Assembly (NCBI GenBank): GCA_021783275.1
Contig: JAJXUA010000008.1
Coordinates: 1 to 41,684, forward strand
Length of the DNA: 41,684 nt
Source: Pseudomonadota bacterium
Lineage (GTDB): Bacteria > Pseudomonadota > Gammaproteobacteria > Burkholderiales > Thiobacillaceae
Direction of reading: 5' to 3'
Both the position numbers and the translations under genes were made by a program. The notes beneath the pieces were generated by a model, which was not told the origin of the DNA, did no database searches, and worked only from the letters and a program-made list of their open reading frames with translations. Every line of letters starts with the position of its first letter. Within the stretch, counting starts at the first letter, position 1. This document shows, one piece after another, positions 1 through 41,684 of this stretch.

Positions 1-901
1 TGACACCCTGTCCCGCCAGCGGATGCACGCCATGCGCGGCATCGCCTACCAACACCACGCCCGCCGCCACAGTCGAATGCGCACGCAACAATTGCAGGGG
101 AAAGGCTTTGGGCGCGGCCAGCACACGCAAGCGACCGAGCGCGTCATGTCCGGCAGTCTGTACCGTCTGCGACAACGCGTCGGCATCCAGCGCCAGCAAT
201 TCGGCCGCGCGCGATGAGGCCATTGACCAGACCATCGACACGCGAGTTCCTGGCAGCGGCAGCCAGGCCAGAACTTCGCCAGCAAAAAACCACTGGTACG
301 CCGTCCCGCGATGCGCACGCTCGCATTCAAAATTGGCCACCACCCCGTGCTGGTCATAGGGCGTGGTGGTTGCAGTCAAGCCTGCCCAGTCACGGATGCG
401 CGAGTGTGCGCCGTCCGCGCCGATCACCAGCTGGGTCGTCAGCGTGCGTCCGTCCGCGAGCGCCAAACGCGTGTCATCGCCGTCGCGCTCCAGCGTGTGG
501 ATAGTCGCCGGGGCAATCACGTCCACACTGCCGCTGGCCGCAAGGGTGTGCCAGAGCGCGTGCTGCAGGCGACCGCTTTCCAGGATATGCGCAAGATGTG
601 ACGTCCCGCTCGCATAGGCATCGAGCCGCAGTGCGCCGCGCGTATCGCCTGCCACATCCATGCGGTACACCGGCTGCACACGTGACGGATCCAGCGCCTG
701 CCAGGCGCCGATGGCCTGAAGAAAACGCTGGCTCGCCGGGCTGATGGCATAGATGCGGGCATCCCAGTTCGCATCGGGCTGCACCGGTGGAGTCCGCTCG
801 ACCAGTGCCACCCGCAGCCCCTTGCGCCCGAGTGCAAGCGCGGTGGCCGCCCCGACCAGCCCGGCCCCGACGACAACCGCCTGATAGCGGTCGTCGCTCA
901 T
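1..901 (-). CDS. FAD-dependent ubiquinone-biosynthesis hydroxylase (UbiH/UbiI/VisC family), partial; C-terminus runs off the window
   Basis: Minus-strand reading from ATG at 901 gives MSDDRYQAVVVGAGLVGAATALALGRKGLRVALVER...LVIGADGAHSRIRDWAG...VLVGDAAHGVHPLAGQGV with no stop before the window edge. GxGxxG, GADG and GDAAH motifs. Not in the ORF track because it lacks a stop; overlaps the next gene by ATGA. Confidence 0.9.
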   Translation of the reverse strand, partial: MSDDRYQAVVVGAGLVGAATALALGRKGLRVALVERTPPVQPDANWDARIYAISPASQRFLQAIGAWQALDPSRVQPVYRMDVAGDTRGALRLDAYASGTSHLAHILESGRLQHALWHTLAASGSVDVIAPATIHTLERDGDDTRLALADGRTLTTQLVIGADGAHSRIRDWAGLTATTTPYDQHGVVANFECERAHRGTAYQWFFAGEVLAWLPLPGTRVSMVWSMASSRAAELLALDADALSQTVQTAGHDALGRLRVLAAPKAFPLQLLRAHSTVAAGVVLVGDAAHGVHPLAGQGV

Positions 902-2085
902 CCGTGCGAGCCGAACATCATGCGGCGGGCGACAAAGGTCTTGAGCGACGGCAGGGCTTCGAGCGCGAACAATCCAAGGCCACGCGCATGACGCAGCGGC
1001 GGAATATCGTTGGAAAACAGTCGCACCAGAAAATCGGTGAAGCCCAGCCCGCCGATCACATCGGCGCGACGGCCACGTGCGTAGGCAGCAAGCTGAGCGG
1101 GGCTGCCAAGCGCTTCCGGGTGGTCACCGCACAGGCTGGCCAGCTCCCAGGCATCGCGCAGGCCGATGTTGAATCCCTGCCCCGCCACCGGATGCAGCGT
1201 CTGTGCGGCGTTGCCGATGCGCACCACGCGCGCCGACGCCACGCTGTCGGTATAGGCCAGCGTGAGCGGAAAACTCTTGCGCGGGCTGGCCGAGAGAAAG
1301 CGTCCCTGTCGCCCGCCAAAGTGCTGATACAGCGCATCCAGAAAAGCGCCGTCGTCGAGCGCGGCAATGCGTTCAGCGGCAGCATTCGCCGCCGTCCACA
1401 CCAGGGCATACGATCTTTCACGCACTTTAGTGCGTGAAAGATCGTATGCCCCCGGCGGGTCGGGCAATGGCAACAGCGCGGCGGGGCCGTCCGGGGTGAA
1501 GCGTTCGTACGCCTGCTGCGCGTGCGGCAGCTCGGTGCGCACCTCACACACGATGGCCTTGTGTGCGTAATCGTGCTTCAACCGGGGCCTGGGTGCATCG
1601 GCGGCACGGCCACCGTCGGCGACGACAACCAGCGGCGCAGTCAAGCTGCCCTGCGCCGTGTGCACAGTGGCTGCGTCGGCATCCGGATCAATTCGCTCGA
1701 CCGCCACCCCGTAATCCACCTCAACCGCTGCGTCGTGCAAAGCCTGCTTCAGCGCTGCCGACAGCGTGGCGTACGACAGCACATAGCCCAGCGCCGGTAC
1801 GCCGACTTCGGCTGCCGACAGCCGCGTCACGCCGAACGCACCGCGCTGCGAGATATGAATACGGGTGATCGGGGTCACTCCATCAAGCCGCTTCCACACG
1901 CCGAGCCGATCCAGGATCAGCTGCGCGCCGTGCGACAGCGCCAGCGTGCGGCTGTCGCTGCGCGCGTCGGCAGGCAGGGCCTCGATCACGCGGGGCGGTA
2001 TCCCCTGCTGCGCCAGCGCCAGCGCGCACACCGCGCCCACCGGCCCGGCGCCCACGACCACAGGGGTGATCAGCCGCGCATCCAC
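898..2085 (-). CDS. ubiH: FAD-dependent 2-octaprenyl-phenol hydroxylase-like protein (UbiH family) carrying an in-frame palindromic insertion
   Basis: 395 aa, PVVVGAGPVGAVCALALAQQG, VVVADGGRAAD, RIGNAAQTLHPVAGQGFNIGLRDAWELA motifs. Internal segment GAYDLSRTKVRERSYALVW is encoded by a palindrome. Confidence 0.88.
   Translation of the reverse strand: MDARLITPVVVGAGPVGAVCALALAQQGIPPRVIEALPADARSDSRTLALSHGAQLILDRLGVWKRLDGVTPITRIHISQRGAFGVTRLSAAEVGVPALGYVLSYATLSAALKQALHDAAVEVDYGVAVERIDPDADAATVHTAQGSLTAPLVVVADGGRAADAPRPRLKHDYAHKAIVCEVRTELPHAQQAYERFTPDGPAALLPLPDPPGAYDLSRTKVRERSYALVWTAANAAAERIAALDDGAFLDALYQHFGGRQGRFLSASPRKSFPLTLAYTDSVASARVVRIGNAAQTLHPVAGQGFNIGLRDAWELASLCGDHPEALGSPAQLAAYARGRRADVIGGLGFTDFLVRLFSNDIPPLRHARGLGLFALEALPSLKTFVARRMMFGSHG
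1404..1451. repeat. Near-perfect 48-nt palindrome (23-bp arms, 2-nt centre) inside ubiH
   Basis: GGGCATACGATCTTTCACGCACT-TT-AGTGCGTGAAAGATCGTATGCCC; arms are exact reverse complements; length is a multiple of 3. Confidence 0.95.
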
Positions 2086-3383
2086 GTTTCAATCTCGTCC
2101 ACAGTCTTCGGCGGCGCGGTCAACACTTCACAACCGGTGGCCGTCACCGCGACGTCGTCCTCGATGCGGATGCCGATGTTGTGGAACGCCGCCGGCACGT
2201 CGTCGGCGGGGCGGATATACAGGCCCGGCTCAACCGTCAGCGTCATGCCGGGTGCGAGCGCGCGCCAGTCGCCCTGCTGCTTGTATTCGCCGGCGTCATG
2301 CACGTCGAGACCGAGCCAGTGCCCGGTGCGATGCATGTAAAAGCGGCTGAACGCGTTCGATTCGATCAGGCCGTCCACCTCGCCTTTAAGCAACCCGAGA
2401 TCGATCATGCCCTGCGTCAGCACGCGCACTGCCGCGTCGTGTGGCGCAATCCAGGTCGCACCCGGTTTCACTGCGGCAATCGCGGCGGCCTGCGCGGCGA
2501 GTACGACTTCATACGCATCCTTTTGTGCGGCGCTGAATCGGCCGTTCACCGGAAAGGTGCGGGTAATGTCCGACGCGTAGCCATCCAGCTCGCAACCCGC
2601 GTCGATCAGCAACAGATCGCCGTCACGCAGGGCATCGCGGTTGGTGACGTAATGCAGCACGCAGGCGTTGGCCCCGCCCGCGACGATGGATTGGTACGCC
2701 GGTGCCTGCGCGCCCGCCGCATAAAACGCATGGAGGATTTCGGCTTCGATTTCGTATTCGTGGCGACCCGGGCGCGTCGCGCGCATCGCGCGGCGGTGGG
2801 CCTCCGTGGCGATCTGTGCCGAGCGGCGCATCGTGTCGATTTCGCCCGCGTCCTTGTGCAGCCGCAGTTCGTCCAGCAGCGCGCGCACATCGAGCATTTC
2901 ACCGGGCGCGGTTACGCCCTGCCGCGCTTTCGCACGCACCGCGTTGAGCCAGCCCATCATGCGCGCATCCCACGCCGGATCGTGGCCCAGCGCATACGCC
3001 AGCCGCGCGCGGTTGCCCAGCAGTTCGGGCAGCCGGGCATCCAGTTCGCTCACGCTGTACGCCGCATCGAAACCGAATTCGCCTTGCGCCGCCGCCGGGC
3101 CATAGCGAAAGCCATCCCAGATTTCGCGCGTCTCATCCTTGTCGCGGCAGAACAGGATCGACTGCGGCGCAGCGCCGCCCGTCACCACCAGCACCGCCTC
3201 GGGTTCGGTAAAGCCGGTGAGATGATAAAAATAGCTGTCAAAACGATACGGGTAATGCGTATCGCGATTGCGCGCCGCCTCGGGCGCGGTAGCGATCACC
3301 GCCACGCCGTCGCCCAGCCAGTCGGCAAGGCGCGCGCGGCGCGCAGCATAACGGGAGGCTTCGGTCATCACGGCATCAGGCAT
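2070..3383 (-). CDS. pepP: Xaa-Pro aminopeptidase P (M24B family)
   Basis: ...RFDSYFYHLTGFTEPEAVL...LLIDAGCELDGYASDITRTFPVNGRF...HRTGHWLGLDVHD...TVEPGLYI...GIRIEDDV. Start placed at MPDAVM; track ORF starts at 3401. Confidence 0.93.
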   Translation of the reverse strand: MPDAVMTEASRYAARRARLADWLGDGVAVIATAPEAARNRDTHYPYRFDSYFYHLTGFTEPEAVLVVTGGAAPQSILFCRDKDETREIWDGFRYGPAAAQGEFGFDAAYSVSELDARLPELLGNRARLAYALGHDPAWDARMMGWLNAVRAKARQGVTAPGEMLDVRALLDELRLHKDAGEIDTMRRSAQIATEAHRRAMRATRPGRHEYEIEAEILHAFYAAGAQAPAYQSIVAGGANACVLHYVTNRDALRDGDLLLIDAGCELDGYASDITRTFPVNGRFSAAQKDAYEVVLAAQAAAIAAVKPGATWIAPHDAAVRVLTQGMIDLGLLKGEVDGLIESNAFSRFYMHRTGHWLGLDVHDAGEYKQQGDWRALAPGMTLTVEPGLYIRPADDVPAAFHNIGIRIEDDVAVTATGCEVLTAPPKTVDEIETWMRG

Positions 3384-4053
3384 GGTTGCGCAGGCTTTCA
3401 TCGAGGTGCTGCAAACGTTCGGGCGTTCCTACATCGACCCAGCGGCCGACGAAATGTTCGCCGCTTGCGCGATTATCCGCGATGGCGGCGCGCAGCAGTG
3501 GAGCCAGCGGGGCTTTTTCGTGTGCGGGCGTGGCTGCAAACAGCGCGCGGTGATAGACGCCGATGCCGGAAAACGTGAGACGGGGGGCATCGCCAGCAGT
3601 TAACCGCCCGGCGTCGAGCACGAAATCACCTTGGGCATTGTGCGGCGGATTATCGACCAGGACCAGATGCGCCCGGTCATGCCCCGCCGCCAACCGCGCC
3701 AGCGGTTCGGCCAGCCGCGCGAAATCGAATTCGCAATAGATATCGCCGTTCACCACCGTGAAAACGTCACTGTCGATGAGCGGCAGCGCCGTCGCAATCC
3801 CGCCCGCCGTCTCCAGCGCCGTGCCTTCGCGCGAATAGTCGATCGCGACCCCCAGCGCTGTACCCGAACCGAGCGCGTCTTCGATCTGCTGGCCCAGATG
3901 GGCGTGGTTGATCACGATGTGCGAATAGCCCGCCGCACGCAGCCGCTCGATATGCCACACGATCAGCGGTTTGTCCCCCACCTGTAACAGGGGTTTGGGC
4001 GTGTGGTCGGTGAGCGGGCGCATACGCTCACCGCGGCCGGCGGCGAGGATCAT
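3376..4053 (-). CDS. murU: N-acetylmuramate alpha-1-phosphate uridylyltransferase-like nucleotidyltransferase (MurU)
   Basis: MILAAGRGERMRPLTDHTPKPLLQVGDKPLIVWHIERL nucleotidyltransferase signature. N-terminal extension of the track ORF (to 4434) looks spurious. A TTG at 4074 is an alternative start. Confidence 0.85.
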   Translation of the reverse strand: MILAAGRGERMRPLTDHTPKPLLQVGDKPLIVWHIERLRAAGYSHIVINHAHLGQQIEDALGSGTALGVAIDYSREGTALETAGGIATALPLIDSDVFTVVNGDIYCEFDFARLAEPLARLAAGHDRAHLVLVDNPPHNAQGDFVLDAGRLTAGDAPRLTFSGIGVYHRALFAATPAHEKAPLAPLLRAAIADNRASGEHFVGRWVDVGTPERLQHLDESLRNHA

Positions 4054-4303
4054 GGCGGTTTGGGTTGTGTTCAAGGTGGAAAGCGCATTGCCATTGCCGG
4101 TGTTGAGGCTCGTTGGTCGGGGGTGGCCTGGCCAACGAACTGAAATAACCACGGGCCTGCGCCATACACTCGCTCCCCCGCATGCAACCGCAACCCAAGC
4201 ACCCTTGTCACTTTCAGGTGGGTGGCAAAACCTGGGTTGCCTTCGCCGGAATGTCTTGCGGAGTCCCGTTTCCGCAGTTTGAAGCTGCCCACATCCACTC
4301 CCC

Positions 4304-4528
4304 TCAAAGCTTGGTCGGCCAGGCAATCTGCACCTGACGATGCTGCATGACGCAGTCGCGGAGATACAGATTAATGAGGCTCTGGTAAGGCACGCCCGCA
4401 TCGGTCGCCATGCTCTTGAAATAAGCCACGACATCTTCCGAGAGACGCATGGTGACAGGCTTTTTGAGCTTGGACGCGTAGGGATTCTTGCGCGATTTCA
4501 TTTTGGAAAGATCGTATTCGGCTTTCAT
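4304..4528 (-). CDS. brnA: BrnA-type/CopG-like antitoxin
   Basis: 74 aa, KKPVTMRLSEDVVAYFKSMATDAGVPYQSLINLYLRDCV ribbon-helix-helix-like C-terminus; start overlaps stop of the upstream BrnT-like ORF. Confidence 0.82.
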   Translation of the reverse strand: MKAEYDLSKMKSRKNPYASKLKKPVTMRLSEDVVAYFKSMATDAGVPYQSLINLYLRDCVMQHRQVQIAWPTKL

Positions 4529-4812
4529 GGCATCTCGCTTCCGTAAAAAGAACGTTCACGATGGGTCGCTTTGCGGGCAGATATGATGCGGATGACGTTT
4601 CCGGCATCACGTTCACAGTGACAGACAAGCAGCAGCTTTGCCTCCGTGCTCATGCCCAGCAAAAGGAAACGCGCTTCATCGTCCGAGTGAGTATCGTCAA
4701 AGAACTGGACGGCAAATTCGTCGTAGAAAACAGTCCGCGCTTCTTCGAAGGAAACGCCATGTTTTCTGAGGTTCGACGCCGCCTTCGCAGGATCCCACTC
4801 AAAATTAATCAT
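4525..4812 (-). CDS. brnT: BrnT family toxin
   Basis: 95 aa MINFEWDPAKAASNLRKHGVSFEEARTVF...RIISARKATHRERSFY, characteristic BrnT/DUF497 pattern. Confidence 0.9.
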   Translation of the reverse strand: MINFEWDPAKAASNLRKHGVSFEEARTVFYDEFAVQFFDDTHSDDEARFLLLGMSTEAKLLLVCHCERDAGNVIRIISARKATHRERSFYGSEMP

Positions 4813-4828
4813 ACATACAGTGTATGTA
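4812..4828. promoter_or_regulatory. Palindrome just upstream of brnT, candidate autoregulatory operator
   Basis: TACATACA-G-TGTATGTA, 8-bp perfect arms touching the brnT start codon. Confidence 0.5.
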
Positions 4829-4861
4829 ACCGATGCCCGGAGTCAAGCAGGTGCGCGTCGC

Positions 4862-5914
4862 TTAGAACGTATACCCCACCTTCACTTCCCGATGCTCCAG
4901 CCCATCGAGTAAAACCAGCAGCGGCTTCAGCTCAACATACCGCTCGCACACACGGCGCAGGTAATGCATCACCAAAGGCATGTCTTTCAAATACCCGTCC
5001 TTGCCGTCGCGGTGATATAGCCGCGCGAATATCCCCAGCACCTTGATATGCCGCTGTGCGCCCATCCACTCGAAGTCGCGCCAGAAATCGCCGAAATCTT
5101 CGCGCACGGGCAGGCCGGCGGCACGTGCTTTTTCCCAATAGCGGATGACCCAGTCGAGCTGCTGTTCTTCGTCCCACTGGATGTAGGCATCACGGTAGAT
5201 CGAGGCGAGGTCGTAGGTGATGGGGCCGTAGACGGCGTCCTGAAAATCGAGGATGCCGGGATTGGGCTCGCTAACCATGAGGTTGCGCGAATGCCAGTCG
5301 CGATGCACATACACCTGCGGCTGGGCGAGGGTGTTGGCGAGGATGCGTTCGAAGACGGTATTGAGGGTGGCCGTCTGCGCGTCGCTCAGAACCGTGCCCA
5401 GGTGTTTGCCGACATACCATTCGGGGAACAGCATCAGTTCACGGCTGAGCAGAGCGCGGTCGTATTCGGGCAGCACGCCGGGGCGGCTGGCCTGCTGGAT
5501 GCGGATCAGCGCATCGTTCGACGCGAGATACAGATCGCGGGCAACACCCGGATCGGCAGCCGCGTTCAGCGCCGCCAGATAGGTGATGTCACCCAGGTCG
5601 GTGAGCAGGAGGAAACCCTGCGCCAGATCTTGCGCCAGCACCTGCGGCACATGCACCCCGGCGTCGCCAAGCAGCTGGGCGACGGCAATGAAGGGGCGGC
5701 AATCCTCGTGCGCCGTGGGGGCGTCCATCACGATATAATTCCGGCCTTTGGCGCTGCCCTGCAAAGGACTGACCCGAAAATAACGGCGAAAGCTGGCGTC
5801 AGCCGAAGCTGGGGCGATGTCGAGTGCATCCACCCCCAGCGCTCGGGCAGCCCAGTCCTGTATTGCCTGTAAACGTTCCACTGCCATGCTGCCCCGAATT
5901 AAAAGCGTGTTCAC
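4862..5914 (-). CDS. amgK: N-acetylmuramate/N-acetylglucosamine kinase AmgK-like (aminoglycoside phosphotransferase fold)
   Basis: 350 aa; SFRRYFRV...YIVMDAP...LLTDLGDITYL...YVHRDWHSRNLMV...GILDFQDAVYGPITYDLASIYRDAY kinase motifs. Start may be at the internal MAVERLQ. Confidence 0.88.
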   Translation of the reverse strand: MNTLLIRGSMAVERLQAIQDWAARALGVDALDIAPASADASFRRYFRVSPLQGSAKGRNYIVMDAPTAHEDCRPFIAVAQLLGDAGVHVPQVLAQDLAQGFLLLTDLGDITYLAALNAAADPGVARDLYLASNDALIRIQQASRPGVLPEYDRALLSRELMLFPEWYVGKHLGTVLSDAQTATLNTVFERILANTLAQPQVYVHRDWHSRNLMVSEPNPGILDFQDAVYGPITYDLASIYRDAYIQWDEEQQLDWVIRYWEKARAAGLPVREDFGDFWRDFEWMGAQRHIKVLGIFARLYHRDGKDGYLKDMPLVMHYLRRVCERYVELKPLLVLLDGLEHREVKVGYTF

Positions 5915-5923
5915 ACTGGTTCA

Positions 5924-8146
5924 TTGATTAACCCGTTGCGGATTTTACATCGCTTGTCCACCCTGCCCGGCTTTGCTGTTGTTGTGCTGTTGCTGACTGC
6001 GTCCACGGCAGGCGCAGACGGGCTCGCGCTGAAAAAAGATGTCGAGCTGATCGGCTCTGATGCCGTGGGCAAGGCGAGCCCGCTGTTTCTGAGCGCAGAC
6101 CGCATCGAGTCGACAGGTCCCAACCTCATCGAAGCGACCGGCAAGGTGGAAGCGCGTCAGGGTGGGCAGGTCTTTTCGGCCAACTGGCTGCGCTTCGATA
6201 CCCGCCTCAATACCGTGGATGCGCGCGGCGAGGTGCGCTTTGAGCAGCCTGCGCTGGAAGTCCGGGGCAATACGCTCAGCATCAATCTCGACACTTATCG
6301 CGGAGAAATCACCCAGCCGGTTTACCGTCTGCCCACCCAGCAGGGCCGGGGCAAGGCCGAGCATATCGAACTGATCGACAAAACCCACTATCGCCTCGAC
6401 GACGCCACCTACACCACCTGTCCGGTTGATAACGACGACTGGTTCCTCAAGATCGACAAGCTGGACATCGACAAAACCCGCAATGTAGGCACCGCCCGCA
6501 ACGCTTCGCTGCGCTTTCTGGGCGTGCCCATCCTGTATTCGCCGTGGCTGGATTTTTCGCTCAACAACGAACGCAAGACCGGCATCCTCGCGCCGACGGT
6601 GGGCACCACGGAACGCAGCGGCCTCGACATTCTGGTGCCGTATTACTTCAATCTTTCGCCCAATTACGACGCGACGCTGTACCCGCGCCTGCTGTCGAAA
6701 CGTGGCGTGCAGCTGGGGGGCGAATTCCGCTATCTGCTGCCCAGTTTTGCGGGTGAAAACCGGCTGGAATATCTGCCCGATGACGACCAGGCGAAGCGCT
6801 CGCGCTGGAGTGCCACCCTCAAAAACCGTTACCAGATCAACGCCAGCACCCAGGCTGCCATTGATTTCAACCGGGTATCGGACGACGACTATTTCCGCGA
6901 TCTGTCGAACCTGATTTCGGTCACGTCGCAAACCCATCTCAACCGCGAAGCCTGGATCAGCACACAGCACGATCACTGGAATGCGGAACTGCGGGCGCAG
7001 AGTTTCCAGACCCTGCAGGATTCCACCGCGACCACGCCCATCGCTGAACCGTATTCGCGTCTGCCACAGGCCCGCCTGGGCATGGCGTATTCCCTGGGCT
7101 ACGGCATGGAGTTCAAGCTGGAAAGTGAGGCCACCCGGTTTGCCCACTCCACGCTGGCGGAAGGCACGCGGGTGCTGGCCTACCCCACGCTGCGGATGCC
7201 CATCGTCAATGCGCTCGGGTTCATCACCCCGCAAATTGGCTGGCACAGCAGCTATTACGCGCTGGACAACACGGCTACTGATCAACGCGTGACGCGCAAT
7301 CTGCCCATCGTCAGCCTGGATGCCGGGACCACATTTGATCGCCCTTTCCGGTTCATGGGGCGCAACTATGAACAGACTCTGGAACCGCGCGCCTATTACG
7401 TCTACGCGCCTTTTCGCGACCAGAGCCTGATCCCCGTATTTGATACCGCGCTGCTCGATTTCAGCTACGCGCAGATGTTCACCGAAAACCAGTTCATCGG
7501 CGGCGACCGCATCAACGACGCCAACCAGTTGACCGTAGCCGTCACCAGCCGTTTCAACGAAGCCGACAGCGGACTGGAGCGTTTGCAGGTCACCCTGGGT
7601 CAGCGTTATTACTTCAGTGCCCAGCAGGTAACCCTGCCCGGCGTGGCGCCGCGCACCAGCAATTCCACCGATCTGCTCGCAGCGATCAGCGGACAGATCA
7701 CGCAGGACTGGCGCATCGATACCGCCTGGCAGTTCGACACCGAAAACGGCACCACCATCCGCCAGAATCTGGGGGCGTCGTATCGGCCGTCGCCCGGACG
7801 GGCATTGAACTTTGGCTACCGCTTCATCGACCAAACCACCGAGCAGATCGATGTGTCAGCGCAGTGGCCGCTGGGTCAGCGCTGGTACGGCATGGCGCGT
7901 TACAACTATTCGTTCCAGGACGACAAGCTGGTCGAAGGGCTGGCGGGGGTTGAATACAATGGCGGCTGCTGGGCGATACGCGCCGTGTTCCAGCGCCTCG
8001 CCACCAAGGAAGACCAGTCCACCGATGCGATCTTCTTCCAGCTTGAATTGAACGGCATGGGGCGCATCGGCTCCAACCCGCTCGACGTTCTGAAACAGAG
8101 TGTTCCCGGATACAGGTCCAGCAATGAAATTCTTGAAAATCCCTGA
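5924..8146 (+). CDS. lptD: LPS-assembly protein LptD
   Basis: 740 aa with OstA-like N-terminal domain (LFLSADRIE...ATGKVEARQGGQVFSANWLRFD) and C-terminal beta-barrel repeats; followed by surA. Start codon on track is TTG. Confidence 0.95.
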   Translation: MINPLRILHRLSTLPGFAVVVLLLTASTAGADGLALKKDVELIGSDAVGKASPLFLSADRIESTGPNLIEATGKVEARQGGQVFSANWLRFDTRLNTVDARGEVRFEQPALEVRGNTLSINLDTYRGEITQPVYRLPTQQGRGKAEHIELIDKTHYRLDDATYTTCPVDNDDWFLKIDKLDIDKTRNVGTARNASLRFLGVPILYSPWLDFSLNNERKTGILAPTVGTTERSGLDILVPYYFNLSPNYDATLYPRLLSKRGVQLGGEFRYLLPSFAGENRLEYLPDDDQAKRSRWSATLKNRYQINASTQAAIDFNRVSDDDYFRDLSNLISVTSQTHLNREAWISTQHDHWNAELRAQSFQTLQDSTATTPIAEPYSRLPQARLGMAYSLGYGMEFKLESEATRFAHSTLAEGTRVLAYPTLRMPIVNALGFITPQIGWHSSYYALDNTATDQRVTRNLPIVSLDAGTTFDRPFRFMGRNYEQTLEPRAYYVYAPFRDQSLIPVFDTALLDFSYAQMFTENQFIGGDRINDANQLTVAVTSRFNEADSGLERLQVTLGQRYYFSAQQVTLPGVAPRTSNSTDLLAAISGQITQDWRIDTAWQFDTENGTTIRQNLGASYRPSPGRALNFGYRFIDQTTEQIDVSAQWPLGQRWYGMARYNYSFQDDKLVEGLAGVEYNGGCWAIRAVFQRLATKEDQSTDAIFFQLELNGMGRIGSNPLDVLKQSVPGYRSSNEILENP

Positions 8147-9437
8147 GTTGTCTTTCCTGCGCAAACCGTTTGCCGGGCTGCTGGCCCTGCTGCTCATGCT
8201 GCCCGCCCATGCTGCCCTGGTGCCACTCAACCAGATTGTCGCGGTGGTCAATGACGAAGTCATCACCCAGCAGGAGCTGTCGAAACGCTATGCCGAAGTG
8301 CTGCAAACGCTGACGCGGCAGAACATCAACCTGCCGCCCCGCAATGTGCTGGAAAAGCAGTTGCTGGAACGCATGGTCACCGAACTGGCGCTGCAGCAGC
8401 ATGCGCGTAATACCGGGGTGCGGGTCGATCCCGCCCAGGTGGAACGCGCCGTGCAGCGTCTGGCAGCGCAAAACAAGCTCGACGTGGCCGGTCTGCAGGC
8501 GGCTCTGGCGCAACAGGGACAAAGCCTGGATCTGATGCGCAACAGTATCCGCAATGAAATGCTCATCATGCGGGCACGCGAGCGCGACGTGGATAACCGC
8601 GTCTCGGTCAGCGACGCCGAGATCGAAGGCTATCTGCAAACCCAGGCGCAGCAGGGCGTGGAAACCGAATACAACTTCGGCCATATTCTGCTGACCGTGC
8701 CGGAAAACGCCGCGCCGGAACAAATCCAGGCACGCCGCGCGCGTGCCGACGATATCGTGGCCGAACTGGCCAAAGGCGGTGACTTCGGCCAGCTCTCCGC
8801 CAGCTATTCCGACGCGCCCAATGCGCTGCAGGGCGGCGTCTCGGGCTGGCGTCCCAGCGGCAAGCTGCCCGAACTCTTTGTCGAGGCTTTGAAGCCATTG
8901 ATGCCGGGCGAAGTCGCACCTGTCCTCAAAAGTCCGAACGGCTTTCACATCCTGAAACTCATCGACAAGCGCGGACTCGATGTCGCGCTCAACATCACCC
9001 AGACGCACGCACGCCACATCCTCATCAAGACCAACGAGCTCACATCGGAAGCCGACGCCCGCAATCGTCTGCTGCAACTCAAGGAACGTATCGATAACGG
9101 CGTCAAGTTCGACGATCTGGCACGGCTGCATTCAGACGACGCCAGCGCGGCCAAAGGTGGCGATCTCGGCTGGGTGAATCCCGGCGACACCGTGCCCGAT
9201 TTCGAAAAGGCCATGAATGCCCTGCAACCTGGCGAAGTCAGTGCACCGATCCAGTCGCCGTTTGGCTGGCATCTGATCCAGGTGCTGGAACGCCGCAATC
9301 AGGACGTGACCCAGGAGCGCCAGAAACTGCTGGCGCGTCAGGCGATACGCGAGCGCAAGGGCGAAGAAGCGTTCCAGGACTGGGTGCGGCAAATCCGCGA
9401 TTCGGCCTATGTCGAATTGCGCCTGAACACCCCCTGA
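8124..9437 (+). CDS. surA: Periplasmic chaperone / peptidyl-prolyl isomerase SurA
   Basis: Signal peptide, LNQIVAVVNDEVITQQEL, two parvulin domains (YNFGHILLTVP..., ARHILIKTNE...). Confidence 0.96.
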   Translation: MKFLKIPELSFLRKPFAGLLALLLMLPAHAALVPLNQIVAVVNDEVITQQELSKRYAEVLQTLTRQNINLPPRNVLEKQLLERMVTELALQQHARNTGVRVDPAQVERAVQRLAAQNKLDVAGLQAALAQQGQSLDLMRNSIRNEMLIMRARERDVDNRVSVSDAEIEGYLQTQAQQGVETEYNFGHILLTVPENAAPEQIQARRARADDIVAELAKGGDFGQLSASYSDAPNALQGGVSGWRPSGKLPELFVEALKPLMPGEVAPVLKSPNGFHILKLIDKRGLDVALNITQTHARHILIKTNELTSEADARNRLLQLKERIDNGVKFDDLARLHSDDASAAKGGDLGWVNPGDTVPDFEKAMNALQPGEVSAPIQSPFGWHLIQVLERRNQDVTQERQKLLARQAIRERKGEEAFQDWVRQIRDSAYVELRLNTP

Positions 9438-9441
9438 GTCC

Positions 9442-10416
9442 ATGTCCCTGCCTGTCATTGCCCTGACAGCGGGTGAGCCTGCCGGGATCGGCCCCGATCT
9501 CGCCATCGCGCTAACGCAGCACGCGCTGCCCTGTCGGCTCACGGTACTGGGCGACCCCGACGTCTTGCGCGACCGCGCTGCCCAGCTCGGCATCCAGGTG
9601 CGCCTACTCAGCGGCGACGCCATCCCCCCGCACCAGCCCGGCAGCCTGCATCTGCACGCCGTGCCTGTTGCCGCAGCGGTCGTCCCCGGCGTGCTCAATG
9701 TGCACAACAGCGCCCACGTGCTGGCACTGCTCGACGCCGCATTGGCGGGCTGTATGCAGGGCACGTATCAGGCGATGGTGACCGCGCCGGTGCACAAGGG
9801 CATCATCAACGATGCGGGCCATGCCTTCACCGGCCATACCGAATATCTCGCCGACCACAGCGGCACCCCCCGGGTGGTGATGATGCTGGTTGGCGGCGGC
9901 CTGCGGGTGGCGCTCGCCACCACGCACCTGCCCCTGCGTGCTGTGGCAGACGCCCTGACCGCCGAAGGGCTGACGCAAGTTTTGCAGATCCTGCATACCG
10001 ATCTGCAGCGCCGCTTCGGAATCGCCCGACCGCGCATCGCCGTTGCCGGGCTCAATCCTCACGCCGGGGAGTCCGGGCATCTGGGACGCGAGGAAATCGA
10101 GCTGATCGAACCCGTGCTCGCCAGATTGCGCCTGTCCGGCATGGATCTCGTCGGCCCGCTGCCCGCTGACACGCTGTTTTCGCGTATCCGCCACGACCCC
10201 TGCGACGCCGTCCTCGCGATGTATCACGACCAGGGCTTGCCAGTGCTCAAATACGCCAGTTTCGGCGAGGGTGTCAACGTCACGCTCGGCCTGCCGTTCA
10301 TCCGTACCTCGGTCGATCACGGCACGGCGCTCGACCTTGCCGGCAGCGGTCGTGCCAGTGTCGGCAGCCTGATCGCCGCCATCGAACTGGCGCTGGAGAT
10401 GGCGAACGGTTCCTGA
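9442..10416 (+). CDS. pdxA: 4-hydroxythreonine-4-phosphate dehydrogenase
   Basis: LTAGEPAGIGPDLA, VTAPVHKGIINDAG..FTGHTEYLAD, GLNPHAGESGHLGREE, MYHDQGLPVLK. Confidence 0.97.
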   Translation: MSLPVIALTAGEPAGIGPDLAIALTQHALPCRLTVLGDPDVLRDRAAQLGIQVRLLSGDAIPPHQPGSLHLHAVPVAAAVVPGVLNVHNSAHVLALLDAALAGCMQGTYQAMVTAPVHKGIINDAGHAFTGHTEYLADHSGTPRVVMMLVGGGLRVALATTHLPLRAVADALTAEGLTQVLQILHTDLQRRFGIARPRIAVAGLNPHAGESGHLGREEIELIEPVLARLRLSGMDLVGPLPADTLFSRIRHDPCDAVLAMYHDQGLPVLKYASFGEGVNVTLGLPFIRTSVDHGTALDLAGSGRASVGSLIAAIELALEMANGS

Positions 10417-10423
10417 TCCCTGA

Positions 10424-11191
10424 ATGCACACCCCGCGCAAACGCTTCGGCCAGAATTTCCTCATCGACGACGGCATCATCCACGCCATCGTTCATGCCGT
10501 GCAGCCGCGCGCGGGTGAAACCGTCATCGAAATCGGCCCCGGCCTGGGTGCCCTGACCCGCCCGCTGCTGGAACGATTGCCGCATCTCCATGTAGTTGAA
10601 CTCGACCGCGACATCGTGGCGCGGCTGCAAAAAACCTGGCCTGCAGAACGCCTCAGCATTCATTCCGGCGACGCCCTGAAATTCGACTTCGCGCAACTGG
10701 GACGCGAGCTGCGCGTGATCGGCAACCTGCCCTATAACATCTCCACCCCGCTGCTGTTTCATCTGATGGACTTTGCCCCGCACATCCGCGACATGACGTT
10801 CATGCTGCAAAAGGAAGTGGTCGAGCGCATGGTGGCCGAACCGGGCACCAACGACTACGGGCGGCTGACGATCATGCTGCAGCGACGCTTTCATCTGGAA
10901 TGGCTGCTCGACGTGCCACCCACCGCATTCAACCCGCCGCCCAAAGTGGACTCCGCCGTGGTGCGGCTGATCCCCAAAACACCGGATGAAATCGTCGCAC
11001 TGGATGATGCCCTGTTCGCGCGGGTTGTTCAGGCTGCATTTTCGCAGCGCCGCAAAACCCTGAAAAACACCCTGGGCAGTTTATTGCCGCCCGCTGATTT
11101 TGCTGCCCTGCACATCGACGCAGGTTTGCGTGCCGAAGCCTTGCCGCTGGCGGATTACGAACGCATCACCCGGCACCTGATGCAGCGCTGA
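10424..11191 (+). CDS. rsmA: 16S rRNA (adenine1518-N6/adenine1519-N6)-dimethyltransferase
   Basis: RKRFGQNFLIDDGII, VIEIGPGLGALTRPLL, IGNLPYNISTPLLF motifs. Confidence 0.97.
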   Translation: MHTPRKRFGQNFLIDDGIIHAIVHAVQPRAGETVIEIGPGLGALTRPLLERLPHLHVVELDRDIVARLQKTWPAERLSIHSGDALKFDFAQLGRELRVIGNLPYNISTPLLFHLMDFAPHIRDMTFMLQKEVVERMVAEPGTNDYGRLTIMLQRRFHLEWLLDVPPTAFNPPPKVDSAVVRLIPKTPDEIVALDDALFARVVQAAFSQRRKTLKNTLGSLLPPADFAALHIDAGLRAEALPLADYERITRHLMQR

Positions 11192-11337
11192 TCGCTGGTT
11201 TCCCGCGTGTAGGACAAGGCTGATATTGCATGGCCCTGGTTCGCACATCTTGTACGATGAAGTCATTCGAACCGAACCCACCGAACCATCCGGCAATTTC
11301 TCCGGGTCGTCTGCTTATTCCAATCCAAGGAGCTTCC

Positions 11338-12015
11338 ATGTCAAACAAATTGATCCTCACCCCCCTGCTTGCCGCTTTGTTGCTCAGCGCCTGCGCCACC
11401 AACGATCTTGGCGACTCGCGTGACCTGAGTAAAACCCAGAAAGGCGCGATTATCGGCAGCGTCAGCGGCGCGGCGCTGGGTGCAATCATCAATCACAAGA
11501 ACCGTGGCAAGGGCGCACTGATCGGTGCCGTGGGCGGGGGTCTCGCCGGAACCGGCGTGGGCTACTACATGGACCAGCAGGCCAAAGACCTGAACAAAGT
11601 CCTGCAAACGGAAATCGACCGCGGCGTGATCACGCTGGAAAAGCGCAGCGGCGACAACGCGCTGCTGGTGAGCATGACGGCAAGCACCGGCTTTGATTCC
11701 GCGGCCGCCGTGCTCAAACCCGACTACCTGCCGACACTGAACAAGATTGCACGCGTGCTGAATCAATACGGCAAGACCACGGTTACCGTGATCGGCCACA
11801 CCGACAACGTCGGGGGTGACGCCTACAACCAGGGACTATCCGAACAGCGCGCGCAATCCGTGCTGAATTATTTCGCCGGGCAGAACGTCAATCCGCTGCG
11901 TCTGGAATCCTATGGGCGCGGTGAAACCCAGCCGCGCGCAGACAACGGCAGCGAAGCAGGCCGGCAGCTCAACCGGCGGGTTGAATTGTGGATTGTTCCC
12001 GTGGTCGCAGGCTGA
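11338..12015 (+). CDS. OmpA-family lipoprotein with glycine-zipper domain
   Basis: MSNKLILTPLLAALLLSACATND (lipobox), Gly-zipper region, TVIGHTDNVGGDAYNQGLSEQRAQSVLNYF OmpA C-terminal motif; AAGGAG upstream of ATG 11338. Confidence 0.9.
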   Translation: MSNKLILTPLLAALLLSACATNDLGDSRDLSKTQKGAIIGSVSGAALGAIINHKNRGKGALIGAVGGGLAGTGVGYYMDQQAKDLNKVLQTEIDRGVITLEKRSGDNALLVSMTASTGFDSAAAVLKPDYLPTLNKIARVLNQYGKTTVTVIGHTDNVGGDAYNQGLSEQRAQSVLNYFAGQNVNPLRLESYGRGETQPRADNGSEAGRQLNRRVELWIVPVVAG

Positions 12016-12041
12016 ACTTGGTCTGGCCAGCACGGGGGCAT

Positions 12042-12452
12042 TCAGCTTGCCGTCCCGACCCAGCCTGCCGTGCCTTTCTGGATGAATTCGATCGGATAGC
12101 CGTCGGGGTCTTCGATGAAGGCAATGACGGTGGTGCCGTGTGACATCGGCCCGGCCGGACGCAACACCTTGCCGCCCTGCGCGGCGACCGCTTCTACCGT
12201 AGCGTAAATATCATCCACCTCCAGCGCGATGTGGCCGTAGGCCGTGCCGCGCTCGTATTCGGCCACGCCCCAGTTGTACGTCAGCTCGATGACCGCAGCC
12301 TTGTCTTCGGTGTCATAGCCCACGAACGCCAGCGTGAACTGGCCGCCCGGATAATCCTTGCGCCGCAGCAAGGTCATGCCGAGCACGCGGGTGTAGAAAT
12401 CGATGGCGCGGTCGAGGTCGCCGACGCGCAGCATGGTGTGGAGCAATCTCAT
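12042..12452 (-). CDS. gloA: Lactoylglutathione lyase (glyoxalase I)
   Basis: [46 protein letters not shown]...ELTYNWGV...[11 protein letters not shown]-like...[13 protein letters not shown]. Confidence 0.95.
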
Positions 12453-12456
12453 GATT

Positions 12457-13146
12457 TCAAATCCTGAACAGGCTGTCGCCCATTTTCCGCAATTCCGTAC
12501 GGCGCGCCAGGGCATCCGGACACAGCACCGCCACGCGTGCCCAGAAGCGCGGCGAATGGTTGAGGTGAACCAGATGCGCCAGTTCGTGCGCGGCCACATA
12601 GTCGATCAGCGCAAGCGGTGCCTGCACCAGCCGCCAGTTGAGCCGGACGACGCCGCTGGCGGTGCAACTGCCCCACTGCGTACGCGCGTCGGACAGGGCA
12701 AAGTCACGCGGGGCGCGCCCGGAACGCCGGGCGATACGTGCAAGCCGCCAGGCCAGCAAACGCCCGGCACGCTGCTGCAGCCAGTCACGCACGCAGGCCA
12801 TGGGATCGCTATCCAGCGGCACGTCTACCCGCAGATGCTGGCCAAAGCGCTGCACCTCGGTAAACAGTGAAGGACGGATATCCAGCGTGAGTGTGCGCCC
12901 CAGATAGGTAATGCACTGCGGCACGGTTTGCGGCTCGACGCGCTCGGGGGCACGGGCCTCCAGCCGCCGCCAGGCACGATGCAGCCAGTCGTGCTGTTGC
13001 TGCACATAGCGTTCGATTTCAGCACGCGGGGTCCAGACCGGTGCATGGATGCGCACTTCGCGCGGGGTAACAGTCAGCCCCAGGGTGCGGCGTCGACGTG
13101 ACCGCCGCAGCTGGTACGGCACCGCCGCGTCGCCGAGTTGCATCAC
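12457..13146 (-). CDS. YgjP-like metal-dependent hydrolase (DUF45/M48-like)
   Basis: [20 protein letters not shown] metalloprotease-like motif; [16 protein letters not shown]. Confidence 0.85.
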
Positions 13147-13159
13147 GCCGGTGTTGGCT

Positions 13160-13873
13160 TCAGGCAGCAGGGGGCAACCTCGTCATTTCAGTTTCAATCC
13201 AGGCTTCGGCGGCACGGGTCAGTTCGGCTGCGCTTTTGCCTGTGCTGTCGATCACCGGGCCGATGCGCACGGTGACCAGACCGGCACGCTTTACAAATGC
13301 ATTCTTCGGCCACACTTCGCCCGCGTTATGCGCAATCGGCACAATGGGGGCACCGGTTTCAGCCGCCAGCCAGCCGCCGCCGATGCCGTATTTGCCTTTT
13401 TCTCCGGGGGCGACGCGCGTGCCTTCGGGAAATACCAGCACCCAGAATCCCTGCGCGAGTTTGTCCCGGCCCTGGCTGACAATCTGTTTCAGCGCCTCGC
13501 GTCCTGCCGAGCGGTCGATGGCGATGGGCGACAGCAAACGAAAAGCCCAGCCAAAAAAAGGCACCTTCAATAATTCCTGCTTGATGACTGGCGACACGGG
13601 GGGAAACAGACACAGAAACGCCACGGTTTCCCAGGCCGATTGATGCTTGGCGAGAATGATGGCTGGCTGCTGCGGTAAATGTTCGCGCCCTTCCACCACG
13701 TAGCGGATACCCAGCACCCAGCGTGCAAGCCAGATCACCAGATGGTTGTAACCGGTAATCAGCCGGTAGCGCGTGACCGCAGAAAACGGCAGGCTGAACA
13801 GCGCCACCACGCTGAACACGATCGTCAATCCCGTTTGCAGCAACGCAAAGACTACCGAACGAGGCAGACTCAT
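13160..13873 (-). CDS. plsC: 1-acyl-sn-glycerol-3-phosphate acyltransferase
   Basis: ILAKHQSAWET (HX4D-like motif) and FPEGTRVAPGEKGKY. Confidence 0.93.
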   Translation of the reverse strand: MSLPRSVVFALLQTGLTIVFSVVALFSLPFSAVTRYRLITGYNHLVIWLARWVLGIRYVVEGREHLPQQPAIILAKHQSAWETVAFLCLFPPVSPVIKQELLKVPFFGWAFRLLSPIAIDRSAGREALKQIVSQGRDKLAQGFWVLVFPEGTRVAPGEKGKYGIGGGWLAAETGAPIVPIAHNAGEVWPKNAFVKRAGLVTVRIGPVIDSTGKSAAELTRAAEAWIETEMTRLPPAA

Positions 13874-14409
13874 ACCGGTGTCAACAAGGCACTCACCGCC
13901 CCGGCCAGATCATCGAACACCGTGGTGCCGCCCGGCATCCCCCCGGCCGCCAGGGTGCGTTTGCCCTTACCCGTACGCACCAGCACCGGTATCGCCCCCA
14001 CCGCCACCGCTGCCTCCAGATCGCGCAGCGAATCCCCAATGGCCGGCACGTCCGACAACACGCAGCCATAACGCGCGGCAATTTCGTCGAACAGCCCGGA
14101 CCGGGGTTTACGGCACGCACAGTCCATGTCCGCCGAATGCGGGCAGTAGAACACCGCCTCGATACGCCCCCCCGCCTGCGTCACCGCCTTGTGCATCTTG
14201 GCGTGTATGGCGTTCAGCGTCGCCATCTCGAACAGCCCGCGCGCAAGGCCGGACTGATTGGTCGCCACCACCACCCGCCAGCCCTCACGCGTCAGCCGCG
14301 CAATCGCTTCCAGACTGCCGGGAATGGGCTTCCATTCATCAGGCGACTTGATGAACTGGTCGGAGTCATGATTGATGACACCGTCACGGTCGAGGATGAT
14401 GAGTTTCAT
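13870..14409 (-). CDS. gmhB: D-glycero-beta-D-manno-heptose-1,7-bisphosphate 7-phosphatase
   Basis: MKLIILDRDGVINHDSD, YCPHSADMDCACRKPRSGLF, GDSLRDLEAA. Confidence 0.95.
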   Translation of the reverse strand: MKLIILDRDGVINHDSDQFIKSPDEWKPIPGSLEAIARLTREGWRVVVATNQSGLARGLFEMATLNAIHAKMHKAVTQAGGRIEAVFYCPHSADMDCACRKPRSGLFDEIAARYGCVLSDVPAIGDSLRDLEAAVAVGAIPVLVRTGKGKRTLAAGGMPGGTTVFDDLAGAVSALLTPV

Positions 14410-14419
14410 GGCCGAAAGT

Positions 14420-16606
14420 TTACGCCGCCAAACGCGACAAGTCCGCCACCCGGTTCATGGTCTGGTGCAGCTGGTTCAGCAGCGCCAGCCGGTTGGCTTT
14501 CAGCGCGGGATCGTCGGCGTTGACCATCACGCTGTCGAAGAAGGCGTCGACCGGGGTTTTGAGTGCGGCCAGCGCCCGCAGCGAGGCAGTGTAATCGCCG
14601 GCGTCGAAGGCGGCATCAGCGTCTGGTTTTATAACGCTGAACAACAGCATAAACAATGCTATCTCTTCATTTTCCTGCAATTGGTCAACATCAACTTCAA
14701 CTGGCACATCGCCGTCAGCCTTTTTCAGGATATTGCTGACGCGCTTGTTGGCTGCTGCGAGTGCTGGAGCTTCCGGCAAGATAGCAAAGGCACGTACGGC
14801 TGCGAGACGTTTGGGAATATCAGCAAGGCGAGAAGGACGGAGACTAATCACCGCATCGATTTCTAGCGCCGAATAACCTTGTTCGCGCAAAAGTCCCGCC
14901 AGACGATCCCAAATAAAACTTGGTAGGCTTTCTTCAACACCAACTAGCGTATTAACCTTCTGGGAGGCGGCAGCACCAAGCCAGTTTGCAAGCCCAACTT
15001 GGGTTAGCAAATATGACAAATCAACTGACAAATTCTTTTCAATTAATATGCGGATGATCCCAAGCGCGTGCCTACGAAGTGCAAACGGATCTTTGTCTCC
15101 CGTGGGCCTTTCTCCAATGCCAAAGAGACCAACTAAGGTTTCTAGTTTGTCAGCCAGCGCGACACACACGCCCACATCGCTGCGCGGCAATTCGTCGCCA
15201 GCAAAGCGCGGCTTGTAGTGGTCCTCGATGGCAAAAGCAATGTCGTCGGCCAAGCCATCGTGCTGCGCGTAATAGCGCCCCATGGTGCCCTGCAGCTCGG
15301 GGAATTCGCCTACCATGTCGGTCAGCAGGTCGGCCTTGGCCAGCAGCGCGGCCATATCAGCTTTCTGCGCCAGCAACTCACCACCGATCACATAGCCGAT
15401 GGCGCGGGCAATTGTCTGCACCCGCCTCACCCGCTCGCCCTGCGTGCCCAGCTTGTTGTGATACACCACCTTCGCCAACCCAAACACGCGCGATTCCAGC
15501 GTCCTCTTGCGATCCTGATCAAAGAAAAACTTGGCGTCAGCCAGACGCGGGCGCACGACGCGTTCGTTACCCTGGATCACGGCGGAGGGATCAGTCGGCG
15601 CGATGTTGGAGACGACGAGGAATTGATTCGTGAGCTTGCCGGCCGCGTCCAGCAGCGGGAAATATTTCTGGTTCGCCTTCATAGTGAGGATGAGGCATTC
15701 CGGCGGCACTTCGAGGAAGGCTGCCTCGAACTGGCCCAGCAACACGTTCGGCTTTTCGACCAGTGCAGTCACTTCGTCGAGCAGCGCATCGTCGTCCACC
15801 GGCTTGAGACCCAGCGGTGCGGCGGCGGCCTGCAACTGGCGCACGATCTCGGCGCGGCGCTTTTCAAAACTCGCAATTACCGAGCCTTCGCTTTCCATCT
15901 GCGCTTCGTAACTGTCAGCATTGCGGATTTCCAGCATCGCGCTTTCTGCTTCGAAACGATGGCCTTGAGTGATGCGGCCAGCCTGCAAGCCCAACATCTC
16001 CACCGGACGGTCAGGATGGCGTGGATCGACTTTCACCACCTCTGCTCCATATAACGCCGCCAGCCTGTGCGCAGGACGCACAAAATTGACTGTATCCCAG
16101 CCATCACCTGACGGATTGGGATAGGTCATTACCTTAGGAATGGGTAGGTTGTCCTCGATTCGATTGAGCGCAGTTTGAACAGAATGTCCAAAGGGCTGAG
16201 GTGCAGGTTGATGGGTATAAAACAGTGAGTCGGCCTTACCGTCGTTCTCTTTAAGTATGCGCATATCCCAGACTGTTTGGGTAGCCGATAGCAAGTACTC
16301 CAAACTAAGACCTTGAAGTTTCTTGACTAGAGCGGGCGATGGTTTTCCGCTTTCATCAAGCGCAATAGAAACAGGCATCAACTTCACTTTTGTTGGTTTC
16401 TGTGTGCCTTCTGGTAAGACGTTAGTAACATGCGCAGCCAATCGGCGTGGTGATGCAAAAGTAGTTAACTTTGCACCATCACCAAGGCAGCACGAGTTCT
16501 GAAGCTCAGCGAATAACAACCTTCCAAAGGCCTCGCCCAGTTTCTTCAGTGCCCTGGGCGGCAGTTCTTCAGTGAAGAGTTCGACGAGCAGGTTTTGCGT
16601 ACTCAT
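14420..16606 (-). CDS. glyS: Glycine--tRNA ligase beta subunit
   Basis: 728 aa, [23 protein letters not shown]...[14 protein letters not shown]...[24 protein letters not shown]. Confidence 0.97.
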
Positions 16607-17526
16607 GCGGCCTCCTTCTTCGCCAGCATCGCCTGCACTTCTTCAGCCCACTCGCGCGGCGCCATCGGGAAGCCCAGCCGCGCGCGGCTGTCGAGATAAC
16701 TCTTCGCCACCGCCCGCGCCAGGTTACGAATGCGGCCGATATAAGCAGCGCGCTCGGTCACCGAAATCGCGCCGCGCGCGTCGAGCAGGTTGAAGGTGTG
16801 CGCGGCTTTCAGCACCTGTTCGTACGCTGGCAGCGCGAGCTGCGCGGCCACCAGTTCCTGCGCCGTCTTCTCGTGCGCGCCGAACGCGGTGAGCAGGAAA
16901 TCGACGTCGCTGTGTTCGAAGTTGTAGGTGGACTGCTCGACCTCGTTCTGGTGGTAAACGTCGCGGTAGGTGAGCCCCTCGGTCCAGGTCAGGTCGTACA
17001 CGCTTTCCACGCCCTGCAGGTACATCGCCAGACGCTCCAGACCATAGGTGATTTCGCCGGTGATCGGCTTGCAGTCGATGCCGCCGACCTGCTGGAAATA
17101 GGTGAACTGGGTGACTTCCATGCCGTTAAGCCACACCTCCCAGCCCAGGCCCCAAGCCCCGAGCGTGGGGTTCTCCCAGTCGTCTTCCACAAAGCGCACG
17201 TCGTTCTGCTTCAGGTCGAAGCCCAGCGCTTCGAGCGAGCCGAGATACAGCTCCAGAATGTCGGCCGGTGCGGGTTTCAGCACCACCTGGAACTGGTAGT
17301 AGTGCTGCAGGCGGTTGGGGTTGTCGCCGTAGCGGCCATCCTTGGGGCGGCGGCTGGGCTGCACATAGGCGGCCTTCCACGGCTCGGGCCCGAGCGAACG
17401 CAGGAAGGTGGCCGTGTGCGAGGTGCCCGCGCCAACTTCCATGTCGTAGGGCTGCAGGAGCGCACAGCCACGCTCGGCCCAATAGCGTTGTAGGGTGAGG
17501 ATGATGTCCTGGAAGGTGGGTTTCAC
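16603..17526 (-). CDS. glyQ: Glycine--tRNA ligase alpha subunit
   Basis: [46 protein letters not shown]. Confidence 0.98.
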
Positions 17527-17610
17527 GGCAGATGCGCAGCTTGGCGGAAAAGCGGCATTTTAGCGTGGTTGGCAGGCTTTACCGCAGGTCTGCCCAAGCG
17601 AGGTAGTGTC

Positions 17611-18510
17611 TCAGTTTGAATTTTTCATTTTGTAGCTGCCGCGTTTTGCCGCAACAGGCTCAGGCACAAGCGCTGCGACTTCTTCCAGTGTCCAAACATG
17701 ATCGCTAATCCCGGCTTCCATCGCTGGCGTAACGCGAAGCGTTTTGTGAATTCGCCCGAAATTGTAGAACATGAAGTGCAGCGCTACGGCATGTTCAAGG
17801 TTTTCAATCTTTTTGCTGAAGCCGTTGGTTAACCGCGTAAACCGGCGCATCCCCATCCGCATCGTCAAATTCTGGCGCTCTACATGGCTGGTTGAGACTT
17901 TCTTAACGTCAGGGTCGCCTGAAATGCGGCGCTTCTCTGCACTGACAAACTGAGACGGGCTGTAGCGCTTTTGGGCTTGCAATGCTTCGCCCGGATTGCT
18001 GTAGTGCTTCACCAGCATGGCATAGTCAATCTCGCCACCAAACGCACCTTCTACGGCTTCGATATAGGGCTTGTGGCCGTCTGTAGTCAACTGCACACGA
18101 TTAGCGAGCCGTGAGGCCAGGTCTTCAATAAACGCGGTTGCATATTCCGCATCGCGCTTGCCAACCATGAACGACGGCACCAGCTTGGTATCCGGGCAAA
18201 TTGCCGTCCAGGTGTAAACGTCGCCATGACCGAGAACGCCCTTGTTTTCTTCGGAGACGTTCTTTTCCTTGCTGTAGCAGAAAGACCAGATTTCGTCGCA
18301 CTGGATGCGCTTGCACGGCAGGTTGCGCATGGCTTTGTCCTGATATTCGGAACAGGCTTGACCTACATCTATAAGCAGCGCGGTGACGGTGTTTATTGAA
18401 CAGCCAACCAAGCGAGTGATAGCACGCATGGAATTACCTTCAACCAGCAGGCCGAGGATTTGTGCGCGTTTTTCAATGTTTAGTTTGTTCATCCCAACCC
18501 CCTCAAGCAT
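17611..18510 (-). CDS. IS1-like DDE transposase
   Basis: 299 aa; HTH (SMRAITRLVGCSINTVTALL), CDEIWSFCYSKEKNV, TTDGHKPYIEAVEGAF, SHVERQNLTMRMGMRRFTRLTNGFSKK; stop codon lies in the left TIR. Confidence 0.85.
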   Translation of the reverse strand: MLEGVGMNKLNIEKRAQILGLLVEGNSMRAITRLVGCSINTVTALLIDVGQACSEYQDKAMRNLPCKRIQCDEIWSFCYSKEKNVSEENKGVLGHGDVYTWTAICPDTKLVPSFMVGKRDAEYATAFIEDLASRLANRVQLTTDGHKPYIEAVEGAFGGEIDYAMLVKHYSNPGEALQAQKRYSPSQFVSAEKRRISGDPDVKKVSTSHVERQNLTMRMGMRRFTRLTNGFSKKIENLEHAVALHFMFYNFGRIHKTLRVTPAMEAGISDHVWTLEEVAALVPEPVAAKRGSYKMKNSN

Positions 18511-18650
18511 TCATTTCATAATGAATAATATGCATGAGCGTACAAGGAGTCAAGCATAATGAACAAAATGCTTGAGCGAATAGGCATATTGACAAACTCG
18601 TTGAGTTTGTTGATACTAAAAAGAGTGAAGGCGTGCGGGCGTTGGGCTAG

Positions 18651-18788
18651 TTAAACCTTAACCAGAATCGGCCAAGCGCGTTTCCCATACGCTTTCGCAT
18701 ACAGGCGCTTGCCCTTGACGGTGATGTAGGCTACAAATTTCACTACATACCCATCAGGGATGGGGAAGTTGAATTTCAACTGTTCCAT
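18651..18788 (-). CDS. Small basic protein, 45 aa, transposon passenger
   Basis: Not in the ORF track. ATG 18788 preceded by GGAGGTGCCT; MEQLKFNFPIPDGYVVKFVAYITVKGKRLYAKAYGKRAWPILVKV*. Confidence 0.65.
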   Translation of the reverse strand: MEQLKFNFPIPDGYVVKFVAYITVKGKRLYAKAYGKRAWPILVKV

Positions 18789-18880
18789 AGGCACCTCCTT
18801 TCTCCGGGGCTTCATCCTGCGCTAACAGGATGTTCCGGTGTGTTAGGTGCCCGCAACGCCTTCACAAGCAGTACCGCCAC

Positions 18881-18927
18881 GGCCCATAACTAGGTGTTCT
18901 TCTCAGGGATCAAGCTAGTTATGGGCC
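18881..18927. repeat. Inverted repeat/hairpin, 13-bp perfect arms
   Basis: GGCCCATAACTAG (18881-18893) and CTAGTTATGGGCC (18915-18927). Confidence 0.9.
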
Positions 18928-18935
18928 TTCTCTTT

Positions 18936-18968
18936 TGGCCTTAACCGGGCGGCAGTCGATTAAGGCCA
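18936..18968. repeat. Inverted repeat/hairpin, 9-bp perfect arms
   Basis: TGGCCTTAA (18936-18944) and TTAAGGCCA (18960-18968). Confidence 0.85.
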
Positions 18969-19013
18969 TTACTTCTTCTCATTTTTTCCCTCCTCAGTTG
19001 TTTGTTGCGTAGG

Positions 19014-19817
19014 CTAGAGAGCGACCACGTTTATGGCAATCACCTTTGTCTCTTCGGCCTCGTCGATATAGAGGAGGTCAAAGATGTTGGAAGCTGTCAT
19101 TAGCCATTTGGCCCTTCCATCAATAGACCAAGGCGTTTCAGGCTGAGGGAGTTTTTGTAGAAGACCCTGGATAAACGGATGTAGATCATCTCCGCCGGAG
19201 CCGCCTCCATCCCCATCTTTTTTTTGTTTGCCTTCTCGATGAAGATCACTCTCTACACCTGTCAGCTTGCCTGGTTTGCTTGCATTGGGGGGAGACACAA
19301 GCCTGTCCGGATCAAGATCAAAATATCCAGCCTGCTTTGCTGACCGCATAAATACTTGACGGGCTTTATCTTTTTGCTTCGGCGCAACTCCAAATCCCTC
19401 AGCCATACGCTCAATTGCGGCCATCGGCGGGAGCACTTGTCCGTTAAGCCGTTCAAACATTACCTTGAATAACGGTACAGCCAGGAAAGCTTCTGCACGG
19501 GCTGATTTTGCATGCTTGGGATCAAGTACTCGAATACCAAGATCGGTTAATTCGATAGCTCCACGATCATAGGTCAGCATCCCGAACGAACGTGCTGTCA
19601 TGACTCGCATCCGAAACCCTCCACCGGTAGGTGATTGTTTCATTTGCGCAGCAAGTTGGTTCCACTCACAAGAAGTCCCACCTACCGCATGCACTCCAGC
19701 GGCCACCTCGACAGCAGAATCGAAATCAAGATACGGGAACTCAATAGTAGAGCGACCACGTACCTCCGCTTTAACCGGACTAACATCGCTTACGCTGGAC
19801 ACATCTTGACTAGACAT
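19014..19817 (-). CDS. Hypothetical passenger protein, 267 aa
   Basis: Good RBS (GAGGTGACGCT-ATG), coherent hydrophilic protein with a Gly/Asp/Lys linker separating an N-terminal region from LHPFIQGLLQKLPQPETPWSIDGRAKWLMTASNIFDLLY. Confidence 0.8.
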   Translation of the reverse strand: MSSQDVSSVSDVSPVKAEVRGRSTIEFPYLDFDSAVEVAAGVHAVGGTSCEWNQLAAQMKQSPTGGGFRMRVMTARSFGMLTYDRGAIELTDLGIRVLDPKHAKSARAEAFLAVPLFKVMFERLNGQVLPPMAAIERMAEGFGVAPKQKDKARQVFMRSAKQAGYFDLDPDRLVSPPNASKPGKLTGVESDLHREGKQKKDGDGGGSGGDDLHPFIQGLLQKLPQPETPWSIDGRAKWLMTASNIFDLLYIDEAEETKVIAINVVAL

Positions 19818-19853
19818 AGCGTCACCTCGCCCAAAGAATCAATCAATGGGGGA

Positions 19854-19881
19854 ATACTACGCCACAAAAGATAGGTGTCAA
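19854..19881 (-). promoter_or_regulatory. Candidate sigma-70 promoter for the 267-aa passenger gene
   Basis: On the minus strand TTGACA-N16-TAGTAT, within the AT-rich interval upstream of 19817. Confidence 0.55.
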
Positions 19882-19956
19882 TAAATATATGAGGAATTCC
19901 GCATAGATAAAAATCGAATTATGCGGACATGTCAGGAGACATGCGTAAGACATTGA

Positions 19957-20214
19957 TTATATTATGTCTTTTTTATTGCGGGATGACCATCTTGCATTCG
20001 CTGCCTTCTTTGCAATCTCTGACCGCTCTTCAGGTGTCAACTTTTTCGCGCGTGCGGCACCACCTTTGATACCGCCAAGCCGACCCAGCGCAACCGCAGC
20101 CGGATTCTTCACCGGCTCTTCGGGCTGCTTTGGTTCCTCATCCGTGGCTTGATCCACGATAGACTTGGCGAGTTGATTCAGGTCTAGCCGACCATTGCTT
20201 GAGCGTTTAGGCAT
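19957..20214 (-). CDS. Small basic hypothetical passenger protein, 85 aa
   Basis: MPKRSSNGRLDLNQLAKSIVDQ...AVALGRLGGIKGGAARAKKLTPEERSEIAKKAANARWSSRNKKDII; Gly/Lys-rich C-terminus. Confidence 0.8.
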   Translation of the reverse strand: MPKRSSNGRLDLNQLAKSIVDQATDEEPKQPEEPVKNPAAVALGRLGGIKGGAARAKKLTPEERSEIAKKAANARWSSRNKKDII

Positions 20215-20316
20215 ACCGCATAGCTTAGGCAGCAGCTATGCCACAGTCAAGACTTTGGATTTTCAAACTGAGACACTACCCCAAGCGAAGCCGAAAGGGG
20301 ACGTGCAGGACTTCCT

Positions 20317-20583
20317 CTATCGATAAACCTCGCGGCGGTTGCCTATCTGCAAAACAAGAACAATCAGCGTGGCATCGCGCAAATCGCAAATCACCCGGTA
20401 ATCGCCCACGCGATATCGCCACAATCCACCCAAGGGACCCACTAGCGCCTTGCCTGCACTGCGCGGGTCATCCAGCGGTGCAATACGCCCATCCATGAAA
20501 TCGACGATCTGCCGGGCAACGGGCTTGTCGAGTTTGCGCAGCTGTTTTTGTGCTGTATCCGAAAACTCAATCGCCCAAGCCAA
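20317..20583 (-). CDS. relE: RelE/ParE-family toxin
   Basis: 88 aa MAWAIEFSDTAQKQLRKLDKPVARQIVDFM...LVGPLGGLWRYRVGDYRVICDLRDATLIVLVLQIGNRREVYR. Confidence 0.92.
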   Translation of the reverse strand: MAWAIEFSDTAQKQLRKLDKPVARQIVDFMDGRIAPLDDPRSAGKALVGPLGGLWRYRVGDYRVICDLRDATLIVLVLQIGNRREVYR

Positions 20584-20794
20584 GGTCTTTTCTCACTTGC
20601 GCTGAGGAATGGGTTTTTTCCTGACCCTTGCGAACACGCTCCAGCACTTCTGTGGCCAGGTAATAGTCTTCCATCTCTTCAATCCCGCGCTCGATCAACT
20701 CCCGCAAATAGAACGCCTTGGTACGCCCGGTCTGTGCCGCCAAAAAGTCCAGCCGCTGCTCGGTTTCAAGCGCTAGCCGTATCGATGTTGCCAT
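20567..20794 (-). CDS. relB: RelB-type ribbon-helix-helix antitoxin
   Basis: MATSIRLALETEQRLDFLAAQTGRTKAFYLRELIERGIEEMEDYYLATEVLERV; overlaps the toxin start. Track ORF starts at 20818. Confidence 0.88.
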   Translation of the reverse strand: MATSIRLALETEQRLDFLAAQTGRTKAFYLRELIERGIEEMEDYYLATEVLERVRKGQEKTHSSAQVRKDLGLGD

Positions 20795-20809
20795 GCCAAC
20801 CCCTTCGTA

Positions 20810-20825
20810 TGAATACACGTATTCA
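20810..20825. promoter_or_regulatory. Palindrome upstream of relB, candidate operator
   Basis: TGAATAC-AC-GTATTCA, 7-bp perfect arms. Confidence 0.45.
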
Positions 20826-20919
20826 ATGTATCACATCCATTAATTGCCGTCCCATCCAGGCGCACGAAGACTCAAGACAACGGCTGGGGGACTAAGCGAA
20901 CGCTCTGAGTTAGCCGCGC

Positions 20920-21690
20920 TCAGATCCCCGCATACCATTCGTAGCCGCGATCTTCCCAATACCCGCCTTTGCCGCCACCGAGATGGTCGAAGCGCTCGAC
21001 CAGTTCAATACGCGTGAGGTACTTGGCCGACTTGTAGCCCAGCTGACGCTCGACGCGCACGCGGATGGGTGCGCCATTCTTGACGGGCAGCGGCGCATCG
21101 TTCAGGTCATACGCCAGCACAGTCTGCACGTGCCAGGCATCGTCCATGTCGATGCTTTCGTAATAGTGCGGCCCCTGCCCGTTCATCGGGTCGGCGCAAT
21201 GGAATACGACATAGTTCGCCTGGGGGTGCGGCTCGACCTGCGCCAGCAGATGGCTGAGCGAAACGCCCTTCCATTTGCCGATGGCGCTCCAGCCCTCGAC
21301 GCAATCATGACGGGTGATCTGGGTGCGGCTCGGCAGGGCCTTCAGCTCATCCAGCGTATAGGCACGCGGATGCGCGACCAGACCATCGACCTGCAGGCGG
21401 TAATCGGCAAAACCGTTGGCGACCCAGGCCTGGTAGAGCGGGTTGTTGGGGTTGCTGGTGCCGTTGCTGCGGAACTGCGGCGAGATATCTGCTTCGCTGA
21501 ATTCCTGCGCCATCGACTTGCGCGACAGCAGCAGGCGCTGCGTACCCTGGGTGAGTTTTTCGGCACTGCCGAGTACGCGGGTGAACCACGCACTTTGCGA
21601 CAGCTGATCGCAACCTGTGAGCAGCAGGCCGCTACCCGCCGCCAGGGCGCGACCGAAAAAGCGGCGACGCGTATCGTCATGTCGGGTCAT
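20920..21690 (-). CDS. Molybdopterin-dependent oxidoreductase, sulfite-oxidase/MsrP-like
   Basis: Twin-arginine N-terminus MTRHDDTRRRFFGRALAAGSGLLLTGC; RTQITRHDCVEGWSAIGKWKGVSL; YESIDMDDAWHVQTVLAYDLNDAPLPVKNGAPIRVRVERQLGYKSAKYL. Confidence 0.9.
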   Translation of the reverse strand: MTRHDDTRRRFFGRALAAGSGLLLTGCDQLSQSAWFTRVLGSAEKLTQGTQRLLLSRKSMAQEFSEADISPQFRSNGTSNPNNPLYQAWVANGFADYRLQVDGLVAHPRAYTLDELKALPSRTQITRHDCVEGWSAIGKWKGVSLSHLLAQVEPHPQANYVVFHCADPMNGQGPHYYESIDMDDAWHVQTVLAYDLNDAPLPVKNGAPIRVRVERQLGYKSAKYLTRIELVERFDHLGGGKGGYWEDRGYEWYAGI

Positions 21691-22525
21691 GGGGCGTTTC
21701 CTCGTGAGCAATGCGATAGCGCCCGGTGATCATCGAGCGCAGGTTGTTCCACACGCCGCTGATGAAAACCTCGAACACATGGATGAAGACAAAGGCCACC
21801 AGCAGCCAGGCGGCGACGAAATGCAGCGTGCGCGCGGACTGCCGGCCGCCGAACACGTCGATCCAGCCGGTGAACAGCGCGTTGAGCCCCGGCGACATCG
21901 CCAGCCCCATCAGGATCACCAGCGGAAACAGCCCAAAGATCACCATCAGATACGCCAGCTTCTGCAGGATGTTGTAGCGCAGCGCGTCTGCCCCCTGCGG
22001 ATGGCGCAGGCGCAGGTGGTCGAGGATCGATTGCCCGATGCCGCGCCAGTCTGCACGGCAGGGCCACAGATCACGCACGAAGTGGCGGCTGGCCAGGGTG
22101 TAGAGCACGTAGCACAGGCCATTGATCACCAGCACCCAGGCAAAAAAGAAATGCCAGTGCCGCGCCATCGACAGCCATTGCTGGCTCGGCACCGTGAGCC
22201 AGGTGGGAAAGCCGCGCGCGCTCGGGCGGCCATCCGGCCCGGCCGACAGGCCGAAGACGCCGGTGGTGTTGAATTCATGACCGAACACACGCGTGACCCC
22301 GAGGGTCTTGCCACTGGCGTCGGTGCGCGTGGTCATCTGCAACACCGGCGGCTCACCGGTGTACGACGACTTGCCCCAGTACAGCGCCGGGTGAGCGTTG
22401 AAGATTTGCAGTCCGCTCAAGAGCAGCAGCGCAAACGCCAGCACGTTGATCCAGTGCATCAGCCGCACCGGCCAGCGGTGGCGCAGATATCCCCGACTGC
22501 GGGCGATGGGATCATCGGGTGACAT
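21677..22525 (-). CDS. Cytochrome b561-domain membrane subunit
   Basis: HRWPVRLMHWINVLAFALLLLSGLQIF..., multiple TM segments, conserved His; AGGAGCGCC upstream of ATG 22525. Confidence 0.88.
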   Translation of the reverse strand: MSPDDPIARSRGYLRHRWPVRLMHWINVLAFALLLLSGLQIFNAHPALYWGKSSYTGEPPVLQMTTRTDASGKTLGVTRVFGHEFNTTGVFGLSAGPDGRPSARGFPTWLTVPSQQWLSMARHWHFFFAWVLVINGLCYVLYTLASRHFVRDLWPCRADWRGIGQSILDHLRLRHPQGADALRYNILQKLAYLMVIFGLFPLVILMGLAMSPGLNALFTGWIDVFGGRQSARTLHFVAAWLLVAFVFIHVFEVFISGVWNNLRSMITGRYRIAHEETPHDPT

Positions 22526-22619
22526 GGCGCTCCTGACGGGATGGGCTGCTGACACCATAGGTGATGTGCGGACAAACGCCAAGTTCGGCACCGCGCGGCC
22601 GAGGGTAGCGCGCGAGTTC

Positions 22620-24578
22620 TTAGGCGCTCGCCCCCTCCAGCGCCTCAATCTCTCCCGACAATTCCAGCCATTCCCCCTCTTCTATCGCCAGTTCGTCAAT
22701 GACGTGTTGAAGCTGCTTGCCGGTTTCGGTGATCTCTCCGACGGACAGCGCGCCACCCAGACGCGCCTCGAACGCAGCCTTCTCCGCTTGCAGCGCCGCC
22801 ATGCTTTTGTCGAGCTTTTCCAGTTTCTGTCTGAGCGATTTGATCCTGCCCGATGACACCGGCTTTTTCGCCACCCCAGGGGCGGGCTCGGCAGTTTTGA
22901 TCGCCGGCGCTTCGGTCACCTTGCCCGCTTCCCTGAGGCTTTCGCGCAGGCGCTTGCCTTCGTCCAGCAGATAGCGCTGATAGTCGTCGAGGTCGCCGTC
23001 GAAGGGTTCGACGCCGCCGCGGCTGACCAGCCAGAATTCGTCGCATACCGAACGCAGCAGAGCGCGGTCGTGGCTCACCAGCATGACCGTGCCTTCGAAT
23101 TCGTTCAGCGCCATCGCCAGCGCCTCGCGGGTAGCCAGGTCGAGGTGGTTGGTCGGCTCATCCAGCAGCAGCAGGTTGGGCCGCTGCCACACCAGCATGC
23201 ACAGCACCAGTCGCGCTTTTTCACCGCCGCTCATGGTGCCGACGGCCTGCTTGACCATGTCGCCGCTGAAGTTGAAGGTGCCGAGGAAGGTGCGCAGGTC
23301 CTGCTCGCGGCTGCTGAACTGGCCAGCGCCGCCGTTGGCAATCGTGTCGCGCGCCAGCCGGATCATGTGTTCCAGCGGCGTATCGGCGGGACGCAGCACG
23401 TCGAGTTCCTGCTGCGCGAAATAGCCGATGCTGAGCCCTTTGCCTTCGATGACGCTGCCGGCGACAACGGCGAGGTCGCGGGCTACGGTTTTCACCAGGG
23501 TGGATTTGCCCTGGCCGTTGGCACCGAGGATGCCGATACGCTGCCCGGCAAAAACCGATTTGCTGACGCCCCGCACGATCACACTGGGCGCGCCGCCTGC
23601 AGATTCAGCCGGATATCCAAAGCTGGCATCATCAATCGTCAGCATGGGGTTGGGCAGGGATTGCGGTTCCTTGAATTCAAACGTGAACTCGGCATTGGCC
23701 AGCAGTGGCGCCAGCCGCTCCATGCGGTCCAGCGCCTTGACCCGGCTTTGTGCCTGTTTGGCCTTGCTGGCTTTGGCCTTGAAGCGGTCGATGAATTTCT
23801 GCAGGTGGGCAATCTTGTCCTGCTGTTTGGCGAACGCAGCCTGCTGCAAGGCCATCTGCTCGGCGCGCATGTCTTCAAAAGTGCTGTAGTTGCCGCCGTA
23901 GCGGGTGATCTGGCCGCCTTCAATATGTAGGGTGACGCGGGTGACGGCGTCGAGAAATTCACGGTCGTGGCTGATGACGATCATGGTGCCGGGATATTTT
24001 CTGAGCCAGGCTTCCAGCCAGACCAGTGCATCGAGATCGAGGTGGTTGGTCGGTTCATCCAGCAGCAGCAGGTCGGACGGGCACATCAGCGCGCGCGCCA
24101 ACTGCAATCTCATGCGCCAGCCGCCGGAAAAGCTGTTGACGGGCTGGTCGAGTTCGCGCACCTGAAAGCCCAGGCCCAATATCAGCGCCTGTGCGCGTGA
24201 CTGCGCGTCATGTGCGCCTGCATCGTGCAGCGCCATATAGGCGTGCGCCATGCGCTCGCCGTCGTCGCTGGCTTCGGCTTCCGCCACTTCGGCCTGGGCG
24301 GCGCTGAGCACGGTGTCTCCGGCAATGACGAAATCGGTGGCCGATTCGCTGGTTTCCGGCATGTCCTGCGCCACCTGCGCCATGCGCCACTGCGACGGAA
24401 TCGAAAAATCGCCCTTGTCTTCGTGCAGGGTGCCGTTCAGCAGGGCAAACAGGCTGGATTTGCCCGCACCATTGCGCCCGACCAGCCCCACCATTTCACC
24501 GGGGTTGATGGTCACAGCCGCGTCATTGAGCAAGACCCGGGCACCGCGTCGCAGGCTGATGTTTCTGAGCTGAATCAT
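22620..24578 (-). CDS. ABC-F family ATP-binding protein (YheS-like)
   Basis: Two ABC cassettes (GLVGRNGAGKSSL...FSGGWRMRLQLARALMCPSDLLLLDEPTNHLD; GILGANGQGKSTL...MSGGEKARLVLCMLVWQRPNLLLLDEPTNHLD) with an ABC-F linker. Confidence 0.94.
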   Translation of the reverse strand: MIQLRNISLRRGARVLLNDAAVTINPGEMVGLVGRNGAGKSSLFALLNGTLHEDKGDFSIPSQWRMAQVAQDMPETSESATDFVIAGDTVLSAAQAEVAEAEASDDGERMAHAYMALHDAGAHDAQSRAQALILGLGFQVRELDQPVNSFSGGWRMRLQLARALMCPSDLLLLDEPTNHLDLDALVWLEAWLRKYPGTMIVISHDREFLDAVTRVTLHIEGGQITRYGGNYSTFEDMRAEQMALQQAAFAKQQDKIAHLQKFIDRFKAKASKAKQAQSRVKALDRMERLAPLLANAEFTFEFKEPQSLPNPMLTIDDASFGYPAESAGGAPSVIVRGVSKSVFAGQRIGILGANGQGKSTLVKTVARDLAVVAGSVIEGKGLSIGYFAQQELDVLRPADTPLEHMIRLARDTIANGGAGQFSSREQDLRTFLGTFNFSGDMVKQAVGTMSGGEKARLVLCMLVWQRPNLLLLDEPTNHLDLATREALAMALNEFEGTVMLVSHDRALLRSVCDEFWLVSRGGVEPFDGDLDDYQRYLLDEGKRLRESLREAGKVTEAPAIKTAEPAPGVAKKPVSSGRIKSLRQKLEKLDKSMAALQAEKAAFEARLGGALSVGEITETGKQLQHVIDELAIEEGEWLELSGEIEALEGASA

Positions 24579-24667
24579 GGTCTGGCGGCGCGCCGGGCGC
24601 ACCTGCCTCAAATCGGAAAGTGCGGATTCTACTCTGTCCCTCCAGGTGTCTGCCTGCTGACGCTGGC

Positions 24668-24683
24668 TGACGGGTTCCCGTCA
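24668..24683. promoter_or_regulatory. Perfect palindrome upstream of the sigma-54 promoter, candidate activator-binding site
   Basis: TGACGGG-TT-CCCGTCA, about 96 bp upstream of the -24 element. Confidence 0.4.
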
Positions 24684-24778
24684 ATCTCCGGATGCCCCGG
24701 AACGGACGCGATCCGGAACACACATCCAAATACATGTTTAATAAGCGATTTTTTGTACCGTCTGTTGCAGGGTCGATG

Positions 24779-24794
24779 TGGCACGTGCATTGCA
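24779..24794 (+). promoter_or_regulatory. Sigma-54 (RpoN) -24/-12 promoter
   Basis: TGGCACG-TGCA-TTGCA: matches TGGCACG-N4-TTGCW at every fixed position; GG-N10-GC spacing exact. Confidence 0.8.
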
Positions 24795-24829
24795 CTTAGT
24801 CAGGCAAGCCCCTCAGAACGGAGAACATG

Positions 24830-24982
24830 ATGAAACTGCAATTCGGAAAAAACCAGTTGGTACTCGAACTCGGCAACGCACCCTTCGCCTGGTTTCATGG
24901 CCAGACTGAACGCATGAGCCTCACCAGCCTGTCGCTGCTGTTCGTGCAATTTTCGCTGTTTGCCCGTCAGTCGGCGGTGTGA
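24830..24982 (+). CDS. Small protein A of a tandem paralogous pair, 50 aa
   Basis: Below ORF-track size cut-off. GGAG upstream of ATGATG; MKLQFGKNQLVLELGNAPFAWFHGQTERMSLTSLSLLFVQFSLFARQSAV*. Similar to the next ORF. Confidence 0.75.
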   Translation: MKLQFGKNQLVLELGNAPFAWFHGQTERMSLTSLSLLFVQFSLFARQSAV

Positions 24983-25137
24983 TGCAAGTCGGTCGCGCCA
25001 CCAGCATCAGCGTCAGTCTGGCGCGCTCACCGCTGGCATTTTTCAGCGGCAGCACGGGCCGGATGTCGATGCTGAGCGTGACCCTGCTGTTTGTCGAAGT
25101 CCGCGTGCTGCGCCGAACCGTGCCGCACTGCGCCTGA
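24982..25137 (+). CDS. Small protein B of a tandem paralogous pair, 51 aa
   Basis: TGATG stop/start overlap with the preceding ORF; MQVGRATSISVSLARSPLAFFSGSTGRMSMLSVTLLFVEVRVLRRTVPHCA*; 15/37 identical residues in an ungapped hand alignment with protein A. Confidence 0.75.
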   Translation: MQVGRATSISVSLARSPLAFFSGSTGRMSMLSVTLLFVEVRVLRRTVPHCA

Positions 25138-25159
25138 CTTACCGTACAAGAAGAATGCG

Positions 25160-26449
25160 CTAACGGCGCATCGTGAGCACCGCCTCCAGCCCGCCTTCGT
25201 GCGGGCGATTTTTTAGCCCGATTTTCCAGCCATGTGTTTCTGCCAGCTGACGCACGATCGCCAGCCCCAGACCGGTGCCGCCGGTGGCCTGCGCACGCGA
25301 GGTTTCCAGCCGGTAAAACGGCCTGAACACTTTTTCCAGCTGCGCTTCGGGGATCCCCGGTCCGCTGTCGCGCACGCGGATATGCACCCAGCTGTCCGCG
25401 CAATCCAGCGCCAGTTCAACGGGCGAGCCTGCGCCGTAACGCTGTGCATTCTGGATCAGGTTGGTCACGATCTGCCGCAGCGCCAGCGGCCCGCCATGCA
25501 CGATGCACGGTGCCGCGTCTGTCCACTGTACCCCTGTCTCAAGGGCGATGGTTCGCAGCAGGGCTACCAGATCGACCGGCTGCGCAGGCTCGGCCTGGGT
25601 GGTGCGCGCGAGTTCGAGGTAGCCGGTAATCAGCTTGTTCATGTCGGCCAGGTCGGCGACGGCCCGGTCGATACGGGCTGCGTCCGGCTTGTCGCGCAGC
25701 ATTTCCAGGTTGAGTTGCAGCCGTGTCATCGGGGTGCGCAGGTCGTGCGAAATCCCGCCCAACAGCGTCGTGCGGTTGTCCAGCAGATTGCGCACTTCGC
25801 CTGCCATGGTGTTAAAGCGCCGCGCCAGTTCGGCCAGCTCGGCCGGGCCCGTTTCCGGCAGGGGTTCGGGCAGCTGGCCTGCGCCAACCTGACGCGCGGC
25901 CTGGGCTGCGCGTGCCAGCGGTACGGTGATGCGGCGCACCAGCAACAAGGCGGTCAGCAGACTCAGCAGGGCGCCCAACACGATGACGGCAACGGCCGCC
26001 AGCGGCGGTTTGACGGCATAGCGGTCGGGATAAAAACCCACCCGCAGAGCGTGTCCACCCAGCGGAATATCCAGCCAGGCCGCCTCGTTGCCCGGCACGC
26101 CACGCAGCGTGACACGAGCCCCCACCCGGCGCGACAGGGCCGCTTCGATCTGGCTGCGAAAGGCAAAACCCGGCGCGTCGGCGGTCGCCCCCACATTGAC
26201 AGTGGTCAGACGCAGGCCATGCCGCCGCGCCAGTTCGGTTTCAAAAGCGGTGCGCGTTTCGGGCGGCAGTTCCACCCAGGTTTGCGCCGACAGCACGATG
26301 AGCCCGGCCAGGTCGTCTGCCGAACGCTCGGCCACCGGCATCACCAGTGTGCGGTACACCACCCAGCTGGCTGCCGCCTGAAACACGACGAAGGCCACCG
26401 CAAGCGTCAACGCAGTGCGTGCAAACAGCGACCCGGCCAGTGCCCTCAC
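25160..26449 (-). CDS. EnvZ-type sensor histidine kinase
   Basis: HAMP, GGISHDLRTPMTRLQL H-box, LIQNAQRYG, RDSGPGIPEAQLEKVFRPFYR, GTGLGLAIVRQLAETHG. Confidence 0.93.
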   Translation of the reverse strand: MRALAGSLFARTALTLAVAFVVFQAAASWVVYRTLVMPVAERSADDLAGLIVLSAQTWVELPPETRTAFETELARRHGLRLTTVNVGATADAPGFAFRSQIEAALSRRVGARVTLRGVPGNEAAWLDIPLGGHALRVGFYPDRYAVKPPLAAVAVIVLGALLSLLTALLLVRRITVPLARAAQAARQVGAGQLPEPLPETGPAELAELARRFNTMAGEVRNLLDNRTTLLGGISHDLRTPMTRLQLNLEMLRDKPDAARIDRAVADLADMNKLITGYLELARTTQAEPAQPVDLVALLRTIALETGVQWTDAAPCIVHGGPLALRQIVTNLIQNAQRYGAGSPVELALDCADSWVHIRVRDSGPGIPEAQLEKVFRPFYRLETSRAQATGGTGLGLAIVRQLAETHGWKIGLKNRPHEGGLEAVLTMRR

Positions 26450-27162
26450 CCTTTGCCCTGCGGCACAAACAGATAGCCCTGGCCACGCTGGGTGCGGATA
26501 TAGGCGGGGTTGGCCGGATCGGTTTCGATTTTCTTGCGCAGGCGATTGACCCGTACATCAATACTGCGGTCGAACGGATCGCGTTCGAAACCGCGCAGCT
26601 GATCCATCAGCCAGTCACGCGAGAGCGCACGATTGGCATGGGTGACAAAAATCTCCAGCAACTCGTACTCGCCGGTCGTCAGCGGGATTTCCACACCGTC
26701 GCGGCTCAGAATTCGGGCATCCAGATTGACGCTGAATTCTCCGAAGGCAAAGCTTCTGGCCATGTCTGACGCAGCGACTGAGGCAGTGGCAGGCTCATGC
26801 CGTCGCATCACCGCCCTGATACGCGCCAGCAGTTCACGCGGGTTGAAAGGCTTGGGCAGGTAATCATCGGCACCGACTTCCAGACCGATGATACGGTCGA
26901 TGTCCTCGCCCTTGGCCGACAGCATGATGATGGGCGGAAACCCCGGCTGCGCCCGCAGGCGGCGCGCGACCGACAAGCCATCTTCGCCCGGCATCATCCA
27001 GTCCAGCACCAGCAGATCGGGCAGGCCTTGTGTCAGCAAGGCATCCAGCGCCACCGCATTTTCGGCAGTGGCAACGGTGTAGCCCTGGCTTTGCAGATAT
27101 TCTGCGATCAGCTCGCGGATGCCGGGGTCGTCGTCGGTGACATAAATCGTGGCGGGTTCCAT
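26446..27162 (-). CDS. OmpR-type response regulator
   Basis: IYVTDDDPGIRELIAEYL, LVLDWMMPGEDGLSV, KPFNPRELLARIRAVMRR, C-terminal winged helix with GFERDPFDRSIDVRVNRLRKKIETDP...RTQRGQGYLF. Confidence 0.95.
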   Translation of the reverse strand: MEPATIYVTDDDPGIRELIAEYLQSQGYTVATAENAVALDALLTQGLPDLLVLDWMMPGEDGLSVARRLRAQPGFPPIIMLSAKGEDIDRIIGLEVGADDYLPKPFNPRELLARIRAVMRRHEPATASVAASDMARSFAFGEFSVNLDARILSRDGVEIPLTTGEYELLEIFVTHANRALSRDWLMDQLRGFERDPFDRSIDVRVNRLRKKIETDPANPAYIRTQRGQGYLFVPQGKG

Positions 27163-27205
27163 GCGATAAATATAACAGCAGGAACCTGCCGGACTTCCCC
27201 ACCCG

Positions 27206-27221
27206 GTTACACACTGTTACA
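27206..27221. promoter_or_regulatory. Direct repeat GTTACA-N4-GTTACA, candidate OmpR-family binding site
   Basis: 10-bp-periodic hexamer repeat between the response regulator and the divergent small secreted-protein genes. Confidence 0.45.
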
Positions 27222-27314
27222 AAATCCCCCTTGCGTGAAACAGGGCGCTTACTTTTATCAACCAGACTGCGAAGCGTGGAAGCAAGATAACGCGACCACC
27301 GATTGGAGACCACG

Positions 27315-27596
27315 ATGAACACACGACAACTGGGCATTTTCGGATGGGTACTGCTGGGACTGGCTTTGGCCACCCCGGTTCAGGCTGCGCCGGATTTTCT
27401 GGATGGCGTGATCATCGTTGCCAAACGCGACCACGATGACGCACGGGATGACCGTCGCGACCATCGGCCATCTGACCGCCGCAAGCTGAAGCGCGACGAC
27501 GACGATGAGGGGGCGTATGGCTATGGCTACGAACGGCGCAAGCAAAAACGTGACGATGACGACGATGACCAACCCCGTCGCCCCTACCGCCACTAA
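27315..27596 (+). CDS. Small secreted Asp/Arg-rich protein, 93 aa
   Basis: Signal peptide MNTRQLGIFGWVLLGLALATPVQA followed by charged low-complexity KRDHDDARDDRRDHR...KRDDDDDDQPRRPYRH. Confidence 0.75.
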   Translation: MNTRQLGIFGWVLLGLALATPVQAAPDFLDGVIIVAKRDHDDARDDRRDHRPSDRRKLKRDDDDEGAYGYGYERRKQKRDDDDDDQPRRPYRH

Positions 27597-27626
27597 CCCG
27601 CAGTCACTGGAATCAAGGAGAGCCTC

Positions 27627-28205
27627 ATGAACACACGCATTCCCCCATTCACTTCTCTCGCCATGGCCGTGCTGCTTGCCACCAGCGGTGCAGCCCAGGC
27701 CGCGCACGATGACGGTGATGGCTTCACCACCCAGGCCAAAGTGCTGTCGAGTACGCCCATTTACGACCGCATCAACGAACCCCGGCGTGAATGCTGGACC
27801 GAAACCCAGGGCTACGAAACCCGCAGCTACCGTGACGGCAACACCGGCGGCACCATCATCGGTGCCATCGCAGGCGGATTGATAGGCTCAACAGTCGGCA
27901 AGGGCAACGGCAAAGTCGCCGCCGCCGCTGTTGGCGCAGCGACCGGGGCCGTGGTCGGCAATCGCTGGAACCAGGGCGAGCGTCGCTATGAAACCCACCC
28001 GCAACAGGTAGAACGCTGCGAGGTTCACGACAACTTCCGCCAGGTCATCAGCGGTTATGACGTGCGCTACCGTTTTCAGGGTCGCGACTACAGCACCCGC
28101 CTGCCCTACGACCCCGGCAACACCCTGACGCTGAATGTGAGCTTCAGCGTGGCCGACCGCCAGGACGGCAGCTGGAAGAACAGCCGCAACGACTGGGACG
28201 ATTAA
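27627..28205 (+). CDS. Glycine-zipper 2TM domain (17 kDa surface antigen-like) protein
   Basis: Signal peptide; GGTIIGAIAGGLIGSTVGKGNGKVAAAAVGAATGAVVGNRW; ERCEVHDNFRQVISGYDVRYRFQGRDYSTRLPYDPG. Confidence 0.88.
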   Translation: MNTRIPPFTSLAMAVLLATSGAAQAAHDDGDGFTTQAKVLSSTPIYDRINEPRRECWTETQGYETRSYRDGNTGGTIIGAIAGGLIGSTVGKGNGKVAAAAVGAATGAVVGNRWNQGERRYETHPQQVERCEVHDNFRQVISGYDVRYRFQGRDYSTRLPYDPGNTLTLNVSFSVADRQDGSWKNSRNDWDD

Positions 28206-28279
28206 GCCTCAGGCCATACGGCACACCTCTGTTCAGCGGGTGAATAACCCGCATCGCCTCAACTTGAAGGAGAACCATC

Positions 28280-28642
28280 ATGTTACGCAAACTCATTATT
28301 GCCGCGAGCCTGCTGGCCGCATCCGGATCGGCACTGGCTTATGACGATTTCCGTCATGGCCGCGTGATTTCGGTCGAACCCAGCTTCAGCATCTCGTTTG
28401 GCAGCCGCCATCACGACGGCTACCGCATCCTGTATGAAAGTGGCGGCCAGCGTTACTGGCATCATTCGCACAGCTATCCGCGCCACACTTACATTGTGCC
28501 GTCACACTCTGGCCACTATGGACAAGGACATGGTCATTACAAACACGGCTGGAAGCATCATCGCGACGACGACCGTTACGAACGTCGGCATGACCGGCGT
28601 CATGATCGCCACGAACGTCGCCACAATCGCCATCACGACTGA
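28280..28642 (+). CDS. Small secreted His/Arg-rich protein, 120 aa
   Basis: Signal peptide MLRKLIIAASLLAASGSALA; C-terminal HKHG-like and RHDRRHDRHERRHNRHHD repeats; AAGGAG RBS. Confidence 0.78.
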   Translation: MLRKLIIAASLLAASGSALAYDDFRHGRVISVEPSFSISFGSRHHDGYRILYESGGQRYWHHSHSYPRHTYIVPSHSGHYGQGHGHYKHGWKHHRDDDRYERRHDRRHDRHERRHNRHHD

Positions 28643-28658
28643 ATCTGGCCAGAATGCC

Positions 28659-28680
28659 CGGCTGACACACAAGTCAGCCG
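28659..28680. terminator. Hairpin between convergent genes, possible terminator (no clear U-tract)
   Basis: CGGCTGAC-ACACAA-GTCAGCCG, 8-bp arms, between genes ending at 28642 (+) and 28689 (-). Confidence 0.4.
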
Positions 28681-28688
28681 CGGCCGGA

Positions 28689-29435
28689 TCAGGCGTGATG
28701 TGCCACGAACGCGAGTTCGGTAGTGAAGTTGCCGATGCCGCGATGGTTGGTGATCGTCCAGCCCGCGTCCTTGAGCCAGGTGGTCATGTCATGCGTCATT
28801 TCCGGATTGCCGCAAATCATGACGCGGTCATGCTCGAAATCGGGCTTGGGCAAGCCGAGGCGTTGCGAAAGCTGGCCCGTGCAGAACAGATCGGCACCGC
28901 GCTCGGGGGTGGCGAACGGTTCGCGTGTGACGGTAGGCACATAGTGTAGGTGCGGGTTATCGAGCGCGCTGATTTCATCGTGGTAGGCAAGCTCGCTGAC
29001 GGTACGCACCGAATGCACCAGCACCACCTGTTCGAACCGCGCGTAGGTCGCCGGGTCACGGATCAGGCTGATAAACGGCGCAAGGCCGGTACCGGTGGCC
29101 AGCATGTAAAGCACGCGTCCCGGCAGCACATGGTTCAGGGTGAGCGATCCGGTGGCTTTGCTGTTGACCCACACACTGTCACCCGGCCGCACCTGGGCGA
29201 GCTGGCTGGTGAGCGGCCCGTCGGGTACATGGATGCTGAGAAATTCGAGATGGTCGCGGTCGGTGGTGGAGACGATGGAATAGGCGCGCGCCACCATCTT
29301 GCCTTCGCGCTTGAGACCGATGGTGACGAACTCACCATTTTCGAATGCAAAATCCTGCGGGCGGGTCAGCGTAAAGCTGAAGGTTTTGTCCGACCAGGGA
29401 CGTACGGACTGAACGGTTTGTTCGCTGTAAGGCAT
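28689..29435 (-). CDS. fpr: Ferredoxin--NADP reductase
   Basis: RAYSIVST, LYMLATGTGLAPFISLIRDP, VMICGNPEMTHDM. Confidence 0.92.
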   Translation of the reverse strand: MPYSEQTVQSVRPWSDKTFSFTLTRPQDFAFENGEFVTIGLKREGKMVARAYSIVSTTDRDHLEFLSIHVPDGPLTSQLAQVRPGDSVWVNSKATGSLTLNHVLPGRVLYMLATGTGLAPFISLIRDPATYARFEQVVLVHSVRTVSELAYHDEISALDNPHLHYVPTVTREPFATPERGADLFCTGQLSQRLGLPKPDFEHDRVMICGNPEMTHDMTTWLKDAGWTITNHRGIGNFTTELAFVAHHA

Positions 29436-29515
29436 GGTGACATTTCCTTGAAACACGTCGATGCCTGAAGTCTAGCGCGTGCCGAGAAATTTGTTAACCA
29501 TATGATTCACATGGA

Positions 29516-30769
29516 TTATCTGGGCGATCCCCCAGTCTGATCCTGGCCCCCCGCTGCGGCCTGCTGTTTCCATGCACTCAGCGCCGCGCACCGCGCCTGC
29601 GCAATGGCATCGCGGATGCGCGCAGGTTCAGTGCGTGCAGCAATGACACCGGCATCGACCTCCTGCACCACCCGCAGCGCCTCGCGCAAATAGTCAGCGG
29701 CCGGATAAGGGCGAGACTCGTAGCCGGGGCGGCCATGAAAGTCACATTCACACGCCAGCAAAAATTGCTCGAAGCGATCCGGGCGACGCAGGGCATCGCT
29801 GCGCTCCAGCAGTTCGAGCACAGTGGCGGGACGCAGTTCCAGGGCGCGATGCACATTACCATGGTCACGCGCCACGGCGACGGCCAGTTCACGACAGTCG
29901 GCCGGAACCCGCACCCGCTCACACAGGGCGTGTACCAGCTCGACACTTTTCGCTTCGTGGCTATGATGTTTGGGCCAGTGTTCCGGCGGCGTCACTCCTT
30001 TACCCAGATCGTGCACCAGTGCTGCAAACCGTACCGGCAAGTCGTAAGCCTGTGATGCGGCCCAATCGACGACCAGCATGACATGGATGCCGGTATCGAC
30101 TTCGGGGTGGTGTTCGGGCGGCTGCGGCACCCCGAACAGGCGGTCGATTTCGGGGAACAGCCTGGTCAGTGCACCGCAATCACGCAGCACGGCGAACATG
30201 CGCGAAGGCCGGGCTTCCATCAGACCACGCGCCATCTCCTGCCACACCCGCTCAGGGACCAGCGCATCCACTTCGCCGTTGTCCACCATCTGTCGCATCA
30301 GACTCTGGGTTTCCGGCGCAACACTGAAATCGCCGAAGCGCGCGGCAAAGCGCGCCACGCGCAGGATGCGCACCGGATCTTCGACAAACGCGGCGCCCAC
30401 ATGACGGAAAACCCGGATCGCCAGATCGCGCTGGCCGCCGTGGGGATCGATCAGCGTGCCGTCGGCCTCCTCGGCCATGGCATTGATGGTGAGATCACGG
30501 CGCAGCAGGTCTTCTTCCAGCGTGACGTCGGGCGCGGCGTACACGGTGAACCCCTTGTAGCCCTGCCCCGACTTGCGCTCGGTGCGCGCCAGCGCGTATT
30601 CCTCGTGCGTCTGCGGATGCAGGAACACCGGGAAATCCCTGCCTACCGGCCGGTAGCCCTGCGCCAGCATGGCATCCGGTGTTGCGCCGACGACGACATG
30701 ATCCCGGTCAACCACCGGCAAACCCAGCAGGCGATCCCGCACGGCTCCGCCGACGACGTAGGATTTCAT
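29516..30769 (-). CDS. cca: Multifunctional CCA tRNA nucleotidyltransferase
   Basis: MKSYVVGGAVRDRLLGLPVVDRDHVVVGATPDAM, RRDLTINAMA, HD-domain ALVHDLGKG. Confidence 0.96.
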   Translation of the reverse strand: MKSYVVGGAVRDRLLGLPVVDRDHVVVGATPDAMLAQGYRPVGRDFPVFLHPQTHEEYALARTERKSGQGYKGFTVYAAPDVTLEEDLLRRDLTINAMAEEADGTLIDPHGGQRDLAIRVFRHVGAAFVEDPVRILRVARFAARFGDFSVAPETQSLMRQMVDNGEVDALVPERVWQEMARGLMEARPSRMFAVLRDCGALTRLFPEIDRLFGVPQPPEHHPEVDTGIHVMLVVDWAASQAYDLPVRFAALVHDLGKGVTPPEHWPKHHSHEAKSVELVHALCERVRVPADCRELAVAVARDHGNVHRALELRPATVLELLERSDALRRPDRFEQFLLACECDFHGRPGYESRPYPAADYLREALRVVQEVDAGVIAARTEPARIRDAIAQARCAALSAWKQQAAAGGQDQTGGSPR

Positions 30770-30775
30770 GCCGTT

Positions 30776-31813
30776 CTAGCGATGCGCGTTCTCGCGATAG
30801 CCTTCATAACGCGCACGCGGGTTGGCCGCGCGCAGGTAATCCGGCGCAATCGCTTCGAGCGTGGCAGGCTGGAAATCAAACACGGCAGGCCAGCCGGTGG
30901 CACAGACGTTATCGGTACACATCGCGAAGTAATTGTCGCGCGTCATCAGTTTTTTTCCCGGAATACATTCCAGCGCCCAGGCCTGAAAATACGACGCCCA
31001 TTTTCCCAGCGGAACGATGCTGCGTTTTTTGCCAATGACGCTGCCGACGTAGTCGATCAGTTCACGCAGGGTGTAAACCTTGGGCCCGCACAGGTCGTAG
31101 GTCTGGCCATAGGTGGCCGGGTTGTCGAGGCTGTCAGCAAAGGCGCGCGCGACATCGTCCACATGCACCGGGGCAAAACGCGTCCCCGAAGACGCCAGCG
31201 GCATGACCGGAAACAGTTTGAGCAGGCGTGCAAACATCGACAGGAACGAATCGCCGCGTCCGAATATGACCGAAGGACGGAAGATGGTGAAGTGGAGACC
31301 GTAGCCGTGAACAAACTTGGGGCCGTTGAGATACCAGTTTTCGTGTGTACTGTGTGACATCCCGGCTTCGCGTACCAGCGCTTCAGCGATGCCTTTGGAA
31401 CGCTGATAGCCCGAACGCGAATTGGCATCCGCACCGAGCGCGCTCATGTGCAGCAGACGTGAGACGTTGGCTTCACCACAGGCGCGCACCACCTTGCGCG
31501 ACAGCTCGAGATGGATGTGCTGGAAGTCGCCACGGCGCTCACTGGGCAGATCGACCCGGCTGATCTTTCTTTCGTGCAGGATGCCCACCAGATTGATGAC
31601 CGCATCCATGCCGCGAAACTGGCGAATCAGCTCCTGCTGGTCGTGCACATCGGCCTCGATCACTTCTACCGTCGGCAGCAGGATCAGCTCCTTGGCCATT
31701 TCACGCCGATGCGACAGCACCCTTACCTTGAGGCCCCGCGCAGCAAGCTGGCTGACAAGCTGGGTGCCGACAAAACCGGAACCGCCGAGGATGCAGAGTC
31801 GTTCGATTTTCAT
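30776..31813 (-). CDS. Complex I NDUFA9 subunit-like NAD(P)-binding protein
   Basis: LCILGGSGFVGTQLVSQLAARG, AVINLVGIL, FRPSVIFGRGDSFL. Confidence 0.9.
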   Translation of the reverse strand: MKIERLCILGGSGFVGTQLVSQLAARGLKVRVLSHRREMAKELILLPTVEVIEADVHDQQELIRQFRGMDAVINLVGILHERKISRVDLPSERRGDFQHIHLELSRKVVRACGEANVSRLLHMSALGADANSRSGYQRSKGIAEALVREAGMSHSTHENWYLNGPKFVHGYGLHFTIFRPSVIFGRGDSFLSMFARLLKLFPVMPLASSGTRFAPVHVDDVARAFADSLDNPATYGQTYDLCGPKVYTLRELIDYVGSVIGKKRSIVPLGKWASYFQAWALECIPGKKLMTRDNYFAMCTDNVCATGWPAVFDFQPATLEAIAPDYLRAANPRARYEGYRENAHR

Positions 31814-31880
31814 GATCGCAATGTGACGGGTTTATTAGCGGACGCTGATTTTATCAGCCTGCCTTGGACTGCGCACGATT

Positions 31881-33854
31881 TCAGTTTTCCCCTGTGTCGG
31901 GATCGTTCCCGGCAGGCTCGTTCGCAGCCGCCACGCGGGCCGTGCGTCGCGGTGGAATCTGTCCCAGTCGGTCCTTGAGCAACACCGAGGGCTGATCAAA
32001 ACGCACGGCGTAATACATGGCGTTGCTCAGGACTTTTTTGACGTAATCCCGGGTTTCGGCAAACGGTATCGATTCGACATAAATCGCGCCTTCCATCGGG
32101 CGGCTGTCGCGCCAGCGCTGAGCGCGTCCCGGCCCGGCATTGTAGGCCGCGGTCGCCAGCACGGGCGAGCCGTCGAGACTGTCGAACACCTGCTTCAGGT
32201 AATAGGCTCCAAAGCGGATATTGGTCGCCGGATCCTGCATGTCGTTGGTGCTGAATCCCTTGATACCAAGTTTGCCGGCGATCCAGCGTCCGGTCGCGGG
32301 CATGATCTGCATCAGACCGGTTGCTCCGACATGCGAACGCGCGACGTTGACGAAGCGACTTTCCTGTCGCATCAGTCCGAACACCCAGGCTTCGTCGAGA
32401 TTGTTGCTGCGCGCGGCTTCACGCGCCAGCTCTCGATATGGCGCAATAAAGCGCAATTCGAAATCGTGCAGGTCGCGGGTTTGCTCGGCCGCATAAATCG
32501 CCCGGTCATACCATTCGGCACGGCGCGCCACTTCAGCGGCGGCCAGCAGCTGCAGATCACTCAGACCACGCAGACTCCAGTTCCATTCCTGGTTGGCCTC
32601 GCTACGCAAACCCAGCCGGTATAACGCCAATGCCCGCGTGACGCCGGGCTGGCGTGCCACAGCCTCAATGTCCGCGCCAGAGGTTTTGATATTGATCGGC
32701 GGCGCAGCGACAGTCGGGCCGACTTCCTCGCGCGCCAGCTGGCCGTAGTAATGATGTTCCTGGGTCAGCGCGTACAGCGCCGGATTGGCCGCCGCAGACT
32801 GACCGGTGGCTTTCTGCGCACGCGCGCGCCAGTAGCGCCAAACGGGCTGTTGCCGCACGGCCTCACTCATGCCGTCGATCACCCGCAGAACGACGGGCCA
32901 TTGTTCTGCGCGCAGCGCGCTGCGAACCCACCATTCGCGCTGGCTGTCGTTCACCCCTTCTCCGGCGCGACCAAACCAGCTCAGAGCCAGCGATTCGTGA
33001 CGTCGTGCAGCCTCGGTCGCCAGTATGGCCCAGGCCGCACGACGTTCGTGCTCGTTCAGCCGGGGCAGCCAGTTCACCAGCGCCGCCTGGGCCTGCGACG
33101 AATTCTGCCGCGCCAGCCGGTTCAGCGCATACAGGGCGATTTCATGGCTGCTGCGTGTGTCGTGACGCGTCGTGGTTTTGAGCCAGCGCGCCGGGGCGCG
33201 TTCGGCCAGTGCCAGCGATGCCGACACCAGTCCCTGACCGGCAGGCAATCTGTCCGACACGGCACGCGCCACGCCCGGGTTGCCGGCCTCCAGCGCCAGC
33301 CGGATGCGCCGCCAGAGATCCTCCTGCTGCAGATACCCGGTAGCCTGCAACTGCTCGAACAAGGGCGTGCAGGCACTTGGCATATCACGTCCGGTAAACC
33401 ACAGGGCGATTGCTTCCTTGAGCCGCCGGGCGTCACCCGTCATCCGCTCGGCGCGATGGGCGTAGCACTGGTGACTTGCATCAGGCCGGACCAGCCGGGG
33501 AAACTCCGCCAGATACAGCGACCAGAGTTCACGTCGCGCCAGGTCTTTCAGCCATTCTGCACGTACCCGCTCAGCCATCCAGCTTCCCGGATAGGCCGCC
33601 AGAAACGTGGCAATGCGGCTATCGTCTGCCCCTGGAAAGGCACGCAACAATTGCCAGTGCTCGGCATACGGCGCCAGCACATGGGTGGTGGGGACCGCCT
33701 CCACGGCAAGCTGCAATGCAGCGTTCCGCCGGGCGGCAAAAGCTTCCTGGGCACGCAGGATGGCCTCGTCGCCGGGATCGGCACGGACCCAAGACACACT
33801 CAGGCACAGCAGGGCAATGCCACCCAACCAAGAACGCAACACAAGACAATTCAT
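31881..33854 (-). CDS. slt: Soluble lytic murein transglycosylase
   Basis: Signal peptide at MNCLVLRSWLGGIALLCLSVSWVRA; VFGLMRQESRFVNVARSHVGATGLMQIMPATGRWIA...ATAAYNAGPGRAQRWRD. Track start at 34022 looks over-extended. Confidence 0.93.
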   Translation of the reverse strand: MNCLVLRSWLGGIALLCLSVSWVRADPGDEAILRAQEAFAARRNAALQLAVEAVPTTHVLAPYAEHWQLLRAFPGADDSRIATFLAAYPGSWMAERVRAEWLKDLARRELWSLYLAEFPRLVRPDASHQCYAHRAERMTGDARRLKEAIALWFTGRDMPSACTPLFEQLQATGYLQQEDLWRRIRLALEAGNPGVARAVSDRLPAGQGLVSASLALAERAPARWLKTTTRHDTRSSHEIALYALNRLARQNSSQAQAALVNWLPRLNEHERRAAWAILATEAARRHESLALSWFGRAGEGVNDSQREWWVRSALRAEQWPVVLRVIDGMSEAVRQQPVWRYWRARAQKATGQSAAANPALYALTQEHHYYGQLAREEVGPTVAAPPINIKTSGADIEAVARQPGVTRALALYRLGLRSEANQEWNWSLRGLSDLQLLAAAEVARRAEWYDRAIYAAEQTRDLHDFELRFIAPYRELAREAARSNNLDEAWVFGLMRQESRFVNVARSHVGATGLMQIMPATGRWIAGKLGIKGFSTNDMQDPATNIRFGAYYLKQVFDSLDGSPVLATAAYNAGPGRAQRWRDSRPMEGAIYVESIPFAETRDYVKKVLSNAMYYAVRFDQPSVLLKDRLGQIPPRRTARVAAANEPAGNDPDTGEN

Positions 33855-33897
33855 GGCGTCGAGATTAACACGCAGGCCGCGCGGTAACAGTTGACCC

Positions 33898-35415
33898 TCA
33901 AGCCAGAAAAAGCTTGTACGCCGGGTTGCGCGATTCGTCCCAGTAGAGGTAGCCCAGCTTGTCGAGAAATTTCTGGAACTTGGGTTTGTCCTTGTCCGGC
34001 ACCTGCATGCCCACCAGAACACGGCCGTAGTCTGCTCCGTGATTGCGGTAGTGAAACAGACTGATATTCCAGCCGCTGCTCATGCTTTGCAGAAACTGCA
34101 TCAGCGCACCCGGCCGCTCCGGAAATTCAAAGCGATACAGCACCTCATTCAACGCATCGGGCGCGCGTCCGCCTACCAGGTGACGCACATGCAGCTTGGC
34201 CATTTCGTTATCAGTCAGGTCCACTGCATCGAGGCCGTGGCGCTGGAGCATGGCAACGACGCGCGCACCTTCACCCGCTCCCGGTACCGACAGGCCGACA
34301 AAGACCCGCGCCGCCCGGGGATCGGAATAGCGGTAGTTGAATTCCGTGATGTTGCTGGCGCCCAGCAGACTGCAAAAGGTCTTGAAGCTGCCAGGCGTTT
34401 CGGGAATGGTGACAGCCAGCACGGCTTCACGTTTTTCACCCAGCTCGGCGCGCTCAGCGATGTGCCGCAGCCGGTCGAAATTCATGTTCGCACCGGAAGC
34501 AATTGCCACCAGGGTTTGCCCCTTCAATTTATCGCCCGCAATCGCGGCCTTCAGCCCCGCGACCGAGAGCGCACCGGCAGGCTCAAGGATCGAGCGCGTA
34601 TCTTCGAACACATCCTTGATGGCGGCGCAGATTGCATCGTTATTGACCCGGATGATTTCATCCACATACAGCTGCGCCAGGCGAAAGGTTTCCTTGCCCA
34701 CCGTTTTCACCGCCACCCCGTCAGCAAAAATGCCGACGCGCGGCAGCGTGACGCGCTTGCCCTTGCACAGCGAACGCGCCATCGCATCGGCGTCTTCGGG
34801 CTCGACCCCCACAATGCGGATATCCGGCCGCAAACGCTTGATGTAAGTCGCCATTCCCGCGATCAAGCCGCCACCGCCCACCGGGACAAAGACCGAATGG
34901 ATGGCACCAGGATGCTGACGCAGCAATTCCATGGCGACGGTGCCCTGCCCAGCGATCACGTCCGGGTCATCGTAGGGATGGACGAACACGGCATGGATTT
35001 TTTTGGCCATGAGCAGGGCATGCGCGCAGGCTTCGTCGTAATTGTCGCCATGCAGTACCACTTTGGCCCCGCGCGCTGCCACCGCATCCACCTTGATTTT
35101 GGGCGTGGTCGCCGGCATCACGATGGTCGCCTTCAGGTTCAGCTTTTGCGCCGCCAGCGCCACCCCCTGCGCATGGTTACCCGCCGATGCGGCGACCACC
35201 CCGCGTGCGCATTGGGCGACGGACAGTTTCGCCATTTTGTTGTACGCCCCCCGGCATTTGAAAGAAAACACCGGCTGCAGGTCTTCGCGCTTGAGCAGAA
35301 TGGTATTACCCAGCCGCCGCGACAGGTTGTGCGCTACATCGAGTGGCGTCTCGACAGCCACGTCGTAGACGCGCGAGGTGAGTATGCGTTCGAGATAATC
35401 GTCGGGCTGGCTCAT
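33898..35415 (-). CDS. ilvA: Threonine ammonia-lyase, biosynthetic
   Basis: [44 protein letters not shown], two C-terminal ACT-like regions. Confidence 0.97.
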
Positions 35416-35498
35416 GGCAGTGGGGGATACATGGCGGGTTTGATAAAAAGCGTCGATGCCGCTATCTTAGCTGGCTACTTAAAACTGGCGAAGACATC

Positions 35499-36155
35499 AT
35501 GACTCAGGATGAAATGAAGCAGGCTGTGGCACGTGCCGCAGTCGAGTATGCAAAAGGCGGCATTATCGGGGTGGGCACCGGCTCCACCGCCAATTATTTC
35601 ATCGACGCGCTGGCCAGCGTGAAAGGCCGGATCGACGGCGCGGTCGCCAGTTCAGAAGCGACGGCGACCCGTCTCAAAAGCCACGGCATCCCGGTGCTGG
35701 ATCTGAACAGCGTCGGCGAGCTCGAAATCTACGTCGATGGCGCAGACGAAATCACCGAACACTTCGCCATGGTCAAAGGCGGCGGCGGCGCACTGACGCG
35801 TGAAAAAATCGTGGCCGCATGCAGCAAGCAATTCATCTGCATCTGCGACGAATCCAAGCTCGTGGGCGTGCTCGGCCAGTTTCCGCTGCCAGTTGAAGTG
35901 ATCCCCATGGCACGGTCCTATGTGGCACGCGAACTGGTCAAGCTCGGAGGCCAACCCCGCCTGCGCGAAGAGTTCACGACAGACAACGGCAATCTCATAC
36001 TCGATGTACACGGCCTGTCTATCGTCGATCCGGTATCGCTGGAAACGGCGATCAATCAGCTCGTGGGGGTGGTAACCAATGGCCTGTTCGCCCGCCGTGG
36101 TGCCGATGTGCTGCTGCTCGGCACACCCAGCGGCGTTAAAACCCACAAGAAATAG
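35499..36155 (+). CDS. rpiA: Ribose-5-phosphate isomerase A
   Basis: [41 protein letters not shown]. Confidence 0.97.
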
Positions 36156-36157
36156 AC

Positions 36158-36355
36158 TTACTGGGGACGTTCGCCTGAGTCCGGCGTTTCGTCGTCGTCG
36201 AGCGAGGGGGCTACCGGTACGCGATAGGTTTCGGCCGCCCAGTTCCCCAGGTCGATCATTTTGCAGCGCTCGCTGCAAAATGGCCGCCAGCGGTTTTCGG
36301 TTGACCACTGCACCCCGGCACCGCACACAGGACAAGCCAGGACAGGTATTTTCAT
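36158..36355 (-). CDS. yacG: DNA gyrase inhibitor YacG
   Basis: [46 protein letters not shown], Cys4 zinc site. Confidence 0.95.
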
Positions 36356-37107
36356 AGTGTGCAAAAAGTCAGGTCAAAGTCGATCGGCTGGTCGGTACAG
36401 GTGCGCATCTGGCCACCACCGGCATAGACAAAACGGATATTGAGCATGTACTTGTTGGCAGAAATTTCCGGTACACACACCAGGTCATCGGTCAGTGTCA
36501 CCCGGATCAGCAGGGGATTGCGCGACTCCAGCATCCGCTGGTAACTGCCGTTGGCGGTGTGCTGCATTTCGGGCTGACCACTGTCGCGCAACAGCCCCAG
36601 CACGATATTGCCAGCAGAACGGATCGACGCAAATGGTGACAGCCAGGTGCGCAACTGCTCGGTGCGTCGCTCGGCGGGCTGGTGCAGCCAGTAGTGATAG
36701 GCTGGCAGATCGAATTCGCACATGCCACCCGGTATGGCTGCGCGCTGTTTGATGGCCATCAGCCAGTCGTCCTCACGCAGATGCTGACCGACTTTTCCCG
36801 GCAACTGATACAGCCCCTGATGCGCACTGTCGATGGCGGCCAGGACCTGCTCCAGCGTGCCGCTTTGCACATGCGGATTACCACGCAGGGCGACCAGCAC
36901 GGCTTTTTGCCGGTCCAGTTCCTGCAACAGGTCGGACTTGAGGTCGGCGCGGGCGGCCACTTCCGCCAGTTCAAACAGCGTCAGCAGCGCGGCGTGATGG
37001 GCGTACGCATCCGGCGAAGCCGCACTGGCATCAAAGCGCTCGAACAGGGCCTCCAGCCGCAACAGGGTGCGGATGCGCTCGGAGAGGGGGTATTCGTAGT
37101 GGATCAC
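36352..37107 (-). CDS. zapD: Cell division protein ZapD
   Basis: [24 protein letters not shown]...[22 protein letters not shown] start inferred at 37107. Confidence 0.92.
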
Positions 37108-37159
37108 GCTGTGCCGCGTCAGTAACAATCGTTCGATTGTCGCCGATTGACACGGAAAA

Positions 37160-37765
37160 TCAAGGCGAGTCCGGTGCCTGATGCAGATATAGCGCGTGCA
37201 GCCGGGCAACTTCGGTACACAGGCTGGCCGCGCTGCCGGTGTTCACCAGAACATCATCAGCGATGGCCAAGCGTTCGCTGCGGGATGCCTGGCTCGCCAG
37301 AATGGCTACGACTTCCTGGCGTGAATAGGCATTACGCGCCATGACGCGCTCGATTTGTAGCGTTTCGGGGCAGTCAACGACCAGCACACGATTGAGCAAG
37401 GTGTGGTAATGGCCGGTTTCGACCAGCAGTGGGATGACTGCCAGAGCGTAGGGCGCGTCCAGCGTGGCCAGCGCATGTTCGATGCGCTGCCGGATACGCG
37501 GATGCAATATGGCTTCCAGTTGTTTGCGGGCGGCGGTATCGGCAAACACACGCTGGCGCAGCACGGTACGGTTCAGGGTGCCATCCGGCTGGAGCACGCT
37601 TGCGCCGAATGCGGTCGCGATCAGGGCCAAGGCTTCACTCGCGGGGGCAGTCAGCTCCCGGGCCACCTCATCCGCATCGATAACCGGCACCCCCAGCCTC
37701 GAAAAGCAGTCCGAGACCACCGATTTTCCCGAGCCGATTCCGCCGGTCAGGCCCACGACCCACAT
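37160..37765 (-). CDS. coaE: Dephospho-CoA kinase
   Basis: [35 protein letters not shown]. Confidence 0.97.
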
Positions 37766-38616
37766 CAGAACTGTCCTAGATAGGCCTGCGTCATGTCCTG
37801 GCCAAAAAACAGCGCGACCAGCCCGCCGCCTGCCAGGTAAGGGCCAAACGGAATCGGGACGCGTTTGTCATGTTTGACCAGCACGATCATCGCAATGCCG
37901 ATGACGGCGCCGACGACCGAAGACAGCAGCAGGGTCACGGGCAGCAACTGCCAGCCCAGCCAGGCACCCAGCGCCGCAAGCAGCTTGAAGTCGCCATAGC
38001 CCATGCCCTCCTTGCCGGTGACCAGTTTGAACAGCCAGTACACCGACCACAGCACAAGGTAACCGGCAATGGCACCCATCACAGCATCGGCCAGGGTCGC
38101 AAAGTGACCACCCAGGTTGAAAAGCAGACCCAGCCAGAGCAGGGGCAGGGTCAGACTGTCGGGCAGCAGGGTCGTATCAAAATCGATGAACGCCAGCGCG
38201 ACCAGCATCCATACCAGCAGCAGGCCACCCGCTGTGGCGAGGCTGAATCCCCACTTCCAGGCCACAGCCGCAGACAGCAGCGCCGTCAGCAACTCCACCA
38301 GCGGATAGCGCACGCTGATCGGTGCGGCACACGCTGAACAGCGCGCACGCAAATAGAGCCAGGACAGGAGCGGGATGTTCTCCAGCGCCGTGATCATGTG
38401 ACCACACGCCGGACAGGCAGAGCGGGGCAGCCACAGGTTATAGCGTGGCGACGCGGTCACCGGTTCCCCCCGCAGCTCGGCACATTGCTGCTGCCACTCG
38501 CGCTCCATCATCCGGGGTAACCGATGGATCAATACATTCAGAAAACTGCCGATCAGCAGACTCAATAAAAAAACCAGCCCGGTGAGCAGGGCTGGTTCCT
38601 GTATCAGCAGTTCCAT
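37765..38616 (-). CDS. pilD: Type IV prepilin peptidase / N-methyltransferase
   Basis: IGSFLNVLIHRLPRMMEREW, CPACGHMITALENIPLLSWLYLRARCSACAAPIS, GMGYGDFKLLAALGAWLGW. Confidence 0.96.
   Translation of the reverse strand: MELLIQEPALLTGLVFLLSLLIGSFLNVLIHRLPRMMEREWQQQCAELRGEPVTASPRYNLWLPRSACPACGHMITALENIPLLSWLYLRARCSACAAPISVRYPLVELLTALLSAAVAWKWGFSLATAGGLLLVWMLVALAFIDFDTTLLPDSLTLPLLWLGLLFNLGGHFATLADAVMGAIAGYLVLWSVYWLFKLVTGKEGMGYGDFKLLAALGAWLGWQLLPVTLLLSSVVGAVIGIAMIVLVKHDKRVPIPFGPYLAGGGLVALFFGQDMTQAYLGQF
38565..38597 (-). terminator. Intrinsic-terminator-like hairpin plus U-tract inside the 5' end of pilD
   Basis: Minus strand AACCAGCCC-TGCTCACC-GGGCTGGTT-TTTTTATT; 9-bp perfect GC-rich stem followed by a T-run. 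Confidence 0.55.
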
Positions 38617-39836
38617 TAAATGACCGAACCCATTTTGAAAATAGGCAGGTACATGGCAATCACCATGCCACCGATGAGCACCCCCAGCACGACCATGATG
38701 ATCGGCTCCATCAGGCTGGAAAGCGCAGCGACGGCATCGTCCACTTCGGCCTCATAAAAGTCAGCGACCTTGCCCAGCATCGAATCCAGTGAGCCTGATT
38801 CTTCACCAATCGCCGCCATCTGCAGCACCATGTTGGGAAAACGGTTCGAATTCTGCATCGCCACCGTCAGGGCGGTACCGGTCGAAACTTCACCCCGGAT
38901 CTTGTTGGTCGCTTCGACAAAGACCTGGTTGCCGGAAGCGCCCCCCACGGATTCCAGCGCTTCAACCAGCGGCACCCCGGCGGCAAACATGGTGGACAGG
39001 GTGCGCGTCCAGCGCGCAATGGTGGCTTTCTCGATCACTGCTCCGAATATCGGCAGTTTGAGCATGAGGCGATCCATGACCATCTGAACCTTGCGTGAAC
39101 GCTTCCAGGTCCACAGCAGGGCATAAATCGCCCCACCGATAACGCCAAAAATTGCCCACCACCATTTGACAAAGAAATCCGAAATATTCATGACGATCAG
39201 TGTCGGTGCAGGCAAATCCGCACCAAAGCTGCTGAACAAATCCTTGAAGGCAGGAATCACGAAAATCATGATGATCGCGGTAATGACGAATGCCACGACG
39301 ATAATGGAAATCGGATAAAACAGCGCCGACTTGATCTTGCTCTTGATTGCGAGGATTTTTTCCTTGTAGATCGCCAGCCGCTCCAGCACCCCATCCAGAA
39401 TACCTGCAGCTTCGCCTGCGCCCACCAGATTGCAAAACAGGGCATCAAAGTACAGCGGATGTTTACCAAACGCCTGGGTCAAACTGCTGCCCTTCTCGAT
39501 ATCCGCCTTGATTTCCATCAACAAACGCTGAACGGATGGATTGGAATGGCCGCGCGCCACAATCTCGAACGATTGCAACAAGGGCACACCCGCTTTCATC
39601 ATCGTTGCCAGCTGGCGCGTGAACAGCGTGATGTCCTTATCGGTGATTTTTTTCGCCCCGCTGAACAAGGTGCTCTGCTTCTTGACTCGGGTAACGGTAA
39701 TGCCCTGCTTGCGCAGCTGGGAATTCACCACGGCCTCGCCAACCGCCATCATCTGGCCTTTGACTTTTTTGCCGCGCTTGTCCATCCCTTCCCACTGGAA
39801 GGAGCTGTCCTTGATTGCTTTTGCCGCTGTAGCCAT
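38616..39836 (-). CDS. pilC: Type II secretion F-family inner-membrane protein PilC
   Basis: FTRQLATMMKAGVPLLQSFEIVARG, MFAAGVPLVEALESV, GEESGSLDSMLGKVADFYEAEVDDAVAALSSLMEPIIMVVLG. Confidence 0.97.
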   Translation of the reverse strand: MATAAKAIKDSSFQWEGMDKRGKKVKGQMMAVGEAVVNSQLRKQGITVTRVKKQSTLFSGAKKITDKDITLFTRQLATMMKAGVPLLQSFEIVARGHSNPSVQRLLMEIKADIEKGSSLTQAFGKHPLYFDALFCNLVGAGEAAGILDGVLERLAIYKEKILAIKSKIKSALFYPISIIVVAFVITAIIMIFVIPAFKDLFSSFGADLPAPTLIVMNISDFFVKWWWAIFGVIGGAIYALLWTWKRSRKVQMVMDRLMLKLPIFGAVIEKATIARWTRTLSTMFAAGVPLVEALESVGGASGNQVFVEATNKIRGEVSTGTALTVAMQNSNRFPNMVLQMAAIGEESGSLDSMLGKVADFYEAEVDDAVAALSSLMEPIIMVVLGVLIGGMVIAMYLPIFKMGSVI

Positions 39837-39847
39837 GAACGTATTCC

Positions 39848-41563
39848 TTAAAGATTGGTGACGGCTTCGACTTCTTCCAGCGAGGTCAAACCGGCTTTCA
39901 CTTTCAGCAACCCTGCCTGCCTCAGATCGCGCACCCCTTCGAGGCGCGCCTGGTCAGCAATATCGGATTCATCGCCGCCCTTGAGGATGATCCGGGTCAT
40001 CGCATCGGTAATCGGCATGACCTGATAAATCCCCACGCGCCCCTTGTATCCGGTTCCGCCGCAAATATCGCACCCGACCGGTTTGTTGGGTCGCCAGCTG
40101 CCATCGATATCCTCAGCCTCAAAGCCTGCTGCCAGCAAAGCTTCCTGTGGAATATCGACAGGTTGCTTGCAGCTGCATAATTTGCGCGCCAGACGCTGCG
40201 CAGTAATCAGGATCACCGAGGACGCCACGTTGAAAGGCGCTACGCCCATGTTGAGCAAGCGGGTGAGGGTACCGGGCGCATCGTTGGTGTGCAGGGTGGA
40301 CATCACCATATGCCCGGTTTGTGCAGCCTTGATGGCAATGTCAGCAGTTTCCAGATCGCGGATTTCGCCGACCATAATGACGTCAGGATCCTGCCGCAGA
40401 AACGATTTCAGCGCGGCCGAAAAGGTCAATCCAGCCTTGTCGTTGACGTTGACCTGGTTGATGCCGGGCAACTGGATTTCCGCTGGGTCTTCTGCGGTAG
40501 AGATATTCACGTCGGGTTTGTTGAGTATATTCAGGCAGGTGTACAGCGACACCGTTTTGCCGGAGCCGGTCGGGCCTGTCACCAGCACCATGCCGTAAGG
40601 GCGCTGCACTGCGTTCAACAGCAGTTCTTTCTGCCAGGGCTCGTAGCCCAGTGCCTCGATCCCCAGCTGTGCACTGGTGGGATCGAGAATCCGCATAACG
40701 ATCTTTTCGCCATACAGTGTCGGCAGGGTGCTGACCCGGAAATCAATGGCACGGCTTTTCGACAGCACCATTTTCATCCGGCCATCCTGCGGCACGCGTT
40801 TTTCCGAAATATCCAGTCGCGATAGTACCTTGATGCGTGACGCCACCTTGTCTTTGATCGCCATCGGTGGCTGGGCCACCTCCGACAGAATGCCGTCGCG
40901 CCGGTAGCGGATGCGATAGTATTTTTCGTAGGGTTCGAAATGGATGTCGGATGCACCGAGGTTGATCGCGTCCAGCATGATTTTTTGCAGATAGCGCACC
41001 ACCGGCGCATCGTCGATTTCGATCCCGCCCACGTCAGTCTGGCCAGGACCACTGTCTTCATCGGCAAAATCGAGATTCAGGTCTTCGGCATTCAGTACCG
41101 CCATCGTGTTGTCGGCGGCTTCGGTAGCCTTTTCGATCAGCTTGCCCAGCTTGTCGTCTTCCACCACCACCGGTTCGACCGACTGGCTGGTCTGGAACTT
41201 CACTTCATCCAGGGCCTGCAGATTGGTGGGATCGGAAGTGGCAACAAACAGCTTGTTGCCGCGCTGGTACAGCGCCAGCACGCGGCGCTTCTGGGTCAGT
41301 TTGGTGTCCAGCAAACCCTGCGGCAGACTTTCGCTGTCCATGGCCGCCAGATCCATGTAGGGAAAACCAAACGACACGGCGGCAAATTCGGCAATCTGTT
41401 CGGCCTTGAAGCGCTTGCCCCGCAGCAACTCGGTCACAAACGCATCGCCCGACTGGCTGGCGCGCTTCCACACGCCTTCGGCATCGGCTTCGGTCAACCA
41501 CCCATGGTTGACCATGGCGCGTGCCAGTCCGGTCAGATTGTTGTTTTGGGTTACAGCGGCCAT
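39848..41563 (-). CDS. pilB: Type IV pilus assembly ATPase PilB
   Basis: GPTGSGKTVSLYTCLNIL, EDPAEIQLPGINQVNVN, LRQDPDVIMVGEIRDLETADIAIKAAQTGHMVMSTLHTNDA, C-terminal Cys4 motif. Confidence 0.97.
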   Translation of the reverse strand: MAAVTQNNNLTGLARAMVNHGWLTEADAEGVWKRASQSGDAFVTELLRGKRFKAEQIAEFAAVSFGFPYMDLAAMDSESLPQGLLDTKLTQKRRVLALYQRGNKLFVATSDPTNLQALDEVKFQTSQSVEPVVVEDDKLGKLIEKATEAADNTMAVLNAEDLNLDFADEDSGPGQTDVGGIEIDDAPVVRYLQKIMLDAINLGASDIHFEPYEKYYRIRYRRDGILSEVAQPPMAIKDKVASRIKVLSRLDISEKRVPQDGRMKMVLSKSRAIDFRVSTLPTLYGEKIVMRILDPTSAQLGIEALGYEPWQKELLLNAVQRPYGMVLVTGPTGSGKTVSLYTCLNILNKPDVNISTAEDPAEIQLPGINQVNVNDKAGLTFSAALKSFLRQDPDVIMVGEIRDLETADIAIKAAQTGHMVMSTLHTNDAPGTLTRLLNMGVAPFNVASSVILITAQRLARKLCSCKQPVDIPQEALLAAGFEAEDIDGSWRPNKPVGCDICGGTGYKGRVGIYQVMPITDAMTRIILKGGDESDIADQARLEGVRDLRQAGLLKVKAGLTSLEEVEAVTNL

Positions 41564-41684
41564 AACGGGTTTCCCGACAGTTCCAGTGTCATCAGAATAG
41601 CGCCCCTGTTTACTCCACGACAAGCGCACACACAGGGAATCACAAGCCTTAACGGCGATTCCCGGTTTAAGTTGAGGCCCCTTC

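Follow-up and report, generated by a model that had tools for sequence, protein, structure and literature searches.

A putative sigma-54-dependent operon for two coupled, paralogous small proteins in Thiobacillus and its possible link to the regulator of an MSHA-like pilus cluster

In the PrsK-PrsR system (PMC1569441, PMC9850573), RpoN-dependent PEP-CTERM genes form short units with a -24/-12 element and an upstream activator motif; such units occur in proteobacteria related to the present one, including Thiobacillus denitrificans. According to the text of PMC1569441, on which our comparison was based, the PrsR motif comprises 17 nt, ends in TTTACA and lies about 63 nt before the promoter. GlmY, under QseE-QseF (GlrK-GlrR), is another short unit; its NtrC-type response regulator uses distant sites with TGTC half-sites and the consensus TGTC-N10-GACA, and its product is an RNA (PMC8745638). 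A further point of comparison is the MSHA-type pilus cluster with a sigma-54-type pilin promoter.

The locus described here lies in a window of 41,684 nucleotides (the whole stretch of DNA that was analyzed; contig JAJXUA010000008.1) and shares features with all three. Like the PrsK-PrsR targets, it is a short unit with a -24/-12 element and an upstream motif, and its candidate activator is PrsR-like; unlike them, it has half-sites of the TGTCG/TGACGG type instead of a sequence ending in TTTACA, these lie about 94 nt instead of 63 nt before the promoter, and its small proteins carry no PEP-CTERM domain. In contrast to GlmY, it codes for protein. The Thiobacillus pilin of an MSHA-like cluster shares this type of activator site and likewise has a -24/-12-type element, whereas the small genes lie outside that cluster and show no similarity to any pilus protein of the searched libraries. 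The explanation that we consider best overall, with a probability of roughly 0.55, is a sigma-54 operon at 24668-25137 under the regulator of the pilus cluster, with products that may be accessory to the pilus. Regulation of this kind is already known, unlike the protein family and the probable regulon.

The -24/-12 element TGGCACGTGCATTGCA occupies positions 24779-24794 of the forward strand and is followed by the ribosome-binding site GGAG at 24820-24823, which reads AAGGAG or similar in relatives. ORF1 (24830-24982, forward strand) encodes the 50-aa protein MKLQFGKNQLVLELGNAPFAWFHGQTERMSLTSLSLLFVQFSLFARQSAV, and ORF2 (24982-25137, forward strand) encodes a paralogue of 51 aa; the two have the A of a TGATG stop/start overlap (24980-24984) in common. 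Downstream of GGAG, two ATG codons stand side by side at 24827 and 24830. Relatives usually have ATC, GTC or ATT at 24827 and therefore no ATG there, so that 24830 is the conserved start of ORF1. All these elements had been placed at the same positions by a first-pass annotation, as had the 15 identities in 37 positions of the ungapped, hand-counted alignment of the two products. Its view that the pair looks like a duplication and is likely to be coding is supported: within the own genome, an ORF1 query matches ORF2 with E=6e-5 (tblastn), and profile comparison of the ORF1 set with the ORF2 set gave a probability of 98.2% (E=2.8e-14), which, from sequence comparison, marks the two products as homologous. 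Elsewhere in the window, a 299-aa ORF at 17611-18510 of the minus strand reads like an insertion-sequence transposase, and three small exported-looking ORFs are found at 27303-28642 of the plus strand, one with a glycine-zipper domain and the others rich in Asp/Arg or His.

A tblastn search of 199 related genomes revealed ORF1 with 71-90% identity in genomes of the same genus and with 54-63% in two further genera, ORF2 being directly downstream in those genomes. A scan of named genomes identified the carrier genus as Thiobacillus, including T. thioparus DSM 505 and T. denitrificans RG, and both ORFs were present in 48 of its 55 genomes. Based on 46 sequences, both are under purifying selection, with pN/pS values of 0.186 for ORF1 and 0.301 for ORF2, and variable columns are most numerous at third codon positions (22/10/41 for codon positions one to three of ORF1, 25/14/35 for ORF2). 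Conservation across the genus together with low pN/pS excludes chance ORFs. The overlap between the two genes is likewise kept, as TGATG or TAATG, in 43 of the 46 Thiobacillus sequences. Conservation of the ORFs, the junction and the promoter element and a synonymous bias of substitution in relatives had been proposed as checks on the first-pass annotation, and each was found. Seven Thiobacillus genomes, among them G027 (99% complete), G003 and G001, gave no match, and G040 holds only a fragment cut at a contig edge; some of the absences may be assembly gaps, while G027 may represent a real loss.

The promoter element is present in all 46 Thiobacillus sequences, 44 of them following the strict pattern and two being near matches, at 50-54 bp 5' of the ATG and within surrounding DNA that has mostly diverged. 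In the own genome of 2.5 Mb, TGGCAC-N5-TTGCW occurs 13 times versus once for the reversed control; the same genome encodes rpoN and seven strong enhancer-binding proteins. No sigma-70 promoter was found in the region. Upstream, a 16-bp dyad of the TGACGG-N4-CCGTCA type (TGACGGGTTCCCGTCA, 24668-24683, not assigned to a strand) is a candidate activator site that starts 111 bp ahead of the -24 element, counted from first base to first base. In 41 of the 46 Thiobacillus sequences, the dyad starts 109-112 bp 5' of the -24 element, placed as an activator site would be. Five of six genomes searched, including the own one, contain the perfect dyad as a single copy at the small-gene locus, and the sixth has a copy with one mismatch there; elsewhere in the genome, copies with one mismatch are no commoner than the control pattern. 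The stretch between dyad and promoter is AT-rich, which could ease looping. At the other end, a possible intrinsic terminator (25189-25213, forward strand) is located inside the 3' end of a convergent kinase gene; it is weak, and a crude pattern finds it in one of 46 relatives. In many Thiobacillus upstream regions (e.g., L079), the dyad is flanked on its 5' side by an additional element, TGTCGACTGTTT...TTCGACAC, and TGTCGACTGTTT also occurs upstream of the gene in L209, from genus g95 of another family.

The proposal of an RpoN-dependent, activator-controlled module for two small proteins, already made from the letters of the locus, is supported by the kept -24/-12 element, a dyad at near-constant distance, the presence of rpoN and activators, coding selection and coupling. 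We infer that transcription of the operon in vivo depends on RpoN. To that reading, the present analysis adds an activator site, a wider protein family and a possible pilus link.

Homologues with their own -24/-12 elements were discovered in other Thiobacillaceae genera and in three more Burkholderiales families. All eight genomes of g95 have a single homologue (E down to 8e-8 with ORF1 profiles) with its own TGGCAT- or TGGTAT-type element, in a different neighborhood in which glycerate-kinase-like genes adjoin in several cases; two genomes of the sister genus of g95 gave no homologue. Within the Thiobacillaceae, genus g4 showed weak matches (E 0.008-0.03) that recur in seven genomes, with NGGCAC-type elements, with a dyad of the TGTCGGAATTCCGTC type at most loci and with the gene beside the convergent kinase in at least several genomes; a later search added two more g4 genomes with a member. 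At one g4 locus (L217 of G112), the first copy is immediately followed by a second one in tandem, MTLNLTPHLTILVRKAVNTASHVIHTQTRRLTITSLSFLKMEVMVLKYRVK. With a combined model, members were also detected in f29 (E=8e-14) and f35 (E=6e-11), two families in which a -24/-12 element and a dyad again accompany the gene. In family f50, the activator site looks different and is of the TGTCGA-N-CGAACA type. In these three families, the small gene is not beside the histidine kinase/response regulator pair. The family core consists of T-x-R-[LM], an S-rich hydrophobic strand and then [QE]. Many carriers have one gene only, and duplication of the small gene seems to have occurred more than once in the family. 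HMM matches in G242, G368, G215, G426 and G503, as well as class-wide matches, were too weak and were not credited. Pfam, NCBIfam, PHROGs, PADLOC and PDB returned no match above the cut-off, and no publication on this small-protein family came up in our literature searches.

AlphaFold predicted both proteins as all-beta meanders of four to five strands with no helix; the best models reached a mean pLDDT of 87.4 for ORF1 and 85.1 for ORF2, confidence being limited to one or two models out of five. Hydropathy indicated no clear membrane helix in either product. A fold search against the PDB yielded nothing at E <= 0.001, and matches to RseB, fatty-acid-binding proteins and lymphotactin, with E of 0.2 or more, were dismissed as not meaningful. 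Since a lone meander of 50 residues would leave a hydrophobic face open, the modeled proteins likely work as homo- or hetero-oligomers or by docking on a partner; that ORF1 and ORF2 form a hetero-oligomer with each other is possible, if doubtful.

Besides its regulator and pilins, the MSHA-like cluster contains a histidine-kinase-like gene and encodes an MshL-like secretin, an ATPase and a further ATPase that is MshE-like and bears a c-di-GMP-binding signature. Its regulator is of the NtrC type and PrsR-like, the best match being TIGR02915, below the cut-off; orthologues of it are present in each of the six carriers tested. The cluster pilin was examined in four Thiobacillus genomes. In each of them, it is preceded by a -24/-12-type element and by two sites that fit a matrix derived from small-gene sites alone; one lies at -109 to -112, the other 20 bp away at -89 to -92. 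None of 1000 first-order shuffles reached the top-two summed matrix score of the pilin in any of these four genomes, which belong to one genus and so are not independent. In G000, a third pilin site at -39 scores above the one at -109. The region before the pilin of G011 and that before the small gene of G395 share the 15-mer TGTCGAAAACACGAC (reverse strand). Scanning about 0.88 Mb for the dyad plus a -24/-12 element retrieved mainly small genes and cluster pilins, with a dozen weaker others; most of the small-gene sites had been used in the matrix, so that independent matches are limited to the pilins and some g4 sites, few in number. One genome, G057, is devoid of both the small gene and the cluster regulator, and in G165 the regulator is present and the small gene was not found. 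On a contig of G000 (C201; L195, L198, L327), rpoN is encoded together with the MSHA-like cluster, and the histidine-kinase-like gene lies beside the pilin. In G011 (L165; L328, position 18257, minus strand), a sigma-54-like site, TGGCACAAAGCTTGCT, is found 5' of the gene upstream of the cluster regulator and has no dyad.

Because an activator site of this type, along with a separate -24/-12 element, also precedes the cluster pilin, the PrsR-like cluster regulator is the favored activator of the small-protein operon, and judging from these sites it would be the activator with odds slightly better than even. Weighing against the preferred explanation are the position of the small genes outside the cluster, the other activators that the carriers have in common, genome G165 and the deviating site of family f50. 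Other ways of choosing an activator were tried and abandoned: the histidine kinase/response regulator pair next to the operon is of the OmpR type and lacks a sigma-54 domain, and autoregulation offers no guide, as no strong dyad lies beside activator genes of the own genome nor at the sigma-54-like site before the cluster regulator in G011. A serious, less probable alternative keeps the same operon and assigns it to another activator (PrsR, PilR, NtrC or GlrR-like) and another process, for example exopolysaccharide/PEP-CTERM surface biology or twitching pili. NtrC, PilR and PrsR have orthologues in the same six carrier genomes, the cluster regulator is itself PrsR-like, and some promoters of the PEP-CTERM/exopolysaccharide type score moderately on the matrix (L162 12.5, L163 10.6, L188 9.1). 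However, no comparable dyad was found next to the genes of the other activators, and two of them were rejected on their sites: the PrsR motif, as worded in PMC1569441, differs in its TTTACA end and in its distance from the promoter, and the dyad does not follow the GlrR/QseF consensus (PMC8745638), the GlrR match of carrier G070 amounting moreover to only 43%.

Two further readings concern the nature of the product. The idea that conservation concerns a small RNA under sigma-54, with incidental ORFs, has a precedent in GlmY, one of the short sigma-54 transcripts that act as RNAs (PMC8745638), but we regard it as highly improbable here, given protein-level selection in both ORFs, conserved coupling, distant homologues that are recognizable at the protein level only and a region with no Rfam match. 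Two small, translationally coupled genes with no assigned function might also recall a toxin-antitoxin or defense module. Against this very unlikely reading stand the paralogy of the partners, the many single-gene carriers and a chromosomal pair that is vertically kept in the genus; PADLOC gave no match, and searches of phage, plasmid and viral contigs did not turn up the family, so that a phage or plasmid origin was rejected as well.

In the preferred reading of a sigma-54 operon under the cluster regulator, 24668-25137 would be the complete unit. An activated NtrC-type response regulator, most likely the PrsR-like one of the MSHA-like pilus cluster, would bind the 16-bp dyad, and DNA looping would bring it to RpoN polymerase at 24779-24794. 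The output would be a short mRNA for the two translationally coupled, paralogous proteins of about 50 aa, which may be cytosolic accessory or regulatory factors made together with the pilus. A pilus-linked role of the small proteins, the likeliest of the functions considered, is suggested tentatively. Rather unlikely in its full form is the further idea that an unrecognized beta-meander family of about 50 residues, often present as a coupled paralogous pair, makes up a small dedicated RpoN regulon together with the MSHA-like pilin and, as a hetero-oligomer, tunes pilus assembly, retraction or signaling.

Proteins of about 50 residues are easily overlooked by gene callers. The layout of promoter plus activator site is kept across several Burkholderiales families, which points to a tightly switched system devoted to small proteins of a kind absent from the searched libraries. 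Should the operon truly be tied to the pilus regulator, Thiobacillus would have a defined, testable regulon with two targets, and a PrsR-like regulator without known targets would gain a binding site.
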